A stretch of 64,000 nucleotides of DNA from a virus, in IMG/VR virus record IMGVR_UViG_3300041964_000014, positions 1 through 64,000 of that record; one strand, 5' to 3'. Shown here piece by piece: positions 1 to 64,000 of this stretch. The notes under the pieces were generated by a model that was not told where the DNA came from, did not search any database, and was given only the letters and a program-made list of their open reading frames with translations. Numbering within the stretch: position 1 is the first letter of the stretch; each line of letters begins with the position of its first letter. The position numbers and the translations under genes are program-made.

Positions 1-141
1 TCCGTCTTTGAGTACTTCAAAGACCTTTAAAGTCTGACCTACTTCAAAACCTTTTTGTAATATTTGTCCGGCTTTACCAGCAGCTATTTGTAGTTTTTCA
101 AATCCTAATGCAGCGTTAACTATAGATGGGTTTGTTCCCAT
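1..141 (-). CDS. hypothetical protein, 3' end beyond window
   Basis: The first 47 codons of a minus-strand gene that runs off the left edge. The start ATG overlaps the stop of the upstream gene by one base (TGATG), which implies translational coupling. The visible part begins MGTNPSIVNAALGFEKL and is rich in Ala, Gly, Leu and Lys, suggesting a helix. It has no recognised domain. It lies downstream of the tail gene cluster, so a tail or virion role is possible but unproven. Confidence 0.6.
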   Translation of the reverse strand, partial: MGTNPSIVNAALGFEKLQIAAGKAGQILQKGFEVGQTLKVFEVLKDG

Positions 142-299
142 CAAACTTTACTACTAGCTTCAGCAGCTTTTTGTAATCCCCATAAAGCACCTTGAGCAGC
201 TGTAGTTATACCTTGTAATTTGTTTATCTCAGCGTTGTATGCTGATACTGCTGTTTTAACAGTCTCTGGATTTAACGCTTCATTAGGATCTGTAACCAT
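141..299 (-). CDS. small hypothetical protein (52 aa)
   Basis: A short open frame from ATG at 299 to TGA at 141-143, coupled by a one-base overlap to the next gene. The sequence (MVTDPNEALNPETVKTAV...) is Ala-rich and predicted helical, with no Cys and no membrane segment. The next gene upstream also starts MVTD, which may reflect a shared translation-start context. Function unknown. Confidence 0.6.
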   Translation of the reverse strand: MVTDPNEALNPETVKTAVSAYNAEINKLQGITTAAQGALWGLQKAAEASSKV

Positions 300-307
300 A
301 ACTACTA

Positions 308-579
308 TTATTTAACAGCTGCTTTATTATACTTATATTCTACGGGATTTAATTTTCTGCTAGGATAAGTAGGTTTAATGTATGTCCGAAAATAATCACC
401 ACGATATTTGTTAGCGGCGAAGTTTTAACTATATTAGGAGGAACACCCATATACGAATACACGCTATATTCTTTGCTAGTTTTAGATCTACTAAAAACTA
501 GTGTTAATACGTTTAACATTTCGTTGTAACTATAAGCACTAATAAAACTGTCTTTAATTGAGGTAAAATCTGTGACCAT
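308..579 (-). CDS. hypothetical protein (about 90 aa), frame broken
   Basis: Read without correction the frame from ATG 579 ends at 349 with an implausible hydrophobic tail. In the next frame the downstream sequence reads as an ordinary basic protein (...AANKYRGDYFRTYIKPTYPS...) up to TAA at 308-310. One added base near 425-435 joins them into 90 codons. A copy of the GTCCGAAA repeat (384) lies in the gene. The start overlaps the divergent gene at 572. No domain recognised. Confidence 0.5.
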
Positions 580-805
580 AACTACTGCTATTACTATTTA
601 TTTATCTATAGGTTTATTGCACGGAACTACTGCGGCTATTTTATCTATGGCTTTGAGTGTATTTGGATTAGGGGGCTGGAAAGTAGTACCCCCTATAAAG
701 ACCTTTATACTATGGACACTATTGTACCCAGTGTTAATAGTAATAGGTTTAATAGCGGTTATTTTTGATAAGTTAGGGATCACTATAGTAATATACAAAG
801 ACTAA
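572..805 (+). CDS. small membrane protein
   Basis: A 77-residue protein starting at GTG 572, supported by a GAGG ribosome-binding site about 8 bases upstream. It has two strongly hydrophobic segments (roughly residues 4-30 and 42-66) separated by a short GGWKVVPP loop, so it should be an inner-membrane protein with two helices. Its start overlaps that of the divergent minus gene. Function unknown. Confidence 0.6.
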   Translation: MTITTAITIYLSIGLLHGTTAAILSMALSVFGLGGWKVVPPIKTFILWTLLYPVLIVIGLIAVIFDKLGITIVIYKD

Positions 806-806
806 T

Positions 807-1054
807 ATGGAACCTATTTATAGAGACTATAACTGTACCCTTACACAAAAGAACTGTACTAAGCTACTACAAAGTTTAGCTATTAGTGGGGTAGTATAAC
901 TTCTCAATTTACACTATGTAAAAACTATCCCGTAAATACTGTACATACTTGGGAAATGTTCTTTCGCTTACGTTTTATTAATCAATCTAGCTTAGACAAG
1001 TTCCATAGCTTAGGTATAGTTACCAAAGAAGTGGAAAAAATAATAGCTAATTAA
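807..1054 (+). CDS. hypothetical protein (about 82 aa), frame broken
   Basis: The ATG at 807 opens 31 codons ending at a TAA. The following -1 frame is open to TAA 1052-1054 and reads as protein (FTLCKNYPVNTVHTWEMFF...). One added G in the GGGG run at 888-891 joins both parts as ...LAISGGSITSQF.... No domain recognised. It starts just after the stop of the membrane gene, so the two are probably co-transcribed. Confidence 0.5.
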
Positions 1055-1061
1055 GGCACGT

Positions 1062-1193
1062 ATGTCAGATACTGAGTTACCTCGTGGTCCAGCGACTTCG
1101 CAAGAAATTGCTGCCTTTAACGAGTATATGAAACGCAAAAGAAAACTTAGAGAAACCGTAGATAAACAAAATAACGATATTTCAAAGAAATAA
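1062..1193 (+). CDS. small hydrophilic protein (43 aa)
   Basis: ATG 1062 to TAA 1191-1193. Starts MSDTELPRGPATSQEIAAF and ends in a highly charged Lys/Arg-rich helix (KRKRKLRETVDKQ). It follows the previous gene by 7 bases and precedes a terminator, so it is the last gene of this plus-strand group. Function unknown. Confidence 0.5.
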   Translation: MSDTELPRGPATSQEIAAFNEYMKRKRKLRETVDKQNNDISKK

Positions 1194-1204
1194 GTACATA
1201 TAAT

Positions 1205-1238
1205 AAAAGACCCCGTTAGAGGTCTTATTGTTTTATTT
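1205..1238. terminator. bidirectional terminator-like hairpin
   Basis: AAGACC at 1207-1212 pairs with GGTCTT at 1221-1226 around an 8-base loop, with A-rich sequence on the left and T-rich on the right. It lies between two convergent genes. Confidence 0.6.
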
Positions 1239-1249
1239 GCTACACAGTA

Positions 1250-2011
1250 CTATTCCAGTCCCAACACTATTTTGGCGGCTCGTTTTAAGTAACGGAGTTC
1301 CAATAAGTTACGGTTAGTACCTTGTTGTTTCGGACAAGCCTTTACATTCTTGCCTCCGCGTTGAAAACCACCTGCCCAGTGAGCTATACGACGACTTTGT
1401 GAATTATCAATACCATAAGCAGAACAGAAATCGATAGCCGTCATGAGTCGGTTGTCTATTTCGTTTTCTAGTTGATCTACTAAAATATCGGCACACCCTG
1501 GCTGAATTTCAGCTGCACGGTCAAACTCGCGTTCTTGTTGTTCGAGTTTGTCTAATCTTTGAGTACGTTCGGTTAATAGATTTATTGCTTCTCGTTGTTG
1601 TTGAAGCTCTGTTGCCATTTGTTGAATGATATTTCCAATATTTTGAAGATGATTATATTGAGTAAGAAGAGTAGTTTTCGCATTAGCAAAAGCTTTAACT
1701 AAATTAAATTTAGCTTCTACTACTTGTTCCGTATTGCTACTAAGCGTCATTAGAAATGTCGCCTGATTTTCGTTTAGTAAATAATAAACTTCTCCACCAG
1801 TTCCATCACTTAATTTTGGGCTGGTTTCTCGTAATAGCCTGCTGCGGTTCTCTCCCGCCACAGGGTTAAGAGCCTCGTCTACCAGGCTTTCCAGCCTTTC
1901 CGTATACTTAGAAATTGTCTCTTTGAAGCTCTTATGTAGAATACCCAAAGCTTCGGCTACTAAACGGGAATCCACCAATAACTGTCCACCGACGTTTTGA
2001 ATTTCTAACAT
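1250..2011 (-). CDS. Rha-like phage antirepressor, paralogue 1
   Basis: A 253-residue protein with a Rha-type N-terminal domain (residues 1-110; LLVDSRLVAEALGILHKSFK, then YYLLNENQATFLMTLSSNT), a Gln-rich coiled coil (about 120-165) and a C-terminal domain with P-GCADILVDQ and a basic end (LELRYLKRAAKIVLGL). The same order occurs at 4532-5233 and 7088-7804. Rha-type proteins are phage regulators, often DNA-binding antirepressors. A hairpin lies 35 bases upstream of the start, and a ribbon-helix-helix gene diverges from it at 2120. Function by family only. Confidence 0.8.
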   Translation of the reverse strand: MLEIQNVGGQLLVDSRLVAEALGILHKSFKETISKYTERLESLVDEALNPVAGENRSRLLRETSPKLSDGTGGEVYYLLNENQATFLMTLSSNTEQVVEAKFNLVKAFANAKTTLLTQYNHLQNIGNIIQQMATELQQQREAINLLTERTQRLDKLEQQEREFDRAAEIQPGCADILVDQLENEIDNRLMTAIDFCSAYGIDNSQSRRIAHWAGGFQRGGKNVKACPKQQGTNRNLLELRYLKRAAKIVLGLE

Positions 2012-2045
2012 GATACAATAAAGTAAAGTAAGCTGTTTTACACAT

Positions 2046-2078
2046 AGCCACTTGAGTCAGTTAATCGCTCTTGTGGCT
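2046..2078. promoter_or_regulatory. inverted repeat upstream of Rha paralogue 1
   Basis: AGCCAC (2046-2051) and GTGGCT (2073-2078), extended by GAG/CTC inside, sit between the divergent antirepressor and ribbon-helix-helix genes. Comparable inverted repeats lie at 5261, 7837, 8267 and 27800. It could be an operator or an RNA leader hairpin. Confidence 0.55.
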
Positions 2079-2119
2079 GTTTTAATGTTAACATATTATT
2101 GTTGTTGTTATGTGGCTAT

Positions 2120-2266
2120 ATGAAAGCGAAAAGGTTACATATTCTCATGAGTGAAAAAAGATTAAATAAATTACGTGCTTTAGCTAAACAGCGAGAAAAA
2201 ACTATGACCAGCTTAGTTGAAGACTGGATAGATAGTTTGCCTAATCCAGAATCGTTAGATGTATAG
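2120..2266 (+). CDS. ribbon-helix-helix regulator (48 aa)
   Basis: A short protein with the Arc/CopG layout: a beta strand (KRLHIL), then helix SEKRLNKLRALAKQREKT, then helix MTSLVEDWIDSL. Such proteins bind inverted-repeat operators as dimers and often control their own gene and a neighbour. It diverges from the antirepressor at 1250-2011 with an inverted repeat between them, which fits a regulator and target pair. An alternative start is the Met at residue 10, which would lose the strand, so ATG 2120 is preferred. Confidence 0.7.
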   Translation: MKAKRLHILMSEKRLNKLRALAKQREKTMTSLVEDWIDSLPNPESLDV

Positions 2267-2326
2267 CCTGAAATGCCCGTGGTTGTCGGTTTGACAGAAA
2301 TGCTGAAAGTTAAATCAGCAAAACAA

Positions 2327-2365
2327 AGCCGGGAGTCCAAAATAAACAGGAGTTCCCGGCTTACT
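2327..2365. terminator. terminator-like hairpin with a repeat-like loop
   Basis: AGCCGGGA (2327-2334) pairs with TCCCGGCT (2354-2361). The loop GTCCAAAATAAACAGGAG is one or two bases away from the GTCCGAAATAAATAGGAG repeat found elsewhere. Confidence 0.55.
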
Positions 2366-2381
2366 AGTATATTGTTGAAAT

Positions 2382-2534
2382 TTAGTCTGTGTATCCTAAG
2401 CTCTTAAGAAAATAACGTACATCATTGAAACTATCGAAGATATGCTCTCTATCAGATGTCGGATCTTCAAACCGTAAGCAATACTCGTTAGCAGTTACGT
2501 TGTAAGTTAATACAAAATTTTTCTTGGTATGCAT
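2382..2534 (-). CDS. small hypothetical protein (50 aa)
   Basis: ATG at 2534 to TAA at 2382-2384. Compact mixed-charge protein beginning MHTKKNFVLTYNVTANEYCL and ending FLKSLGYTD. It lies alone on the minus strand between plus genes and upstream of the hairpin at 2327-2365. No domain recognised. Confidence 0.45.
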   Translation of the reverse strand: MHTKKNFVLTYNVTANEYCLRFEDPTSDREHIFDSFNDVRYFLKSLGYTD

Positions 2535-2581
2535 AGGTGCTTTTAAACTATTATATAGTTATTACAGTGTAGCTTAAAGCA

Positions 2582-2884
2582 ATGTCTTATGTAGAGCCTT
2601 TAGTTAATGATTTGAAACAAGAGTATCAAACTATGCTACGAAAATATTGGGCATCAAACATAGTAATACCTTCTAATAGATATGTGTACGGTTATCCTGT
2701 GTTACCGCCTCATTTGGAATACGAGGTTACAGTAAGTTACAAAGACGGATTTCCACGGGTAACTAAACGTATAGCTACAAATATCTCCAAACAATATTTA
2801 GAGCCATATCTTCCAGAACCTCCCGAAGAAGTCCGAAAACAACAAGAAGCCGGAAAAGAGATACTGGCACTGTTTAGTAAATAA
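2582..2884 (+). CDS. hypothetical protein (100 aa)
   Basis: ATG 2582 to TAA. A soluble protein with helix-rich N terminus (VEPLVNDLKQEYQTMLRKYW), a Pro/Tyr-rich middle (NRYVYGYPVLPPHLEYEV) and a charged C-terminal helix (PEEVRKQQEAGKEILALF). No recognised domain. It ends just before a strong hairpin terminator and stands alone. Confidence 0.6.
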   Translation: MSYVEPLVNDLKQEYQTMLRKYWASNIVIPSNRYVYGYPVLPPHLEYEVTVSYKDGFPRVTKRIATNISKQYLEPYLPEPPEEVRKQQEAGKEILALFSK

Positions 2885-2897
2885 ATAGTCAACAATT

Positions 2898-2925
2898 AAC
2901 CCTCCCATAACTGAGAGGGTTAAAA
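2898..2925. terminator. bidirectional terminator
   Basis: AACCCTC (2898-2904) pairs with GAGGGTT (2915-2921), followed by A-rich sequence on the plus strand and serving convergent genes. The stop codon of the minus gene touches the stem. Confidence 0.7.
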
Positions 2926-3707
2926 GTCGAAGTTAGCTAGTTGTTCGAGAGTCTTTCCGGAGCTAGTTACTACTTGAGTACTGTATAACTCCTTGACCTG
3001 TTGTATTTCGGACTCTGTAACTTCATTGTTCGGTTTATCTTCTTCTAGCTTTCTAAGTTGTAGTGATTCAGTAATTAAGTCATCTATGAACTGATGATCG
3101 AATTTCTCCCATATATCTAGTGCTGCCGTTGGATACAGCTCTAGAAGTATTGCTAAGTGGTAGGCATCAAAGTTTCCAGATCGGGGTTCAGCTCTGTCAT
3201 TACCTGATTTACTGATACCATTACTTCCGCTTTCCTTTCCCTCGCTGTCACTAGTGCCTTTCCCAATAGTGAGCCTTGGTCTAAATGATTTAACTTAGCT
3301 AGCAGACCGGGCTTTAAACTTCCCTCTGAGTTAGCTACACCGTCTTCTGTTACGTCTTCTGTGAAGAATAATAGTGTGAGCATATCGTAATCATCTTCTA
3401 ACTCGGCAAGGTTGAGTGAGGTTCTATCTCCATTAGCTGAGATTACTGGTACTAATTTAGCTAGTTCTTCTAGTGTTTTCCATCCTTGTTCACTAGCTAT
3501 TACACTACCAACTGCAAAGTTATGATACAGAAACTCTTCGAGATTAAGTTGATATAGCTTAATAAAGTCAGCTAGATTACTACGAGGTATCCGCTTAATA
3601 GTGTACTTTAGTTTCTCACTAGTATTGTGGTAACTACTAACTCTAATAGTTAAGTAACCATCTTCGAGGGTGTAACGAGGTTCTTCCACAGTTGCATTCT
3701 TTTTCAT
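2920..3707 (-). CDS. candidate tail assembly chaperone with -1 frame extension
   Basis: The first frame (3153-3707, 184 codons) ends in a TAG. The -1 frame then continues as good protein (HLAILLELYPTAALDIWEKF...) to TAA at 2920, giving about 262 residues. Position after the tail tube candidate and a -1 shift are what lambda-type G/GT tail assembly chaperones show. However, I see no canonical slippery heptamer, and one added A in GAAAC near 3168 would also give an intact frame (DLENFDAYH). Many other genes here have the same break, so a sequence error is as likely as recoding. Function is inferred from position only. Confidence 0.45.
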
Positions 3708-3748
3708 GTGAATAGCTAGTACAATTGATTTGTGTAGTAAGTTATCTA

Positions 3749-4012
3749 CTATACTAGCTTATCATCTTCTGTATTTTGATGTTCTAGTGTGTAGGTAGTA
3801 GGTTCAGCAGCAGCAGGTTTGTTGATTAACAAACTAACAATACCTCCGCTAAGTCCGCCAATAACAGTTAGTACTTTACGGAAACTATCGTTGCCGACAT
3901 TGTTACTAACTAGTACTGCACAGATAACACCAAGTACTCCAAGGTACGAGGTAATTACGTTTAGTTCTATCTTGTTGAAAGTCAAAGTCAAATATCGTTT
4001 AACAGGTGACAT
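3749..4012 (-). CDS. small membrane protein, possible holin-like
   Basis: An 87-residue protein with two hydrophobic segments (about residues 15-35 and 45-66, VLTVIGGLSGGIVSLLI) and a polar acidic C terminus (LEHQNTEDDKLV). Two helices with a charged tail resemble holins, but small phage membrane proteins are very diverse. It is 42 bases upstream of the gene at 2920-3707 and reads the same way. Confidence 0.5.
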   Translation of the reverse strand: MSPVKRYLTLTFNKIELNVITSYLGVLGVICAVLVSNNVGNDSFRKVLTVIGGLSGGIVSLLINKPAAAEPTTYTLEHQNTEDDKLV

Positions 4013-4014
4013 AT

Positions 4015-4242
4015 ATGAGTGGTGAAATGTGTTGGTTATCTACATATAACAATTCTACTAAGATTCTGCACGTCCGAAATAATAAGGAGGAGCAGTGGAA
4101 ACCCTATACAGCTATGGCAATAAGTAACATCCCAGATTACAATATTCCACAAGGATCAAAAGGTTGGGCAGCATACCAGCGATTAAGAAATATGGGATGG
4201 ACATTAGTACCATCCCCACAAACTACTACGAAGGATGATTAG
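4015..4242 (+). CDS. hypothetical protein (75 aa)
   Basis: The likely start is ATG 4015 (MSGEMCWLSTYNNSTK); an ATG is not available at the longer upstream start without overlapping the divergent gene. A GTCCGAAATAATAAGG repeat at 4072 is inside the gene and encodes VRNNKE. Sequence is Trp/Tyr-rich with no known domain. It is followed 6 bases later by a zinc-motif protein. Confidence 0.55.
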   Translation: MSGEMCWLSTYNNSTKILHVRNNKEEQWKPYTAMAISNIPDYNIPQGSKGWAAYQRLRNMGWTLVPSPQTTTKDD

Positions 4243-4248
4243 TATTTT

Positions 4249-4446
4249 ATGGCTGCTAATAGTGCTATAAGAATGAAGGGATTAAAACAGTGTTGTATTG
4301 TAACCATACAAAAAGATACAGCTACTAAAGACGAAGAAGGTAAGTTAATTAAGTGCCCTTTTTGTTTGGCTAACTTACGCTACCGTGATGGGGCTTTTGA
4401 ATGGTCTAACTTACCATACTCAAATCCAGCGGCTCCTGAAGAATAA
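4249..4446 (+). CDS. small zinc-finger-like protein
   Basis: A 65-residue protein with CC at residues 15-16 and a KCPFC knuckle at about residues 36-40 followed by LANLRYRDGAF, which suggests one metal site. The C terminus is Pro-rich. It belongs to a plus-strand pair with the gene at 4015 and ends before a terminator. Function unknown. Confidence 0.55.
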   Translation: MAANSAIRMKGLKQCCIVTIQKDTATKDEEGKLIKCPFCLANLRYRDGAFEWSNLPYSNPAAPEE

Positions 4447-4470
4447 ATGCAGTAAGTTTATCTAACGGTA

Positions 4471-4507
4471 AACCCTCTTAATCCAAAACAATTAAGAGGG
4501 TTAAATT
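4471..4507. terminator. bidirectional terminator
   Basis: An 11-bp perfect stem, AACCCTCTTAA (4471-4481) with TTAAGAGGGTT (4492-4502), followed by AAATTTT. It separates convergent genes. Confidence 0.8.
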
Positions 4508-4531
4508 TTATAAGGTTTAAACAGTACTTAT

Positions 4532-5233
4532 TTACAGACCTAATACAAAACGTGCCGCTTGTCTTAAATAACGTACTTCCAGTAATAGCTGCCCGTTAAC
4601 TTTAGGTACTGTAGTTACTTGTTTACCAACTTTTTGAAAATAACTAGCAGACAACGATAAACGACGACGATGGCGAATTTCAATGCCCCGGTCTGTCATA
4701 AATTGCAGAGTAGTCATTACCTGGTCGTCATCTTCGCCATACTCCATTTCATCAACAAGTACACCAGCACAACCCTTATGTTCGGACGCTGCTTTATCGA
4801 AAGCTTCTTCTTTGGCTTGGTACGCTTCCAACTTGTTTTTGTCTACCGATAGAGCATCAAGTTTAATCATTACTTCTGCCATTGTGGTTTGCCACGCAGC
4901 CTGTTGTGCTTGCTGTTGAATATTGTAGAGAGCTTGTTTGGCTTTGGAGAAAGCTTGTACCAAATTAAGTTTAGCTTTCTTGACTTGCTCTGTATTGCGG
5001 GAAAGCGTCATCACATATGTAGCTTGATCTTCTGTTAGTAAATATACTACTTCGTTTTGATTCGACGTAAAAGAAGGTTTGGTTTCACGCCGCAACTGCC
5101 CAAAAGCTTCTTCTATGTCTGATGCATTATTAGATACTGTGTCTTTTAGAGAGTTATGCAAAACACCTAACTCTTCAGCTATCAGACGAGAATCCACAAC
5201 TAATACGCCATCTCTCTCAATTGCTTCTAACAT
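4532..5233 (-). CDS. Rha-like phage antirepressor, paralogue 2
   Basis: A 233-residue paralogue of the proteins at 1250-2011 and 7088-7804. N-terminal Rha-type domain (VVDSRLIAEELGVLHNSLKDTV; VVYLLTEDQATYVMTLSRNT), coiled coil about 115-150, then the shared C-terminal domain (HKGCAGVLVDEME; LLEVRYLRQAARFVLGL). A hairpin (5261-5287) lies 28 bases upstream and a ribbon-helix-helix gene starts divergently at 5336. It is likely to be a phage regulator acting on repressor or host promoters; target unknown. Confidence 0.8.
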   Translation of the reverse strand: MLEAIERDGVLVVDSRLIAEELGVLHNSLKDTVSNNASDIEEAFGQLRRETKPSFTSNQNEVVYLLTEDQATYVMTLSRNTEQVKKAKLNLVQAFSKAKQALYNIQQQAQQAAWQTTMAEVMIKLDALSVDKNKLEAYQAKEEAFDKAASEHKGCAGVLVDEMEYGEDDDQVMTTLQFMTDRGIEIRHRRRLSLSASYFQKVGKQVTTVPKVNGQLLLEVRYLRQAARFVLGL

Positions 5234-5260
5234 GATATAATCCTTAGTAAGTTACTTTAT

Positions 5261-5287
5261 AACCACTTAGTATTTAGCTAGGTGGTT
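5261..5287. promoter_or_regulatory. inverted repeat upstream of Rha paralogue 2
   Basis: AACCAC-T-TAG (5261-5270) pairs with CTA-G-GTGGTT (5278-5287). On the plus strand it is followed by TTTTTG, so it might also end transcription coming from the left. Confidence 0.55.
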
Positions 5288-5335
5288 TTTGTTTGCTATA
5301 TTTAGAATAGCATTAATACATAAAAGATGTGTGCT

Positions 5336-5473
5336 ATGTCCCAAAAAAGAAAACGACTTAACTTAGTATTACCACTAGGGGAGTATATTAGATTAGCTAG
5401 TTATGCTGAAAAAACAGGTCGTACTATAACTGATGTACTTAGAGAGCTTATCCGTTCTTTGCCCGACTCTTGA
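5336..5473 (+). CDS. ribbon-helix-helix regulator (45 aa)
   Basis: ATG 5336 to TGA 5471. Strand KRKRLNLVLP, helix GEYIRLASYAEKTG, helix TITDVLRELIRSL: the standard ribbon-helix-helix fold. Divergent from the antirepressor at 4532-5233 with an inverted repeat between them, as at 2120 and 8352. A regulatory pair is likely. Confidence 0.7.
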   Translation: MSQKRKRLNLVLPLGEYIRLASYAEKTGRTITDVLRELIRSLPDS

Positions 5474-5489
5474 TAAGTAACTTATTATT

Positions 5490-5693
5490 ATGCCTACTAA
5501 ATACGTAGAGATTACTTGGCATCGTGGTGATTTGTGGGAAAGAAAGTACTTACGTAAAGCAGCTATTGCTAATGCCCGTAGATACATTAGACAGTATTGC
5601 CGTAAACAGCTTAAAAGTATAGGTCATAATTTTAACGATAGTACTGAAGATACTTTTGAGCATCCTAAAGTAAGACTACCTTGGTTTGATTAA
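5490..5693 (+). CDS. hypothetical basic protein (67 aa)
   Basis: ATG 5490 to TAA. A Tyr/Arg/Lys-rich helix (WERKYLRKAAIANARRYIRQYCRKQLK) is followed by an acidic end (STEDTFEHPKVRLPWFD). The basic helix could contact nucleic acid. It starts 16 bases after the ribbon-helix-helix gene and is likely in the same transcript. Confidence 0.6.
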   Translation: MPTKYVEITWHRGDLWERKYLRKAAIANARRYIRQYCRKQLKSIGHNFNDSTEDTFEHPKVRLPWFD

Positions 5694-5697
5694 TATT

Positions 5698-5981
5698 ATG
5701 TTCAATAAAATAAACCTACCTATTTATTTCGGACGTAAGGCTACTAATTTATACGCTTATTGTCCACGTACAATTGGATTTGCTTTTCTCTGTGGGAGAC
5801 TTGCTTTTTGTATTGGAGAACCGAAGCTTATGCAGATGAGTTTGATAATCCTGAGAATATATATGATTTTGTTTTAGTAATAGGTATTAAAATACCTACT
5901 GTATTTTCAAAAGACCATGTAATTATTAAGGGCATTACTCACGATACCGTATATGGCTGGGAAGTATCTTTATGGCAATGA
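5698..5981 (+). CDS. small phage paralogue family member, frame broken
   Basis: Starts MFNKINLPIYFGRK and contains the family core GFAFLCGRLAFCIG (compare WLGKLAISLGG at 8770 and WLAFRIG at 9060). The frame then goes wrong; the -1 frame gives acidic, credible protein (EAYADEFDNPENIYDF ... VYGWEVSLWQ) to TGA at 5979-5981. One added base near 5810-5830 restores 94 codons. A repeat copy at 5727 encodes YFGR. Function unknown. Confidence 0.5.
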
Positions 5982-6032
5982 ATTATCCTGAACAATAGTA
6001 TTTAATAGTCCGAAATAAATAAGGGAGGTTTT

Positions 6033-6182
6033 GTGATTAACCTTAAGATGTTACTATTCACTTTTATTATCAATGTAGTAGTGTTATCGATTTTAGATAG
6101 CATACTATCTACTAAACCTGTTGATTTAGTAGCTAATATAATTGCGGGATTTTTAGTAGCTATACTATTGAGTTTTAAATAA
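6033..6182 (+). CDS. small membrane protein (49 aa)
   Basis: GTG 6033 with a strong GGGAGG ribosome site 6 bases upstream; the site forms the tail of a GTCCGAAATAAATAAGGG repeat at 6008. Two hydrophobic segments (residues 5-24 and 31-48). The stop overlaps the next ATG (TAATG), so translation is coupled. Function unknown. Confidence 0.6.
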   Translation: MINLKMLLFTFIINVVVLSILDSILSTKPVDLVANIIAGFLVAILLSFK

Positions 6183-6418
6183 TGAAAGATTACCTAAACT
6201 TATTACACCGACAAAGAAGTATCTATTTAAAGCATCGAGATACTGTATGTGAAAACTACTCACTACAGCAATCACTATTAAGTCCCGCAGATAAAACTGC
6301 TTTAGCTAAACTATTCGCTAACTACACAAGAGACTTGAAAGAAATAGATGGTAACTTAGCTGGAATTAATGAAGAAATAGATAGGATAACAAACATTATA
6401 AAAAATAGTTCTAACTAA
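6182..6418 (+). CDS. hypothetical coiled-coil protein (78 aa)
   Basis: ATG 6182 overlaps the upstream stop by one base. The protein is helical and charged (YLNLLHRQRSIYLKHRD; KEIDGNLAGINEEIDRITN), consistent with a small coiled coil. No domain recognised. First of a run of four compact genes with gaps of 1-5 bases. Confidence 0.6.
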   Translation: MKDYLNLLHRQRSIYLKHRDTVCENYSLQQSLLSPADKTALAKLFANYTRDLKEIDGNLAGINEEIDRITNIIKNSSN

Positions 6419-6420
6419 CT

Positions 6421-6633
6421 ATGGTTAACTTAGTACTAATATCCCCAGATTTTACTCACATTAAACAATGTCAAGGTATTAATAAACTAGAAGCACTAAT
6501 ACAGTTTTATAACTGTAACAATAACAACGGTAAACTTCTACCTTATTACGGTGATTATTTAGTGTATAAAAGAACTAGTATTAACTTACAATACTTAGGA
6601 ATGCTAAATCAGTTGTATAATTATACAGGTTAA
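6421..6633 (+). CDS. hypothetical protein (70 aa)
   Basis: ATG 6421, two bases after the previous stop. Mixed sequence with Asn-rich centre (QFYNCNNNNGKLLPYYGDYL) and a Tyr-rich end. No domain, signal or membrane segment seen. Operon member by spacing. Confidence 0.55.
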   Translation: MVNLVLISPDFTHIKQCQGINKLEALIQFYNCNNNNGKLLPYYGDYLVYKRTSINLQYLGMLNQLYNYTG

Positions 6634-6637
6634 AACT

Positions 6638-6829
6638 ATGGAACTATCAGAAGCAGATATAAAAAGATGCATTAGTGACCTTAAAAACTATGTAGCTAGT
6701 GGTAACTATATTGAGGCTATTAGAACTGCGGAGATTTTTAGAGATCTTACTTTAACAACTGAACAGTACCAAGAAGTAAACGCACTATTAGAGCAAATTA
6801 AATTAGATAATACAGGACGAGGTATTTAA
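6638..6829 (+). CDS. hypothetical helical protein (63 aa)
   Basis: ATG 6638 to TAA. Acidic helical protein (ELSEADIKRCISDLKNYVAS; TEQYQEVNALLEQIKLDN) reminiscent of a tetratricopeptide-like helix pair but too short to assign. Tightly packed with neighbours, so co-transcribed. Confidence 0.55.
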   Translation: MELSEADIKRCISDLKNYVASGNYIEAIRTAEIFRDLTLTTEQYQEVNALLEQIKLDNTGRGI

Positions 6830-6830
6830 T

Positions 6831-7022
6831 ATGACCACTAACGTTGATAAATTCTTTACTTACGATCACTTACCCGCTGAGTTGCAGGAAATTAGTAAAC
6901 CTATTTGTGAACTAGCTGCATGGCTGAATAAAGTACTCTCAGACGGACCTGAGAAAAGTGTTGCTATGAGAAAACTACTTGAGGCTAAAGACGGTTTTGT
7001 TAGAGCCGCTCTAGACCGCTAA
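6831..7022 (+). CDS. hypothetical phage protein, Acb2/Thoeris-inhibitor-like shape
   Basis: A 63-residue protein with PAELQEISKPICELAAWLNKVL and PEKSVAMRKLLEAKDGFVRAAL. This layout strongly resembles a small phage family with a conserved Ser/Lys/Asp-rich C-terminal helix (KxxAxRKLLEAKDxxVRA), members of which have been described as cyclic-nucleotide sponges against host CBASS/Thoeris defence (Acb2/Tad1-type). The match is from memory of the motif, so treat it as tentative. Last gene before a terminator. Confidence 0.55.
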   Translation: MTTNVDKFFTYDHLPAELQEISKPICELAAWLNKVLSDGPEKSVAMRKLLEAKDGFVRAALDR

Positions 7023-7042
7023 GTTGTTTTAGTAAACAAAAG

Positions 7043-7065
7043 GAAACCCCCGCTTTGGGGGTTTC
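7043..7065. terminator. bidirectional terminator
   Basis: GAAACCCCC (7043-7051) pairs with GGGGGTTTC (7057-7065), 9 perfect pairs with a 5-base loop, between convergent genes. Confidence 0.8.
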
Positions 7066-7087
7066 GTATTATTGGGGTGTTATCTAC

Positions 7088-7804
7088 TTACAAATTTAGT
7101 AGTGCTTTCGTAGTTTGACGAAGATACTTAACCTCGATTAAAGTATGACCTTTCTTATTTTTTCGGACGGCATTGCTTGTTTTCCCTCCTTTCTGAAAAG
7201 CCGAAGCACGTCGAGCGATAGTGTGTAGGTGTCTGTAGTCTAACTGTAAGTAGTCTAACCATTCTTTAGTACTCATTTCTACATTGTCTATGTCCGCTTC
7301 TATCTGATCAATGAGAACATTAGCACAACCAGGATGCTCTTGAGCCGCTATGTTGAATTGTACTTGCTGTTGCTCTAGTTCATCGAGACGCTGAGTACGT
7401 TCTGTTAGTAACAGCATCTGTTGTTCTTGTGCTGCGGCTTTAGACTGAATATCTTGCAGTATCTGAACTATTCCGGAAATATCTGCTTGCTGTTGCTGTA
7501 AAGCCTTTTTAGCTATAGAGAATGCTTTAACTAGATTTAGTTTGGCTTGTACAACCTGTGTAGTATTCACACTTAGAGTCATCAAAAAAGTGGACTGATC
7601 TTCCGTAAGTAAATAGTACTTCTCTGGTTGACCTCTTCCGACTATTTCCCCGACCTCCAGTCGGAGTATTCCAAAGGCTTGTTCTGTCTGGTCTTTGAAT
7701 CTTTCTAACGTCCGTTTAAAAGACTCATGCTGAATACCCAATTCTTCAGCTATCAAACGAGAGTCTACTAGAAGTTGTCCGTTTATGTTCTGAATTTCTA
7801 ACAT
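7088..7804 (-). CDS. Rha-like phage antirepressor, paralogue 3
   Basis: A 238-residue protein with LLVDSRLIAEELGIQHESFK and YYLLTEDQSTFLMTLSVNT in the N-terminal domain, a Gln-rich coiled coil at about 110-155 and the shared C terminus (HPGCANVLIDQIE; IEVKYLRQTTKALLNL). It differs from paralogues 1 and 2 in having no ribbon-helix-helix gene opposite, but it keeps an upstream inverted repeat at 7837-7868. Confidence 0.8.
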   Translation of the reverse strand: MLEIQNINGQLLVDSRLIAEELGIQHESFKRTLERFKDQTEQAFGILRLEVGEIVGRGQPEKYYLLTEDQSTFLMTLSVNTTQVVQAKLNLVKAFSIAKKALQQQQADISGIVQILQDIQSKAAAQEQQMLLLTERTQRLDELEQQQVQFNIAAQEHPGCANVLIDQIEADIDNVEMSTKEWLDYLQLDYRHLHTIARRASAFQKGGKTSNAVRKNKKGHTLIEVKYLRQTTKALLNL

Positions 7805-7836
7805 GGTATAATGGTTACGTTAATAGGTTTCCATTT

Positions 7837-7868
7837 AGCCATCTGACTTATCACTAGCTCAGATGGCT
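7837..7868. promoter_or_regulatory. 10-bp inverted repeat upstream of Rha paralogue 3
   Basis: AGCCATCTGA (7837-7846) and TCAGATGGCT (7859-7868) are perfect inverted copies with a 12-base loop. Nearby, CTTGTCAA occurs twice in tandem (about 7893-7911); on the minus strand this gives TTGACA, a -35-like element. Confidence 0.55.
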
Positions 7869-7947
7869 ATTAGTAGATTAGCCTATAAAAGAACTTGTCA
7901 ATCCTTGTCAAAATATATTATTATCGTTTCAACGCCGCTAAGGGATA

Positions 7948-8238
7948 TCAAATAATGGTTTCGTTTACACTAGCTTCAAAACCAAAAGTAGATGCTGATG
8001 GATTATCTAAATTAAAGTATGTAGGTAGATAGTACAAATCGCTGGGACGCCCTCCCTGTGGAGTTTCCCCCGTAATCAGGGAATAGTCAAAACCTTCTTC
8101 AAAGTTATTCTTTAGTACATCTACCAGTTTGTCTTTACGGGAATAGCCTAGCCACTGCCAAGCATTTTCTAGAGGTACAGGGAAGGTTTCTTCGGATTGA
8201 AAGTAGTATTGTGCGTGAGATAGATTAAAATCTGTCAT
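7948..8238 (-). CDS. short AntA-like antirepressor
   Basis: Preferred start ATG 8238 (MTDFNLSHAQYYFQ), giving 96 residues. FPVPLENAWQWLGYSRKDK...GFDY...PQGGRPSDLYYL matches the N-terminal domain of the protein at 59630-60376 (FPVDFEQAYVWLEYSRKD...VDFK...SQGGRPTEIIKL), an AntA-type antirepressor fold. The C-terminal part present there is absent, and the end reads ASTFGFEASVNETII, so this copy is truncated or an intentionally short form. Divergent from a ribbon-helix-helix gene. Confidence 0.65.
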   Translation of the reverse strand: MTDFNLSHAQYYFQSEETFPVPLENAWQWLGYSRKDKLVDVLKNNFEEGFDYSLITGETPQGGRPSDLYYLPTYFNLDNPSASTFGFEASVNETII

Positions 8239-8266
8239 AATTAAGTAAATCCTTAAGTGTTGTTTT

Positions 8267-8302
8267 AGCCACAAGAGTCATTTAATAGTCGCTCTTGTGG
8301 TT
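8267..8302. promoter_or_regulatory. 11-bp inverted repeat upstream of AntA-like gene
   Basis: AGCCACAAGAG (8267-8277) and CTCTTGTGGTT (8292-8302). The stem is almost identical to the one at 2046-2078, which suggests the same regulator may recognise both. Confidence 0.6.
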
Positions 8303-8351
8303 ATCTTTATGTTATAGTTTTTATAGTGAAATTGTCAAGCGAGTAAATAGT

Positions 8352-8510
8352 ATGACTGAGAAAAAAGCTAGGTTCTTTTTTAAGGGAACTCCTGAGTTAC
8401 ACAAGCAAGTCAAATTAATGTCAGTAGAAACAGGAAGAACACTGGAAAGCATTTGTATCGAAGCACTTGAACAGTGGTTAGAGCGTCAGCAGGATAATAG
8501 TCCGAAATAA
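8352..8510 (+). CDS. ribbon-helix-helix regulator (52 aa)
   Basis: Start ATG 8352 chosen because the fold begins there: strand KKARFFFKGT, helix PELHKQVKLMSVETG, helix TLESICIEALEQWLERQQ. The final codons NSPK and stop are encoded by an AGTCCGAAATAATAAG repeat, exactly as in the gene ending at 54151. Divergent from the AntA-like gene. Confidence 0.75.
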   Translation: MTEKKARFFFKGTPELHKQVKLMSVETGRTLESICIEALEQWLERQQDNSPK

Positions 8511-8521
8511 TAAGAGTAATT

Positions 8522-8565
8522 AGCCTTTTAATTAAACTGTAGTTAGTACTAGTAATTAAAAGGCT
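8522..8565. terminator. hairpin terminator
   Basis: AGCCTTTTAATTA (8522-8534) pairs with TAATTAAAAGGCT (8553-8565), 13 perfect pairs around an 18-base loop. Confidence 0.65.
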
Positions 8566-8572
8566 ATAACTT

Positions 8573-8767
8573 ATGTACTATTTAAGTGATATAAATACTA
8601 TCGAATTTAAAGCCAGCAAAGGTTTTAGTAGAAAAGTAGCTTATGTACTTAACGAGGCTAAAGCAGGTAAGCTACATAGCGGTAGTAAAGCAGGTAAAAA
8701 AGTTAGGAATAAGAAACAAGCGTTAGCAATAGCGCTTAGTGTGGCTAAAAAGGAATACGGTAAATAA
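8573..8767 (+). CDS. tagged DUF6496-like small basic protein
   Basis: Begins MYYLSDINTIEF, the same hydrophobic-SDI leader seen on the head-region tagged proteins (compare MYYLSDINTINF at 26536). The rest (NEAKAGKLHSGSKAGKKVRNKKQALAIALSVAK) matches a widespread small basic family (DUF6496-like) found in bacteria and phages. It lacks the ARKKGSKDKKK cluster. It is the only tagged gene on the plus strand and far from the head genes. Function of the family is unknown. Confidence 0.65.
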   Translation: MYYLSDINTIEFKASKGFSRKVAYVLNEAKAGKLHSGSKAGKKVRNKKQALAIALSVAKKEYGK

Positions 8768-8769
8768 GT

Positions 8770-9027
8770 ATGATTAAACTACTAACAAGGTTAAGAAATA
8801 AAGTCCCTATTTATTTCGGACTCAACTGCGTTATACATAGTATCGATGTAGGATACCCCGGTATTTATTTATGGCTAGGTAAACTTGCTATTAGTTTAGG
8901 TGGTTATGATGACCCGGATATTCAATGGTATAAGAACACTGAACCTAATTACCCATACGGTATCTATATTAAGCTAGGTAATTTTGAGTGGTCTAATTGG
9001 AATTTAGACAGTGAGCCTTTACCCTAA
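8770..9027 (+). CDS. small phage paralogue family member
   Basis: An 85-residue protein with IDVGYPGIYLWLGKLAISLGG in the middle and EPNYPYGIYIKLGNFEWSNW at the end. It is a close paralogue of 9517-9762 and more distantly of 5698-5981 and 9060-9520. A repeat copy at 8814 encodes IYFGL. Aromatic/Gly-rich, beta-like; no known domain. Confidence 0.65.
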   Translation: MIKLLTRLRNKVPIYFGLNCVIHSIDVGYPGIYLWLGKLAISLGGYDDPDIQWYKNTEPNYPYGIYIKLGNFEWSNWNLDSEPLP

Positions 9028-9059
9028 GTAGATTGATGTAGTTAATTTAAGGAGTAAGT

Positions 9060-9520
9060 ATGTTAAATAGATTAAAGTCTCTTATTGGTTTCGGACGTAA
9101 TGAAGTCGAGTGGTACGAAGAAGACCCACCTAATTACGGTATGGCAGTAGCTGTAGGTTGGCTAGCTTTTCGTATCGGGCACTCGGTATCGTTCAATAAA
9201 ACCTGGCAATGTACTTATCCTTTTATATTCAAGTCAACTATTTAGTTCAAGGAATTTATGGTACAAAACAATCTGAGTTTTGTTTACTGTATACGCACGA
9301 GCATGGTTGGTATATTAACATTTCTTATTTAGACCTTCGCTTAGATAGCTTAGATTTTGTGGCTTTGTTTCAAGCTATTAAGAAGAAGGTAAAGAATGAG
9401 ATAGTACCTGAAGAGTTTAGGCAGCCTCCATCTCCTCCCAATATTCTAATAGAGATTGATACATCAATAGACTGGAAAGAAAAAGTTAGATTAGCTGCTA
9501 GGAAAGTAGATAAGGTATGA
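9060..9520 (+). CDS. small phage paralogue family member, long form, frame broken
   Basis: Starts MLNRLKSLIGFGRNEVEW after an AAGGAG site. The core AVAVGWLAFRIG matches the family. The frame ends early at 9245, but the -1 frame (9209-9520) continues well (YIQVNYLVQGIYGTK ... RKVDKV) and its end overlaps the next ATG. One added base at about 9200-9215 gives 153 codons. The related gene at 5698 has its break at the same place in the fold. Confidence 0.5.
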
Positions 9521-9762
9521 AAGGTATTAGTTGTATTAAAAACTATTTCCCACCATGTTTAGGAATGAAAGCCGTATCCACTAGTATTGATGCAGGATAC
9601 CCAGGAGTATACCTATGGATTGGTAAGTATGCTATCGGATTTGGTGGGGAAAAAGTATCTAATTGTGGATACTCAGAACCTAACTATCCTTACGGTATTT
9701 ATATTAAACTAGGCAATTTTGAGTATAGTAACTGGGACTTGAGTGAGGAGTCTATCCCATGA
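9517..9762 (+). CDS. small phage paralogue family member
   Basis: An 81-residue protein (IDAGYPGVYLWIGKYAIGFGG ... EPNYPYGIYIKLGNFEYSNW), about 60 percent identical by eye to 8770-9027 over the shared part. The start overlaps the previous stop (ATGA), and its stop overlaps the next start, so it sits in a coupled operon. Unknown function. Confidence 0.65.
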   Translation: MKGISCIKNYFPPCLGMKAVSTSIDAGYPGVYLWIGKYAIGFGGEKVSNCGYSEPNYPYGIYIKLGNFEYSNWDLSEESIP

Positions 9763-10028
9763 CCCCATTAAATAGACACGTTATTCCAGATGTACCTGTA
9801 GTATTTGAACAGAAGGATTGGGATAAAGTTGAATACGAAAGATGGTTAGTTAAAGCTGGATATAGTAAAGGTCAAGTAGTTCCCGCTAAAGGAGATACTT
9901 TTCTCGCTTATTGGACACATCCCACACGTACTAGGATACTTGTTTGGTACAATAACACTCAAACAAGAGTCGGCAGCGCTTGCTGGGATGGTGATGAGAA
10001 TAGGAAAATTAACACTTTTCCTTTTTAG
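9759..10028 (+). CDS. hypothetical protein (89 aa)
   Basis: ATG 9759 overlaps the upstream stop by four bases. Trp/Tyr-rich (WDKVEYERWLVKAGYSKG; LAYWTHPTRTRILVWYNN), apparently soluble and beta-rich. Last gene of the plus-strand run before a repeat copy (10050) and terminator. No domain recognised. Confidence 0.55.
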   Translation: MTPLNRHVIPDVPVVFEQKDWDKVEYERWLVKAGYSKGQVVPAKGDTFLAYWTHPTRTRILVWYNNTQTRVGSACWDGDENRKINTFPF

Positions 10029-10082
10029 TAAATTAAGTATTAGTGAGTAGTCCGAAACAATAAGGCTGCCAGCAAATTAAAA

Positions 10083-10115
10083 GCCCCCTCAGTTATCTAA
10101 GGGGGTTGTGTTTTT
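10083..10115. terminator. terminator
   Basis: CCCCCT (10084-10089) pairs with AGGGGG (10100-10105), followed by TTGTGTTTTTG on the plus strand; convergent with the homing endonuclease gene. Confidence 0.75.
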
Positions 10116-10131
10116 GTATAGGGTGTAGCTA

Positions 10132-11238
10132 CTATTTCGGACTAAAGAACCTATCCAACTTTCTCCACTTACGATCTAAACGAAGTGGGTTGCTACCGTC
10201 ACAGAAGTGGTATAACCATTCGATGTTGTTTTTGCCTTGCATATTTATAACCCCGTATATGTCATTACGCTTAGTTAGACAGATGGCAGCGGTGTAACCA
10301 AAATATCTTAACTTGCTAGTCATCCATTCTAAGAAGGGTAGACTACCAGCTAATTGGATATTGAATATGCGATTAGATAATTCTATACGAATAGATCCAT
10401 CCCCCTCGATAGCTCCTCGAAGATAATGCCCAAAGTATTCGTCAGGAATTTGTGGTATGACAAAGTTGTATGTTTTGTTAGGAACTATTCCATATTTATC
10501 CACCCATACTTGGAAACCAGAATTAGTAATACGCCAACAAGATTGTAATCCCGCTTTAATTATCTGATTGCCTATTACAGAGTCTTTTGGTTGGTAAGTA
10601 TGCAAACGAAATCTGTCTACCTCAATAAATTGAGAAAACCTTTCAATAATATACGCATCTCCCGCTTGTAGAGCCAACTGATATCGGTAATTGTTTTCTC
10701 TTTCAACTATGCAACCATCTGTTGCCGCCCACCCTAACCAGTAGAATAACTCAGGACATTCGGTACTTAGCTTGCTTTCGTTTATTTTAAGATGTGGATA
10801 TGTAAGTCGAGCGGTATTAGTATTATCTAATATATTTCTTACATGACCATGAGATAGCTCTACTATCTCCCCTATCTCACGTAGGGTTAATCCTTCTTCA
10901 TGGAGTCGGATTACTTTGTTATTTCGCTCTAGAATACTTGCTTGGTATAAATCGCTGATTATAACTGAAATAGTTGGTTTAGCTTTTTTGTACTTAACTG
11001 ATAACTCATTAATGTCTAAACCTAATTCAAAGTCTTCTCGAATAGCGGTGTCTCTGCTTCTGTGTTCGGACGTACATACCCGTGTTCTCCCACGAATTTC
11101 TATATTGGCATCTCGTAGTAGCTTTCGGCAGGTCTTTGGATGAATACACAACAAAGTAGCTAGAACCTCTACGTTTTCACCTTGTTGGTATCTAGCTACA
11201 AATTCGTCTTTAGTATTTTGAGTTAACTTGGCTGCCAT
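10132..11238 (-). CDS. LAGLIDADG homing endonuclease with HTH repeats
   Basis: A 368-residue protein. The N-terminal third has several helix-turn-helix-like repeats (VEVLATLLCIHPKTCRKLL; LTLREIGEIVELSHGHVRNIL). The rest has the two LAGLIDADG motifs, YWLGWAATDGCI (about 173-184) and YLRGAIEGDGSI (about 283-294), with the catalytic Asp in each. Such enzymes cut intron- or intergene-free alleles and spread. It is inserted between the tube candidate and the next small genes. No intron boundaries were identified. Confidence 0.85.
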   Translation of the reverse strand: MAAKLTQNTKDEFVARYQQGENVEVLATLLCIHPKTCRKLLRDANIEIRGRTRVCTSEHRSRDTAIREDFELGLDINELSVKYKKAKPTISVIISDLYQASILERNNKVIRLHEEGLTLREIGEIVELSHGHVRNILDNTNTARLTYPHLKINESKLSTECPELFYWLGWAATDGCIVERENNYRYQLALQAGDAYIIERFSQFIEVDRFRLHTYQPKDSVIGNQIIKAGLQSCWRITNSGFQVWVDKYGIVPNKTYNFVIPQIPDEYFGHYLRGAIEGDGSIRIELSNRIFNIQLAGSLPFLEWMTSKLRYFGYTAAICLTKRNDIYGVINMQGKNNIEWLYHFCDGSNPLRLDRKWRKLDRFFSPK

Positions 11239-11331
11239 TTAGAACCTCAAATGCTTTCTTTATTAATTATAGCATTTTTGGTTGTGTACCTTACTAAATT
11301 TAGTAAGTGTCGATGGCTGAAACCTTTATGA

Positions 11332-12132
11332 TTAGCAAGAAACGAAGAGTCCCGTATACTCCATCTGGTACGGGAAGCAGTCCCCCGAAACCTGATTCAA
11401 AAAGAAAGGTAATTCTAAGTTCTCTGCTCCAGTATCAAAACCAGAACCTTCAAAGTTAGGAGTTACCTTCTTAGCTGTGAATACAACTACTTCACTTTCG
11501 TTAGTAATCAGAGTAGCGAATAAACTATGAGGTCCAACTACTTGTCCGCCAATACCATAAGTATTGATGGTATAAGGAATTAGTAGTGAGACATACGCAG
11601 CAGCTGTCTTAAGGTTGTCTGAAAACTTAAGTGCACCTGCATCTCCAACAGCGAAGGTATCATCAGTAGCTGGAGAGAAGCCTCCAAACGGCGCTTGAGT
11701 CAGCAGTACTGTTTGGTTGTTCTTTACCACAGAAGCCTGAGATACCGTGTCAGCTGTGATCGTGAAGCCTAGCTGAGTAGCGTTGAGTGCGCCTGGGTAT
11801 TCGTTTTGGAACACCTGTACTGACTTCGGGAGAGCTAGCTGAGTGTTAGTCTTCGCCTGGAAGTAGTTACCAATACGGAATTGCAGAAGTTCTGGCTGCA
11901 TCTGACCATAAGAAATCCGCAACGTCGGTTGTCTGCCCGAAATATAAGAACCAGCACGAGTCATTTCTCCAAGCTGGTTACGGGTCATCTGAATCTTTTG
12001 CTCAATACCATTATCTACAGCAAAAGTAGAAGGAACCGGAAGACACCAAATTAAACCGTCACTTAAACGCTTTAGCCGTAAGTCAGCTAGTCCTTTAAAA
12101 GTACGGTTAATATCGTTAAATACAATAGCCAT
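11332..12132 (-). CDS. major tail tube protein candidate
   Basis: A 266-residue, beta-rich, Gln/Thr/Ala-rich protein (RNQLGEMTRAGSYISGRQPTLRISYGQMQPELLQFRIGN) with a strong start context. It comes after the neck-like genes and its size fits tube proteins. The N-terminal sentence R-x-x-R-L-S-D-G-L-I-W and Gln-Asn pattern have no exact match that I can name, so the call is by position, length and composition. Confidence 0.5.
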   Translation of the reverse strand: MAIVFNDINRTFKGLADLRLKRLSDGLIWCLPVPSTFAVDNGIEQKIQMTRNQLGEMTRAGSYISGRQPTLRISYGQMQPELLQFRIGNYFQAKTNTQLALPKSVQVFQNEYPGALNATQLGFTITADTVSQASVVKNNQTVLLTQAPFGGFSPATDDTFAVGDAGALKFSDNLKTAAAYVSLLIPYTINTYGIGGQVVGPHSLFATLITNESEVVVFTAKKVTPNFEGSGFDTGAENLELPFFLNQVSGDCFPYQMEYTGLFVSC

Positions 12133-12157
12133 AATTAGTCCTTTAAATAATAATTAA

Positions 12158-12745
12158 TTAAGAGTTGGTGCGGGGTTTACGGGCTTTGTTTAGATAATCG
12201 TCTACGTTAATAGAGATAGGATTTAACTCAATAGGGTTACTACCCGCAGTAGCAATAGTAGCGGCATCGTAACCCGATCCACTGTCTTTTACTTGCGTAC
12301 CATCAAATTGGTATAAGGTAGGAACTACTCGAATTACGTTCCCACTAAATACATGGTTTAGTGAAAGAATATATAAAGTAGCATCCACAGTACCGGGGTC
12401 AAAAGTAAGGGTTACTGTACCACCAGCTGTAGCTGCTGCACTTAACACAATAGAACTACCATTAGCAGCGACTGATTGTACTTTAGTATTAGCAGGAATA
12501 CCAGTACCCGTAACACCATCACCAGCACGAACAGAATTAAAACTACCAGCAGCAGCACTAACAGTAGTATTAGTATTAATCGTTGTACAGTTAGGTACTG
12601 TAAAAGTAGAAATAGTTACATCTTCTAGTACTACCGGAATATTAATTCTGTTACCAGATACAACTGGAGTTTTTAAATCAATGCTAGTAGCAAGTGTAGT
12701 AACTGTATCTAATTTAGGACGGCTAATATTACCTGAAATAGGCAT
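12158..12745 (-). CDS. structural protein with beta-rich insert
   Basis: A 195-residue Thr/Val/Ser-rich protein. Residues 45-115 (TISTFTVPNCTTIN...GDGVTGTGIPANTKVQSV) look like the short beta domain common in virion proteins (G-x-G-I-P-x-x-T-x-V). The C terminus is NVDDYLNKARKPRTNS. It lies 25 bases upstream of the tube candidate, so it could be a tail terminator or neck protein. Confidence 0.5.
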   Translation of the reverse strand: MPISGNISRPKLDTVTTLATSIDLKTPVVSGNRINIPVVLEDVTISTFTVPNCTTINTNTTVSAAAGSFNSVRAGDGVTGTGIPANTKVQSVAANGSSIVLSAAATAGGTVTLTFDPGTVDATLYILSLNHVFSGNVIRVVPTLYQFDGTQVKDSGSGYDAATIATAGSNPIELNPISINVDDYLNKARKPRTNS

Positions 12746-12801
12746 ACGCTATTTTCTCCAAAATTTAGCATTTAGTATATCTAAAATATTAACGTATTAA
12801 T

Positions 12802-13308
12802 TTAATTAGTCATAGTAAAGTAGAAATTTAAATGCTCAAAAGCGGGGGGTCCGGCTTCTGTAATATACTCACTACGTCTACCTATTTCACTAGTAAACAC
12901 ACCAGTACGTACATAACTATCTAATAGATAATAGTTAATTTCCCAGCTTACCCATTGCAGTATAGGTAATAGTATTAAGTTATTAGGCATTAATAAGCTA
13001 TAAGAAACTACGGCGCTACTCTCTCTTAAAGTAGTGCGACTTTTAAACATATCACTAGTACGATATACTTTTAGAACTGGATATTCCATTGTTGGAACAT
13101 TACGTTCTCTATAACTACGAATACCATTAACTACAGTAAAATCGGGGGATATTGGTATTTCATTACCCGCACAATCTAGAATAGCTGGTAGTGTATTAGA
13201 TCTAATAACAGATTCATTTAATCTCTGCTTTAAATAAACAGCGAGTTTATGACAAGGTTCATCGAAGAATATATTAGGTTCACTAGGTAAACGATAGTTA
13301 TAGTCCAT
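12802..13308 (-). CDS. neck or tail completion protein candidate
   Basis: Start ATG 13308 is chosen (MDYNYRLPSEPNIFFDEP) because the longer version adds a hydrophobic stretch unlike the rest. The 168-residue protein has no membrane segment. It sits between 13590-14294 and the beta-rich gene in the order expected for head-tail joining proteins. Identification is positional. Confidence 0.45.
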   Translation of the reverse strand: MDYNYRLPSEPNIFFDEPCHKLAVYLKQRLNESVIRSNTLPAILDCAGNEIPISPDFTVVNGIRSYRERNVPTMEYPVLKVYRTSDMFKSRTTLRESSAVVSYSLLMPNNLILLPILQWVSWEINYYLLDSYVRTGVFTSEIGRRSEYITEAGPPAFEHLNFYFTMTN

Positions 13309-13440
13309 AAATATAAAGGTTAGTAATAGTGGATTAAATATATGAAGTACTACAGTAATCAAGTTATGTTTAGGGCTGTGTTTCTGCGTAGTACTATTCG
13401 TAGCTATGAGTGGGTTATTTTCCTCGAAGTAAATAATGTT

Positions 13441-13593
13441 ATGAAAGGTACAACTGCCATCATAGAAACAGAAGGAGAATCTCCTAGAGTAGATAAAGAA
13501 GATTATACTTTGAAAAAACTATGGACTAGCTATCTAACAAGTCTTGGTTATTCTGCTGATAAAATTAGACAAAGCTTTATTAGAAACAGTTAA
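13441..13593 (+). CDS. small hypothetical protein (50 aa)
   Basis: Preferred start ATG 13441 (MKGTTAIIETEGESPRVDKE); a longer frame from 13342 overlaps the divergent gene. Acidic start and basic end (LKKLWTSYLTSLGYSADKIRQSF). It overlaps the end of the convergent gene at 13590 by four bases. It is an unusual plus-strand gene within the minus-strand virion cluster. Confidence 0.45.
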   Translation: MKGTTAIIETEGESPRVDKEDYTLKKLWTSYLTSLGYSADKIRQSFIRNS

Positions 13594-14294
13594 ATCTCAT
13601 CAGTATAATCACTAGCAGCTAAAGGATAGTAATCATTATCCAAACTAACTTCTTCATTGCCTAATACTCTCAAACTAGGGTCTGTTAAAGCAGCATTATA
13701 ACTGTGATAATAATCAGCATTAGCACCTAATGGAACGCCCCGGTGAAACTTGTGGTTGCTAAGAAACTCGCTAGGCTCACTGGCAGCTTTATGTTTTCGG
13801 ACTATTGTGTCGTTGTGTATCAGTACTCGTGTTTGAGTAGTACTAACTGGAATTTCCCCAGGCAATTCAATACGCTTAGGTGGCATTGTACCTGGAGTAA
13901 CTGGTTGTGTCATTATTCCAGGAATGTTAAAGTTGAGTCCCGCAGTTAGCATACTAAGCAAGTTATTAGCGTGAGTTTTTAAACCCATAGTAATGTCTAG
14001 CGGAGAACCTGCTACGTTATCCCAGTAACTGTAAGTAATTAAGTCCGAAATAATAAGGGCTTCAACTATTTCTGTGATAATTAAATGGTTGTTACGTAGT
14101 GGTAATACATATAAATTACTAAGCACAATATCTACATAAGCTTCTTTTTCATTAGCTACATCTTCTATTAGTGCGGGATCTACAGGAGTTGTTGGGTTAT
14201 TAACTGGGTAAGGTGTGTTAGTAGTACTATTGGATAGTAGAGATAATCTGCCTCTAAGTTTCTGAGCTAGATGTGGTATTGTTGTGTACTTCAT
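13590..14294 (-). CDS. virion protein, neck region candidate
   Basis: A 234-residue protein with Asn/Pro/Leu-rich middle (NHLIITEIVEALIISDLI; GLNFNIPGIMTQPVTPGTMPPKRIELPGEIPV). A repeat copy at 14043 encodes LIISDL in frame. Reading order (upstream of 12802 and 12158) fits a head completion or connector protein. No conserved domain identified. Confidence 0.45.
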   Translation of the reverse strand: MKYTTIPHLAQKLRGRLSLLSNSTTNTPYPVNNPTTPVDPALIEDVANEKEAYVDIVLSNLYVLPLRNNHLIITEIVEALIISDLITYSYWDNVAGSPLDITMGLKTHANNLLSMLTAGLNFNIPGIMTQPVTPGTMPPKRIELPGEIPVSTTQTRVLIHNDTIVRKHKAASEPSEFLSNHKFHRGVPLGANADYYHSYNAALTDPSLRVLGNEEVSLDNDYYPLAASDYTDEI

Positions 14295-14327
14295 AATAGT
14301 AGTTAAAGTAATAGTACTATACTAACT

Positions 14328-14495
14328 ATGGATATAATAATTAAACCAACAGCTGCTTTAGAGCATATGCACGTATCTAACGATAGTAAGTTTATCGCTT
14401 TACTACTTAGTACGCAGGGTAAACAATACCTTATAGAACTCCGTATCTTTTTCCAAGACTTATATACCCACGTAATTCTTGCGAGGTTCTATTAG
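14328..14495 (+). CDS. doubtful small ORF
   Basis: ATG 14328 opens 55 codons (MDIIIKPTAALEHMHVSNDS ...), the last 65 bases of which overlap the convergent tagged gene. The first 35 residues look like protein; the end does not. It might be a short gene with a frame error. Listed because it fills the 136-base gap. Confidence 0.25.
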   Translation: MDIIIKPTAALEHMHVSNDSKFIALLLSTQGKQYLIELRIFFQDLYTHVILARFY

Positions 14496-15369
14496 CAGTA
14501 CTAACATATCTACGACCTTCTTGTAGCTGTTCAGTATTAGCAGTAGCACCTACTCCTGCACCAATGGCTGCGCCACCTAATATTACAGCCTTACGATGTT
14601 TCTTTAACTTAGTTAATTTACCAGCTGCTTTTAGATCTCCTAATGCCATTGCAGTTTGTTGTACAACTTGTTTAGCTGTTCCTGTATTAAGACCCGCTTT
14701 TTTCGCTAAATACATTCCTGCAATTCCTGTTCCGGCTGCTGCTAATGCCCCACCGCCTGCTGCACCAATACCTGCGCCGATAGCTCGACCAACTAAACTT
14801 ACTTTACGTTTCTTTTTATCTTTACTCCCTTTACGTCTACCGAATTCAGCTACAGTTTGATCTCCCATACTGTAGTATGCCTTTTTCTTTTTCAACATTG
14901 GAACTACAGACTGAACTATCTTACGTTGATCGGCTTGTTCGGCTTTACTTGCAGGAATTCCCCGACTAGCTATTCTATCTCCGATTGGTTTATTTAAGAT
15001 AAGTTGCTTTTGTATACTATTTAAACGTTGTTGTACTTTTTCCTTATTTTGAGCTTTACGAGATATATTTGTTTTACTAGCTCCCATAAATGCATCAAGT
15101 TCTTCTATTGAATTAATTAAAGGCTTATCTTCGAGTATTGTAGTAATGGGGGATTTAACAGAGATGGATTTATTAGTAGAAACAGGTTTAGCACTACTAA
15201 TAGGTGTCTTTTTCTTTCCTTTTAATGCTAAGTATCCCGCTGTACCTAGTACTGCTAATCCACCCGCACCAATAGCTAGATTACGTAGTGTTCGCTTTTT
15301 CTTATCTTTAGCACCTTTAGTTCTAGCAAAATTAGAGTGTGTTATGTCCGAAATAAATAGGAGTTTCAT
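14431..15369 (-). CDS. double-tagged virion-associated protein (polyprotein-like)
   Basis: A 312-residue protein with two copies of the tag. The N terminus is MKLLFISDITHSNFARTKGAKDKKKR, followed by a Gly-rich hydrophobic segment (about 32-50). Around residues 166-192 there is a second copy, YYSMGDQTVAEFGRRKGSK then DKKKRK, followed by another Gly/Ala-rich hydrophobic segment (about 195-225). The chain therefore looks like two tagged units joined end to end, as expected for a proteolytically split precursor. The first tag is encoded by a TATTTATTTCGGAC repeat (15346). Confidence 0.75.
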   Translation of the reverse strand: MKLLFISDITHSNFARTKGAKDKKKRTLRNLAIGAGGLAVLGTAGYLALKGKKKTPISSAKPVSTNKSISVKSPITTILEDKPLINSIEELDAFMGASKTNISRKAQNKEKVQQRLNSIQKQLILNKPIGDRIASRGIPASKAEQADQRKIVQSVVPMLKKKKAYYSMGDQTVAEFGRRKGSKDKKKRKVSLVGRAIGAGIGAAGGGALAAAGTGIAGMYLAKKAGLNTGTAKQVVQQTAMALGDLKAAGKLTKLKKHRKAVILGGAAIGAGVGATANTEQLQEGRRYVSTANRTSQELRGYISLGKRYGVL

Positions 15370-15418
15370 TTTAATTATTAGTTTTGTGTAGTTAATTATA
15401 GTCCACTAGTTCTGTCTT

Positions 15419-15691
15419 TTAAACCAAGTTTTTATTAAAGTTTTTAGCCGATAGGTATCCGGCTGTACCTAATACAGCTGAACTACCCGCTATCGCTTTA
15501 GTTATAGGATGTTTTATACGCGTATTAGATAGTTTATTTCCAATATACATACCTGCGGCTACTCCATTTAATGCCCCGATTCCAGCCCAACTGACGGGAT
15601 TTAATCCTTCTCCGTATTTTGTTTTTCTTCTCTTTTTATCTCGACTACCCCGCCTCCTAGCAAAAGTAGCCATACTATTTATTTCGGACAT
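15419..15691 (-). CDS. tagged small membrane-active protein
   Basis: A 90-residue protein starting MSEINSMATFARRRGSRDKK. The ARRRGSRDKKRRK cluster is followed by hydrophobic Gly/Ala-rich segments (about 33-55 and 66-80). Here the repeat at 15682 is in the opposite orientation and supplies the start and SEIN codons in place of LFISDI. An inner ATG at residue 7 (MATFARRRG) is possible. Probably a packaged head protein by analogy with its paralogues. Confidence 0.7.
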   Translation of the reverse strand: MSEINSMATFARRRGSRDKKRRKTKYGEGLNPVSWAGIGALNGVAAGMYIGNKLSNTRIKHPITKAIAGSSAVLGTAGYLSAKNFNKNLV

Positions 15692-15749
15692 AATATTGTC
15701 ATATTATTTATTTAACTTTTTTGATATTTGGGTACTCTCTCATTAAAAT

Positions 15750-15774
15750 AGCTGGAGCTTTAAATACCCCAGCT
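15750..15774. terminator. hairpin terminator
   Basis: AGCTGG (15750-15755) and CCAGCT (15769-15774) with a 13-base loop, placed between the HNH gene and the tagged gene. Confidence 0.45.
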
Positions 15775-15828
15775 TAGTTATAACCATAAATATGTAAAAC
15801 GTAACCAAAGTATACTAATATACTACTC

Positions 15829-16173
15829 TTAAGCTACTTTATTTATATCTAAATTAATACTATATTTATTAATATACTCAAACAACTTATCATTAATAAA
15901 CTGTAATTCAGGTTTACTACCTTGTTCTAAATTACACTGCTTACAACATATAGTTAAGTTATTGATATCGGTAGCTAAACTATAGGCTTTATGCTTATCT
16001 AGTATTTTACAGCTGATAATATGGCTACAATGTGCTGTACTAATATCTATATTTTGTAAGCACTTAGGACAAAGGTATTTAGTTTCTCTAAGTAAGTTAC
16101 TTACTACTGCTAAATACTCCGACTTACTACGTTTCCAAGCTAAGTAACAACTACGACTATTACGATTACTCAT
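15829..16173 (-). CDS. HNH endonuclease
   Basis: A 114-residue protein with CPKC (about 36-39), then AHCSHIISCKIL (the H-N-H core begins HCSHII) and a distal NLTICCKQCNLEQGSK zinc pair. This is a compact HNH nuclease with two CxxC knuckles. It overlaps the start of the preceding gene by eight bases. As a free-standing HNH inside a structural cluster it is probably a homing type element. Confidence 0.75.
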   Translation of the reverse strand: MSNRNSRSCYLAWKRSKSEYLAVVSNLLRETKYLCPKCLQNIDISTAHCSHIISCKILDKHKAYSLATDINNLTICCKQCNLEQGSKPELQFINDKLFEYINKYSINLDINKVA

Positions 16174-16549
16174 AACAGTTACTAATATGTTGTTTGTAGT
16201 AAGCCAGTATTAGATTAATAGAATGTACTTTAGTAGGTAAACTAATTATTATATCTAAACTAGTACCAGTAAGTATATTATCGATAGCGTTATTAATATA
16301 AGTAATTAACTGTTCTTTATTATTAGTAGTATTAATATACTCGCAAATACAATCGCTAGTAACAGCTCCAAACATATCGGCACTAGTACAATGTTTCCAC
16401 TCGTTATCTAATACATCTAATCTAAGAATAGTAGAACACCCTCCCATTCTATAAATTTTATAGGTATTAGTATTAAGTACTCTAGTATCGTTATATATTA
16501 AGCTTCTAAATCTAGCAACTATTGCTGGAGTATAAAGTGTAGTATCCAT
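16166..16549 (-). CDS. hypothetical protein (127 aa)
   Basis: ATG near 16549, overlapping the HNH gene at its end. Mixed sequence with several Cys (GGCSTIL; HCTSADMFGAVTSDCICEYI) and a hydrophobic end. It is adjacent to the LamG-like protein with a one-base gap, so it may be an assembly partner. No domain recognised. Confidence 0.5.
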   Translation of the reverse strand: MDTTLYTPAIVARFRSLIYNDTRVLNTNTYKIYRMGGCSTILRLDVLDNEWKHCTSADMFGAVTSDCICEYINTTNNKEQLITYINNAIDNILTGTSLDIIISLPTKVHSINLILAYYKQHISNCYE

Positions 16550-16550
16550 A

Positions 16551-17516
16551 TCAACCTGTAGTATAAGCGGGAATTTTTAAGTCCCGGTAATAATTAAAGA
16601 ATCTACCTAACATATTATTATCCCAATTGGTGTAAGCAGCAACACTACCTACCCATATCCAAATATCAGAAATAACGCCCCCAAAAGCTGTACCTAGATT
16701 ATTAGCATGAGCAGCTCCGGTTCTGTATAAGATACTATTAGTGTTACCTATAATACCACCCGTATTACTTACTAGTGGATTAGTATTAGGTGCTGTAGTA
16801 GTAGATGTTGTACTAGCTAATACACTACCATCTCTAGTTAGGGTACGGGGAAATGCTGTACCGTAGTTTTCAGTAATATTGATAGAAAACTTGCGGTTAA
16901 CAAAAGCCGGTGCAGTTGGGGATACTAATGAGTTATTAAACTGCGTGTAATTTAACTTACCATCTGTTCTAAAGAATAAGCTATATTGCGAGTTAGTAGC
17001 ATCTGTTTGACCACTAATAATTGTAGAGAAGCCGTTGTTAGTAGTATCTACTGTACGAGCAAATACACTAAGTATAGACACGCTAGTTTCGTTAGCTAAA
17101 TAAGATAAATCAACGGGATATCCCCCATCAGCACTTCTAGTAAACTCTAAACCATCTGATTTTAATATTGCCCGTTTAGCGGTAACAGTTTGTATCGCGT
17201 TGTTATTGGCAGTATACGTATTAGGACGAGCATTTTTAATATAAGCTACACTACCATTTTCTGCCGCTAAAACAGTTCCTGCGGTGTCTGAGTAGCAATG
17301 ATACTTATCCATTGGATACCACGCACTGCACCCGGCTATCATGTCAATTACGTTGTAGGGGGTGTAATAGTTTTGCCCTAAACAAGATCTAATCGCCGCC
17401 TCTGCTATTTTATTTCGGACTCCTAGATGCGTATTGGGTAATCTGGTATTTACGTACTTAGTAACAAAACCGCTATCACCAATTAAAGAACGAAAATTAT
17501 ACACACTCAGATCCAC
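16551..17516 (-). CDS. tail or surface protein with LamG/ConA-like domain
   Basis: A 321-residue protein whose central part (about 100-310) has the pattern of a concanavalin-A-like jelly roll: DGLEFTRSADGGYPVDLSYL, SVSILSVFARTV, FSTIISGQ, YSLFFRTDGKLNY, FSINITEN, VISDIWIWVGSV. Such domains bind sugars in phage tail fibres. The first 90 residues are a separate attachment part. It overlaps the next gene by 20 bases and belongs to the appendage cluster. Confidence 0.65.
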   Translation of the reverse strand: MDLSVYNFRSLIGDSGFVTKYVNTRLPNTHLGVRNKIAEAAIRSCLGQNYYTPYNVIDMIAGCSAWYPMDKYHCYSDTAGTVLAAENGSVAYIKNARPNTYTANNNAIQTVTAKRAILKSDGLEFTRSADGGYPVDLSYLANETSVSILSVFARTVDTTNNGFSTIISGQTDATNSQYSLFFRTDGKLNYTQFNNSLVSPTAPAFVNRKFSINITENYGTAFPRTLTRDGSVLASTTSTTTAPNTNPLVSNTGGIIGNTNSILYRTGAAHANNLGTAFGGVISDIWIWVGSVAAYTNWDNNMLGRFFNYYRDLKIPAYTTG

Positions 17517-17883
17517 TCCAGTAGTAGTTAGTACCGTTGTAGATATAACTCAAGACTTTTCTAGTACCATTAATAAAGTTTAAATCAAAGCCATTAGTCC
17601 GAAAACTACCAGTGGGCAGTGTAATTACTCCTGTTGCTGTGGCTACTACTATCAAAGTACCTACTTGTCCATTAACAACATTAGTAATAGACAAAGTAGT
17701 ATTACCTGTAAGAGTTAGATTACGCTTACTAACAAATCGCCCATTAGTGTTCCACGTAGTAGTAGTACCAAAAGTTAAAGCAGAAAATACTTCGTTGTCT
17801 ACTTTAAGTAGTGCAATAACTTCTGCTTCTGTGTATGTTTTCTTACGACCTGTAGTAGTATCTACTGCTACGAAGTTAGGCAT
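17497..17883 (-). CDS. tail fibre or appendage protein (128 aa)
   Basis: Starts MPNFVAVDTTTGRKKTYTEAEVIALLK, then beta repeats rich in Thr/Asn/Gly (TLTGNTTLSITNVVNGQVGT; IVVATATGVITLPTG). This fits a carboxy-terminal fibre knob of the type with repeating strands. The stop overlaps the start of the LamG-like gene. Confidence 0.55.
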   Translation of the reverse strand: MPNFVAVDTTTGRKKTYTEAEVIALLKVDNEVFSALTFGTTTTWNTNGRFVSKRNLTLTGNTTLSITNVVNGQVGTLIVVATATGVITLPTGSFRTNGFDLNFINGTRKVLSYIYNGTNYYWSGSECV

Positions 17884-17884
17884 A

Positions 17885-18476
17885 TTAGTTAATAGTTACT
17901 GGCTCATCATATTCAAATAATATACTAGTTGGAGTTAGTGCAACACCTAAAGCTTGAATTAATACACCCGAAGTACTTAAAGCTCCTACCGCTGTTTGAT
18001 CAATATCTCCACCACTCGTGCCAAGAAAATAATAGTACCTGCAATTTTTCCAGTAACAGCAGTATTGATTCCAGATATATACACTAAAGCATTAGCTCCA
18101 CTAGCTACGTTACTTAAAACAAATCCCGTTGCTTGTTTGGTAGAAGTATTGTCTGCTTTCCGTGCATTAGGAGTTCCAGCGTTGTTAAATACATTGACCC
18201 AATTACCTGCCGTTAATGCTTCGCTAGCTACAACACTAACTGTGTTATTAAACCCCGCAGTATATAAGGAACTATCTAATACCCCATTAGCGTTAGTTAG
18301 TACTACTTTACTGGCATCCCCACTACCTGCCGTAGCAGTAACAGTACGGAGGAAAGAGTTATCGAGTTTCCCAGTACTATCTGTAGCTGGAACTTTATCG
18401 GCATCAGCAGCTCCTACACTGCTAGCATAGTACTGACTATTTTTTTAACGCCACTAATCCAACCTATAAATCTCAT
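17885..18476 (-). CDS. tail fibre-like protein, two frame breaks
   Basis: The ATG at 18476 gives only 20 codons before TAG. The -1 frame has a long, good fibre-like sequence (SVGAADADKVPATDSTGKL ... VYISGINTAVTGKIAGTIIF) without any start, then loses frame again near 18021 and resumes as GTSGGDIDQTAVGAL to TAA at 17885. Adding an A to the A7 run (18440-18446) and a G at 18021-18022 makes one gene of 197 residues. The Ala/Asp/Gly/Thr composition matches fibre shafts. Confidence 0.5.
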
Positions 18477-18516
18477 GAGTTATAATACCTAATTTACTTA
18501 GTTATATTGTATTACT

Positions 18517-19146
18517 TTAAATAGCTATAACTTCTACATCGATATTAATAGTGTTACTGTCTATTACGTTACCTACCTCGATAACGTAACCTTCTGTAGG
18601 TGCTATTTGTATAAGCTCTCCGTTATTGCCTACATACACTAATTTGCTAGTATCCCAGTTCCAACTAGCACTATACACGCTACCTGAAGTGGCTACTAAA
18701 ATAGCTTGATTAGTATTACCTGATTCTGTACTAATCCCGGTTACTTGTGGAAAGTCATTATCGGCATAGATTAACTGATTATTATCGTTAACTCTTACCG
18801 CTTTATAAGCAACTACATTTGTAGCGGCTATATAAGATTTAGTAATATTAGATTGTGGCATATTCTCGATACTGTCAGAATTACTAGCGGCATTATCTAC
18901 TAACCACATTAGAGCCGAGAAGCGTACTTCTTCTAACGGTATAGTATTAAAATCGGTATAAACTAACTGCGTATAAAATGTATTTAAATTGTTAATAATA
19001 TCTTGTTTAGTAGGGGGATTATTTATAGAAAGTAATACCCCTAATTCTTTCTGAAAAGCAGATAGCGTATTAAAGTTACTATAAACACTATCCCCATAGA
19101 ATAAATTAAGAGTATTAACTAGTTTTTGTTTTGTTGGTAAACCCAC
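18517..19146 (-). CDS. appendage protein with repeated NTLNxFY module
   Basis: A 209-residue protein. The N terminus carries two copies of a 35-residue module (KLVNTLNLFYGDSVYSNFNTL ... and DIINNLNTFYTQLVYTDFNTI ...), then a beta-rich C-terminal part (VVAYKAVRVNDNNQLIYADND ...). One further copy of the module is in 22040-22540. Possibly an oligomerisation or attachment module of tail appendages. Confidence 0.55.
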   Translation of the reverse strand: MGLPTKQKLVNTLNLFYGDSVYSNFNTLSAFQKELGVLLSINNPPTKQDIINNLNTFYTQLVYTDFNTIPLEEVRFSALMWLVDNAASNSDSIENMPQSNITKSYIAATNVVAYKAVRVNDNNQLIYADNDFPQVTGISTESGNTNQAILVATSGSVYSASWNWDTSKLVYVGNNGELIQIAPTEGYVIEVGNVIDSNTINIDVEVIAI

Positions 19147-19167
19147 TACAAACTACTCCTATTAGAT

Positions 19168-19527
19168 TTAGTTAGTCTTGATGGCTTTAGTGTGCTTGTA
19201 AGTACGGGGCTTAATTTCTTTAGTATTGTTATCAAGACTATTAGCTTGTGGTTTTATTTCTCGTGCAGTACTAGGATTAGTAACCTCAATAAGCACCTCT
19301 TCCTGTAATGGAACATCAGCAATCATTTCAACTACAGGAGTAGGAGGCGTATCTGTTTCGGACATTATCACTGGCTCTACTATGGTAGGTTGAATTGCAT
19401 ATAGATAGTTCCAGGCAGATTCTGGTATTTCTCCCGGATAATACAACGCGTCCTTTGGGGGATAATGGTTACCGCGAGAATCAATATATGAGCGTGTTAA
19501 TTTAATTGGTTTAGTCGTATCCAACAT
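19168..19527 (-). CDS. hypothetical protein (119 aa), probable appendage accessory
   Basis: Starts MLDTTKPIKLTRSYIDSRGN and continues with an Asp/Glu/Val/Pro-rich middle and a basic C terminus (EIKPRTYKHTKAIKTN). Likely partly unstructured. Its place between appendage genes suggests a linker or assembly protein. Confidence 0.45.
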   Translation of the reverse strand: MLDTTKPIKLTRSYIDSRGNHYPPKDALYYPGEIPESAWNYLYAIQPTIVEPVIMSETDTPPTPVVEMIADVPLQEEVLIEVTNPSTAREIKPQANSLDNNTKEIKPRTYKHTKAIKTN

Positions 19528-19596
19528 AAGATATTACCAGGGTATTCGGCTATTAGTATTATTGTAAGTAATTTCAGCTAAGGTGTTTTAAAGTCA

Positions 19597-21555
19597 CTAT
19601 CGTTTTCTACTAGTTACTCGATAGTTAAATTTAATATTATTAAATCTGGAAATCTGGTTAACTAGTAACCCCACGAGTCTAGTAGTACAGTGAGTATTTG
19701 GATGTTTACCATCCCCCGCATACTGATTTGCAGTACTACCCGAAACTAAGCCAATTGATGCGGAAGTTCCTAGATCAATCAGATAAGTGTTATCGTTAGG
19801 ATTTGCTAATTTATAAGCCGTAAAAGCGGCTTGAATACCGGAAACTACATAACGACCAAAAGGCACAATTATAAAGATTTTTGTGCTAGTACCAAATGCC
19901 GATCTTGCCTGTGGCAACCAGGTTGCTATAGCTGTTTGCACATTGACATCGTTATTATCATTTGTACCCAAATTTACGAATACCATATCTGGAGCTGGAC
20001 TGAAACTACGACTTAAACCTTGAGCTTGTAAATTCCAAGAAGAAGGAAAAGCAGGTACTCCAGACCCTGTTGCATTCCATCCCAAAAATCCAAAACCTAT
20101 TTGTGCGTATTCCACTTGTAAGGTGTCTGCCAACATGGCTGAGAAAGCTTGATTTGCGCTATGAGTAGCATTAGTTCCCGCATTTAGACTAATACCCTCT
20201 GTGATGGAATCTCCAAAAAATACTGCTTTTTGAGTAAGGCTATCGGCTTGTAAAAACTGTTCACCTATTGCTACATCAAAATAGTTAAACCTAACAGAAC
20301 TTAATGGTGTAGTCCATCTTTCAATATTGAAGCTTAGGCTATTTACCCATAAAGTACAAGTGTGAGTTCCCGCAGATAGACCATTAGCTATAGTTAATGT
20401 TGTGTCGGAGGATGTTAGTAAGCGGGTAGTCCAGGTTCCGTTATCCACACTCCATCGAAGTGTAGGGTAATTTCCAGCACTAACTGATGCTGATGTAAGG
20501 TGGGTTAAATCTTGATTTAAAGTTAAACTAACGCCCGTAAACTTCAGCTTTATATATGCTCCACTATTATTTGTTTCTAGATATCCGTTTCGGGTAGTCC
20601 AATTATAGGGACTACGTATTAGTTTTGTATCAGTAGGTAATATTCTAGTAACAGTTGCAACAACTACTGACAAGGAAACGGAACTTGGATTCGCAAGACT
20701 ACCGGAATTAGTGGTGGATATTGACTTATTACCAATACTACTTGGCGTGTAGCTAGTAGTAGCTGAGGGATTTTCGGTACTAAGTTGTACACTAGCAGGT
20801 GCAAAACTGCCTCCTCCAGAATTATCGCTAAAGGTAACTGTAACGGGGGTGGGTATAGTAGTACCTGTAGGTAAGGCGACTGTGTATGTAACTGGGTTAT
20901 TTACAACAACAGTAGAACTTCCACCTTGCAATGTATATGTAGTAGCATCGATGCTTGCTACATCTTCGTAATAAGCTACGCGGCTAAAAAAGGATGCCCC
21001 ATTAAAAAAACTTAAACCTAATGTACCTGTAGATTGTAGTGATGCAGTAGTGTCTGTTAAAGCGGCCATTGTATAAACCACAGTATTTGTAGTTGTATTG
21101 GTAATTACCAAATATAAATTAGTAGTTCCAGTACCTTTAACAGAAAAATCAATCTCATAGTTTTGTCCAGCAACATATCCCCATGTGGCAGCGGTTATGC
21201 TTCTTAGAGTTGTATTAGTTCCTGAGACAGCTTTTGAGACACTAATATTTTGAGCTGTATCAACAATAAAGTAATAACCAGAGATGCCCGTAGGATCTAA
21301 CCTTAACCAGTAGCTTTTTTGACCACCGTCTATTTCTAGCTTTGCAACAACCCTTGCGTCTCTTTTACCGGCTTCAGGACGATAAAGGAAATATGTATAA
21401 GTCGTTCCTAGCGGAGATTTAATTCGGGTATTATCTACACTCCAAGCCCCGATTTTGTCTATCCAGCCAGGTACATTTAGAGTACTATTGGCTGTGTTAG
21501 AGGCGGTAGTATTATTACCCCAATTAGTTTGGTCAAATAATGATAGCCAAGGCAT
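19597..21555 (-). CDS. tail protein with SGNH/GDSL esterase domain (652 aa)
   Basis: The first 200 residues are a beta domain (WSVDNTRIKSP ... LRLDPTGISGYYF), then Ig-like Thr/Ser/Val-rich repeats (about 210-300), then an SGNH hydrolase in the C-terminal 220 residues. Motifs seen: FFGDSITEG (block I, catalytic Ser), GFGFLGW (block II-like), VNLGTNDNND (block III/G-x-N-D), DGKHPN (block V with Asp and His). This should deacylate or deacetylate a host surface sugar during infection. Confidence 0.8.
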   Translation of the reverse strand: MPWLSLFDQTNWGNNTTASNTANSTLNVPGWIDKIGAWSVDNTRIKSPLGTTYTYFLYRPEAGKRDARVVAKLEIDGGQKSYWLRLDPTGISGYYFIVDTAQNISVSKAVSGTNTTLRSITAATWGYVAGQNYEIDFSVKGTGTTNLYLVITNTTTNTVVYTMAALTDTTASLQSTGTLGLSFFNGASFFSRVAYYEDVASIDATTYTLQGGSSTVVVNNPVTYTVALPTGTTIPTPVTVTFSDNSGGGSFAPASVQLSTENPSATTSYTPSSIGNKSISTTNSGSLANPSSVSLSVVVATVTRILPTDTKLIRSPYNWTTRNGYLETNNSGAYIKLKFTGVSLTLNQDLTHLTSASVSAGNYPTLRWSVDNGTWTTRLLTSSDTTLTIANGLSAGTHTCTLWVNSLSFNIERWTTPLSSVRFNYFDVAIGEQFLQADSLTQKAVFFGDSITEGISLNAGTNATHSANQAFSAMLADTLQVEYAQIGFGFLGWNATGSGVPAFPSSWNLQAQGLSRSFSPAPDMVFVNLGTNDNNDVNVQTAIATWLPQARSAFGTSTKIFIIVPFGRYVVSGIQAAFTAYKLANPNDNTYLIDLGTSASIGLVSGSTANQYAGDGKHPNTHCTTRLVGLLVNQISRFNNIKFNYRVTSRKR

Positions 21556-21557
21556 AT

Positions 21558-22028
21558 TTATAAATTTCCTTTCGTAATAGTACGACCACCAGAACCATCG
21601 AAACTTCCGCCAGTAATAACAGTAGTGGTATCATCTTGAGCTTTATAGGATACGCTCCCACCACTTGCAGTAGCTGTACCAAACAGTACAGCAGCCGTGG
21701 CTTTTAGAGCTTGTTTTAAAGTAAGTCCTGTATCAACTAAAGAAGCTAGTAAATTTGGAGTAGAATCCGCAGTTAAATGCATATTTAAATACCTACCTGT
21801 ACTAGCCATTGCACTTCCTAGGTCTACTTGCAAAAAAGCTTCACCATTAGCAATAGCATCGTAGTAAAACTTATACAGCCCTGGAACTGTCTCAGTAAAA
21901 ATAAAAGTAACTCCGGTAAGATTAGTGTTATCACTTTCTTTTTTAATAGCACTAACAGTTGGGGTTAAACCAGTAGCTAGTGTATTATCTGAGTTTCTAA
22001 CTTCAAAAGTATATGCTGTAGCAACCAT
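21558..22028 (-). CDS. appendage adaptor protein (156 aa)
   Basis: Begins MVATAYTFEVRNSDNTLATG, an Ig/BppU-like strand pattern, then TGRYLNMHLTADSTPNLLASL, ending in a Gly/Thr-rich tail. Two bases before the SGNH tail gene, so probably co-translated and in the same appendage. Exact function unknown. Confidence 0.5.
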   Translation of the reverse strand: MVATAYTFEVRNSDNTLATGLTPTVSAIKKESDNTNLTGVTFIFTETVPGLYKFYYDAIANGEAFLQVDLGSAMASTGRYLNMHLTADSTPNLLASLVDTGLTLKQALKATAAVLFGTATASGGSVSYKAQDDTTTVITGGSFDGSGGRTITKGNL

Positions 22029-22039
22029 GATAAATATCC

Positions 22040-22540
22040 TTATACAAACATTTGACTAAAGTAATTATTCGACCACATCTGTCCGAAATACTTAGAATAA
22101 TTAACTGGGGCAGCTGTTATAGTGATTGTTTTGGAAGCACTAGTAGCTGTACCTCCCTGACTACCCGTAGATACCGCTGTAATAGTATAGTCTCCAGGAG
22201 TATTTGGGGTCCAATTTACTGTAGGGGTATTGCCGGAAATAGCTGTACTTAAATTAGTACCATTAATTTTAAACTGTGTAACTACAGTGTCGTTACTAAT
22301 GGTTACATTAGCTAATAAGGATACAGTAGTACCTACAATTACACTACTGGGAATAGTATTACTTAAAATAACTGTAGGAGTAGGAACAGGTGTTGGAGTA
22401 GTCCCCGTAGTACGATTAGCCGATATTAATAGTAATGCTAGTTGTACTTCTGTATAACTAAGCTTATTAAACTCGGTATATACAGTTTGCTCATAAAAAG
22501 CATTTAAGGTATTTATTACATCTGTTTTACTAATAGCCAT
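22040..22540 (-). CDS. appendage protein with Ig-like domain
   Basis: A 166-residue protein. N terminus DVINTLNAFYEQTVYTEFNKL is the same module as in 18517-19146, then a Pro/Thr linker and an Ig-like domain (VGTTVSLLANVTISNDTVVT...TPGDYTITAVSTGS). The C terminus is aromatic (YSKYFGQMWSNNYFSQMFV). Ig-like domains decorate phage tails and often bind carbohydrate. Confidence 0.6.
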   Translation of the reverse strand: MAISKTDVINTLNAFYEQTVYTEFNKLSYTEVQLALLLISANRTTGTTPTPVPTPTVILSNTIPSSVIVGTTVSLLANVTISNDTVVTQFKINGTNLSTAISGNTPTVNWTPNTPGDYTITAVSTGSQGGTATSASKTITITAAPVNYSKYFGQMWSNNYFSQMFV

Positions 22541-22623
22541 ACTGGTATATCCACATAAAGTCAGTTAAAACAAGATTGTAACTGATGTTAGTATTTTAAC
22601 TAATTAAATAACGGTTATATTGT

Positions 22624-24354
22624 TTATCTTTTTCTCCCAAGATATTTAGAGGCTTTTTTAACTACTGTTAATACTTCTTGTAACTTAGCCACTAAATAAA
22701 CTGCCAATCTAGAATGTCCGAAAATAGAAGGGTGAAGTCCGTCTGTCGTATATAAATTGGCACCTTGTCCATAAGAGTTTAATCCCACTGCTATTTGGGT
22801 TCCAAGATCTACATAGTGAAAATTAGTGTCATTAGTCGAGCTAAGATAAGTAGTTACCGCAGCGGATAAAGCAGCTTTGAAATTCTGCCCAAAAGGCTGA
22901 ATCACTACTATTTTTGTATTCGGACCTGTGGCTGCTCTCATTGCTTGGAAAACAGATACTACAGTGTTTCTAATTGAAGTACTGTTACTACTGCCATCAT
23001 TGGTTCCTTGATTTATAAATATATAATCAAGCCCCCCAATATAACTACCTGCCGTGAATCGGCTTTGACCAGAATAGTAGTTGTTCCAGGTCTCTGAAAA
23101 TACTGGCACATTTCCAGCACCTAAAGCTACCCAACCTTGAGAACCAAAAGCTGCTACTGCGTATTCACTATCTAGATAATCGGCTACATAAGTTAGGTAA
23201 TCATTAATAGCACTACCACCTTCCGGAAAAGCTGAGGATAGTAAATACCAACCTTCTGTAATACTATCGCCATAGAATAATGTTTTCTTAGGTTTAGTTG
23301 TAGGGGTTAAAAATGTACCAATCTCATCAATAAGTATATTACCAAATTTAAGTATATTAGTAGTACCTGTCCAACGATTATTAATAGAGTTATTACCACT
23401 TCTATCAAATACCACTATTAAATCATAAGTAGTATTAGCATTTAAACTACTACTTATATTTAATTGTGTTTGTAATTGAGTAATAGTACTACTAATCCAG
23501 TTACCTTCGTTTAATCTATAACTAATAACTACACCACCTTCCACTGGATAAGTATCTAGCGATAATTTAATACCAACACTAGTAGACCCAGTAAAACGAG
23601 CTTTAATATAATTACCGGGGTTACACGTTTGTAGTTGATTATTAACTGTATCTAAAAACCACCCTTGTTTAGGGTAGTAATACTTACTATCTGTAACAGG
23701 TAGTTCTGTTTTAACTACAGGTGCGCCGGGATTAGGGTCCTGATAAGTAGCAGCTCTAGTTACATAAAATGGAGCGCCATAGTAATAAATACCATACGTA
23801 CCAGCAGCTTGTAATACAGCTTCCGAATCAGAAACTGTTTGACTAGTTAGTAGTACTGGAGAAGCTGTAGTAATATCGTAAGCTTCTACCTTAATAGCGG
23901 TAGGATTAGTACCTTGTGCGTAAGTAACTAATCGCAGTTTAGTTACTCCTACTACTGAGACATTAGAGGAAGCAGTACCTACATCAATTAACGCACCACC
24001 CGATACTTGCTTTTTAACTCCTACAAATATATTGGTTCCTGAGAACGAAACATAAGGAGTGTAATAGGAGGTAAAAGTGTTATTAACTCTTAGCAGTGTG
24101 TTAGCAAAATAAGTAGTTCCAGATACGGGTAATGATAGCTCTATGATTACTTGTTGTTCTACATAAGATTCACTAGCAGGTCTAACTAGTTCAGCAATAT
24201 CGTTATCTAAAGCTGTGGCTCTATTACCATTAATTCGCCACACATTACCTTTAACATCAATCCACCCATTGCCAATACCTGTAGTTGTAAGAGCTGCGTT
24301 AGGTGCCGTATCTGCACGTACAAAGTTATCATCAATTAATTGTGTAAAAGCCAT
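22624..24354 (-). CDS. tail protein with SGNH/GDSL esterase domain (576 aa)
   Basis: Related in layout to 19597-21555. An N-terminal beta domain (FVRADTAPNAALTTTGIGNG), a middle carbohydrate-binding-like region, then an SGNH hydrolase in the C-terminal half: LFYGDSITEG (block I), FINQGTNDGSS (G-x-N-D), DGLHPS (Asp/His block). The two proteins may process related surface glycans. C terminus is basic (KKASKYLGRKR). Confidence 0.8.
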   Translation of the reverse strand: MAFTQLIDDNFVRADTAPNAALTTTGIGNGWIDVKGNVWRINGNRATALDNDIAELVRPASESYVEQQVIIELSLPVSGTTYFANTLLRVNNTFTSYYTPYVSFSGTNIFVGVKKQVSGGALIDVGTASSNVSVVGVTKLRLVTYAQGTNPTAIKVEAYDITTASPVLLTSQTVSDSEAVLQAAGTYGIYYYGAPFYVTRAATYQDPNPGAPVVKTELPVTDSKYYYPKQGWFLDTVNNQLQTCNPGNYIKARFTGSTSVGIKLSLDTYPVEGGVVISYRLNEGNWISSTITQLQTQLNISSSLNANTTYDLIVVFDRSGNNSINNRWTGTTNILKFGNILIDEIGTFLTPTTKPKKTLFYGDSITEGWYLLSSAFPEGGSAINDYLTYVADYLDSEYAVAAFGSQGWVALGAGNVPVFSETWNNYYSGQSRFTAGSYIGGLDYIFINQGTNDGSSNSTSIRNTVVSVFQAMRAATGPNTKIVVIQPFGQNFKAALSAAVTTYLSSTNDTNFHYVDLGTQIAVGLNSYGQGANLYTTDGLHPSIFGHSRLAVYLVAKLQEVLTVVKKASKYLGRKR

Positions 24355-24385
24355 ATATTTTATATGTAGTTATTTATTCATTCTA

Positions 24386-24824
24386 TTACCAAAGAGGCTT
24401 GGCAGAGTGGTATGCAGGCTGAAAAGGGTTGTCCACTGCACGGCTACCATCTTTTAATTTAATAGCCCCATGACGAGCATGATAATTGTCTCGTCGCTTA
24501 GTTATGGATAAAGAGACCATCCTTTGTGTGTTTTTCTTTTCTTTTGAACTAAACTACCTACTTTAGAATAGTTTAATTCCGGATAAGCCATAATTAATTC
24601 TTGTCTAGTACCCTTAAAAATTCCATATTCAGGATGATAAAAGGTATTAATTAGATTGTGCTTATATTTCGGACTGTTACTTGCTGTTTCTTCCCTTTTT
24701 GAGTAGCACGTTTAGGAGTACTTATTTCATAAGTTTGTCCATTGTATTTAACACGTTTATTTTTACTACCCTTACGACGGCTAAATAGTGCGTTACATAT
24801 GTCCGAAATAAATAGGAGTCTCAT
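24386..24824 (-). CDS. tagged protein with NUMOD-like segment, two frame breaks
   Basis: The ATG at 24824 gives MRLLFISDICNALFSRRKGSK, the head tag, and then a basic segment. The frame stops at 24651 but -1 frames continue: (Y)HPEYGIFKGTRQELIMAYPE ... KKRKTHKGWSLY, a NUMOD1-like DNA-contacting pattern known from homing nucleases, then KRRDNYHARHGAIKLKDGS ... HSAKPLW to TAA 24386. One added A at the GTCCGAAAT repeat (24667) and one base near 24508 give 146 codons. It is the only tag carrier with a recognisable DNA-binding part. Confidence 0.5.
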
Positions 24825-24918
24825 GCTGTTATAGTATTTATTACTAATTATCACACTTAAGTGATGTTAGTAGCGTAGTATAATCAAATAAGCGATAACC
24901 ATCTATATAAATACACCA

Positions 24919-25422
24919 ATGACTGAATACACTTGTAATACAAACGGTAACAATGTTTACTACAGTGGGGAAATCTCTCAAGAAGGAGTACTACAGTTGG
25001 CTAGTACTTTACATAATTTAGATAGCGAGAAGCGTAGTACTTTGTATTTAAGTTCTAATGGAGGAGAAGTTTATGCGGGGCTTTTTATGTACGATTTAAT
25101 TACAGCTCAAGATCCAGATTTATTTAGTATTAAAGTATGTGGATATGCTGGTAGTGCCGCTACCTTGTGTTTATTTGCGATACCTAATGTGTATATGACT
25201 AAGCACTCTAGTTTGTTTTTCCATCAAATGCAAAGTACACTACATCGTAGTAGACACTTAGAAACTAAAGCTTATACAGAACATTTAGATACGCTTAATG
25301 CTATGCTGCTTAATATTTTTCGTAAAAAGATGAATGTAGATTGTGAGTTTTTAAATAAAGATAAATATTACACTAGTCAAGAAGCTTTAGAGGCGGGTAT
25401 TATTAAGGATATTGTTTTTTAA
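24919..25422 (+). CDS. ClpP-like serine protease
   Basis: A 167-residue ClpP/crotonase-fold protease. YLSSNGGEV (44-51) corresponds to the oxyanion loop, GYAGSAAT (75-82) holds nucleophile Ser79, FFHQM holds His102, and LNKDKYYTSQEALEAGII holds Asp148. Shorter than bacterial ClpP (about 200) but with a complete triad. It is alone on the plus strand inside the virion region. It could be a virus-encoded regulatory protease or a maturation enzyme. A separate prohead-protease-like gene exists at 33029-34320. Confidence 0.85.
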   Translation: MTEYTCNTNGNNVYYSGEISQEGVLQLASTLHNLDSEKRSTLYLSSNGGEVYAGLFMYDLITAQDPDLFSIKVCGYAGSAATLCLFAIPNVYMTKHSSLFFHQMQSTLHRSRHLETKAYTEHLDTLNAMLLNIFRKKMNVDCEFLNKDKYYTSQEALEAGIIKDIVF

Positions 25423-25440
25423 TTACAGTTAATACTAGTA

Positions 25441-25470
25441 AAACACCCCCTAACTAGGGGGTTTAATTTT
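25441..25470. terminator. terminator
   Basis: CCCCCT (25446-25451) pairs with AGGGGG (25456-25461), with flanking AAACA/GTTT pairs and a trailing AATTTTG. It lies between the convergent ClpP gene and the tagged gene. Confidence 0.75.
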
Positions 25471-25486
25471 GTGTATATAACATCAG

Positions 25487-26506
25487 TTATTTACGAGGTT
25501 TTCTTTTACGTTGATACCCTTTAACGGCTTTTCCTTTACGATAAAAACCCTTAACTTTAACATCGCCAGTAGCGGCAGTAACAGCTGTTTTAGCAGATGC
25601 TGCCGTAGCTAATCCACCTAAGCCAAGAATCGCGGCTCCGGCTAATACGCGTTTAGGATTAGACTTCATTAGTTTTAATAATCCTTCTTCCTTAATAGCA
25701 GCCCCAACTGCCTTGAATCTATTGCCATATACCCTTATTTTCTTTTCGGAATACATGGCACGAGGATCATCAAAATCTGGCTTGAAATTCTCGTTGAAGA
25801 ATTTATCACTGCCTCCTATGTATAAGCTACGTCCTGTAGTTGGTAATGCTCCGCGTAAAGCCGCATTAGCTCTTTCTTCAGTAAATCTCTTTTTGGTTTG
25901 ATTAGCTAAAGTATCATATTCTTTTCGTAATGCATCGTCGCTAAAATACTTTCCACCAAACATTCCTGTCTTAGCAGATTTTTCTAACTCCTTCATTCGA
26001 GGCTTATTTTCATATACCTTGTCCCAATCTACAGTACTTTGTCCGCGATAACCTCTTCGTTGTTGTGCCCTATTTAGTACTTGAGTTAAAGGATTCTCTT
26101 TTTTAGGATCTACTTTAATCATTGTTAGTGGCATTTGTGGATTAGGCATATCACGAGCTATTGCATTTTTATGTACTCCAGTTACATAAACTTTGTTTTT
26201 AGCTTTATTAATATCTGTACCTACTCCTTCGGGATTTATTTCTAAAGCCCTTATAGCACTAGCCCCACTTTTATTAGGATCTAAAATACCTCCATTCTTT
26301 AATATTTCATTAGCGGTTTTTTTATTAGTACTATGCGATTCTAATCGTACTCCGAGTAATCTAGGAATCCCACTACGTATAGTTCGTTGTCCTATGTAAC
26401 CAGCAGAAGCAGTGCTAATAGCAGCTTGAGTTAGATCTCTCTTTTTCTTTTTTTCTTTACTAGCAAAACTCGCTAGTCGGTTGTGTTGGATATCGATTAA
26501 AAACAT
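25487..26506 (-). CDS. tagged protein, possible ADP-ribosyltransferase
   Basis: A 339-residue protein starting MFLIDIQHNRLASFASKEKKKKRDL, a divergent tag. Residues about 52-82 (GVRLESHSTNKKTANEILKN then GGILDP) follow the H-x-T...A-x-x-I-x-x-x-G pattern of ADP-ribosyltransferase-like folds (DarT/Tpt1 type). RSLYIGGSDKFF near residue 225 may be the next strand. A late hydrophobic segment (LAGAAILGLGGLATAASA, about 288-305) and a basic tail (FYRKGKAVKGYQRKRKPRK) follow. T4 Alt, packaged in the head and injected, is a functional precedent. Enzyme identity is tentative. Confidence 0.5.
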   Translation of the reverse strand: MFLIDIQHNRLASFASKEKKKKRDLTQAAISTASAGYIGQRTIRSGIPRLLGVRLESHSTNKKTANEILKNGGILDPNKSGASAIRALEINPEGVGTDINKAKNKVYVTGVHKNAIARDMPNPQMPLTMIKVDPKKENPLTQVLNRAQQRRGYRGQSTVDWDKVYENKPRMKELEKSAKTGMFGGKYFSDDALRKEYDTLANQTKKRFTEERANAALRGALPTTGRSLYIGGSDKFFNENFKPDFDDPRAMYSEKKIRVYGNRFKAVGAAIKEEGLLKLMKSNPKRVLAGAAILGLGGLATAASAKTAVTAATGDVKVKGFYRKGKAVKGYQRKRKPRK

Positions 26507-26535
26507 AATAGTCCGAAATAATAAGGGGGCTAGGT

Positions 26536-26835
26536 TTATTGTTTTTTCTGCTTAATACCTAGACGTTTATTCAGTTTTTGCCCTAATTTGTAACCAGCAT
26601 AACTACCCGCTGCACCAGCTGCTCCCATCGCTCCTGCATATCCTACTTTGGCTAAAGTAGGTGCATTGGATATTGCGGGATTTTGTGTTGCCATTAATGC
26701 ACCGTATCCAGTACCTAACACACCCCCTATAGCAGCTTGTCGTTTAGCCATATTAACTGGCTTACGTTTTGTCTTGTCTTTAGAGCCTTTCTTTCTAGCG
26801 AAATTAATAGTGTTAATATCTGATAAATAATACAT
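26536..26835 (-). CDS. tagged small membrane-active protein
   Basis: Start ATG 26835 chosen: MYYLSDINTINFARKKGSK then DKTKRK. After the tag are Gly/Ala-rich hydrophobic segments (GGVLGTGYGALM; GAMGAAGAAGSYAGYKL) and a basic tail (NKRLGIKQKKQ). The leader codons do not carry the DNA repeat (YYLSD), so the peptide tag is conserved independently of the repeat. Likely packaged and possibly membrane-inserting on ejection. Confidence 0.75.
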   Translation of the reverse strand: MYYLSDINTINFARKKGSKDKTKRKPVNMAKRQAAIGGVLGTGYGALMATQNPAISNAPTLAKVGYAGAMGAAGAAGSYAGYKLGQKLNKRLGIKQKKQ

Positions 26836-26943
26836 ACTAAGTTGTAAACAATTTACATACGTATATTGTATTGCAGTAGTAAGCATATTAAAAAGAAGTA
26901 ACTTGTACGTTACTTCTTAATGTTAGTTATTTAGTGGTAGTTA

Positions 26944-27771
26944 TTAGTTAAGCTCTTTTACCAGTAGTTTATTTAAGCACAGTTGAAGTATAGGGTATTC
27001 TGTAAAATGGTACACACTAACACCATTATTCCACTTACCATTCTTACCTCGTTTATTAACTGTTTTAGGGTCTTTACCAGTAACTGTCTTATAGGTTTCC
27101 GATAACAGTAAACTAAATTGCCTCTTTTTAGTAGTGCCTAGTGTAATATCATTTTTAGCTAACCATTCCGTAGCAGTCATTTCTGTTACATCTGGTTCGT
27201 CGTCTAATAACTCATCCTCAACTTCTAATTTAGTCAACATATTATCGAGGTTAGGAAACACTTTAGTAGTAATACCCCGCATTGTTTTGTAAGCCTGCGT
27301 GGTTTCTTTTAACTCAGTTACTTCTGTAAGCACTTGTTGCAGTGTACTGAGTAGCTGGGGCATTATTGTTTCGGACTGACTAGCAGTGGCGTATCCTGTG
27401 AGTTCTTTAATCCAGATATCAATACCCTTTTTAGCAAACTTACGAAAAGCAAACTTAGCAGTATCATTAGCAGCTTTCGATTCAAAAGCATAGTATTCGA
27501 TGATGCCAGCACACACGTCAGAAGGAACCACTTCCGCATTATTAGAGGCAGAAGCGCGAACCCAGGATACCCTTGGGGTAAGGTTTTGAAGGATTTCAGA
27601 GGTAGTCAAACTCCCCCCTACTTTGGATAGCGTATTACGCATCGTTGACTCTGCTACCCCGCATAACTTGGCTAGACCTACCTGGCTCATTCCAGTATAT
27701 GTTCCATCGTTGGATACATAAAACTCAATTTCGTCAACAGTGGTCGGATTAACTACAATAGATTCAGACAT
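26944..27771 (-). CDS. KilA/antirepressor-like regulator (275 aa)
   Basis: IEFYVSNDGTYTGMSQVGLAKLCGVAESTMRNTL is an N-terminal HTH-like region typical of phage and cyanobacterial antirepressors; the middle has a coiled coil and SSxNN-like linker; the end (TEWLAKNDITLGTTKKRQFSLLLSETYKTV ... YHFTEYPILQLCLNK) matches in plan the C terminus of the Rha paralogues (short helix then basic end). A perfect 11-bp inverted repeat lies 29 bases upstream. It is between capsid and tagged genes, suggesting insertion of a regulatory cassette. Confidence 0.65.
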   Translation of the reverse strand: MSESIVVNPTTVDEIEFYVSNDGTYTGMSQVGLAKLCGVAESTMRNTLSKVGGSLTTSEILQNLTPRVSWVRASASNNAEVVPSDVCAGIIEYYAFESKAANDTAKFAFRKFAKKGIDIWIKELTGYATASQSETIMPQLLSTLQQVLTEVTELKETTQAYKTMRGITTKVFPNLDNMLTKLEVEDELLDDEPDVTEMTATEWLAKNDITLGTTKKRQFSLLLSETYKTVTGKDPKTVNKRGKNGKWNNGVSVYHFTEYPILQLCLNKLLVKELN

Positions 27772-27799
27772 TAGATTTATTAAGAAACTACTTCTTTAT

Positions 27800-27842
27800 A
27801 CTACTTTAGACGGCTATGAAATTAGCCTGTATCTAAAGTAGT
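27800..27842. promoter_or_regulatory. inverted repeat with inner stem
   Basis: ACTACTTTAGA (27800-27810) and TCTAAAGTAGT (27832-27842) are perfect 11-base inverted copies; inside, GGCT and AGCC pair as well. Same placement, before the start of an antirepressor-like gene, as at 2046, 5261, 7837 and 8267. Confidence 0.6.
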
Positions 27843-27916
27843 ATTTTTATCTCATTACAGCTTACGGGGTTTAGAATACTACTACTACGACTTCTTATAG
27901 TTATAAGCTATTTTAA

Positions 27917-28984
27917 TTAGATAACTATTAAAGGTTTATTAATGTAGTTAGTAGTAATGTAGTTATTGAAACCCCGCGCTGCTTCTATTTCTGTAGAGTA
28001 ACCCCCACGTCGATGTATTATACCATCTACCTTAAATTGAAATTCATAGTCGTTCATATTTTTTCTATAGGTAATATTTCTGTATTTAGATAATTTGACA
28101 CTACTCATTCCTCGCTCTAGCCTACTTATTTTTCGGACTTCATCTATGGACTTAGCTTCGGTACTTAGCTTGGGGAAATTTAGCTTAGGAGAGGCAGCAT
28201 TGTAATATAGTTCCAACATATCGTGCGCTTTAGCTGCGCTCTCTTGAGAGGGAAATAGAGCCACTTGGTACGTCTTTTTGTTTACAGTGTATTTAAGTAT
28301 CCAATAATCGGAATCTTTGCGTTTGCTTACGTTTTTATATTTAGAGCTTTTGTTGCGTAATTTGTAATTTTCTTGTCTTAGTTGTTGAATGCTCTTAGCT
28401 ATAACATTATTTGGGAAATTAAACAAAGTACAATCTGGATAATAGTACAATACGGCACTATCTCTTGATTTAGCAGCTTCTTCCGCCGTATTATATGTTC
28501 CTAATGTAATTATCTTTCTATTATGTTTAATACGGGCACGAAAAGTACCCGCTTCTGTAGCGTAAACACCTACATAAGGTCTGTCCGGGTATTTAGCTAT
28601 AGCTGCTTTTCTCATTTTCTCCACTTCATGCGATGGAGCTTTACGATTAAAACACGGTTTGTTAGCAGGTCCGGGACTATTAAGAATTAAACCGGGATAA
28701 AGATTATTGTATTCTTCAATATATAGATCTTCTTTTTTATGAGCAGATTCTAATGAGCTAGTAGTAAGCAATTTCGATATGGGTAGTTTACCTTTTTGAA
28801 TTAGACTTTTTATCCAATCTGCTTTTTTATTACTTTTATTAATTCCTTCCGATATATGCTGTGTAAATCGGTTCTTTGGGTCTAAGCTCTGTCCCACATA
28901 TCGGGGTATATTTGTCTCTGGATCTACCAAACAATAGATATACGTTAATGGGTCAAAGATTGTGTCGTCCCAGTTATTTGACAT
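27917..28984 (-). CDS. GIY-YIG homing endonuclease with three AP2 domains
   Basis: Start ATG 28984 (AAGAGG 12 bases upstream). N-terminal GIY-YIG domain (YIYCLVDPETNIPRYVGQSL ... NRFTQHI). Then three AP2/ERF-like DNA-binding repeats: YVGVYATEAGTFRARIKHNRK, YKNVSKRKDSDYWILKYTV, and YRNITYRKNMNDYEFQFKV, each followed by a helix with A-A-K/A-A-R and Phe-Pro ends. AP2 domains are typical of cyanobacterial and phage homing nucleases. It splits the capsid gene from the next cluster. Confidence 0.85.
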   Translation of the reverse strand: MSNNWDDTIFDPLTYIYCLVDPETNIPRYVGQSLDPKNRFTQHISEGINKSNKKADWIKSLIQKGKLPISKLLTTSSLESAHKKEDLYIEEYNNLYPGLILNSPGPANKPCFNRKAPSHEVEKMRKAAIAKYPDRPYVGVYATEAGTFRARIKHNRKIITLGTYNTAEEAAKSRDSAVLYYYPDCTLFNFPNNVIAKSIQQLRQENYKLRNKSSKYKNVSKRKDSDYWILKYTVNKKTYQVALFPSQESAAKAHDMLELYYNAASPKLNFPKLSTEAKSIDEVRKISRLERGMSSVKLSKYRNITYRKNMNDYEFQFKVDGIIHRRGGYSTEIEAARGFNNYITTNYINKPLIVI

Positions 28985-29060
28985 GATAAGTATCAACCTC
29001 TTATTAATCTACTATTTAGTATAACTGATAAAAGGAACTTTGTAATACCTATAAATGGAA

Positions 29061-29084
29061 AGAGAGGGAAGTTACTCCCTCTCT
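29061..29084. terminator. terminator
   Basis: AGAGAGGGA (29061-29069) and TCCCTCTCT (29076-29084), 9 perfect pairs with a 6-base loop, just downstream of the major capsid gene. Confidence 0.75.
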
Positions 29085-29128
29085 TCTAGTTAGTCAATTA
29101 TTCCGTTTGTTGGAGTCACTAAACCTTA

Positions 29129-30286
29129 CTATGGCTTCGCTTGACGAGCGAATAGCTTCTTCGGGTCCGCGACGAAGGGCACGACTGTGGAAATAGCAGT
29201 AGTTGCGTCAATTGGGGGTTCCTTCTGGACCTCTCTGGTACTTACATACATACCTGACTTGGGTTGTAAGTCTAAAGCTCCCTGACTAGACTCCAATGTA
29301 GGTCCAATACACCTTTGCCCCATGTTATTCGTCATAAACACATAACGATTATCGTTAAGAAAACGACCTTTCGTTACTTGCTTATTAACATTCTCGATAT
29401 GATACAGCTCATCAAAAGTCTTAATAGACGGTAGTTCTCTAGCAGACAGAATACCGTTCATCATATCTGGTGATACAGTACCAACTTGAGTGCTAGCCAT
29501 CATTTGACGAGCTGCTTCTTTCGTAGACCGTTGGTTTAACAGATCATTACGTAAACGACGACTCATTACAATCAGATCTGGGGGATAACCATTGGTATCG
29601 ATAAAAGTATCAACATCAAGAAATAACCGCTGCAAACCATCGGCGTATTGATAGTCAGACCAAATGTTATTAAAGTTATCAGCAGTATTTCCACTTTGAG
29701 TTAAAGCGCTGGGGAAATGATTGTAATCACCAGCTGGATCGATAAAATTAATAACCGTAGTTGTTTCGGTCCGAGTATCCGTAAAGTTTACGGAGCCTGT
29801 TTGTAACAACTGCCAAGTCATTACATTCAAGGTATCCATAACAGCTTTAACCAAATCCTCAATACTTCCGAATAAGTATTGTGCTAAGTCGTTATTAACA
29901 CCCTTAATTACACCACCATCGGGAGTTTTTTGGTCTTGAACCATGACACCTTTGGCGTTTGCCAGAGTCATAGCTTCCAACATCTCCCATTGAGTAGGTT
30001 CATCATACACTCTTGAGAGTGCTACCTTCAGCATCTGAATAGATAGCTTTTCGATTGTGTTCTGACGAGTCAGCGGGATGTTAGCACCGTAAGCGACTAC
30101 CGATGCAATAGTATTAATACGCTCAACTACATAAGCAAGAAAATTACGAGAATCGTATTGCTTAATCGGCATATAAGGATCGAGAATGCCAGAACGCTGC
30201 TTTAAGTAAGTCAGTGTTGAATCTACCAACAAATCTGCTTCTTTGTTTTGCAGCTTATCATTAAGCCAATTTGCAATGTAACCCAT
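29129..30286 (-). CDS. major capsid protein, lambda E type
   Basis: A 385-residue protein of the phage major capsid protein E family: TYLKQRSGILDPYMPIKQYD, then NIPLTRQNTIEKLSIQMLKV, the P-domain-like helix ALSRVYDEPTQWEMLEAM, DTRTETTTVINFIDPAGDYN, PPDLIVMSRRLRNDLL and VGTVSPDMMNG. Length and order (decoration protein upstream, terminator downstream) fit. It is likely to assemble hexamers and pentamers of the icosahedral head. Confidence 0.85.
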   Translation of the reverse strand: MGYIANWLNDKLQNKEADLLVDSTLTYLKQRSGILDPYMPIKQYDSRNFLAYVVERINTIASVVAYGANIPLTRQNTIEKLSIQMLKVALSRVYDEPTQWEMLEAMTLANAKGVMVQDQKTPDGGVIKGVNNDLAQYLFGSIEDLVKAVMDTLNVMTWQLLQTGSVNFTDTRTETTTVINFIDPAGDYNHFPSALTQSGNTADNFNNIWSDYQYADGLQRLFLDVDTFIDTNGYPPDLIVMSRRLRNDLLNQRSTKEAARQMMASTQVGTVSPDMMNGILSARELPSIKTFDELYHIENVNKQVTKGRFLNDNRYVFMTNNMGQRCIGPTLESSQGALDLQPKSGMYVSTREVQKEPPIDATTAISTVVPFVADPKKLFARQAKP

Positions 30287-30316
30287 ATACTGTTTCCTTT
30301 AATAAGTTATTTATAT

Positions 30317-31171
30317 TTAGAACCGTGCGCGGAACACCATTTTAGGAAAGCGCTCCTTAATCTCGTCATCAAGGTAAGGGAGAGCAGCTTCATAAATACC
30401 AATAGCTCCGGTAATGCCGTTGATATGCTTTGAGGGTGTAGTGCTGAAGTCGTGGCTGTGAACGTGCAAGCCAAGAATATCTTCGACAGATACTCCAATG
30501 TGCGCTCCTACAGGTGCCACCCAATTAGCATTACCAGTCAAGGTAACTGTATTGGTAGTTGGATTGATCGAAGCAATAGTACCGAGAGGTGTGGTTTGAG
30601 TAGTTAGCTTAGTTACACCCCCATCAATAGCAGTAGTAGCTGTACCTGCAACTGTAAGAGGATATTCCTCTTTAGTCCGAGAATACAAATACACCTTACC
30701 AGCAGTAGTAGCTGGGACAGCTGTTACATATTGTCCAATTACCGAGCTAGGGATGGTAGTAGCTAAAGCATTAACAGCATCTGCAACCACGTTTGTAGTA
30801 GCAGTAATACTAAGTTGCTTGCCGTTAACCGTCAGGATAATTGTTTGTCCATTAGCCACTGAAGAAATAGTAATTGCTGCATAAGGCTCTACAGCATACA
30901 ATACATCACCTTCAACAAACGGAGCTAACAGATTTAGCTTGAGTGTTGGGGAGCTAGTACTCGATGCTTGAGTAACAGTAGCACGGGGCAAGAAAGACAG
31001 CTCCATGCTCCCCGAACGACGAGCAATGAATAATCCGGCAGGTACACTCTTGCGTCCATCTTTATCGGCAGACACGTATTTATTAGTTACGGTGGCTGAG
31101 ATTGGGGCTTCTTGCATATCGGCAAAAGCCACAATTTGGGGATCTGCGTTGTAACGTTGTCTGTTTAACAT
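30317..31171 (-). CDS. head decoration or auxiliary capsid protein
   Basis: A 284-residue Thr/Val/Ala-rich protein with a lambda D/stabiliser-like plan: PQIVAFADMQEAPISATVTN at the N terminus, then long beta segments (TVTLTGNANWVAPVGAHIGVS), ending LPYLDDEIKERFPKMVFRARF. Immediately upstream of the major capsid gene. The AFA sequence near residue 15 resembles the A-x-F sites of the tagged proteins. Confidence 0.65.
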   Translation of the reverse strand: MLNRQRYNADPQIVAFADMQEAPISATVTNKYVSADKDGRKSVPAGLFIARRSGSMELSFLPRATVTQASSTSSPTLKLNLLAPFVEGDVLYAVEPYAAITISSVANGQTIILTVNGKQLSITATTNVVADAVNALATTIPSSVIGQYVTAVPATTAGKVYLYSRTKEEYPLTVAGTATTAIDGGVTKLTTQTTPLGTIASINPTTNTVTLTGNANWVAPVGAHIGVSVEDILGLHVHSHDFSTTPSKHINGITGAIGIYEAALPYLDDEIKERFPKMVFRARF

Positions 31172-31193
31172 AGTTATTTATTCCTTAGTTTGA

Positions 31194-32156
31194 TTAAGCT
31201 AGGTTGTGATTACGAGCTTGGCGAAGTTCAAAATTACGCTTGGCTTGAGCTTCGATTTCCAGATCTTCGTTAGTTATTTCGGACGCACTGTTGTTGCTGT
31301 ATGACTGAAACATGGCTAGTTTGTTTAAGCCAGCTTTCTCAAACAACTCAACAGTTTTCTGCATAGCATACAGCTCAACTTCGGGTGCAACTTGATTTAG
31401 TTCCGCAGTTTGACTAAATGCAGCCACACGATCAGATTCGAGTTGAAACTCGCCAAACATTACTTTCAAAGCAATTGGAGGCATTACTTCGCGGGCTTTA
31501 ACTTCGAGTTCAACTAGTGCATCGCGGATCTGTTGGTTCTGCTCGAACTCAGCAATACGACCTTCGAGATGCCGAACACTACTGTATTCGGCATCTTCGT
31601 CTTCGTTATCTTCATCACCATCGGTTTCGTAATCTTCCAGAGTCTCACCTCTAGCTTCCATAGCAGCTAAACGAAGATCGAGAGACAGTTCATCATCTAG
31701 TTGAAAACATTGTGCTAGATACGTAGCAAGAGCATCTTCGGGTTCGGTATCTCCAGTAATTAATCCGGCAATATCGTCAACATCATTCTCAGTTACTTGA
31801 GCAATGTCCGAAACTAAAGATTCCACGTCTTCGTAACCAGCAGCTTCACCGAGTTCAAGTAGTGCGGCTCCAAAACGAGTGCCTACACTGAATTCAGCTA
31901 CGTTGCTATTATCTTCGGAGTATTCAGCATCACCATACACGGCTTCGAGGTCTTCTTCGTCAATACCTTCTGCATCAAGTAGTTTCTCGTTGAGGTCAAC
32001 GATTGCTTGTGCTTTGTGGGCAGTTGCTGTATCTTCGTCCATAACCCCTGCTTCTACAGCATTATCAATATTCTCAATGAGTTCTTGATACAAACCCATG
32101 TAGTATTCGATAGGAGTTAGTTCTTCGGTTTGTTGTAACAGTCGATTAATAGTCAT
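31194..32156 (-). CDS. acidic scaffold-like protein
   Basis: A 320-residue, very acidic, helical protein (EYYMGLYQELIENIDNAVEAG; EDEDAEYSSVRHLEGRIAEF) upstream of the decoration and capsid genes, as expected for a scaffold. It contains several A-x-F sites (VAEFSVG, IAEFEQ, VAAFSQ), the same pattern seen at the tag junction, so it may be cut during maturation. Repeat copies at 31277 and 31806 are in frame. Confidence 0.65.
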   Translation of the reverse strand: MTINRLLQQTEELTPIEYYMGLYQELIENIDNAVEAGVMDEDTATAHKAQAIVDLNEKLLDAEGIDEEDLEAVYGDAEYSEDNSNVAEFSVGTRFGAALLELGEAAGYEDVESLVSDIAQVTENDVDDIAGLITGDTEPEDALATYLAQCFQLDDELSLDLRLAAMEARGETLEDYETDGDEDNEDEDAEYSSVRHLEGRIAEFEQNQQIRDALVELEVKAREVMPPIALKVMFGEFQLESDRVAAFSQTAELNQVAPEVELYAMQKTVELFEKAGLNKLAMFQSYSNNSASEITNEDLEIEAQAKRNFELRQARNHNLA

Positions 32157-32161
32157 AGTTT

Positions 32162-32434
32162 TTATAGTACTTTAGGTTGTTTTGGTTTCTTGGGTTTCAA
32201 GACTTTTGGTGGCTTGAAACTACTTTTAATTTTCTTGGCGGCACTAATACCAGCCCCGACTGCGGCTCCGGCTAACGCTACTTTTCGTTGTGCGCCACCT
32301 GAATCAGGTTTAGCAATTAATCCAACTAAAGCGCCAGTACCACCACCACTAACTGCGCCACTAACAGCAGAGCCACCTACTCCAATTAGCTTTTTACGTC
32401 TAGTTTTTGGTGCAGTAAACTCACTTAGTAGCAT
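32162..32434 (-). CDS. short tag-like membrane-active protein
   Basis: A 90-residue protein with a reduced leader (MLLSEFTAPKTRRKKLIG), Gly/Ala-rich hydrophobic segments (GGSAVSGAVSGGGTGALVGL; VALAGAAVGAGISAAKK) and a Pro/Lys-rich C terminus. Overlaps its upstream neighbour by one base. Composition matches the tagged group but the FARKKGSKDKKK cluster is missing. Confidence 0.6.
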   Translation of the reverse strand: MLLSEFTAPKTRRKKLIGVGGSAVSGAVSGGGTGALVGLIAKPDSGGAQRKVALAGAAVGAGISAAKKIKSSFKPPKVLKPKKPKQPKVL

Positions 32435-33002
32435 TATTTCTTGTCCTTCTTACGGCGAAGTAGTTTGTAACCTGCTGCTCCAGCTCCACCAGCAGCAGCA
32501 GCTCCGGCTAAGATAGCTCCTGCTTTACCCGCTTTAGTACCTAATGCTCCTTTACCAGCATTAGCTAAACGATTTAGTGGTTCACGTAATTTACCTGCAT
32601 TAGTTCCACCAGCTCCACTTGGGGTACTAAGACCTGACTTAATAGCCGCTCCAGCAGCAGCAGCAGACCCAAGCGCTCGTTTGCCTAGATTTTTAGCGGC
32701 TGCAATATCTTTCTTAGCCACACCTTTAGCCCCACGAGCATTTTTAACTCTGTCAGCAAAAGACTGATCCGAATTCATAGGACGACGTTTGGCTAGCGCA
32801 GCTCCGCCGTATCTAGCTCCTGCGGCTCCGGCTGCCCCTAAAGCTCCCAAAGCTCCAGCACCAACAGCCGCCATACCTTTACGTGTCATACGCTTTTCTT
32901 GTCTTTAGATCCTTTCTTACGAGCGAAGTTAGCTACATTACTGTAACCCTTCACTCGTTCGAGATCGTCTAAAGAAAAAGCTGCAATTACTGTGTTTGAC
33001 AT
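32434..33002 (-). CDS. tagged protein, frame broken inside the tag
   Basis: Starts MSNTVIAAFSLDDLERVKGY then SNVANFARKKGSKDKK. At DKK the frame is lost (AAAAG at about 32894-32898). One added A makes DKKKR and joins the tag to the long frame MTRKGMAAVGAGALGALGAA..., with Gly/Ala-rich hydrophobic segments and basic end. Because the motif is known from a dozen paralogues, this is strong evidence that the break is artificial. About 189 residues. Confidence 0.65.
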
Positions 33003-33028
33003 AAACTAATATCCTTTGTAACTAATAG

Positions 33029-34320
33029 TTATATTCTAGGCTTTTTAGGTTTTCTTGGACGTAAAGCAAGTCCAGTACCAATAGCACCAGCTCCCGCAGT
33101 CCCGGCAGCTAATTTACCACCTGTAGTACCCATCCCTTGTCTAACAGCTCCTCCAACTCCAGATAAATTAGATCTCAGTCTACCCTTCCCTTTTGCTTTA
33201 GCGGCTGTCTTAGCTCCAGCAAAACCACCTTTTATAGCTCCCGAAGTATTACCAGCACCTGTAGCTACAGTTTTTAGTAAACCATCTCTTTTAACATTAC
33301 CGACTTGTTTACCAACGCTAGAAACTGCTCTTTTAGCGGTTTTGAAAATAGAACTGCCTATTCCAAAGTTAGCTAGCTTTTCCATATCATCCAGCGTGAA
33401 AGCAGCAACTACTTGAGGTAATTCATAATTAGCCGGAGCTGCTCCTATACGTTGAGACAGTGTACGAGGCATTTGTGTACTTGCTTTCTGAGCAGCTACA
33501 TCTTCTTGCTCGGGAGTAGTTGGTTCTTGGGACTCTTCATCGCCATCTTCCTCAACGCCTAATACTTGCAGTACCCTATTCTCAAAATCGTCTAGCGCTT
33601 TCTCAAACAGTTCTTGTTGATTAATACTTTCATCATCAACAGTAGAATACTGGTAAGTACAACCCATAGTTGATCACTCAGATTATCGTATTGTGTTTTA
33701 ATCTGATCAACCATGCCATCGCCTTGCTCTAACTCCTCGAAAGACAAAGCAAAGGCAGCTTCTCCGTCGTAACTCTTAAATAATCTCAATCCCACAATAG
33801 CTGGTGTACTTGTGCATGAAATTTCTCTAATAGTGTCCGAAATAATATCGATACCGGGCGATACAGTTGATAGCAGTCTGTCCTTATACTGGTTAATTGC
33901 TTTACTCGCCTTGATAGCTACTTGATTAGCAAAAGCCCCAAACTTACCGACTAAGTGTTTGTAGCAAGGATCTTTAATATCTTCGTCTGTAATAACACGA
34001 GCCTCGATAGTACCCTCAACATCTCCAATAGTAGTGTCTTGGGTTTTCTGGTGATCAGTTAGTAGTGGTAAGCGGGCACCTCGTTGTAGTAGTTGGTTGG
34101 TGTTATTAACGATCTTTTTAACACGATCAGCAGAGAAAACGTGCTTACGTTGTTTACTGTCAATGTGTTCTCCTTCTACTAGTACTAAGCCACTTGTGTA
34201 AATAGCGCCATCACTTTCTGTAAATTCAGCGGATAGTGGAGCGCTTTCAAAGTGAACTATCTTAGGAGTACTATTATGTCTAAAATTAGCTATAGTATTT
34301 TTTCTTTTATATTTAGGCAT
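33029..34320 (-). CDS. prohead-protease-like protein joined to a basic tail
   Basis: The first frame (33592-34320) has a maturation-protease plan like Mu I or HK97-type S78/U35 enzymes: SGLVLVEGEHIDSK, then LLTDHQK (candidate His near 87), LSTVSPGIDII (candidate Ser near 149) and IREISCTSTPAIVGLRL, the E-I-S-x-x-x-x-P-A sentence of that family. The -1 frame starts at 33667 but continues naturally through DNLSDQLWGCTYQYSTV if a G is added near 33662, giving 430 residues. The added part is acidic, then has AAFTLDDMEKLANFG and a basic Gly/Ala tail, so it resembles an internal head tag. Confidence 0.6.
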
Positions 34321-34394
34321 ACAGTTTTATATACTCATATAGTAGATACTATCTGTAGTTATACTAAAACTAAGTATACTAATGACGCATAGAC

Positions 34395-34637
34395 ATGACA
34401 AAACGTATCACTAATATAAATAAAGTTATTGGTAGTAAGCTTAAAAAAGCCAGAGACTACCGAGGTTATTCCCAGAGTCAGTTTGGTAAAGTAGTGCATT
34501 TAAATCAAACGCATATTTGCAAAATAGAAACAGGAGAGCGGGGTTTAACTATCGACAATTTAATTGCCTTTAGTAAAGTGCTTAATGTTAGCCCTCTTTA
34601 TTTCCTCAGCGATTTCGAGAAAGATAATCAATCTTGA
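34395..34637 (+). CDS. XRE/Cro-like helix-turn-helix regulator
   Basis: An 80-residue protein with IGSKLKKARDYRGYSQSQFG (helices 1-2), HLNQTHICKIETGERGLTID (recognition helix and turn), and LIAFSKVLNVSPLYFL: standard Cro/C1 HTH. It probably represses a phage promoter. It is the only plus-strand gene between 26 kb and 41 kb. Confidence 0.85.
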   Translation: MTKRITNINKVIGSKLKKARDYRGYSQSQFGKVVHLNQTHICKIETGERGLTIDNLIAFSKVLNVSPLYFLSDFEKDNQS

Positions 34638-35863
34638 GATTTAGTACGTCTTATATCGCTTATTTTAGTTTTTAAATTAACCTTACTTTCCTTGTACAAT
34701 CTTTCAGCATTAACTAGCTTCTTTTTAGCAGCCATAAGAGCTTGTTCTTTTTTATTAGCAGGAATGTTACTATTATTTTCGGTCTTATTGTATTTATCTT
34801 TAGTCTCCTTTAGTTTTTGTCGCATTTGTCTTACGTTGCTTATTTCTTCTTTTAAAGAAGTATTGGGCTTAGTATTAACACTTACACGGGGTTTAGATTT
34901 AGGAGTATTAACGGTAATAAGTTTAGGGGGCACGTAGTCTTTGGGTATTACAAAATCTCTAACGACTTTGTTAGTCTCATCTTGCGATAGATAGTGGTAA
35001 GATCCGTGATCTGACATATACCTATCGACTAACTTACCTGGTTTCTTTTGATTATTTTTATTTATTACAACTGCTCCTGGGAATTTGAAAGGCTTGGCTT
35101 GCCAATCATTGTTATCTAATATATGTAATGAATTCTTAGCCGGAGGTAGAATACCATGACTATTAGCTCCATAAGTTATTTGTTTAATCTTGTCAGTATT
35201 AACCCCCATTTCTTTGAGAATATGCATAGCTTCGTTTGTAACATAGCCTCCAGAGCTATGCCCATGCAAAGTATGGATCTTATCTGGGTACTTATCTATA
35301 TTCGCTTTAACAGTAGCTGCTAGTTCACGAGCAGTAGGATTATAACCTTTGAGTATACCTTCTTTAGCCGCAGTGCTAGTTAAATCAAATAATTGTCTAG
35401 CACTATTGCCCGGAGCTTTATCCGGTAGCTTATTCATGCTTCGAGTATCAATAGGAATTGTGTGTCCTTTGAGCTTACTGTGTATATAACTTGACAGTTG
35501 CTTACTACTCTTGGCTTCAGCCCCATAATTCAAACCAGCTACAGCATAATTTATATTCGGACGATTAAGTTCGGCGGTAGTAAGGTTTGCTGGTATAACT
35601 TTTTTGGATAATTCTTGTGCTACTCTAGCGGACTGTTTAAGATTGACTCGATATCGCCCACGAAGTAAAGCATAACCGCCGACACTTAAGCCTAATCCTG
35701 CTGCCGCTACAACTGCTGAATTTCGTAATAAGTTATCAGGCTTTCTGTCTTTACCCCGTCGCTTGTATGCTTTAACTACCCTACCTTTGCGTATACTAGA
35801 TTTTACATTTATCTCTCTGGCAAATTTAGCGTGACTTGCGTCCGAAATAAATAGGGTTTTCAT
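34628..35863 (-). CDS. tagged alpha/beta hydrolase-like protein
   Basis: A 411-residue protein. MKTLFISDASHAKFAREINV is the tag (repeat at 35840); residues 20-40 have VKSSIRKGRVVKAYKRRG, a second basic motif; then a Gly-rich hydrophobic segment (48-66). The middle carries HTLHGHSSGGYVTNEA (GHSSGG at 201-206, nucleophile Ser203), with HILDNND (Asp250 or Asp253) and SDHGSYHYL (His286 or His290) as likely acid and base. A lipase-like alpha/beta hydrolase delivered in the virion is the simplest reading; substrate unknown. Confidence 0.65.
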   Translation of the reverse strand: MKTLFISDASHAKFAREINVKSSIRKGRVVKAYKRRGKDRKPDNLLRNSAVVAAAGLGLSVGGYALLRGRYRVNLKQSARVAQELSKKVIPANLTTAELNRPNINYAVAGLNYGAEAKSSKQLSSYIHSKLKGHTIPIDTRSMNKLPDKAPGNSARQLFDLTSTAAKEGILKGYNPTARELAATVKANIDKYPDKIHTLHGHSSGGYVTNEAMHILKEMGVNTDKIKQITYGANSHGILPPAKNSLHILDNNDWQAKPFKFPGAVVINKNNQKKPGKLVDRYMSDHGSYHYLSQDETNKVVRDFVIPKDYVPPKLITVNTPKSKPRVSVNTKPNTSLKEEISNVRQMRQKLKETKDKYNKTENNSNIPANKKEQALMAAKKKLVNAERLYKESKVNLKTKISDIRRTKSQD

Positions 35864-36264
35864 TGTTTCTTACCTTTTTCTAGATTCCTAGATACTAAGC
35901 TATATGCCCCATATCCAAGACCTGTTAAAGTTGCACTAGCCAAAGCTCCTTTACTAGCTTTAGTTCTGAGCGTTTTTAGATATATTTGTTTGAGACGTTT
36001 ATTGCTCGGATAAATAATGTGAGCATGGGGATTACCAGCTTTAATAGCTTTAGCTAGATTTTCTTCGTTGTGATCTAATACATATTTGAATCCTTTCCGA
36101 TATCTTAAATGAGTAAGAACTGCACCTCGTGTACCTCCGGCTACAGCACTACCTGCAACTGCTGTACCAAATCCTATTCGTTTGCCACGCTTCTTCTTAT
36201 CTTTACTACCTTTCTTTCTGGCGAAATTAATGTTACCTATGTCCGAAATAAATAAGAGTCTCAT
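35860..36264 (-). CDS. tagged basic protein (134 aa)
   Basis: Starts MRLLFISDIGNINFARKKGSK then DKKKRGKR, a full tag encoded partly by the repeat at 36241. Then GAVLTHLRYRKGFKYVLDHN and LKQIYLKTLRTKASKGALAS, ending in a hydrophobic TLTGLGYGAYSLV. It overlaps both neighbours by four bases, so the three tagged genes are translated together. Confidence 0.75.
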   Translation of the reverse strand: MRLLFISDIGNINFARKKGSKDKKKRGKRIGFGTAVAGSAVAGGTRGAVLTHLRYRKGFKYVLDHNEENLAKAIKAGNPHAHIIYPSNKRLKQIYLKTLRTKASKGALASATLTGLGYGAYSLVSRNLEKGKKQ

Positions 36265-37550
36265 TTGTTGTTCCTCTTATTTCTATTAACTAACTTATAA
36301 GCCCCGTATCCTAATCCCGCTACCGCGCCACCTACTAAAGCACCTTTACCAGATGTCTTAGCTAGCTTTTTAATATAGGCTTGTTTTATCATTTTCCCAC
36401 TAGGAGCTGCTGTGTCAATAGTTCTATCTATTTCGGACAAACTATCCTTTAAATACGATTGTTTAGTAGTTAGTCGTTTAACTTCAGCAGCTACTTTGTC
36501 TTGCTTTTTTTGTTTCAAACTTATATTGTTTTTAGGATCAAACTGTTTGTTTACTTGATCTAATTCTTTTTGTACCGGATTACGAAGACTGCTAATTAAT
36601 CTCTCACGTTGTTTAGGTACAGTCGTTAATGCTTCTTTTAGTTGTTTCCTATCAGTTAGATAATTGGCTCCCGCAGTACTTAAACCCCCAATACCTGCAC
36701 CTCCAGCTATAACTCCAGCACCCTTAACTGCAACCTTACGTTTCTTTTTATCTTTACTTCCCTTTTTACGAGCGAATTCAGCTAATAGTCCGAAATAATA
36801 AGGGGATTGAAATTCGTAAGTATATTTCTGAGGAGTAATAGCCTTAGTGAGTTGTCTACCTGTACTAGTATCGATACTTACAGAAGCTCTAGCTTCACTA
36901 CCTAGATTAAATCCCCCACGCTTTCCTTGTTTGGCAATTTTATTACCACCAATTGTGGCTTGTAAATTAGTCGCAAGTTTTCTACGGTACTCTCTTTCAG
37001 CATTACGCTTGCGTTGCACTTCTTTAGCTAATGCTTCTAATTGCTTACGCTGGGGTGTTTTAATACCTAAAAAACCTACACCTTCATTTTTAGCTAATTG
37101 TACGTTTAATTCTCTACCTTGTAATACGTGTTGATTAGATCTTGCTTGCGAGGCTCTAAGCGGATTTAAATACTCATCTTGATTAGATAGTGTATTAAAT
37201 TTACTACCCTTAACTTTACCTACATCATTAGCAGATACTACTTCGGCTTTAACAGCTTTAATAGTATTACGGCGATTATTAATACGTACTCTACGAGTAC
37301 CTACTTTTACTGTGACTAATTTACCTTTAACTTTACGGGTGTGTTGTTTAACCTGAGTAATACCGCCACTAACTTTGACTGGTTTAGTGGTTTGTTTAGC
37401 TACAGTATTAGCCGCTTTAGCTACTTGCTTAATTATTTGCGGCTTTTTAGTAAGTGCTACTGTTGCCCCTAATCCAGCTACAGTAGCCGCTCCTATACCT
37501 AAGCCTATTAATTTATTACGGTTATTGTTACTCTTACTTTTTGTAGCCAT
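36261..37550 (-). CDS. large tagged basic protein with internal tag
   Basis: A 429-residue protein. N terminus is a Gly-rich hydrophobic segment (LIGLGIGAATVAGLGATVAL) after a short basic leader, then basic regions (VKQHTRKVKGKLVTVKVGTRR). At about residues 250-275 there is an internal tag (YYFGLLAEFARKKGSKDKK then KR), followed by GAGVIAGGAGIGGLSTAGA and a charged coiled coil. It therefore looks like two proteins joined at a cleavable tag. A repeat at 36788 encodes YYFGL. Confidence 0.7.
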   Translation of the reverse strand: MATKSKSNNNRNKLIGLGIGAATVAGLGATVALTKKPQIIKQVAKAANTVAKQTTKPVKVSGGITQVKQHTRKVKGKLVTVKVGTRRVRINNRRNTIKAVKAEVVSANDVGKVKGSKFNTLSNQDEYLNPLRASQARSNQHVLQGRELNVQLAKNEGVGFLGIKTPQRKQLEALAKEVQRKRNAEREYRRKLATNLQATIGGNKIAKQGKRGGFNLGSEARASVSIDTSTGRQLTKAITPQKYTYEFQSPYYFGLLAEFARKKGSKDKKKRKVAVKGAGVIAGGAGIGGLSTAGANYLTDRKQLKEALTTVPKQRERLISSLRNPVQKELDQVNKQFDPKNNISLKQKKQDKVAAEVKRLTTKQSYLKDSLSEIDRTIDTAAPSGKMIKQAYIKKLAKTSGKGALVGGAVAGLGYGAYKLVNRNKRNNK

Positions 37551-40500
37551 TTACTGTTATTCTCTTCTTTGGCGATAATATACCTAATGTAGCTATATTT
37601 TGTTTAAAATAAGCTGTTTCTATTTCTCTTCTCTGAGTATTTAAATCCCTCAAATAATTATCTATCTCTAAATAACGTGGGTTAGTAGGATTCAATCTTT
37701 GTTGCTCATAAATTAAAGACCCCATCTCTCTAGTTAATTCGTTTAATCTAGACTGCTTTTCTAACTGTCTAGGATTAATAGATAGTTGATCTCTAGCTTT
37801 AGGGCTATTACTTTTAAGCATACTAAGTTCAGCTTGTAAGTTATTAACATCGGCTTCTAACTTACTTAGCGTATCGAATCTACTTTTAACCCTACTAACT
37901 TGTTCTTGCGTAAAAGGTATTATTGTAGGTTGATTATTAATACGTATAGTGGGATTCTGAGTAGCACTACTAAGTAAATCAAAATCTAAGCCTATATCTT
38001 GTGTAGCACTACGTATCTTACTTAGTTCTTCAGAAGCGTTTACTAAATCTTTAATACTCTGTTCATATTCAACGGGATTAGTAGTTGCTTTATTAGCTAT
38101 CCGCTGCTGAACTACCCTAATATATTCTTCTGCTGTATCTAAATTAGTAGATAAAGTAATACGTCCTACAGATGGTTCAAAAATAGTATCAATAAAATTA
38201 AGCTCTTTAGCTTTTTGAGTAAGATAAGCATTAGCAACTTCGGGGTTACTAAGTAAGTTATCTCTAGTGCCTTTTAAAGTATCTCTATATGTTTGTCTAG
38301 TAACTTGAGTATCTAAGATATTGTTATATAGAGTATTAGCTTGATCTGTTAATCGCCTTACTGTAGACGTATTATTAACTAAGTTAGTACTATCTACAAT
38401 ACCGGGGCTTAATTCTTCTGCTACACGATATCGTTGCATAGTATCTTTGGTTTCTTCTAAAGCAGTTTTAGCCGCATTAAGAGTGTTAACCATCTTAATC
38501 TGACTAACACCTAAATCATTAATAGTTTTAGTTACAGTACTAATGTATTTGGTGTAATCACTTAGCAGTGCAGCCTGCAACTTAGTATTACCTTGAGCCG
38601 CCTGGAACCTACTCTCAAACTGCTGTCTTATTATTTCGGACTCCCCAGCTAATACTTGTGCTTTGTTTAACACATTAATATCGTTACCTAAAGCCCGACT
38701 AGCTTCGTTAAGTATCTTGCCGTTACGTCCCCGAATAGTAACACTACTATCAAACTTAGACTTAACAGTTTTAGTGGGATTTTCTAACTGCTCTAATATC
38801 TGATTAGCAGTTTCACGTTCTTGTTCTGTAGCTAAGTTAAGAGTGTCCGAAATATTAGGTGGGGCTTGTAGTTTTAAGCGATTAAAGTCCTCATGTATCA
38901 GCTCAACTAAGTCGTATACCTCGGAGGCTTGTCTAATAACGTTACCGACATCACTATTCTCTAGTCGTTGTAATACGGGACGAGATACGTTTTCTATTAC
39001 ATCGTATAGATTTATTGGTGCTACAGGCGGACGAGTTTTATTAAACATACTATTTAACAAAGCTATCGAGGCTATTGTGGCTCCACCTAATACTGATGCA
39101 GCTGCTAATTTAGCGGCAGTAAGTGGGAATGCTTTAGCTCGACCTTCAACAGGCTCTAAATAACAAGCACAATACGGATGTGGATTAGGCGGCGGTAACA
39201 TTTGTCCTGTCTGAAACAATTTAAATGGATACACTCCTTTTCCGTATCCAATATCTTGATCTGCTAAACGCAAGCATCTATCGCAAACAACTCCAGTACC
39301 ACTGTAGTTACGCTTTAATTTCCCGGACTTACGGCGAGTCTTACTATTATTCATTCGTAGATGTTCTATTGAAGCATTCCATCTAACTAACTCAATAGTG
39401 TTGTCATTAGCATAATGTGCGTAACGCCCGTAGTTATAAGCAGCAGACAGTTCTGTTAATGCTGTTCGTTTAATACTGGGTAATGCAGATCGTCTTTGGC
39501 TTATCTTCTCTAGCTCTTGTCTGGATATAGTTTTTTCTTTCTCCGGAAAGCCTAGTCGTCTAGCTTGTTCGGAGTTTAGCAAGATATCATCATTAAGCTT
39601 ATTTCTCTCTCTATTCAACTCCTTTTGTAGTTGCTCTACTTTCTGAGTATTACCAACTCTCTTATAAGCTTCGAGGCTTCTTTCTAGATTAACTATATTA
39701 TCTTTAACAGCTGTAACAAGGCGTCTTTCTATTTTCTGAGATTTAGTTTCCCGCAGTATTTTTCTAGCCTCAACCCCATAGTCAGGATACATAGAACTTA
39801 ATGCTCGGATTAAGTCCCGTTCTCTAGTATGCTTAGTACTAGCTAAATAGTTACTAATTTTACTACGAGTATTAGCAATACCATCCGTATATTGCTTAAT
39901 ATTTCGCTTAGTGCTATCGGTAATATCTTTAGTAAGCTTTTGCGCTAAGTCGTTATACCGTTTATCGAGATACTGAGCAAATTCAGTTTCGTTAGCTAAC
40001 GTGATAGGTTTCTTAAGCCGTTTGCTTACATCCCTAGTTATTTCGGACTCTTGTATTCTCCTCGCACGTATTGCACTACTCGTTTTAGATAGTGAAGATG
40101 ATGTGGGTGTTAGTGGGCGTAATAGAGTTTGTTGCCTACGTTCCGCTTGTTGTTCTGCTGCGGATACTCTTTTAGCTTGTGTTCTAGCACGTTTTTCTTG
40201 TTGCAGCTGTCTAACATCATCACGACTAAGCATATCCAACTGTTTAGGTGGAGCTACTGATTCTCCACTTGCAGCTCTAGATAATTGGTATACTAAAGCA
40301 TTTTGTTTTTGTTTTAGTTGATTTTGTTCGGCTTTAATACTATTCGCTTGTTCGGTAAGTATGTTAACTACGGTATTTCTTTGATCGGGGTTTAAGTTCG
40401 ATTGTCTTAGTCTTACTTTCGCGTACCTATCCGGATTAATAATATCCCGATTTAACTGCTCTAATCTAGAGGCATTATCTTCTTGCTTATAAATAAGAGA

Positions 40501-40890
40501 CTGTATCTGATCTCTTAAACGCTTTATAGTATTATCGTTATCTTTGGCAAAAGTAATTAGTTGTACAGCATCGCTAAAATTACGTTTAGTTATATTATCG
40601 TAAATAGGCTTTAAATCTTCACGAGCATCTGTACTACCTATATTCCAACTGCTTTCCCATAACTGTTTTATGGCACTATATAGTACTGGGCGTACTTGAT
40701 TAGGTTTTATATTGTCTATTAGTTGCTGCCAAGTAGCATCTCTATTTTTAAGTACTGTGTTAGCAAAGTACGTATTGTAGTGTTTTTGTATATGGTTAAT
40801 AAACGTATCACTAATAGGGTTTAGTGTGTCTAGTATCTTTCGTGCTTTAGATGTGGATTTACTAGCTGTTTCTAGATTAATAACTACCAT
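37534..40890 (-). CDS. Mu F-like head morphogenesis protein (1118 aa)
   Basis: A large, coiled-coil-rich protein. The MuF-type domain is at about 470-590: ELSAAYNYGRYAHYA, VRWNASIEHLR, CDRCLRLADQDIGYGKGVYP, and PHPYCACYLEPVEG with the two C-x-x-C/C-x-C zinc-type pairs. MuF proteins act in head assembly near the portal and often carry C-terminal effector or structural domains. Here the rest is helical (for example DNDNTIKRLRDQIQSLIY and QEQVSRVKSRFDTLSK). It overlaps the next gene by 17 bases. Confidence 0.75.
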   Translation of the reverse strand: MVVINLETASKSTSKARKILDTLNPISDTFINHIQKHYNTYFANTVLKNRDATWQQLIDNIKPNQVRPVLYSAIKQLWESSWNIGSTDAREDLKPIYDNITKRNFSDAVQLITFAKDNDNTIKRLRDQIQSLIYKQEDNASRLEQLNRDIINPDRYAKVRLRQSNLNPDQRNTVVNILTEQANSIKAEQNQLKQKQNALVYQLSRAASGESVAPPKQLDMLSRDDVRQLQQEKRARTQAKRVSAAEQQAERRQQTLLRPLTPTSSSLSKTSSAIRARRIQESEITRDVSKRLKKPITLANETEFAQYLDKRYNDLAQKLTKDITDSTKRNIKQYTDGIANTRSKISNYLASTKHTRERDLIRALSSMYPDYGVEARKILRETKSQKIERRLVTAVKDNIVNLERSLEAYKRVGNTQKVEQLQKELNRERNKLNDDILLNSEQARRLGFPEKEKTISRQELEKISQRRSALPSIKRTALTELSAAYNYGRYAHYANDNTIELVRWNASIEHLRMNNSKTRRKSGKLKRNYSGTGVVCDRCLRLADQDIGYGKGVYPFKLFQTGQMLPPPNPHPYCACYLEPVEGRAKAFPLTAAKLAAASVLGGATIASIALLNSMFNKTRPPVAPINLYDVIENVSRPVLQRLENSDVGNVIRQASEVYDLVELIHEDFNRLKLQAPPNISDTLNLATEQERETANQILEQLENPTKTVKSKFDSSVTIRGRNGKILNEASRALGNDINVLNKAQVLAGESEIIRQQFESRFQAAQGNTKLQAALLSDYTKYISTVTKTINDLGVSQIKMVNTLNAAKTALEETKDTMQRYRVAEELSPGIVDSTNLVNNTSTVRRLTDQANTLYNNILDTQVTRQTYRDTLKGTRDNLLSNPEVANAYLTQKAKELNFIDTIFEPSVGRITLSTNLDTAEEYIRVVQQRIANKATTNPVEYEQSIKDLVNASEELSKIRSATQDIGLDFDLLSSATQNPTIRINNQPTIIPFTQEQVSRVKSRFDTLSKLEADVNNLQAELSMLKSNSPKARDQLSINPRQLEKQSRLNELTREMGSLIYEQQRLNPTNPRYLEIDNYLRDLNTQRREIETAYFKQNIATLGILSPKKRITVNGYKK

Positions 40891-41020
40891 ATGCTATTGA
40901 GTATAGATAGTACTATTATTACAGCTTACTAACCAATATAAAATAAGATAGTTTACTAAGCATATCCATATGTACAGGTATTGTTGCTAAAATAGCAAGT
41001 AACACTATCTCGTATAAATT

Positions 41021-41371
41021 ATGGAACTTAGAGTAAACGACAAAACGTTAGAAGATATTGCTTGTGATATCCAAGAGTCTTATTACACTAAATTTGGTGT
41101 AACTATTGGACGCAATAAGATCCGCTACATTATCAAAGACTATCTGAGATACGTAGAGGAGGAAGTTGCCAAAGGTAACAAAGTAACTATTCAAGGTCAC
41201 GGTACTTACGATTCTTATGAGTACAAGGAACGTACTGGAATTGATCCTACCAAGCAAGAGCAGTTTTATATCGAAACTCACGACGTACCTACATGGCGCA
41301 GTGGGAAAACTTTTCGCCGTAAGGTAAGAGCAGCTTCACTCGAACGCCGCAATAAAGAAAATGCTGGTTGA
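41021..41371 (+). CDS. HU/IHF-like DNA-binding protein
   Basis: A 116-residue protein with the HU beta-arm signature VAKGNKVTIQGHGTYDSYEY, RTGIDPTKQEQFYIETHDVP and TWRSGKTFRRKV, the last matching HU P-x-F-K-x-G-x-x-L-K-x-x-V. The N-terminal 40 residues form the helical dimerisation part. A phage-encoded HU could bend viral DNA or help package it. Start ATG 41021. Opposite orientation to the MuF gene. Confidence 0.8.
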   Translation: MELRVNDKTLEDIACDIQESYYTKFGVTIGRNKIRYIIKDYLRYVEEEVAKGNKVTIQGHGTYDSYEYKERTGIDPTKQEQFYIETHDVPTWRSGKTFRRKVRAASLERRNKENAG

Positions 41372-41396
41372 TTAACTGTTATAAATATTGATTAAG

Positions 41397-41443
41397 AGTC
41401 CGAAATAATAAGGAAATTCTCACTCCCTATTTATTTCGGACTT
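41397..41443. repeat. inverted pair of the GTCCGAAA repeat
   Basis: AGTCCGAAATAATAAGG (41397-41413) and CCTATTTATTTCGGACTT (41426-41443) face each other, so AGTCCGAAATAA pairs with TTATTTCGGACT with a small loop. It is in the intergenic region after the HU-like gene. Confidence 0.75.
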
Positions 41444-41463
41444 TTACTATGCATATAATAAAA

Positions 41464-41493
41464 GCCCTTAACCTGTAGAGAGTGGTTAAAGGC
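41464..41493. terminator. hairpin, possible terminator
   Basis: GCCCTTAACC (41464-41473) pairs with GGTTAAAGGC (41484-41493) with one mismatch around a 10-base loop, placed between convergent genes. Confidence 0.45.
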
Positions 41494-41525
41494 ATGACTG
41501 AGGTTCTTTGTCTACTTACTTGATA

Positions 41526-42404
41526 TTATAGTTCGTTAAATAAACAGCTGTAGTACGGGTCTAATTTAATAGTGTTTAAATGGTCTTGTTGATATCGCCA
41601 CTTACGCTTAAGTCCTTTTATAAAATAACTATGTGCTAATTCTTTTATAGTAATAGCACTAACTTGGTTATGAGTAGTATCAACTAAACGTATAACTTCG
41701 GGGCTTATATTATATGGGCTTAAGAATATTAGTTTAGCGGACTTATTAGGATAAGCTTGTTGTTGCAGTATTTCAAAATAACCTCGCTTACATATAGCAG
41801 TAGTAATATCGTCTACAGTAATAGGATTCTTTTTAAGCTCATAAGCTTCGATAGTTTTAGAGGTATTACGGTAGAAATCAAATCTACGCTTATCTTTGTT
41901 AAGTAGGTTTAGTATAGGGTGTTCAATATTAATATTACTATAACCACATAAACACATCCAACTATGTAGTCGTCTAGCCAAATCAGCTTCCATTTCTGGC
42001 TGTAAAGGGATAGCGTTGAGTTTTAAGTGATTTCGATTATACCAATATTGCTTTTCTTTTAATAACTCGTTAATACGATTTCCAGCTCTTTGAACATACT
42101 CCGCAGTTATTCTTGCCATAAATATTTGAAAAGGAACAGCTTTGGGTTGTTCGGATTTCTGAAGTAAAAGAAAGCACTGCTCCATACTCAAGTAGTCCAT
42201 TTTATACCTCTTGCCGTTAGAAGCAACTTTCTCCGCAACGAGGAAAGTACCAGAAGCCCCTTCTATAAAGGGTTTTAGCTTAGACCATATTTTACTGGGA
42301 TTGCTATATTCCAAGGCTGTTAATATGTCTTGTGCTGAGTAGTAGAATTGCCCGTCCTTATATATGTGACGTATTTCGTAGTTTTCAAATTGCTTGACTA
42401 ACAT
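41526..42404 (-). CDS. BRO-N antirepressor fused to nuclease-like domain
   Basis: A 292-residue protein. The first 110 residues (EIRHIYKDGQFYYSAQDILTAL ... YLSMEQCFLLLQKSEQP) are a BRO-N-type fold used by phage antirepressors. The C-terminal half (RRFDFYRNTSKTIEAYELKKN ... ITTAICKRGYFEILQQ) has the D...E-x-K pattern of a PD-(D/E)XK-like nuclease. Divergent from the ribbon-helix-helix gene at 42477. The nuclease assignment is motif-level only. Confidence 0.65.
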   Translation of the reverse strand: MLVKQFENYEIRHIYKDGQFYYSAQDILTALEYSNPSKIWSKLKPFIEGASGTFLVAEKVASNGKRYKMDYLSMEQCFLLLQKSEQPKAVPFQIFMARITAEYVQRAGNRINELLKEKQYWYNRNHLKLNAIPLQPEMEADLARRLHSWMCLCGYSNINIEHPILNLLNKDKRRFDFYRNTSKTIEAYELKKNPITVDDITTAICKRGYFEILQQQAYPNKSAKLIFLSPYNISPEVIRLVDTTHNQVSAITIKELAHSYFIKGLKRKWRYQQDHLNTIKLDPYYSCLFNEL

Positions 42405-42476
42405 AGGTAATTATCTAACTTGTTAACGCTATACTGAAATAGTAACACAAGGTAAGAACAGATAGGTACAGTTAAT

Positions 42477-42844
42477 ATGGCTTCTGAAAATAGTATAACT
42501 ATCGGAGTAAGCGATGCGTTCAAAGAAAAACTACTAACCTTAGCTAAACACGAGAATAGAACACTGTCTGCGTATATTAAAAATATCTTAGAAACGCATT
42601 AAAAAAATACGAAGCTCCCGACTGGTTAGGCTTTCCTTTTGATCCTGAAGGAACATACTCTGCTCCAGTAATATCTCCAGATACTTTAGAAGAGTCCGAA
42701 ACAATAAATGCACTGAAACAAGCGCAACACATTAACAAGATTATCCAACAAGACCACCGGGCGAGTTTAGATACACTACAACAACAACTCGATACTTTGT
42801 TTGACGAGATAGCCCGCCTTAAGCAGATAGTTAGTAGTAAGTGA
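42477..42844 (+). CDS. ribbon-helix-helix protein with C-terminal coiled coil, frame broken
   Basis: MASENSITIGVSDAFKEKLL...TLSAYIKNIL is a ribbon-helix-helix domain, ending at a TAA after 42 codons. Without it, the -1 frame reads ALKKYEAPDWLGFPFDPEGT ... LDTLQQQLDTLFDEIARLKQ to TGA at 42842, a classical coiled coil. One added A near 42590 (GAAACG) joins them into 122 codons. Divergent from the BRO-N gene as other ribbon-helix-helix genes are from their antirepressors. Confidence 0.6.
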
Positions 42845-42846
42845 TC

Positions 42847-43398
42847 TTATTGTTTCGGACTCTTTGTTGATTTATTTTCTTGTTTACTAATCTGATGTTT
42901 TCTAAGCGCTTTTGCACCTAAACCGATACCTACACCTATAGCTGCTCCTACTGCAATTCTTGGGGCAGCTTTTTTAACGTGTCTAAAATAATTAGCTTTT
43001 ACTTTAACTGGTTCTTGAAAAATCTTGCGTTGATTATCGGCAAATTCTTGTTTAGCTTGTTCGGCGTAAGTACTAGCTGTCCGCTGGTCGATTCCTCCCA
43101 TCTTTAATTGATGTAACGTATCTCCATAAACCTTCATAGAGTCTTTATCGAGATCAGATAGAAAGGTTTGTCTTACTTTCTCGGCAGCTTTATTAGCATT
43201 TTCAGTGCCTTTTCTTTCTGTAAATATTCCCCTAGCTAGCTTGGGAATACCTCCTGACAAGAATGCTCCGTTTATTCCTAACCCAACAATCGCTCCAGCT
43301 CCTATAGTTTTAGCCGTTTTACGTTTACGCTTATCCTTACTACCTTTCTTTCTAGCGAATGTAGTAAGAGTATGTATGTCCGAAATAAATAGGCTCAT
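42847..43398 (-). CDS. tagged basic membrane-active protein
   Basis: Start ATG 43398: MSLFISDIHTLTTFARKKGSK then DKRKRK, with the repeat at 43378. Then GAGAIVGLGINGAFLSGG, a charged middle, and a second Gly-rich hydrophobic segment (AVGAAIGVGIGLGAKALRK). 183 residues. It fits the tagged group. An upstream start at 43431 is unlikely because the tag begins at 43398. Confidence 0.75.
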   Translation of the reverse strand: MSLFISDIHTLTTFARKKGSKDKRKRKTAKTIGAGAIVGLGINGAFLSGGIPKLARGIFTERKGTENANKAAEKVRQTFLSDLDKDSMKVYGDTLHQLKMGGIDQRTASTYAEQAKQEFADNQRKIFQEPVKVKANYFRHVKKAAPRIAVGAAIGVGIGLGAKALRKHQISKQENKSTKSPKQ

Positions 43399-43437
43399 GT
43401 AATTTAAAATATATCTATTATATATTTGCATACTACT

Positions 43438-43635
43438 ATGAAACCGGATTACGTTACTAAGCTAGGTATTGTAAAACTATTAACCACTAACGGCGACTTT
43501 AAACATATAGTTAAAGTAAACGATGTATTGTATTACGATGATAAGCCTATTAATACTGATTTCTTTTATGAGGAGTTTCAACGAAACAACGAAGTGTATG
43601 TAGATAAAGACGTGTTTATAGATACGCTAAAATAG
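43438..43635 (+). CDS. small hypothetical protein (65 aa)
   Basis: MKPDYVTKLGIVKLLTTNGDFKH ... YVDKDVFIDTLK. Related to the next gene (43648), both having a middle V-N-(D/G)-(V/I)-L-(Y/F) and ending DTL-. Plus-strand pair wedged between tagged genes. Unknown function. Confidence 0.5.
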   Translation: MKPDYVTKLGIVKLLTTNGDFKHIVKVNDVLYYDDKPINTDFFYEEFQRNNEVYVDKDVFIDTLK

Positions 43636-43647
43636 TAGCTAATATTA

Positions 43648-43881
43648 ATGCTAACTTATAATCCTTTAACTACGATTACTGATAGTGCACTTATCCATAC
43701 AGTACTACGTGCTAATAATGAGAAATCTAAGATTAAGTTAGTTAATGGTATTTTATTTAGAGAGAATAAACCTTTTAAGATTACTGACTACGTAACTAAC
43801 TTTAATTTATTACACGGAACTAGCATTAGTGTTGAGGTGTTTTTGGATACCCTTATACAGATTGCTAGATCTAACTCTTAG
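43648..43881 (+). CDS. small hypothetical protein (77 aa)
   Basis: MLTYNPLTTITDSALIHTVL ... KLVNGILFRENKPFKITDYV ... VEVFLDTLIQIARSNS. Paralogue of the upstream gene, 12 bases away. The last 11 bases overlap the end of the convergent tagged GNAT gene. Unknown function. Confidence 0.5.
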   Translation: MLTYNPLTTITDSALIHTVLRANNEKSKIKLVNGILFRENKPFKITDYVTNFNLLHGTSISVEVFLDTLIQIARSNS

Positions 43882-44669
43882 CAAATGCAATAATACACTG
43901 CTCTAATAGCATTGCTTGTTGTACAGTACTACTACTAAAACTAATCAAGTTATTAAACATACTTAAACTATTATCAGTTAATTTTTGAGCAGCTTCGGGG
44001 CTTAATTCAAACTCAAAATCATAAGGTTGTCCTATAGATTAAAACCTAGTTTACGATAAAACGATACTGCGTTAGGTAGTGCAGTTAATCGTAACTTACC
44101 ACCATATCCTTCGTTAATACTTTCTTCTATTAAATGTAGTAGTGCAGTAGTACCAGCACCAGAATACTCATTAGCATTAGTAAGCTTATTAGGGTTAGCT
44201 ACTAAGTTCTCGATATAAATAGCTTTATTTTTACTATCGTTATACACAGTAGCCATAGCCCCTACTTTGTTGTTAACACTAATACTCCTAAACTTATTAG
44301 GCTGTTTTTAATCTCGTTAGTTATATTGTCAATAATAGTACGTGTATCGTCGTAATCTACTAACTGTTGTTTAGTAGGTTTAATGTACTGTATAGTTTTA
44401 TTCCAACTAAGTAGTTCTTCTTTAGCTGCGTAATTAAACCTAGTATTATACCCACTACTTAAGTAATCGAAAGCCTTTGCTGGTTTATCTACTTTAGATA
44501 CCGTAGTTTGAGCAGTATTATGTATAACTTTTTTATTACGGCTAATTCCCCGCACACAACTACGTACAGTACGTCCTTTACGAATATAGCTATTAACACG
44601 TATTTGTTTAAGCCCCGACATCCCTACACGAAATTGTGCTGTAGTAGTTATATCACTAATAAAGAACAT
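43871..44669 (-). CDS. tagged GNAT acetyltransferase, two frame breaks
   Basis: Begins MFFISDITTTAQFRVGM, then VNSYIRKGRTVRSCVRG (second basic motif). Frames break twice, at about 44320 (AAAAAC) and 44043. With one base added at each, the read is continuous and includes NKVGAMATVYNDSKNKAIYI, ANEYSGAGTTALLHL (the acetyl-CoA loop) and ALPNAVSFYRKLGF (motif B of GNAT). A GNAT acetyltransferase with the tag suggests that the enzyme enters the host with the DNA. Full length about 266 residues. Confidence 0.6.
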
Positions 44670-44676
44670 ACACTTA

Positions 44677-45132
44677 TTATTTCGGACGTTTTATTTCGTA
44701 TTTATTAACCATATGCTTACCCGCATTGTATTGCTTAATTTCTTTACGTCTCGATAAGTATTTGCTAACCCCTAGAGCAACTCCTAATCCGGCTCCAGCT
44801 ACAGCGGCTTTAGGAGCGATATGTTTTCCAGCTTTAACAACCAAATCTTTCATATCTTTTGGAGAGATTTGTAACTTAACATTTTGTTTTTTAGCTTGGG
44901 ACATACCTTGCGCTAATGCTAATCCGGTTAAACCTGCTGTGCCGACTACAGCTCCCGTTGCTGCACCTACCACAGTTCTCTTTATTACAGGCTCCCTCAG
45001 TGTGACATTACGTTTACCTGTCTTAGTATTAAGTTCTCCCTTAAGAAATTTATTCAACTTACTTTGTCTTTTCTTTTTATCTTTAGAACCTTTTTTACGG
45101 GCAAACTGAGCTACATCGCTGAGGTAATACAT
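44677..45132 (-). CDS. tagged basic membrane-active protein
   Basis: Start ATG 45132: MYYLSDVAQFARKKGSKDKK then KRQSK. Then basic KGELNTKTGKRNVT, hydrophobic GAATGAVVGTAGLTGLALAQ, and a second segment (AAVAGAGLGVALGVSKYL). 151 residues. Repeat at 44690 near the C terminus. Leader has no DNA repeat. Confidence 0.75.
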   Translation of the reverse strand: MYYLSDVAQFARKKGSKDKKKRQSKLNKFLKGELNTKTGKRNVTLREPVIKRTVVGAATGAVVGTAGLTGLALAQGMSQAKKQNVKLQISPKDMKDLVVKAGKHIAPKAAVAGAGLGVALGVSKYLSRRKEIKQYNAGKHMVNKYEIKRPK

Positions 45133-45295
45133 AGAAGTTACACAAGCACTATTATTACTAATTAGTTTAACACTGCACACAGTTTAACTTAATCTAGCGT
45201 AGTAGTTGGGAAGATACATAGTTGTTACACAGTAATAAAGGGAGTCACCACAATATACGTTTATTATGCCCAGACCCTGATTTTTGTAGATTTCT

Positions 45296-45306
45296 GTGAT
45301 TATCAC
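45296..45306. promoter_or_regulatory. palindromic operator candidate
   Basis: GTGATTATCAC, an 11-base palindrome, and a further half GTGATAAT about 30 bases downstream (45334-45341) lie in the leader of the ATPase gene, flanking a TATATATTATAATAA stretch that can serve as -10. Consistent with a repressor operator. Confidence 0.5.
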
Positions 45307-45351
45307 TAAATATATATTATAATAAACCTAGTACCGTGATAATGTATATAT

Positions 45352-46281
45352 ATGTTAGAACCTAGTTATAGCTTTAGTTTCGATGACGATTTAAAGTTAT
45401 CATATGCATATGAAATAACAATGTTAGACGCTAATATTTCGGGTAGTGAATTGTTAGGCGGATTATTTCCTCGAGGAAAAGTAAGCAGCTTAGTAGCTGA
45501 AGGCGGAGTAGGGAAAACTTTTGTGCTGGTAGCTAGTAGTTTGGCTGTCACTAGCAATCAACCGTTTTTACCAGATTCGGATAGTACCAACCAGCTCAAA
45601 GTATTACTAATAGATACGGAAGGCAGATTAAGGGAGTTTGTTAGACGTGTAGATATATTCAACGGTAATCGAGCTAACTACTACACTCCTAAGCATCCTC
45701 TAGAAATATGTACCTTTTCTAACGAAACAGATAGAGTAGTAATCGAAAAGACAATAGTAGCTAAAGACATTGGGTTAGTTATAGTAGATAGTTTTGCTGG
45801 TTTTAGTAATGTAGACGAAAATACTAATGCAGTATTGCCCGCACTACAATGGCTTAGTAGTTTAGCACTTAAATACAATACTGCAATTGTATTTACTCAA
45901 TTAGTTAATAAGTCCGAAAACAAAAATAACCGAATTACAACTAAAAGTGTTAGGGGATTTAGTGGTATTACACAATGGTGTGAAATGGTATGGGCATTAG
46001 ACAAACCTACTGCCGATAAAACTATGCGGAGATTGTATCAGATTAAAAATAACGTTACAGAAGAAGATCCCACTGATTATTTATTTAAGATTCAAAACAA
46101 TCAGATACTATGGCAAACAACGAATAACACTACTAAACATCAGAGGCGTTTTGAATTAATGAGTAATAATCCTAAACTGTCTAATAAGGAAATTGCTAAA
46201 CTAATTCAACAAGAAGAACCCGATATGAAATTAGGAAGTATTGAAATGTGGATAAGCCGTAATCGTAATAAGAGTAACTAG
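45352..46281 (+). CDS. RepA/DnaB-like RecA-fold ATPase
   Basis: A 309-residue ATPase: VAEGGVGKTFVLVASSLA (Walker A, about 57-66), VLLIDTEGR, IGLVIVDSFAGFSN (Walker B), TAIVFTQLVNKS and RGFSGITQWCEMVWAL. It follows the AAA_25/RepA family plan used by plasmid and phage replication helicases or regulators. The end (SNKEIAKLIQQEEPDMKLGSI) is an HTH-like domain, suggesting DNA-binding. Confidence 0.75.
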   Translation: MLEPSYSFSFDDDLKLSYAYEITMLDANISGSELLGGLFPRGKVSSLVAEGGVGKTFVLVASSLAVTSNQPFLPDSDSTNQLKVLLIDTEGRLREFVRRVDIFNGNRANYYTPKHPLEICTFSNETDRVVIEKTIVAKDIGLVIVDSFAGFSNVDENTNAVLPALQWLSSLALKYNTAIVFTQLVNKSENKNNRITTKSVRGFSGITQWCEMVWALDKPTADKTMRRLYQIKNNVTEEDPTDYLFKIQNNQILWQTTNNTTKHQRRFELMSNNPKLSNKEIAKLIQQEEPDMKLGSIEMWISRNRNKSN

Positions 46282-46785
46282 ATGATCTACTTTATAACAG
46301 AAGAAGGTAATTTAGATTATATTAAAATAGGTTTTACAGATAATGAGGATGTTAGGTTACGTATTGCTACTTTACAAACAGGTAATCCACGTAAACTAAT
46401 ATTAGTAAAAGCTATTGAAGGTACGTATGAACATGAACAAGCCCTACATTTGTTATTTGCTAATGATAAGATAAGGGGTGAGTGGTTTATTTACTCAGAA
46501 GATATTAAACGGTATTTAGCCACAACTCCAGATCTACCTCCATATAGAAAACCATATCAAAAGCTTGGATTAACTGCGACTATTATGTTAATGGAGGAAC
46601 TTAATATACATACTCTGTACACATACCACTACGGACTTAAATCAGTACTTGTAGATGGCAGACCCTTAGATCCTAAATTCGATAGTATGGATTTTAGATA
46701 TAAGAGTAAAGTAGAAGTTAGCTATAGAGTATTCCATGAAGCTTGCGAGTATTGGGCAATAAAAAATACGCCAAAGACTGAGTAA
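46282..46785 (+). CDS. T5orf172/GIY-YIG-like nuclease domain protein
   Basis: IYFITEEGNLDYIKIGFTDN, RLRIATLQTGNPRKLILVKA, YEHEQALHLLFANDKIRGEW: this is the T5orf172 (Mug113-type) GIY-YIG-like family. ATG directly after the TAG of the ATPase gene, so co-transcribed. C terminus is an added alpha/beta part. May be a DNA nuclease linked to replication. Confidence 0.75.
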   Translation: MIYFITEEGNLDYIKIGFTDNEDVRLRIATLQTGNPRKLILVKAIEGTYEHEQALHLLFANDKIRGEWFIYSEDIKRYLATTPDLPPYRKPYQKLGLTATIMLMEELNIHTLYTYHYGLKSVLVDGRPLDPKFDSMDFRYKSKVEVSYRVFHEACEYWAIKNTPKTE

Positions 46786-46813
46786 CTTAAAGTTATTACT
46801 AATTATTTCGGAT

Positions 46814-46849
46814 AGACCTTCTTTAGTTATACGGGAGGTTTTTTTTTAA
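46814..46849 (+). terminator. terminator
   Basis: ACCTTC (46816-46821) pairs with GGGAGGT (46833-46839), then TTTTTTTT. The stop of the convergent terminase gene overlaps the T run. An imperfect repeat copy (TTATTTCGGAT) precedes it. Confidence 0.6.
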
Positions 46850-48459
46850 TTAAACAAACTCGTATAATAAGTCCCACTACTATTAATCAACCGCACATCA
46901 AACAAATCAATAGGCGATTCCACTCGATTCGCTTCCGCCTCAATAGTCGTATATTGCTTCAACGTTTGCCCATACTTCGCCAAATACAGTAGTGCATAAG
47001 CTGTCGAATCCACGGCATCATCGTGTTTAGCTTTTGGGAACATTAGTAACTCATTCTTGAATTCCCGCACCCAACTCTTGCCTTTATTCGATGGCGCAGG
47101 AAAATATATATTACCAGCCTCAAATTCAGGTGTACAAGCTATAAAGCGACTTTCTTTGTCACCTCCATAATCTTTAGGCTCCATTGGTATTAAGCCGCTC
47201 ACATGACGTTGCAAGGTATCTATAGCCGCCTGTCCATTGCTTTTCTTTTCAATTAGTATTGCCCTAATCTCTGGATACTTCAACTTAAAAGAAACAATAG
47301 CCTCAATCTGTTGTGGGAATGTTAGTTTTGCCCTAATACAATCTACCAAGTATCTCCGACTACCGACTTTGCCCCACACAGTTCCGACACAATAGTCATT
47401 CTTATTACTATTAGCTAAATCCCACGACGCTACCAATATGTCGAAATGATCTGGGAGTCCCGCATCAGAATACTCATTTATTTGTTCGGACTTGACATAC
47501 CCCCCACCTTTCGGGACTGGTTGTTGTTGGAACTGGCTAGCCCATCTCCATTCACCTTTACGTTTTTCTTTAGCTACCGTTTCCTCACTCATTAGGTTGG
47601 GGGCTAATAACTCTCCCGGTTCACGGCGGGGATCTTCAAAGCCTAGCGAAGTAGTATAAGTACGCTCCGGATCGTATTCAATTGGTAGTGCAAAGTAATC
47701 CCAACCACTATCCTGCGACAACACACGCCCAATTAAATCGTCTTCTGCCAGTCTCTGATGCACAATCAACTGTGTAAAGGTCTCAGGAGTCTCCCAACGT
47801 GACGACATAGTATCGAAGTACCAATCACTCACTTTGTCTTTAGATACCCTTGAATGAGCTTCTAGAGCTTTGTGGGGGTCATCTATGATTAGTGTGCGAC
47901 AACCTTCTCCCGTACCTTTACCTTCAATAGATGTGGCTAATCTAAAGCCTCCTTTATCGTTTTCATAGCGAGACTTTTGGTTAGTATCGTGCCGCAGTTT
48001 AAATAATCGTCCCCACCTGTTTTGAAACCATGTTGTATTAATTAATCTACGGCTAGCTACTGCATCTCGCACAACCAAACTTTCACCATAACTCGCGGTA
48101 ATAAAAGTATGTGTAGCATCTTGTATCCAGCACCATACCGGAAACGCCACACTACATATTGTGGATTTTGCATGACGTGGACTTACGGCTATGGCTAGTT
48201 TTTCAATTTGGCGAGTACGTAATGCCATTAAGTGTTCACAAATGGCATCTACGTACCAGTTCTCTTTAAACTCCCCTCGTGCTATGTGTTGCCAGCTAGC
48301 TACTAGAAAATGATATAAATTAGCTTCTGCTAGTATTGTTAATTCTTCTTCTAGTAATACCTCTAATTCCGATTCTTCGTTAGTACTGTTATTTTCTAAC
48401 TTAGCTATTTCAGCTTCAATTAGTTGTAGTTCTTTTAATAACGCATCTTTACTAGCCAT
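46846..48459 (-). CDS. terL: terminase large subunit
   Basis: A 537-residue packaging motor. The ATPase has SPRHAKST (93-100) as Walker A, TASYGESLV, and TLIIDDPHK (189-197) as Walker B. The nuclease half has ASWDLANSNKNDYCVG (metal Asp), IRAILIEKKSNG (Glu) and KHDDAVDSTAYALLYL (final Asp), typical of the RNase H-like domain. It cuts and pumps concatemeric DNA into the prohead. Four bases separate it from 48462-49283. Confidence 0.9.
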   Translation of the reverse strand: MASKDALLKELQLIEAEIAKLENNSTNEESELEVLLEEELTILAEANLYHFLVASWQHIARGEFKENWYVDAICEHLMALRTRQIEKLAIAVSPRHAKSTICSVAFPVWCWIQDATHTFITASYGESLVVRDAVASRRLINTTWFQNRWGRLFKLRHDTNQKSRYENDKGGFRLATSIEGKGTGEGCRTLIIDDPHKALEAHSRVSKDKVSDWYFDTMSSRWETPETFTQLIVHQRLAEDDLIGRVLSQDSGWDYFALPIEYDPERTYTTSLGFEDPRREPGELLAPNLMSEETVAKEKRKGEWRWASQFQQQPVPKGGGYVKSEQINEYSDAGLPDHFDILVASWDLANSNKNDYCVGTVWGKVGSRRYLVDCIRAKLTFPQQIEAIVSFKLKYPEIRAILIEKKSNGQAAIDTLQRHVSGLIPMEPKDYGGDKESRFIACTPEFEAGNIYFPAPSNKGKSWVREFKNELLMFPKAKHDDAVDSTAYALLYLAKYGQTLKQYTTIEAEANRVESPIDLFDVRLINSSGTYYTSLFN

Positions 48460-48461
48460 AA

Positions 48462-49283
48462 TTAATTAGATACCTTCATTAAACTACCCAATTTATCCAA
48501 CACTTTAATAAAGATGTTAGTACTCTCAATATGTGGCACTAAATGGCTTTCAATTGTTGCCACTAATTCCTCAATCTTACGGTTAATACTACGTACTTTA
48601 TCCAAGCTATTGTATTGAACAAATACAGCCCCAATATCTCGTTCTTCTTTGTCTACATTACCTCGCAACAAAAAACAGTAGTATCCTTCCACACCCATAC
48701 GTAACATACGTTGTTTACTAGTACTACTATTTTTAGAATCTCCAAAACTATTAGGGGTTATAAATACATAGTTTGTGGGTAGTAATTCCTGAAACTCCTC
48801 GTTATCATAAGCTTTCTTTTTTACTAGTGCCAAATCTTCGGCATACAAACTAAGCGGTATTTCCCTCAAATTAAACGCTACTGTAGCTACCCCATTATCT
48901 ACTGTTTCATGTGTGATAGTTAGTTTGCTATAAGAGTATCCCCCGTAATAGTTCTGCCCGTTATGAAACTGAGCAATTAATACGCGACTAGCACAGCTTT
49001 CAGCTAGTATACGCCCCAACAGTGAATTGATATGGTGTTCTGTTTCGACAGGTAGTGCCAACGATCTTTTGGCTGCCGATAACTTTGGTTGCAATATGTT
49101 TTTACTTACCCAACCCAACACCAACAGCGAAACTAACCCTAGCGTTTGTCCCCCCACAACTATTAACTTGTCTTTGATTGGGGCATCGTCTTGTGAATTT
49201 GGTGGTACTGTTATAACAGAAGCCCCGCTTTTGTCTTGTTTAATTATATTGGTGTTGTCATTCGCTAATATCATTTGGCTCAC
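48462..49283 (-). CDS. membrane-anchored GAF-like protein between terminase genes
   Basis: A 273-residue protein with one N-terminal membrane helix (LIVVGGQTLGLVSLLVLGWV, about 38-58) and a soluble domain with RVLIAQFHNGQNYYGGYSYS and EGYYCFLLRGNVDKEERDIGAVFVQYN, reminiscent of a GAF-type sensor fold. Its start overlaps the terminase small-subunit gene by 25 bases. A membrane-bound domain in this position is unusual. Function unknown; a link between packaging and membrane is speculative. Confidence 0.55.
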   Translation of the reverse strand: MSQMILANDNTNIIKQDKSGASVITVPPNSQDDAPIKDKLIVVGGQTLGLVSLLVLGWVSKNILQPKLSAAKRSLALPVETEHHINSLLGRILAESCASRVLIAQFHNGQNYYGGYSYSKLTITHETVDNGVATVAFNLREIPLSLYAEDLALVKKKAYDNEEFQELLPTNYVFITPNSFGDSKNSSTSKQRMLRMGVEGYYCFLLRGNVDKEERDIGAVFVQYNSLDKVRSINRKIEELVATIESHLVPHIESTNIFIKVLDKLGSLMKVSN

Positions 49284-49998
49284 TTAAATCCTGCATTTGT
49301 GATTCTATTTGACGTTTTTTCTTCATCAAGTCTTCCAACACCGATTGGCGACTTTCCACTGATTTTAATAAGTTATTAATACGTTGTTTACCTTGTTTTT
49401 TACCTGCTTTCTTATTGTTTTCGGCTTGCTCTAATTGTTGCAATTCTAATAGCTCATTGACAATCTTTTCAGCGTTTATAGGTTCTCCCATTATATTTCG
49501 GACTAGTGTATGCCCTTTACTAATTAGTCCTATAGCAGCCTCCAAGTCTTTGATTTTATGCGAACGAGCAAATGGGGATGCCTGAGTAATATCTTCTTCC
49601 CCCGTTGTATCGGATAACAATGCTTCGGTGTCTAGCCATATATCTAATTGCTCGTATATCTTATCGAGCAGTATAAGGTTTTTAGCGTCGTAACGAGCGC
49701 TTTCACTCATTAGTGAGTTGACTTTTTCTTGCCCAATACGTCGCTTGATTTTTTGCTTGTACAGCTCCCTACGTTCTACCCATTTCTCTGTACGACATTT
49801 CTCAGCTAACCGCCTTACATCTATTTCGTATTTCTTAGCTAAATCAGCTTGAGAAGGGAAATACATATTGCGGGTGCCTGTATTGCTGTCTACTGTTATG
49901 CATCCGTGTATGTATTCTGCTTCGATGCTTAACCAGTCTATCTGACGCCGTGTAGACGCTGATCCTGGTTTGTGCTGTATCTGTCGGATATCGTGCAT
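49258..49998 (-). CDS. terS: terminase small subunit
   Basis: A 246-residue protein with IDWLSIEAEYIHGCITVD, PSQADLAKKYEIDVRRLAEKCRTEKWVERRELYKQKI (N-terminal HTH) and a coiled-coil C-terminal half. This plan matches phage small terminases that bind the packaging start site. First gene of the minus-strand packaging module. Ends overlapping the GAF-like gene by 25 bases. Confidence 0.75.
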   Translation of the reverse strand: MHDIRQIQHKPGSASTRRQIDWLSIEAEYIHGCITVDSNTGTRNMYFPSQADLAKKYEIDVRRLAEKCRTEKWVERRELYKQKIKRRIGQEKVNSLMSESARYDAKNLILLDKIYEQLDIWLDTEALLSDTTGEEDITQASPFARSHKIKDLEAAIGLISKGHTLVRNIMGEPINAEKIVNELLELQQLEQAENNKKAGKKQGKQRINNLLKSVESRQSVLEDLMKKKRQIESQMQDLSEPNDISE

Positions 49999-50383
49999 AA
50001 GTGTATATTGTGAAATACTGTTTATATACTGTTATTTTAGTGTAGTTTGATGTGGATTGATATAGGTACTGTTCTTGTGGAAAACGTTACCCCCAATAAC
50101 GTAGAATACCACACAGGCTAAAACGTATACACCGTATACCTTACACCAATTCAACAACACCAGTGACAAAGCAGGGGGTGAAAGGTATTCTATATACATG
50201 GCGAGGGAATGGCTCTCGTAGCGCGTCGGTCGGTTACTTCCCCTTAATGGTAGGGGTATATACAGTAACCTTAATTACCCACTATGGTGATTAATTTAGT
50301 TGCTCTTAACTCAGCTATCTGTATATCAGTTAGTTGTATTGAGTGCAATGCACTCTCTTACCCTGTTTATCGAGGTTTTTATC
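49999..50383. other. 385-base divergent intergenic region, candidate pac or promoter region
   Basis: No gene seen. It holds ACGTTA...TAACGT (50083-50102), GTATA-CACCG-TATAC (about 50128-50142), GCGAG...CTCGT (50201-50219) and CCCCT...AGGGG (50240-50256) inverted repeats, plus TATATACA stretches that could be -10 elements. It separates the packaging genes (minus) from the plus-strand arm. A packaging site next to terS is common in phages, but nothing here proves it. Confidence 0.4.
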
Positions 50384-51136
50384 ATGTCTGATTTTACTTT
50401 TCCCACAATTCAGATTACTTGTGTTGATACTAATCTAGTTGTCCCAGTCGAGACTAAACTGGCTAAAGGCAAGTTAGAAGACGTTTTCTACCGTATCGAG
50501 TTAGTGCGTGATTTTCCCACGTTAAGCATTGGTATATCATTAGGCACTCAATCCACCCAAACACCCGAAAAAGGCAAGCCCGGTTACAAAGTCAAGGGTA
50601 CTAAGTACGTTGACTACTCACCGCTTATCGTTTACTCTTTCGATAAGCAAATGCAACCTAGCATTGATAAGTTCGATTTACTCGACCAATCCCCATCAGT
50701 GGACGGCTCAACAGTGTATATATATACAAATGACAATAAGAAGGAAGCCCGCGACTACCCCAATCACTTAGACCTGATTAACTCACATATCCTACCTATG
50801 GCTGTGAGATTGCTGTTTAATCCGAAATACATAGGTGCCAGGTTCTCTAGTTGGCTATACGTCGGCTTAAAGCTTATCACCCTCATTACTGAGAGAATTG
50901 ACAAGACAGAGGATAACGGCTTTATTAAGACACTACAACCAATCACACAAGAAGCACTGTTTGAAGCGGTTACCAGTGCCCAGAGTGAATTACACAGTGC
51001 TAAAGCATACGTTACCGAGACTCATACAAAGATTGCTGAATCAATCCGTAGCAAGCAGAAGCAGTTACCTAATGTACCCGCTACCGTGACTGTTGAAGCT
51101 GAAGTTAAACCAGTTATATCAACAGAAACCAAGTAA
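50384..51136 (+). CDS. hypothetical protein (250 aa)
   Basis: Start ATG 50384 (MSDFTFPTIQITCVDTNLVV) chosen since the longer version is hydrophobic and lacks a ribosome site. Contains LEDVFYRIELVRDFPTLSIG and GPxxKVKGTKYVDYSPLIVYSF, and a helical C terminus with TIAESIRSKQKQL. No family recognised. It is the first plus-strand gene after the divergent region and probably early. Confidence 0.6.
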   Translation: MSDFTFPTIQITCVDTNLVVPVETKLAKGKLEDVFYRIELVRDFPTLSIGISLGTQSTQTPEKGKPGYKVKGTKYVDYSPLIVYSFDKQMQPSIDKFDLLDQSPSVDGSTVYIYTNDNKKEARDYPNHLDLINSHILPMAVRLLFNPKYIGARFSSWLYVGLKLITLITERIDKTEDNGFIKTLQPITQEALFEAVTSAQSELHSAKAYVTETHTKIAESIRSKQKQLPNVPATVTVEAEVKPVISTETK

Positions 51137-51144
51137 CGTGTACT

Positions 51145-51204
51145 AGTCCGAAACAATAAGAGGCGAGGCGGCTCAAATGTCACTTACCCTTATTGATTTC
51201 GGAC
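51145..51204. repeat. inverted pair of the GTCCGAAA repeat
   Basis: AGTCCGAAACAATAAGAGG (51145-51163) and CCCTTATTGATTTCGGAC (51187-51204) face each other in the gap between the two large plus-strand genes. Confidence 0.7.
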
Positions 51205-51293
51205 AGCATCCCGTCTCTATCTTTCCTTTCACGGATAGATAGACAGGGGATAAATGCCTCTAACACACAGTACTCTAATGGTGAGTAACACAA

Positions 51294-53789
51294 ATGACTA
51301 ACTACGACGCTTTAAACAAATCTGAACTTTGGGCACTAATCAAGACTCGTCAGAACACTGCGGGTGTACATAGCAGTATCAACGATATCGTGTGGCAAAC
51401 ATCTAAGCGCGATATGGTGTATGCGCTTATCTGGGATGATAACCAACATATACACTTACCTGTGCCAGAGGTAGTTAGTGCTGAAGCTGTTAGTGATGAC
51501 TTCTCGCTATGGGATGAGATAGTTAGTGAAGCGTTAGGGGAAGAAATAGTCGATAGTACCCCCCCTACCCTTAGCGGAACTGTAGTACACGAACCAACCA
51601 ACCAAATAATTCCTAAAGCTGATGTGATAACAGAATCACATACATCAACCGAAGTATCTCCCCCAAAACTTGATGTGATAACAAGTACCACAAGTACGGT
51701 GGATACTACAGAGGTAGCTAACGTAATTACCTCCACAAAAAAATCAACCACTACAAAAGCAAGTGTTAGTTCTGCGAAAGCACTCACAAATACACCGGAT
51801 ACTGTAATAACCCGTACCACTGTTTACACATGGCAATATTTAGACCATGAGATGAGCGGACGCTGGAAACAGATCACTGAGCAAGAAAGCATTGAGCAAT
51901 ATATAGAGTTTTTGGAAGCGGTTAACGCTCATTTGCAAGCTAACAATGCTAAGACGTTCTTAGTCAGGAATTGTACTCTATCCGTAAAAATGAAACCTCG
52001 GATAGTAAAAGAGCAAGATGTAAATGGACGTACCTTAAACCGTATAGACCGTTCGGCTCAAAAGAACAATATGTACGATAACCGCAATCGTACATCTATG
52101 GCTACCACTGAAACAGCTGGTAGAAATATTGGTGAAGCTGCTGTTAAAGCGTCGGTACTGTTTCAAGCTAGTCGCTACATACCTCAAGCTATTCGGGTAA
52201 ACAATGCTTGGAATATCGACGGGATTGACACAATAAGTGTTAACGGTAAGCAAGTTTATCCGGTATCGCTTACAGCAGCTATTGACGAGAGTGAGCCTGT
52301 AAATCAAGACTTACCCACTAAGGTGTTGAAACGTCGTGAAATATCGGCAGAGAAAAAGGTTGAAGGTCGTTCTTTCTCTCATATCCGGGGAAAAATCAAC
52401 AACGGTTTATCACCATCGTTTAAGGACGGTGATAAGTTCTTCTGCTTTCAAGTAGACAGCAATAACCGAGTGTCGTTGTGGCTACTCTCTAATGATGTAA
52501 ACCATACTGTGTCAGCCAGTGATTTAGTTAAGGGTAGGAAGCTAGCCGATATCGGTTACGTAGAGGCACAACCGTATCAAGAGACTGAATTTGTCAATGT
52601 CACAATGGACATGATTAAAGGAGGGCAAGAAGCACGGGTTGAACGCTTTGACTGGATACGTAAGCAACTAAATAAACAGTGGCTTGATTCCGATGAAGCT
52701 ATTTATCAATTCCTATCCAACCTAAAAAAAGTAAATGGCGAGGCGCTTGTTATCACAAACCTACAAGTTATCGATGGTGTTGTAACTGGTAACCTGTATG
52801 GCAGCAAGCTAATTATCCGTAAGAGAAATGTTACAAAGCATCGTGTAGTATTTCACCCTGTAATCCGTTCGAGCTTTGGAATGGGGGAGCGCAACAAAAA
52901 AACTGGTAGCAAAATCATTAGAGATACTGCTGTAAGTCGTAGCGATGCTTATGACCGCATAATCGCAGCAGCTAATACTTGGCTGTTTGGGATTGGTGGC
53001 AGTGTGCTAAGTGACCTTAACGTGAGGACAGACGGGTTAACACATCGTAACCAGGTAATAGGGTTGCATAACGCTCAACGTAACGCCCGTACACGGGAAA
53101 GGTTTGATGGAACTAAGAAATCGCTTCGCAATCCGAAAGATAGAAAGTACATTGCAAAGCTGCTAACCCGGTTCACTACTAACGGGATATTCACCCGTAC
53201 AGACGGAGATTACATCGGTAAGCTAACCAAAACAGATGGCTCTCAATTAACCGAGAGCGAGATTACACGCATTACTGAAGTAGTAATGAACAACTACCCC
53301 GTAAATAAACCATTAGCCACTTTATTCACTCCCTCTCACTTTGACTCTCCTGAAGAATGGCAGAGTACATTCCTGAACTTGTTAAAAGCTTATGGGGATA
53401 TCGAGGTGGCTATCCTAGAAGATGGCAAACTACTAACATACAACACAGGTAATCAGGTTCTTGAAGGATACGCACGAGAGCTGTACTCATATCTGCAAAG
53501 TATGGGTAAGGAAGTAGACACACTCACAATGAACGGTGCTATAGAGCTATTACAGATGTCTCCCTCATCACCGTATAAGGAAATTCTGTTAAGGGTGCCT
53601 AACGTAGCACAGCTTAATGGTAGTCAATCCTTGAGATTGTTAGCAGGGCATGACAGAGCTGAGGCAATCGCTCAACGTCGCAAGGAAAGTATCTACAATC
53701 TGACGGTAGGTTTAGAGGTAGCAAAGCTAGACAAAGTAGCTGCTGATAAAGCAGCTAAACTAGCCAAGCTAACGCAACATCTCAAATAA
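51294..53789 (+). CDS. large hypothetical protein (831 aa)
   Basis: A large soluble protein. Residues 1-60 form one small domain; 75-175 are a Thr/Ser/Val-rich linker; the rest is a mix of alpha/beta segments (KKVEGRSFSHIRGKINNGLS; NKTGSKIIRDTAVSRSDAYD; VQTQSL...). It shows no match I can name. It occupies the start of the plus arm downstream of 50384 with the repeat pair between them. The repeated AxxK helical C terminus (KVAADKAAKLAKLTQHLK) is basic. Confidence 0.6.
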   Translation: MTNYDALNKSELWALIKTRQNTAGVHSSINDIVWQTSKRDMVYALIWDDNQHIHLPVPEVVSAEAVSDDFSLWDEIVSEALGEEIVDSTPPTLSGTVVHEPTNQIIPKADVITESHTSTEVSPPKLDVITSTTSTVDTTEVANVITSTKKSTTTKASVSSAKALTNTPDTVITRTTVYTWQYLDHEMSGRWKQITEQESIEQYIEFLEAVNAHLQANNAKTFLVRNCTLSVKMKPRIVKEQDVNGRTLNRIDRSAQKNNMYDNRNRTSMATTETAGRNIGEAAVKASVLFQASRYIPQAIRVNNAWNIDGIDTISVNGKQVYPVSLTAAIDESEPVNQDLPTKVLKRREISAEKKVEGRSFSHIRGKINNGLSPSFKDGDKFFCFQVDSNNRVSLWLLSNDVNHTVSASDLVKGRKLADIGYVEAQPYQETEFVNVTMDMIKGGQEARVERFDWIRKQLNKQWLDSDEAIYQFLSNLKKVNGEALVITNLQVIDGVVTGNLYGSKLIIRKRNVTKHRVVFHPVIRSSFGMGERNKKTGSKIIRDTAVSRSDAYDRIIAAANTWLFGIGGSVLSDLNVRTDGLTHRNQVIGLHNAQRNARTRERFDGTKKSLRNPKDRKYIAKLLTRFTTNGIFTRTDGDYIGKLTKTDGSQLTESEITRITEVVMNNYPVNKPLATLFTPSHFDSPEEWQSTFLNLLKAYGDIEVAILEDGKLLTYNTGNQVLEGYARELYSYLQSMGKEVDTLTMNGAIELLQMSPSSPYKEILLRVPNVAQLNGSQSLRLLAGHDRAEAIAQRRKESIYNLTVGLEVAKLDKVAADKAAKLAKLTQHLK

Positions 53790-53830
53790 ACCGCTTAGTT
53801 ATCTACTCTAAAACTGAATACCACTAATTA

Positions 53831-53879
53831 GCTTACCAGGTTAACTCTCTAACGAGGGTTAATTTGGTAGGCTTTTTTG
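53831..53879 (+). terminator. strong terminator
   Basis: GCTTACCA (53831-53838) pairs with TGGTAGGC (53865-53872) with an inner GTTAA/TTAA(C) pairing, followed by TTTTTT. Confidence 0.8.
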
Positions 53880-53929
53880 TTGTGTGAGTATGTGCAACTT
53901 TTTTCTTTGTTGTTAAAGGTATTAATCGT

Positions 53930-54151
53930 ATGCAAGAACAACCACTAAATCCCGGTCATTATGTTGAGGCTTGCGAAAGAGCTTTTCTAGCATCTAAATT
54001 TCTAGAAACAATAGCAGACCATCCTGTGTTTTTATCTAACACAGAGCTAAAGAAACAATGGGATACTGTGCAAGAACTGGTAGCAGATATCTACCAGCTT
54101 GCTGGGACTCTAATGTATTACTCGGAGAATGCAGAGAATAGTCCGAAATAA
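53930..54151 (+). CDS. hypothetical helical protein (73 aa)
   Basis: MQEQPLNPGHYVEACERAFL, KQWDTVQELVADIYQLAGTL: mostly alpha-helical and acidic. The last residues NSPK and stop are encoded by an AGTCCGAAATAATGG repeat, as in the gene ending at 8510. No function recognised. Confidence 0.55.
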   Translation: MQEQPLNPGHYVEACERAFLASKFLETIADHPVFLSNTELKKQWDTVQELVADIYQLAGTLMYYSENAENSPK

Positions 54152-54190
54152 TGGGGTGGAGTTTTTTTTGTTGTTGTGGGGAATTGTATT

Positions 54191-54582
54191 ATGGTTACAA
54201 TGAGAGCCGTTGTTGAAACTTTAAATGCAGTTAATTTTATAGGTACTAACTGTAGTTTTTTTTCATGCTTAATCCCCCAAACAGTTTAGATCAAATCAGA
54301 CAAGCAGTAACGGGAGTATCGTTAGTAGCTGGTCGTAGTACTAATTTAGATACCCTAAAAGCGAATACCAGTATCTGTAGTTACAGTAGCTACTGCGACA
54401 ATCTTGTAGTAGGTATAAAGTTTACTTGTTTTAACCTATCTAATTTAAACCAAGTTAAACAAGTAGCTACTACTGTTATTAAGAATGTGCATCCTAACCC
54501 ACTACAAATAAAGCCTGTAGTGCTGTTAGAAACAGGGGTTAGTTTTGTTATTGGAGTAACACTAGTAAAGTTGCAGCGATAA
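54191..54582 (+). CDS. hypothetical protein, possible frame break at T8
   Basis: A 33-codon frame from ATG 54191 ends soon after the run TTTTTTTT (54257-54264); a second frame from ATG 54265 continues (SLDQIRQAVTGVSLVAGRST ... VSFVIGVTLVKLQR). The relation is again -1, and one added T would give 130 codons. The second ATG has no ribosome site. Alternatively only the 105-residue part is real. Confidence 0.4.
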
Positions 54583-54584
54583 GT

Positions 54585-55007
54585 ATGCCTAAACAACCAT
54601 CTCGTTTATGGGCTATTGCTGAAGGTACTTACCAACAGCATCAGATCAATGAAGCGCTACTGAAAAATAAATCCCGCCGTGAAGAACAGAAAAGGTTCGC
54701 TGAAAATACACGACGATTTTCTTTGGCACTTACGAAAGTGTTAGGTACACAGCTATATAAGGAGCTTATTTGTTTCGGACTCCGGTATGAGTTGCACGAC
54801 TACAACAACGGATTGCATGGTGCTGAACTACATTTCTGTGAAACATTAGTAGTAATTCTGTTCAACCATAGTTCGCTTAGTTTTGGCTTAGACGTAGGAG
54901 GTAAACGGATATTTAGTATGGAACGGGAGGAGGAATTCAAGACTAAGTTTCTAACTGAACTCGGAAGATTGATTGTGGAGTGTAAGGAGAAGTATCGGAT
55001 TAGTTAG
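54585..55007 (+). CDS. hypothetical protein (140 aa)
   Basis: Charged N-terminal helix (QINEALLKNKSRREEQKRFA), then alpha/beta (LICFGLRYELHDYNNGLHGA; VVILFNHSSLSFGLDVGGKR). A repeat at 54773 encodes CFGLR. Start ATG 54585, two bases after the previous stop. No domain recognised. Confidence 0.55.
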   Translation: MPKQPSRLWAIAEGTYQQHQINEALLKNKSRREEQKRFAENTRRFSLALTKVLGTQLYKELICFGLRYELHDYNNGLHGAELHFCETLVVILFNHSSLSFGLDVGGKRIFSMEREEEFKTKFLTELGRLIVECKEKYRIS

Positions 55008-55061
55008 GTAATAGTCCGAAACAAATAAGAGAATTTTTTTAGTTAGTAATGGAGTAATCTC

Positions 55062-55271
55062 ATGCGCGTTAAAGTACTCAACAATCGAACGATAGTTGGA
55101 GATAATCTCCACGATCTTTTAGTCCAAGCTTATGGAGGTACTATCGAGGACTATCAATACGGAGACACTATCGATTCTAAGGAGGAGCCGTATCGCCACT
55201 GTGTACTTTTCAGAAATGGAAAGCAAGAGATGATTCAAAAAGTGAATTTAGTCAATGTAAGAGCTTTGTAG
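55062..55271 (+). CDS. hypothetical protein (69 aa)
   Basis: MRVKVLNNRTIVGDNLHDLL ... HCVLFRNGKQEMIQKVNLVN: a small beta-rich domain of the type frequent in phage early genes. Preceded by GGAG. A repeat (55014) lies just upstream. Nothing else recognised. Confidence 0.55.
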   Translation: MRVKVLNNRTIVGDNLHDLLVQAYGGTIEDYQYGDTIDSKEEPYRHCVLFRNGKQEMIQKVNLVNVRAL

Positions 55272-55280
55272 GTAAATCAC

Positions 55281-55652
55281 ATGAGTAAACTCAAAGTGCT
55301 AGGAGTTGCAGTTTTAGTTGTTGGCAGTATTGTTCTGTCAGCAGCAAGTGGGATGTTTTACTACTCGAAGCGAGAGATAGTAGAAGTCAAGATCTTTGAT
55401 ACTGCTATTAAGCGTAGCGAAGAAGATGGTATAGATAAATACCTGGTATACACTAACAGCGAGGTATTTGAGAATGTTGGTGATGTGTGGATAGGGAAGT
55501 TGGATAGTTCTGATGTGCAAAATCAGCTTATCCAAGCCAAGCAAAAGATCTGCACTATCGATGTGGTAGGTTACAGGCTACATTCTCGATCTGTGTATCG
55601 CAACGTACTTAGAATTGAAGAGTGTCGAGATGTTCCAGCAATATCGGAGTAA
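55281..55652 (+). CDS. membrane-anchored small protein (DUF1523-like)
   Basis: N-terminal membrane anchor (VLGVAVLVVGSIVLSAASGM), then KVKIFDTAIKR..KYLVYTN, EVFENVGDVWIGKLDSSDVQ and VVGYRLHSRSVYRNVLRIEE. This order (YTxxEVFEN...GKxxSSD...VGxRxxxxSxYRN) matches a common phage and bacterial small family (DUF1523-like) of unknown function. Confidence 0.65.
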   Translation: MSKLKVLGVAVLVVGSIVLSAASGMFYYSKREIVEVKIFDTAIKRSEEDGIDKYLVYTNSEVFENVGDVWIGKLDSSDVQNQLIQAKQKICTIDVVGYRLHSRSVYRNVLRIEECRDVPAISE

Positions 55653-55658
55653 TTAACT

Positions 55659-56108
55659 ATGTGCGATTTAGATAGAGTTTGGATAGTGTATCATTCCGAT
55701 TGCTACAGTATCTGTCCGGATACAAATACAGGAGGGGTTAGCATCTTGGGTACGTTTGCTGATGAAACAGATGCAACGGATTTCCGAAACCAGCAAGATG
55801 CTGATAACCTAGATTGTATCTTCATTCAGAGTAGTACTTGGCAGGCGAGAAAGTTGGCACAAGACAATCCGCCGGGTATTCGTAATGACCTGTACTTTGC
55901 AGTGGAAATACTCGACAGTTGTTATAAGTCCGTTGGATTCATGGATAACGATGGTAAGGTTTCTCCTATCGTTTTTTGGATACATGAAAATCAAGTGGCT
56001 CGTTTGGGCAACATAGTAATTTCGCAGAAAATGTATCCTACTTTCGTAGCTACTAAAACTTTTCGAGAATTAACTCCCGAAGAATACCAACAAACTATCT
56101 TGGAGTAA
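55659..56108 (+). CDS. hypothetical protein (149 aa)
   Basis: MCDLDRVWIVYHSDCYSICP, then DETDATDFRNQQDADNLDCI and ELTPEEYQQTILE. Cys- and Asp-rich N terminus, alpha/beta. Six bases after the membrane-anchored gene and in the same operon. No domain recognised. Confidence 0.55.
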   Translation: MCDLDRVWIVYHSDCYSICPDTNTGGVSILGTFADETDATDFRNQQDADNLDCIFIQSSTWQARKLAQDNPPGIRNDLYFAVEILDSCYKSVGFMDNDGKVSPIVFWIHENQVARLGNIVISQKMYPTFVATKTFRELTPEEYQQTILE

Positions 56109-56113
56109 CTATT

Positions 56114-56335
56114 ATGTCTGATTGCGACGAGATTTCTGATAAAACAAGTGCAGAGCTAGATGCGATTAGCAAAAAGCTGTTCGATGGAGACGCATCTTAT
56201 GTTACGCAAGGAGACAAGACATACAAACTGCGGCACTTTCCAGCTATCTATCCTGGCTATTCTGTATATAGCCAGGATAGTAAGGGATACCGGATAGTTT
56301 ACAAAAAGTACGGTTGTCTCACTCGCCCTTATTAG
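56114..56335 (+). CDS. hypothetical protein (73 aa)
   Basis: MSDCDEISDKTSAELDAISK ... KLRHFPAIYPGYSVYSQDSKG. Acidic N terminus and Tyr-rich C terminus. Operon member, five bases after the previous stop. Unknown. Confidence 0.5.
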   Translation: MSDCDEISDKTSAELDAISKKLFDGDASYVTQGDKTYKLRHFPAIYPGYSVYSQDSKGYRIVYKKYGCLTRPY

Positions 56336-56351
56336 TTTTAGGAGTCACACA

Positions 56352-56537
56352 ATGGATTGCCATCACATTTTTCTTGACCAAAGCGAAATGAATGTATACT
56401 ACTGGCTATTTATGATACCTGTAGTGTGTTTTATTATCTACACCTATTGCAAGTATCCTAGCAAGCAAACAGCATACCGCATGGTGCTTATGGGGTATTT
56501 ACTCGGTTGTATCGAAAGGGCGTTTCAAATCTGGTAA
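56352..56537 (+). CDS. small membrane protein, tandem copy 1
   Basis: A 61-residue protein with one long hydrophobic stretch (YYWLFMIPVVCFIIYTYC) and a second near the end (MVLMGYLLGCIERAFQIW). The next gene has the same plan, so it is a tandem duplicate. A short inner-membrane protein of unknown function. Confidence 0.6.
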   Translation: MDCHHIFLDQSEMNVYYWLFMIPVVCFIIYTYCKYPSKQTAYRMVLMGYLLGCIERAFQIW

Positions 56538-56592
56538 GTAGGAAATAGTTATCTCTGCCTCACTCGTCCACATTAGTTTTGGGAAATAACCA

Positions 56593-56778
56593 ATGAACTT
56601 GTACCACATATTCCTCGAATCTAATCAATTCAACTGGAATTTCGCGATTGTAATGATCCCAGTTGTCACTGCTGTATTCATAACTTACAGGGTACATCCG
56701 GGCATGAAAACTGCACTTACAACTAGCTTCTTGGCTTATCTTCTTGGGTGTATTGGACGAGCTTTTTATCTTTGGTAA
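56593..56778 (+). CDS. small membrane protein, tandem copy 2
   Basis: Paralogue of 56352-56537: HIFLESNQFNWNFAIVMIPVV and SFLAYLLGCIGRAFYLW align with HIFLDQSEMNVYYWLFMIPVV and MGYLLGCIERAFQIW. Both should span the membrane twice. Divergence of the middle shows an old duplication. Confidence 0.6.
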   Translation: MNLYHIFLESNQFNWNFAIVMIPVVTAVFITYRVHPGMKTALTTSFLAYLLGCIGRAFYLW

Positions 56779-56782
56779 ACGT

Positions 56783-56989
56783 ATGAAACTAAGTGAGTTT
56801 TTGACAGAAGGAAATAAGTTACTTAGAGAATTGGGGGACAGAGAAATCGCAATAGAAGTTTGCGATGGTGCAAATACGGGATACTACACAGTACCCGATT
56901 TACAACTAAGTCATGGTGTAGTTATCATCCAAGAAAACTTACGTGTATCCGAGGAAGAACTCGAAGCGCTAAGGAAGCACTTTGTCTAG
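56783..56989 (+). CDS. hypothetical protein (68 aa)
   Basis: Start ATG 56783, four bases after the previous stop. Contains REIAIEVCDGANTGYYTVPD, related to a segment in 58505-58855 (NPITVQLTV...IVYGVPDIWL). C terminus EEELEALRKHFV is helical. Unknown function. Confidence 0.5.
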   Translation: MKLSEFLTEGNKLLRELGDREIAIEVCDGANTGYYTVPDLQLSHGVVIIQENLRVSEEELEALRKHFV

Positions 56990-57014
56990 TCAATTGATTT
57001 GTTAGTAGATATGT

Positions 57015-57052
57015 GTCCGAAATAATAAGTGCCCCGCTATTTATTTCGGACT
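57015..57052. repeat. inverted pair of the GTCCGAAA repeat
   Basis: GTCCGAAATAATAAG (57015-57029) and CTATTTATTTCGGACTG (57037-57052) face each other with a very small loop, giving a 10-12 bp stem. Confidence 0.75.
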
Positions 57053-57082
57053 GCCTTTGTGATCTTTCTAGGGAGAAATTAA

Positions 57083-57352
57083 ATGGCTAATTGGACAGAT
57101 GAACTGAGCCATAACCCTGATGTAGTACTACGCATCAATACTCTTACACTGCTAATACATATTTCGGATAATGTGCCTGTAGCTGCAATAAATGAGCTAA
57201 CCGAAATTAATAAGAAAGCTGGGTTTCAATTAACATCAGAAAGACCGGGACTGTACGGGATTCATGTATCGTTTCCTTACAATATGTGTACACTTCAAGA
57301 TGCGGTAGCCAAAATGTTTGCTGGTCATGGGTGCGTAGTTACAAAGCACTAG
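57083..57352 (+). CDS. hypothetical protein (89 aa)
   Basis: MANWTDELSHNPDVVLRINT, VPVAAINELTEINKKAGFQL, GIHVSFPYNMCTLQDAVAKM. Small alpha/beta protein. A weak repeat copy (GTCCAAAATAAATAGGAG) follows its stop. Unknown. Confidence 0.55.
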   Translation: MANWTDELSHNPDVVLRINTLTLLIHISDNVPVAAINELTEINKKAGFQLTSERPGLYGIHVSFPYNMCTLQDAVAKMFAGHGCVVTKH

Positions 57353-57375
57353 TCCAAAATAAATAGGAGATGCCT

Positions 57376-57768
57376 ATGGATATCTATCTCACGGAGTCTA
57401 AAGCCAAAGAGTTAAGTGCGGCATTAGATCCAAATTGTGCATTGAAGGTAGTCTAGCAAGTAAGTTACTTGCTAGTAGACACACGGGAGCGAGAATTAAC
57501 TAACTGTGAGTTAGTAATGCAACCGCTGAAAAACACGCAATTAGTAGATACTAATCGTACCTACAGGGAGTTACTATTCATAGCATTGCCTCAAATAATT
57601 GATTGCGATCAAGAACACGAAAGGCAGCTTAAGTTAGTTGACCAACTCATGGAAATTGGGGAAGAAAATCTGTCGTCTGCCCAAAACGAATTACTAGGAT
57701 TGCTAGTCGGATTAATTGCTGACTACGAAGATCGCACAGTAGATTTTCCCCGCAGTAAGGAACAATAG
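57376..57768 (+). CDS. right-arm paralogue, in-frame amber codon
   Basis: ATG 57376 (MDIYLTESKAKELSAALDPN) opens 26 codons, then TAG, then the same frame continues 103 residues (QVSYLLVDTRERELTNCELV ...). LKVV-TAG-QVSYLLVDT aligns with VQVVAETTYKLVV at 61467 and LRVVVASTETYKLV at 62397, so the TAG replaces a coding position. Other genes here end with TAG normally, so this is likely a nonsense change or error. Confidence 0.5.
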
Positions 57769-57827
57769 GCTAACTGTCTTAGCCCTTATTATTTCAGACG
57801 ACTTGCTACTGGAGTAAATGATTGTGA

Positions 57828-57869
57828 GGGGAGTACCTTGGGGTACTTCTCCCAGAGTTTATAACTCTA
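57828..57869. promoter_or_regulatory. hairpin leader region
   Basis: GGGGAGTACC and GGTACTTCTCCC (57828-57853) form a stem with a small bulge, followed by AGAGTTTATAACTCT, a second palindrome. May be a terminator or leader element before 57903. Confidence 0.4.
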
Positions 57870-57902
57870 CTGTTACTTGTCTTTTACTGTAAGTATTAAG
57901 CT

Positions 57903-58445
57903 ATGCAGACATACAACATCAACCCAGTCGTACAAATTATTGCTGATCAAGAAGTCTCAGTTATTTCCTTGGGAGAACAAGGAAGGGGACGTAAATATAA
58001 GCTGATTAAGTGTCCAAAGAATTTCACTAACCTAAGTGTGGTTGCACCTAAGCCGGGAATGCCAGGTAATGTGCGTTTAGTCGAAACCGAGGATAATAAG
58101 CCAGGTTTAATCATGAGAGTGTGTACACACTCCTCGTATGTTCGAGGTGCTAACGGTAATGTATCCGTACATCCCGACCACATTAAAAATGTAGAAGTGA
58201 TAACTGCTGGACAAGGCGCATTCGGTGCAGCTGGACGCACAGGTACATGGGATGACTTGCTGTTAGTGGTAACGGGGGAAACTGTCCTACGTGTGAAACC
58301 TTCTAGGGGAGATGCCTACATCTTGAGGGTTAATGAAGATTTCACGGTTCAGAGGCTAACATACGCTGAGGCGGAAGTCCTAGAGGTTGATACATTGAGT
58401 TCCAGTACAACTTCTCGTGGGGAGTTCATCCGATTGTCTGTTTAG
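57903..58445 (+). CDS. hypothetical protein (180 aa)
   Basis: QIIADQEVSVISLGEQGRGR and KYKLIKCPKNFTNLSVVAPK, then beta-rich GMPGNVRLVETEDNKPGLIM, and EVLEVDTLSSSTTSRGEF. Beta-rich, soluble, with several Gly-Pro turns. Preceded by a hairpin leader. No family recognised. Confidence 0.6.
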   Translation: MQTYNINPVVQIIADQEVSVISLGEQGRGRKYKLIKCPKNFTNLSVVAPKPGMPGNVRLVETEDNKPGLIMRVCTHSSYVRGANGNVSVHPDHIKNVEVITAGQGAFGAAGRTGTWDDLLLVVTGETVLRVKPSRGDAYILRVNEDFTVQRLTYAEAEVLEVDTLSSSTTSRGEFIRLSV

Positions 58446-58453
58446 TAGTTTTA

Positions 58454-58480
58454 GGGGCTTGAAATACAGCCCCGATTTTC
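58454..58480 (+). terminator. terminator
   Basis: GGGGCT (58454-58459) pairs with AGCCCC (58468-58473), then GATTTTCG. Confidence 0.55.
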
Positions 58481-58504
58481 GTAACCTAACAGTTGGAGTA
58501 TACT

Positions 58505-58855
58505 ATGTTTTCAGCAATCCGTAAATTGTTTGCCCCGAAGACTGTGAATAATACAGGCACGATTACTCTAAATGAGTATATCGCCAAGTTACAAAAGTTA
58601 GCAAAACAGTATGGAGATAACCCAATAACTGTTCAGCTAACGGTAAAAGAAGATGAGGATTATTCAGATACCTGGATAGTATATGGTGTACCGGATATTT
58701 GGTTGCGACATAAAACTCAGCAATTAATTATTCGACCAGGCGATGCAAGTAAATTGTCGTCTGAGCTAATGGAACCTTTATTGGAAGAGGGATTTGGTGA
58801 AGAAGATGATGATTACTACAAAGAACGATTTTACTCAGCTTACAAGAAACTGTAA
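58505..58855 (+). CDS. hypothetical protein (116 aa)
   Basis: Start ATG 58505 (MFSAIRKLFAPKTVNNTGTI). Helical and acidic, including QYGDNPITVQLTVKEDEDYS and EEGFGEEDDDYYKERF. The middle resembles 56783-56989. Ends before two tandem terminators. Unknown. Confidence 0.55.
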   Translation: MFSAIRKLFAPKTVNNTGTITLNEYIAKLQKLAKQYGDNPITVQLTVKEDEDYSDTWIVYGVPDIWLRHKTQQLIIRPGDASKLSSELMEPLLEEGFGEEDDDYYKERFYSAYKKL

Positions 58856-58895
58856 GTAACACAACGATAACTTGTAATTACTGCGTAGTAGTTGT

Positions 58896-58923
58896 GCCCC
58901 TTAGTGGTTAAGGGGCTTAGTTG
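58896..58923 (+). terminator. terminator 1 of a tandem pair
   Basis: GCCCCTTA (58896-58903) pairs with TAAGGGGC (58909-58916), followed by TTAGTTGTTT. Confidence 0.7.
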
Positions 58924-58947
58924 TTTAGGAAAAACAGGGAGTACACT

Positions 58948-58990
58948 AGACTACTTAATCTTAATACCATTAAGTAGTCTAATTTTCTTA
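58948..58990 (+). terminator. terminator 2 of a tandem pair
   Basis: AGACTACTTAAT (58948-58959) pairs perfectly with ATTAAGTAGTCT (58969-58980), followed by AATTTTCTT. Confidence 0.75.
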
Positions 58991-59097
58991 TACTCTTAAC
59001 AGCATTAAATTTCACAGGGTGTCTTTGCTCTTTTAGGTGTACAACTACTTACGGTTATTTATCGTAGGTAGTTTTCTTAGTAATTTAGTGTACTTAA

Positions 59098-59343
59098 ATG
59101 ACAAAGTTTGATCTTAGTAATAATAGTCCTAATAAAGACCCTTATATACTATGGCGAGAACTAGCTACAAGAGTCCGAAATAATAAGGACTACAACCAAG
59201 TAGTATCTGTCACGGTTATGGAAGGTTACCTTCAAATACAGTTTGAAGGGCATACCAAGCTGTATTTCTATAGAGACAAGCACAAAATTGCTTCACTATT
59301 AAGCCGCCAAGATGCCGAGTGGTGGTTAAGTCAACCGTTTTAG
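59098..59343 (+). CDS. hypothetical protein (81 aa)
   Basis: MTKFDLSNNSPNKDPYILWR ... GYLQIQFEGHTKLYFYRDKH. A repeat at 59173 encodes VRNNKDY in frame, as in 4015-4242. Likely beta sandwich-like with an aromatic core. Unknown. Confidence 0.55.
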   Translation: MTKFDLSNNSPNKDPYILWRELATRVRNNKDYNQVVSVTVMEGYLQIQFEGHTKLYFYRDKHKIASLLSRQDAEWWLSQPF

Positions 59344-59358
59344 ATAGTAGGAGGTTCG

Positions 59359-59550
59359 ATGTTACTTAGGTATGGGATTTACGAGGCATTAGTTATGTAT
59401 GACAAAGAATCCCACAAACTATGTGGGAGGATTACAAATATTGGGAATGATGTGGTAACTTTCCAAAGTACTACGTGGAAAGGAATACAAGAGGAATTTA
59501 AAACCTCGGTTGACGATTACGTAGAATGGTGTGTTGAATTAGCGGCTTAA
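59359..59550 (+). CDS. hypothetical protein (63 aa)
   Basis: MLLRYGIYEALVMYDKESHK, NDVVTFQSTTWKGIQEEFKT. Small, mostly beta, acidic C terminus. Preceded by a GGAGG ribosome site. Ends before a hairpin. Unknown. Confidence 0.5.
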   Translation: MLLRYGIYEALVMYDKESHKLCGRITNIGNDVVTFQSTTWKGIQEEFKTSVDDYVEWCVELAA

Positions 59551-59556
59551 TACGTA

Positions 59557-59576
59557 CCCCGATTTGAGATCGGGAA
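59557..59576 (+). promoter_or_regulatory. hairpin before the second AntA-like gene
   Basis: CCCGAT (59558-59563) pairs with ATCGGG (59569-59574), loop TTGAG. Lies 53 bases upstream of the antirepressor start, similar in position to other antirepressor hairpins, although it may instead be a terminator. Confidence 0.4.
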
Positions 59577-59629
59577 GGGTAAATTAGTGGAATCTATTTT
59601 GTTTACTTGTATATTCAGAGGAAAAACAA

Positions 59630-60376
59630 ATGACTGAGTTTAGTTTGGATTTGGCTAAAGAATTAGTAGCATCTAACGATGAGTTTCCTGTTGATTTTGA
59701 GCAAGCATATGTTTGGTTAGAGTACTCTCGTAAGGATGTTGCAAAACGAGCGTTTTTAAATGTAGGCTTTATTGAGAATGTCGATTTCAAGGTTTTCCAC
59801 ACTTCTGCGGAAAACTCCCAAGGTGGTCGTCCCACTGAGATTATTAAGTTGACAGTAGATTGTTTCAAGCAATGGGGAATGGTATGTGGCAACGATAAAG
59901 GAAAACAGATTCGTTTGTATTTCCTTGAATGCGAAAAGGTAGCCAAACAAGTAACTAATATCCCTGCCGAAATGTTGCAGTTTATGCAGACTATGCAATC
60001 AGAAATGCGATTATTAAGGGAGCGTACTGAGAAACTAGATATTGTACAAGAAGAAAAGCAGCAACTAGCGTCAGAACTCCAAGACCGTAACACACTACTC
60101 AAACTGCTGGATGAAGCGGGCTACGAACACCAGGGTTGTTACAACATTGTCAATCAAGCCGTAGTTTCCCCAAAACAACGACTATTCACAGCTTTTAAGT
60201 ACCTTGATCATATGGGATACGATACTGGGTTTGCCAATATACTTGCACGTCGAGCAGCTGCTTTCTACCGTACTAGTAAGAAAATCGAGCCGCACCGTGA
60301 TGCAGATAATAATCTGCTGTTTGAGGAAAGCTATTTAGCAGAAGTATATGAAGCACTCAAGCAAGTAGACGAATAG
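59630..60376 (+). CDS. AntA-like antirepressor (248 aa)
   Basis: N-terminal AntA-type fold (FPVDFEQAYVWLEYSRKDVA; VDFKVF; QGGRPTEIIKLTVDCFKQWG), then a coiled coil (about 120-155, MLQFMQTMQSEMRLLRERTE), then a C-terminal domain with HQGCYNIVNQAVVSPKQRLF and ARRAAAFYRTSKKI. The C-terminal part matches that of the Rha paralogues (H-x-GC, aromatic-RR-basic), so N-terminal domains have been swapped on a common tail. Confidence 0.7.
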   Translation: MTEFSLDLAKELVASNDEFPVDFEQAYVWLEYSRKDVAKRAFLNVGFIENVDFKVFHTSAENSQGGRPTEIIKLTVDCFKQWGMVCGNDKGKQIRLYFLECEKVAKQVTNIPAEMLQFMQTMQSEMRLLRERTEKLDIVQEEKQQLASELQDRNTLLKLLDEAGYEHQGCYNIVNQAVVSPKQRLFTAFKYLDHMGYDTGFANILARRAAAFYRTSKKIEPHRDADNNLLFEESYLAEVYEALKQVDE

Positions 60377-60412
60377 TTCTCTTATTGTTTCGGACATCTT
60401 AAAGGAGTTATC

Positions 60413-60661
60413 ATGTCTCAACTAAAAAGAACCTTAGTAGTTACTAGTACTACTATCAATCTTGTGGGGACTAATGAATCTGGCGCAGTAGAAGAACTAA
60501 TTGTATTTCGAGGCAAGGATATACGCGGAGCAGCTATTAAGGGAGATAAAGCTGAGTTGTTTGTAAATCAAGAGTCGGGAAACACTTGGATAAATGTTTC
60601 TCCTTGGAAAGAGCCACTAACCAAATGGCTCTTAGACGTAGATGGTACAACTTACGAGTAA
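60413..60661 (+). CDS. hypothetical protein (82 aa)
   Basis: MSQLKRTLVVTSTTINLVGT then beta strands (VEELIVFRGKDIRGAAIKGD; NTWINVSPWKEPLTKWLLDV). A small soluble beta-rich domain. Repeat at 60388 precedes its start; AAAGGAG ribosome site. Confidence 0.55.
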   Translation: MSQLKRTLVVTSTTINLVGTNESGAVEELIVFRGKDIRGAAIKGDKAELFVNQESGNTWINVSPWKEPLTKWLLDVDGTTYE

Positions 60662-60694
60662 TCCGCTTTTGTAATTAGTAACTAGGAGAGTATC

Positions 60695-61072
60695 ATGTTT
60701 GACGTATCGCACTTACCGTTTTTTACTCGTATGTATTGGGAAGCAGAATTCCAGTGGATAGCCGAATTTGAAGCCAAAATTATGGCAGTGAGAAAGTTAC
60801 AGGAGCGGCAACAGTTCTTTCATTACCTAGGGAAGTTGAAGTGCTTTCCCCGCAAAGTGCATGATGCTAAGTCTCGGCGACACACACTAGCGATTCCTAT
60901 TGCTAGTTTGGTACAAGCAGGTTTACTTAAACCCACTGGAAAATTACCCACGGAACATATTGTTAAAAAGCGGTACTTGACGAAAGATGGGGGCGAGAAA
61001 GTAGTCCCAATGCTCAAGGTTTCTTACGTGAAGAAACTAGTCAATAAGCAGAAGAAATCATTAGCAGCATAA
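60695..61072 (+). CDS. hypothetical basic protein (125 aa)
   Basis: MFDVSHLPFFTRMYWEAEFQ, MAVRKLQERQQFFHYLGKLK, then KSRRHTLAIPIASLVQAGLL and a very basic end (KVSYVKKLVNKQKKSLAA). May bind nucleic acid through its C terminus. Unknown. Confidence 0.55.
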   Translation: MFDVSHLPFFTRMYWEAEFQWIAEFEAKIMAVRKLQERQQFFHYLGKLKCFPRKVHDAKSRRHTLAIPIASLVQAGLLKPTGKLPTEHIVKKRYLTKDGGEKVVPMLKVSYVKKLVNKQKKSLAA

Positions 61073-61110
61073 TCCCTCACACACTTAGTAATTTACAAGG
61101 TCAATTAACT

Positions 61111-61383
61111 ATGCGTTTAGTTTTGAAGTTGAAGAATGCTGAAAATCTGTACTATAGTAACAGCACCCGGACAGGATTAACAAGGTCTATCAAAAAAGCT
61201 ACTAACTGCAACATTAAAAGGTTGGTAGACATCTCTCCCAGGCTGTTAGACGTGTTTGACTTACTTGTGGTAGAGCCAGGTAAAACAATGGAGTCTACTA
61301 TGCAGTTTCCCGACAAAAACACTCAGGAAATATATCAGTCCTTGATCGATGCATTTTCTAACGGGGTTCCTCACGTTGAGTAA
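61111..61383 (+). CDS. hypothetical protein (90 aa)
   Basis: MRLVLKLKNAENLYYSNSTR ... MQFPDKNTQEIYQSLIDAFS. Small alpha/beta protein. It precedes the inverted pair at 61397-61433. Unknown. Confidence 0.5.
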   Translation: MRLVLKLKNAENLYYSNSTRTGLTRSIKKATNCNIKRLVDISPRLLDVFDLLVVEPGKTMESTMQFPDKNTQEIYQSLIDAFSNGVPHVE

Positions 61384-61396
61384 ATAGTAGTATAGT

Positions 61397-61433
61397 GTCC
61401 GAAATAATAGCTTCCTCCTTGTTGTTTCGGACT
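61397..61433. repeat. inverted pair of the GTCCGAAA repeat
   Basis: GTCCGAAATAATAG (61397-61410) and TTGTTGTTTCGGACTT (61419-61433) face each other in the gap between two genes. Confidence 0.7.
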
Positions 61434-61466
61434 TCTAATGTGTAGATAATTATTTAGGAGATACAA

Positions 61467-61967
61467 ATGGTTGACCACATAATTAGCAAAGAATTAGCTA
61501 AAGCATTGGCAAGTACCTTAACACCGGGAAGTGACGTTCAAGTTGTGGCAGAAACTACTTATAAGCTTGTGGTATTGGAAGGACGGGGATTAAAAGACAA
61601 CGAAGAATTGTATGTAGTTCCGCCAGACCCTAATTCAGAAGTAGATGAAGACATTCGTAATAATTTCTCGGAAGGTATGTTTCCTCCGGGAATGCGGCTA
61701 AAATTAGCCAGACTGTTACGCCATGTTACGAGAAAACAGCTGACACTGCGACAATGCAAAGAACTATCTGAGTACCTATCTCCGACTAGTGAAAGCTTTG
61801 TACAGCAACTTCAGGGTAAGTACAGCAATTGTAGACCGTTACAAGTAAACAGCTTTACTCAGACTCAAGTAGGGCAGATAGCTCATATTATTAGTATTGC
61901 GACTAATTACGCTCTGTCGTATGAGGACGCTGCAAAAGTAGCACAGCATATTGTTGATTTGTGGTAG
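61467..61967 (+). CDS. right-arm paralogue (166 aa)
   Basis: VDHIISKELAKALASTLTPG, VQVVAETTYKLVVLEGRGLK, then EGMFPPGMRLKLARLLRHVT and helices. Shares plan with 57376 and 62397 (short lead, beta strand, charged helix, four-helix end). May be a DNA- or protein-binding scaffold. Unknown. Confidence 0.6.
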   Translation: MVDHIISKELAKALASTLTPGSDVQVVAETTYKLVVLEGRGLKDNEELYVVPPDPNSEVDEDIRNNFSEGMFPPGMRLKLARLLRHVTRKQLTLRQCKELSEYLSPTSESFVQQLQGKYSNCRPLQVNSFTQTQVGQIAHIISIATNYALSYEDAAKVAQHIVDLW

Positions 61968-61974
61968 TTACAAG

Positions 61975-62097
61975 ATGAAGTGTCAACATTGCGGTAGTAG
62001 CAATCTTAGTTTCGTGCAAATAATCACTATGTACTCTAAAAAGTACAAGGATTATAGATGTAACGATTGTCGTAAGAACACAGCCTTCACAGCATAA
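61975..62097 (+). CDS. small zinc ribbon protein (40 aa)
   Basis: MKCQHCGSSNLSFV ... YRCNDCRKNTAFTA: two C-x-x-C knuckles typical of a zinc ribbon. ATG 61975, TAA 62095. May bind RNA polymerase or DNA; too short to say more. Confidence 0.65.
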   Translation: MKCQHCGSSNLSFVQIITMYSKKYKDYRCNDCRKNTAFTA

Positions 62098-62102
62098 ACA
62101 TA

Positions 62103-62333
62103 ATGGAAACTCTCCACAGTCCTAACAGTGATGTATTTAAGTTTGCAGTATTTGATGAAGTGAGTTTCGCCATGTTAGCTAATGTGGCTAATAAATTGTA
62201 TTTGTATCGGGGGATAACCCCGAAAGTCTGGAAAGAGTTGCTAGCAGCTGAAAGCAAAGGTAGGTATTTCAATGTGCAAATTAAAGATCGGTATCAGACT
62301 ACGGAGTTAAATAGTCTGGATATTGTGAAGTAA
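62103..62333 (+). CDS. KTSC domain protein
   Basis: ANKLYLYRGITPKVWKELLA then AESKGRYFNVQIKDRY: this matches the KTSC domain (lysyl-tRNA synthetase C-terminal-like small family) often found as a free protein in bacteria and phages. The key sentence A-E-S-K-G-R-Y-F-N is intact. Function unknown. Confidence 0.75.
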   Translation: METLHSPNSDVFKFAVFDEVSFAMLANVANKLYLYRGITPKVWKELLAAESKGRYFNVQIKDRYQTTELNSLDIVK

Positions 62334-62396
62334 CTTGCTTACTACGGGAAATTTCTTCGGGGTGTCTACTATTTACTTACCTAAGGGAGTTATATC

Positions 62397-62882
62397 ATGT
62401 CTACGAATCTTACACTCGACCAAGCCAAACAATTTGCTCAAGCGTTACCCTACGATAGTAACTTAAGGGTAGTTGTCGCTAGTACTGAGACTTATAAGCT
62501 CGTTAATGCTGACGAGTATGCGCCGCAACCGGGAGAATCGTATTGGGCAACAACACCTAGTGTAATAAGTCAGATTCAGAATCGATTTCCTGAAGGTTAT
62601 TTGTCTGGCAACTCATGTATCAAATTAATTAAGTTGCTTCGGACTATTGACACCAACTTAGGACTTCGCGAAGCCAAAGATGTTGCCGACTACTTACTTC
62701 CATCCATAGAGGCGACAAAAGAAAAGTGGAAACAGCAAATCTCAGATAGCACTGCCTTACAGGACAATAAGTTTTTTGGTTGTGATGCCTCCGCTTTGGA
62801 AGACTTAATTGAAATACTCACGAATGATCAGCTTAATTCCGAGGATGTGAAAGAAATTGTGAATGTATTAATCGGTAAGTAA
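62397..62882 (+). CDS. right-arm paralogue (161 aa)
   Basis: STNLTLDQAKQFAQALPYDS, LRVVVASTETYKLVNADEYA, then FPEGYLSGNSCIKLIKLLRT and helices. Paralogue of 61467-61967 and of 57376-57768. Followed by the inverted pair at 62896. Unknown. Confidence 0.6.
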   Translation: MSTNLTLDQAKQFAQALPYDSNLRVVVASTETYKLVNADEYAPQPGESYWATTPSVISQIQNRFPEGYLSGNSCIKLIKLLRTIDTNLGLREAKDVADYLLPSIEATKEKWKQQISDSTALQDNKFFGCDASALEDLIEILTNDQLNSEDVKEIVNVLIGK

Positions 62883-62895
62883 ACGTTAAGCAAAG

Positions 62896-62932
62896 AGTCC
62901 GAAATAACAAGACACTTATTTATTTCGGACTT
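62896..62932. repeat. inverted pair of the GTCCGAAA repeat
   Basis: AGTCCGAAATAACAAG (62896-62911) and CTTATTTATTTCGGACTT (62915-62932) form a 12-bp stem. Confidence 0.75.
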
Positions 62933-62961
62933 CTGCATTCCTATTCCAAAAGGAGATTTCT

Positions 62962-63492
62962 ATGTTGGTGCCTAATGTTGCCAGATGTATACGCAGCTTG
63001 TTTTCTAAGCCTCCTTTGCATTTGAAGCATTCCGATTGGAGCTATGTATTTAAGTGTTCATCTGGGTACGTAATCGCGGGCATCCCTTTATCGGAAACAA
63101 CGCGAATTCCGTCGCATAGCTTACTTGTAGAACTTTACGCGGATGAGAAAGGAGACTCGTATCACTTTGGTAAGTTTGCTGACGGCTCAGTAATACAACT
63201 CAATCCGGTACATTGGTCAGAAACACCTCCACAGCTAGTTTGGCATCCCCCTGATTTTGATATTTGGGATAAGTTATCTGTAGCAGGATTAGCTCCGAGA
63301 TACCCTAAAGAGCAAATAGATAAAGCTTGTCAAGCCGAGAAAACACTTAAAGAAGCTTACTCACAGTATGAAGCCACAATGAAACAGTTGGGAGCTGAAC
63401 TAGTAGATGAACGTTGGGAAAACTTGGAATGCTATCAATTTCCTACCCATCCGTTAATAGAGTTTTATGCTGACTCCGAATTAGGAGAATAA
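62962..63492 (+). CDS. hypothetical protein (176 aa)
   Basis: MLVPNVARCIRSLFSKPPLH then GYVIAGIPLSETTRIPSHSL, PPDFDIWDKLSVAGLAPRYP and a Tyr/Glu helix. Mostly soluble, with aromatic clusters. AAAGGAG ribosome site. Unknown. Confidence 0.55.
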   Translation: MLVPNVARCIRSLFSKPPLHLKHSDWSYVFKCSSGYVIAGIPLSETTRIPSHSLLVELYADEKGDSYHFGKFADGSVIQLNPVHWSETPPQLVWHPPDFDIWDKLSVAGLAPRYPKEQIDKACQAEKTLKEAYSQYEATMKQLGAELVDERWENLECYQFPTHPLIEFYADSELGE

Positions 63493-63498
63493 GTTTAT

Positions 63499-63717
63499 AT
63501 GAATATCCGTATAACTGCCAAGAAAGTACTGTGGGCTTCAGTGCATAGAACTGGGGAGTCTAAGCTTCAAGCGGGAGAGTCAGCCACAATTACCAAAGCC
63601 GTGGTAGCTCACCCGACTAATCCTCTGTATGAGGTGACTAAAGCGGATGGTAAACAATTTGTGGTGTATCGTGACGATTTAGTTGAATGTGGGGCTTTAG
63701 ATAGAATACCGGAATGA
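63499..63717 (+). CDS. hypothetical protein (72 aa)
   Basis: MNIRITAKKVLWASVHRTGE, GESATITKAVVAHPTNPLYE, GKQFVVYRDDLVECGALDRI: small beta-barrel-like domain. A repeat at 63725 follows the stop. Unknown. Confidence 0.5.
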   Translation: MNIRITAKKVLWASVHRTGESKLQAGESATITKAVVAHPTNPLYEVTKADGKQFVVYRDDLVECGALDRIPE

Positions 63718-63788
63718 TGTAATAGTCCGAAACAATAAGGGTGTGTTTGCTACTTCCGATGTTGTTATTTAATGGTAAGGAGTTACTA

Positions 63789-64000
63789 ATGACGGCTACC
63801 GTAATATACGTTGCGAGTTTAGTGGTATTAAAATTAGATGGTACTATTCACACTAAACCAGTTATTAGTAACCCCGCAGCTTATTCCTCCTTGTCAAGTT
63901 TTGTTGAGAGTTGTGTTACCAATATTAAAAGTGTGGCGGAGTTTAGTAATACTAAAATAGTGGGTTGTTTTGCTCATGAGGTACTCGATATTAGTACTGG
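63789..64000 (+). CDS. hypothetical protein, continues beyond window
   Basis: ATG 63789 after AAGGAG: MTATVIYVASLVVLKLDGTI then KSVAEFSNTKIVGCFAHEVL. The first 70 codons are open to the right edge. Beta-rich N terminus. No domain recognised. Confidence 0.5.
   Translation, partial: MTATVIYVASLVVLKLDGTIHTKPVISNPAAYSSLSSFVESCVTNIKSVAEFSNTKIVGCFAHEVLDIST

Follow-up and report, generated by a model that had tools for sequence, protein, structure and literature searches.

The virus analysed here may regulate itself through a multi-copy, domain-shuffled switch of the kind known from the immI region of phage P22, with divergent transcripts that overlap, a reading to which we assign a probability of about one half. 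The window (the whole stretch of DNA analysed, 64,000 nucleotides, positions 1 to 64,000 of IMG/VR record IMGVR_UViG_3300041964_000014) belongs to a cyanophage-like contig of 111 kb that carries about 15 regulator genes of the Rha, AntA, BRO and KilA types, putative antirepressors by homology; the host of this large virus is probably a cyanobacterium. In four modules a gene for a small ribbon-helix-helix (RHH) protein adjoins the regulator gene and is transcribed away from it, and one of these modules is kept in a sister phage (G788; 127 kb, 80 of 140 genes in common, median identity 50%). Since the RHH gene, inverted repeat (IR) and Rha gene are retained together there, the arrangement offers a testable multi-copy version of the P22 antirepressor switch.

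If the reading is correct, a single phage would hold several diverged, side-by-side copies of a P22-type RHH/antirepressor switch, whose domains, RHH genes and control repeats have been exchanged or have diverged in known steps, with the sister phage representing the simple single-module state. This would allow a direct test of the ways in which a regulatory switch becomes duplicated and its copies are insulated or go on cross-talking, and would supply a concrete candidate circuit for cyanophages, about whose decision circuits little is known. It would also correct the view that each hairpin is no more than a private operator belonging to the adjacent RHH gene. The initial annotation, made from the letters of the window, had described a set of toggles, each with its own operator; it proved largely right in what it observed, apart from the identification of a KilA gene, while the private operators found only partial support.

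Regulator genes, RHH partners and exchanged domains

The features are collected in Table 1. The genes at 1250, 4532 and 7088 had been called Rha-like, and all three exceed the curated cut-off of PF09669 (Phage_pRha; 29.9 bits), as does the Rha protein of the sister phage (41.7 bits). The call of BRO-N at 41526 was likewise upheld; that of AntA at 59630 has a match to a PHROG anti-repressor profile (E 5e-15) and a PF08346 match (E 3e-4, 21.9 bits) that lies below the Pfam cut-off of 27. The gene at 7948 has, by its homology to antA2, an AntA N-domain, and lacks a C-domain; a profile search with PF08346 gave no match to it. The gene at 26944 had been considered KilA-like, but KilA-N (PF04383) finds no match in it, and the sole KilA-N matches in the record are two true KilA-N genes that lie beyond the window (88.3 and 89.1 kb). 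Its N-terminal part matches instead BstA (PHROG E 5e-9, PADLOC E 6e-16) and the PADLOC "HTH" model (E 1e-26). The BstA profile covers only residues 6 to 131 (profile positions 14 to 146 of 292), and the candidate identity as a BstA protein with an aba element was rejected because the match is confined to this part. A paralogue of this gene, kilA2, lies at 110 kb.

Table 1. Features discussed in the text, with positions in the window.
Feature	Position	Strand	Description
rha1	1250..2011	-	Rha N-domain (PF09669 E 1.4e-12, 48.5 bits), coiled coil, common C-domain (alignment)
rha2	4532..5233	-	PF09669 E 2.1e-11, 44.7 bits
rha3	7088..7804	-	PF09669 E 1.4e-13, 51.7 bits; behind antA1; without own RHH gene
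antA1	7948..8238	-	AntA N-domain only, 96 aa (truncated); 39% identity to antA2, E 1e-13
26944 gene ("KilA-like", kilA)	26944..27771	-	BstA-N/HTH-like N-terminal part; relatives in Pseudanabaena phages
bro1	41526..42404	-	BRO-N (PF02498 E 1.8e-12, 48.2 bits, cut-off 25.6); no common C-domain; no IR
antA2	59630..60376	+	AntA N-domain on common C-domain; no IR, no RHH gene
rhh1	2120..2266	+	Arc-like RHH motif, 48 aa; divergent from rha1; sister homologue also divergent from rha, E 8e-10
rhh2	5327..5473 (ATG 5327 or 5336)	+	Divergent from rha2; related to rhh1; RHH_5 E 0.004, Arc-like PHROG E 0.002
rhh3	8352..8510	+	Divergent from antA1; unrelated to rhh1 (pairwise score 24); Antitox_RHH E 2e-4
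rhh4	42477..42602	+	Divergent from bro1; Arc-like PHROG E 0.002, FitA-like RHH E 0.017
IR1 (rha1)	2046..2078		AGCCAC(AA)GAG..CTC(AA)GTGGCT on rha1 strand; ends 34 nt before ATG
IR2 (rha2)	5261..5287		AACCACCTAG..CTAAGTGGTT on rha2 strand; terminator-like on rhh2 strand
IR3 (rha3)	7836..7869		TAGCCATCTGA-12-TCAGATGGCTA, perfect 11 bp; ends 31 nt before ATG
antA1 IR	8267..8302		A(A)CCACAAGAG-14-CTCTTGTGGCT; same family as IR1
26944-gene IR	27798..27844		ATACTACTTTAGA-21-TCTAAAGTAGTAT, perfect 13 bp; ends 26 nt before ATG
Extended -10-like box	2011..2019	+	TGATACAAT over rha1 start codon, towards rhh1; candidate rhh1 promoter, weak -35
Extended -10-like box	5233..5241	+	TGATATAAT over rha2 start codon, towards rhh2
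Extended -10-like box	7804..7812	+	TGGTATAAT over rha3 start codon
rha1 -10-like box	2085..2090	-	TAACAT, 6 nt before IR1; identical hexamer in antA1, TATCAT in sister phage
antA1 promoter-like sequence	8309..8338	-	TTGACA-18-TAACAT, directly before IR; top promoter match in 1900-8600

When the 111-kb record was scanned for the motif, only four clear RHH-like open reading frames came up, all of them head-to-head with a regulator gene (rha1, rha2, antA1 and bro1), in agreement with the four divergent pairs proposed earlier. Their sequence pattern fits the RHH family, with weak Pfam and PHROG matches (E 1e-4 to 0.05, below the Pfam cut-offs), and rhh1 matches no RHH-named profile. A common C-terminal domain beneath different N-domains had also been suggested, and we could confirm it in part: it is common to rha1, rha2, rha3 and antA2 (hhalign 96%) and, outside the window, to rha4, rha5 and the gene at 74906, it is weak in the 26944 gene (hhalign 24%), and it is absent from antA1 and bro1. 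Since the AlphaFold model of rha3 (mean pLDDT 79) has no significant match in the PDB, where it shows a weak similarity to MerR/RacA-like winged helices, we claim no fold for this domain.

The kinships of N- and C-domains conflict both inside the phage and between the phage and its sister. The N-domain of rha4 is 69 to 72% identical to that of rha2, while its C-domain shows 20% identity to rha2 and 38 to 40% to antA2. The sister Rha protein combines an N-domain close to rha2 (71%) with a C-domain close to rha1 (55%), the sister AntA protein has a C-domain of the 74906 type (54%), and the sister BRO-N protein one of the rha5 type (60%). Judging from these alignments, N- and C-domains have been recombined among the regulators, as the idea of interchangeable parts had anticipated. 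The counterpart of the rhh1 module in the sister phage runs RHH gene, 43 nt, IR (AGCCACAAGAG..CTCTTATGGCT), 33 nt, Rha gene, with the order and spacing of rhh1, IR1 and rha1. The 7-kb cluster at the start of the window probably grew by duplication from a single RHH-IR-Rha module.

The sister phage surfaced only through a search with an AntA alignment. Single-protein scans of IMG/VR with rha3, antA2 and kilA gave no close relatives, megablast against phages and plasmids gave no match, and neither RHH3 nor the common C-domain alone found a match in phage records.

Inverted repeats before the start codons

The repeats end 26 to 34 nt before the start codon of rha1, rha2, rha3, antA1, the 26944 gene and its 110-kb paralogue. 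All five of the repeats first noticed in the window are present, two of them, at rha1 and rha2, not being significant alone: in dinucleotide shuffles evaluated at the same position, P was <0.0025 for rha3 and for kilA (0 of 400 each), 0.007 for antA1, 0.125 for rha2 and 0.25 for rha1, compared with 0.58 for the region upstream of bro1, which has no IR. Of the six repeats four exceed chance on their own, and those of rha1 and rha2 do so only by position and homology. We regard these two as supported because their position is constant, because the leaders of rha1 and antA1 are homologous over about 80 nt (P<0.002), and because a repeat of the rha1 type is kept in the sister phage. The claim that two repeats share the stem AGCCACAAGAG also held, the two being those of rha1 and antA1, with two mismatches in the rha1 copy.

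Repeats with a score of at least 9 stand at the regulator position in 4 of 12 regulators and in 2 of 165 other genes (p 2e-4), and those with a score of at least 8 in 12 of 39 Rha genes and in 14 of 218 control genes (p 6e-5), values that are exploratory and not pre-registered, since the search parameters were varied while exploring. Among AntA homologues, 1 of 32 loci has such a repeat. The IR as a universal Rha feature was rejected, with no strong one at this place in CL131, in Streptococcus satellites or in Pseudomonas and Acinetobacter phages; that many Rha genes elsewhere have none counts against the switch.

Hairpins abound in this AT-rich genome, a dispersed GTCCGAAA repeat among them, and in cyanobacteria some sequences that look like IRs are paired copies of a host GCGATCGC repeat. 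A third occurrence of the half-site GTGGCT is found at 2112-2117. No known RNA families were found within the window.

Control at the repeats and rival readings

The repeat lies directly behind a -10-like box of the regulator, approximately at the inferred transcript start. A second box, TGnTAYAAT, covers the start codon of rha1, rha2 and rha3 and is kept in the sister phage as TGATATAAT; the copy at rha1 is absent from the consensus promoter list, and all these boxes are consensus matches only, in a region where such matches do not exceed the shuffled mean. Because this conserved box points to the RHH gene, the transcripts of regulator and RHH gene would run towards each other, with the IR as their region of overlap and shared control point. 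Each RHH protein would repress the neighbouring regulator, as Mnt does ant in P22, and the regulator, released early in infection, would reset a repressor of the phage's own genes or of a rival phage. Cross-talk would be expected between the rha1 and antA1 modules, instead of private keys.

Within this switch we lean towards an IR that would act mainly as an RNA hairpin on the RHH strand, as a leader or attenuator or as an antisense RNA resembling sar, with a DNA operator nearly as likely. Taken as the explanation of the repeats, a hairpin or terminator on the strand opposite the regulator, forming a short sar-like antisense RNA or an attenuator of the RHH leader, is possible, on balance doubtful. 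All 8 transition-type mismatches of the IRs read A.C on the regulator strand (all 9 once the sister phage is counted), which gives the RHH-strand RNA the more stable hairpin, in four of four cases (-14.4 against -12.8, -13.7 against -8.5, -19.8 against -12.8 and -19.1 against -12.7 kcal/mol); the same mismatches disfavour the candidate of a hairpin in the regulator's own mRNA. Terminator scoring singles out the rha2 repeat, on the RHH (+) strand, and T-runs follow the RHH-strand hairpin at rha1, rha2, kilA, the sister phage and Bacteroidota loci; the start-codon box is also in line with such a transcript. However, T-runs are missing at rha3 and at two further loci (L009 and L013), which lack the box as well, and the A.C bias comes partly from base composition: in leaders that are probably poor in G, A.C mismatches are favoured over G.T ones on that ground alone.

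We consider it unlikely that every IR serves instead as a DNA operator for the RHH protein encoded beside it, making independent toggles. Such an operator would account for the RHH1-type gene and the AGCCACAAGAG repeat travelling together in two phages despite a changed Rha N-domain, and for the parallel between rhh1 and rhh2, related and diverged, and IR1 and IR2, in which paired changes (C-G/T-A, G-C/A-T) keep the dyad; the third half-site points the same way. Yet bro1 and rhh4 have no IR, the repeats of rha3, the 26944 gene and its 110-kb paralogue have no RHH gene, and rha1 and antA1 have one IR with unrelated RHH genes, which speaks against the proposal that each toggle has its own operator. 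Rha genes in Bacteroidota genomes and on other viral contigs, as well as genes of two KilA/BstA-like families, have similar repeats at the same place and no RHH neighbour. These repeats would suit an operator or leader hairpin for autocontrol by the Rha-, AntA- or KilA-type protein, with the RHH genes separate; we hold this to be quite unlikely, considering that the sister Rha protein joins a rha2-type N-domain to a rha1-type IR and that the same IR serves an AntA domain in antA1 and a Rha domain in rha1. A set of repeats without any part in regulation, be they remnants of a single duplicated leader, dyads that arose by chance or common terminators, is very unlikely: the two repeats that are not significant alone and the abundance of hairpins fit this, whereas the paired arm changes, the conservation in the sister phage and the constant position do not.

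A different question, compatible with several of these readings of the IR, is whether the regulators are antirepressors of a lysogenic switch at all. That they are generic regulators of a virulent phage, or serve superinfection competition, is a real possibility, somewhat short of even odds. No integrase or serine recombinase was found, the structural genes are related to those of the lytic phage PA-SR01 (PMC7431792), and CL131, which encodes homologues of AntA, BRO and Rha, behaves as a virulent phage (PMC6293099). Against this stand a single Xre/HTH_3 gene at 34395, present in the sister too, and plasmid-like or carrier states, which may occur. Since no integrase or serine recombinase and one Xre gene only were found, a lysogenic repressor as the target stays putative.

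It is possible to extend the preferred switch into a wider hypothesis, which we regard as speculative and rather unlikely as a whole. In Rha regulators of several phyla, the start-site hairpin would act on the opposite strand, as a short terminator-ended antisense RNA or RHH-leader attenuator with its promoter over the regulator start codon, and here it would have been joined with an RHH repressor into duplicated, cross-talking immI-like switches, in which N-domains are swappable with no change of the control region.

Comparison with known systems

In 2002 Iyer et al. reportedly characterised the exchange of BRO-N, KilA-N, AntA and Rha N-domains on shared C-domains as domain shuffling. Here the shuffling involves paralogues within a single phage and its sister, and extends to the replacement of an N-domain inside a kept frame of RHH gene, IR and C-domain. 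The Xre-Bro gene pairs of phages (Makarova et al. 2009, PMC2701414) resemble the present modules as stable two-gene units that join an antirepressor to a small DNA-binding protein, but here the partner is RHH and not Xre, and the layout is divergent. Cyanophage CL131, large and with no integrase, has antirepressor homologues in ORF002, ORF062 and ORF094 (AntA, BRO-N and Rha; PMC6293099). Unlike our phage, it has one of each, and its Rha gene is in an operon, with neither a strong IR before the start nor a divergent RHH gene. The aba element of BstA is 63 bp long, overlaps the start and has direct repeats at its ends (PMC8585504); the 26944 gene is similar in that its N-terminal 130 or so residues match BstA profiles and a repeat lies near the start codon, and differs in its unmatched C-terminal half and in an inverted repeat 26 nt upstream.

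In P22, ant is controlled both by RHH repression and by an antisense RNA, through Mnt, Arc and sar (PMC11016777), and, as here, a small RHH repressor gene adjoins the antirepressor gene. Different from immI, the present phage, which is unrelated to P22, has several copies with one RHH gene per module, draws its regulators from the Rha, AntA and BRO families, and places an IR at the inferred transcript start, and the repressor targeted is putative.

The phage and its regulator genes

The window (bases 1-64000 of an IMG/VR record of 111,188 bases) encodes a terminase and resembles the Pseudanabaena phage PA-SR01 in its genes for the capsid, terminase and replication, at 25-35% identity. The closest relative found is the IMG/VR contig IMGVR_UViG_3300018984_000002 (G788, 127,110 bases; hereafter, the sister phage), which shares 80 of 140 genes of at least 80 aa, mostly collinear, with a median identity of 50%. 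From these relatives, we infer a cyanobacterial host. Searches for a tyrosine integrase and for a serine recombinase found neither, and scans of the window returned no tRNA and no Rfam family. AntA, BRO and Rha homologues also occur in CL131, a virulent cyanophage without lysogeny genes (PMC6293099). The label "antirepressor" rests here on family resemblance; a candidate target of the regulators is the Xre/HTH_3 gene, which also occurs in the sister phage.

The record holds about 15 genes of Rha/AntA/BRO/KilA type (see the table). The Rha domains of rha1 to rha3 and the BRO-N domain of bro1 pass the Pfam cut-offs, and antA2 falls slightly under its own and matches phage anti-repressor families. 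The gene at 26944, initially annotated as KilA-like, has no KilA-N domain; instead, its profile hits are to a PADLOC HTH model and to the N-terminal portion of BstA, and it has full-length relatives in the Pseudanabaena phages Pam2 and PA-SR01. Its family (L164-L193) is found in large cyanophages, often in several copies per phage, and carries a hairpin at the transcript start in some members and none in others. Truncated or broken regulator copies are represented by antA3, the split 26944 paralogue and antA1, which lacks the C-domain.

Regulators, ribbon-helix-helix (RHH) genes and related features; IR, distance (nt) from the proximal inverted-repeat arm to the start codon, regulator strand
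Feature	Position	IR	Remark
rha1	1250	34	
rha2	4532	27	
rha3	7088	31	
antA1	7948-8238	30	AntA domain alone retained
26944 gene	26944-27771 (-)	26	
Xre/HTH_3 gene	34395-34637 (+)		sole one in record; amid - strand structural genes
bro1	41526		
antA2	59630		
rhh1	2120		divergent from rha1
rhh2	5327		divergent from rha2
rhh3	8352		divergent from antA1
rhh4	42477		divergent from bro1
Regulator with new N-domain	74906		outside window
antA3 (broken AntA)	83641-83847		outside window; rha4 comes next
rha4	83964		outside window
Two true KilA-N genes	88.3 and 89.1 kb		outside window
rha5	96671		outside window
bro2	100702		outside window
Split 26944 paralogue	110062-110990	30	outside window
Dispersed-element hairpins before rha4, KilA-N, bro2	83889, 88248, 100638		26-39 nt before start codon; outside window

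Exchange of domains among paralogues

The common C-domain (x-x-GC ... R-Y-L) that had been attributed to the regulators is present in rha1 to rha5, antA2 and the 74906 gene, and is absent from antA1 and bro1. The histories of N- and C-domains disagree in rha4 and in the sister-phage proteins. In particular, rha4 and rha2 are 69-72% identical in the N-domain versus 20% in the C-domain, the latter being closest in rha4 to that of antA2 (38-40%). In the sister phage, AntA carries a 74906-type C-domain (54%), BRO-N a rha5-type one (60%), and Rha joins a rha2-type N-domain (71%) to a rha1-type C-domain (55%). Furthermore, the tail of the broken antA3 lies in another frame and is like the end of rha4. 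This conflict and the antA3 tail show, at the level of sequence, that the paralogues exchanged domains, and the proposed interchangeability of parts is thus borne out. As Iyer et al. reportedly found in 2002, such exchange is common in this regulator class.

Inverted repeats and ribbon-helix-helix partners

A pattern scan of the 111 kb identified four clear RHH-like ORFs, all of which form divergent pairs with a regulator, as previously described. Their matches to RHH profiles are weak, yet consistent; rhh1 is related to rhh2, and pairwise comparison detected no relationship between rhh3 and rhh1. In the sister phage, Rha too has a divergent neighbour, whose N-terminus resembles that of rhh1 (E 8e-10). 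That the two genes lie side by side is the best evidence that they work as a pair. The sister-phage homologue (L252:13053-13619) is fused to a C-terminal extension of about 130 aa with no Pfam match.

The five IRs listed in the initial annotation are all present. With that of the 110-kb paralogue included, four of six exceed chance on their own in dinucleotide shuffles, and those of rha1 and rha2 do not. Leaving out IRs made by the dispersed repeat, a score of at least 9 at this position was reached by 4/12 regulators versus 2/165 other genes (p 2e-4). The leaders of rha1 and antA1 are homologous across about 80 nt, including a -10-like TAACAT, and the four Rha/AntA IRs resemble variants of one element, A[AG]CCA[CT]..., with paired arm changes in rha3 (C-G to T-A) and rha2 (G-C to A-T). 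RHH1 and its IR travel together in the two phages: counted on the printed sequence, the sister phage has the RHH start, 43 nt, AGCCACAAGAG..CTCTTATGGCT, 33 nt and the Rha start, versus 45 and 34 nt between rhh1, IR and rha1 in the same order. A third copy of the GTGGCT half-site, weak in the sister phage, lies at 2112-2117, right before the rhh1 ATG and near the expected rha1 -35 position.

The assignment of one private operator to each RHH protein fails as a rule, since bro1/rhh4 has an RHH gene without an IR, and rha3 and the 26944 gene have an IR without an RHH gene. IRs also occur at the same distance before Rha genes of other contigs (29 nt in the L009 and 31 nt in the L013 family, with a paired T-A to C-G change between them), 24-27 nt before a Bacteroidota Rha family, and 28 and 27 nt before the 26944-like families L166 and L186, directly behind TATAAT; pattern scans found no RHH neighbour at any of these loci. 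In a dereplicated set, 12/39 Rha versus 14/218 control genes have the IR (p 6e-5), although the set lacks phylogenetic independence and contains host GCGATCGC pairs. Most annotated phage Rha genes lack an IR at this position, and 1/32 AntA loci has one. The IR at the transcript start is present in some Rha, AntA and 26944-like genes and missing in others, and can thus be regarded as optional for regulator genes of this kind. In each of two Bacteroidota genomes (L030, L032, L033, L034, L037 and L041), Rha has about six to eight matches, and several of the leaders share a near-identical hairpin, GCCCC(AA)GCAAG..CTTGC(AA)GGGGC, which looks like a terminator when read on the opposite strand.

A separate dispersed element, GTCCGAAA(T/C)AATAAGG, lies within and between genes across the record: GTCCGAAA has 101 copies in 111 kb (strands 52/49) versus about 2.7 expected, or about one per 0.9-1.1 kb (for example at 4072, 6008, 8500, 41398/41434, 57015/57044 and 61397/61425). 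Eleven inverted pairs, spaced 26-51 nt, form hairpins, which before rha4, the first KilA-N gene and bro2 stand in place of the "private" one. The sister phage has 85 copies, PA-SR01 4 and CL131 2; stoperator-like, uptake-like and terminator roles are candidates.

Operator or RNA hairpin in a proposed immI-like circuit

In regulator-strand RNA, the transition-type IR mismatches are A.C in 8/8 cases (9/9 including the sister phage); these break pairing on that strand and are G.U pairs on the opposite one. RNA of the RHH strand folds better in 4/4 cases tested, the rha2 IR is terminator-like on that strand, and a TGnTAYAAT box facing the RHH gene overlies the start codons of rha1 to rha3 and the sister-phage Rha. 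Taken together, these features point to a putative leader hairpin of the RHH strand or to an antisense RNA like sar, which in P22 is one of the controls of ant, beside Mnt and Arc (PMC11016777). The candidate promoters are matches to the consensus, and their number does not exceed background. The leaders are probably G-poor, so that the A.C bias is evidence of moderate strength at most, and it is nearly as likely that the IR is an operator overlapping the transcript start.

Overall, the initial observation is mostly confirmed. The circuit may best be described as an immI-like family whose members were duplicated and shuffled, rather than as the independent toggles first proposed; in it, divergent regulator and RHH transcripts would overlap, and control repeats would be shared between modules, partly cross-talking.
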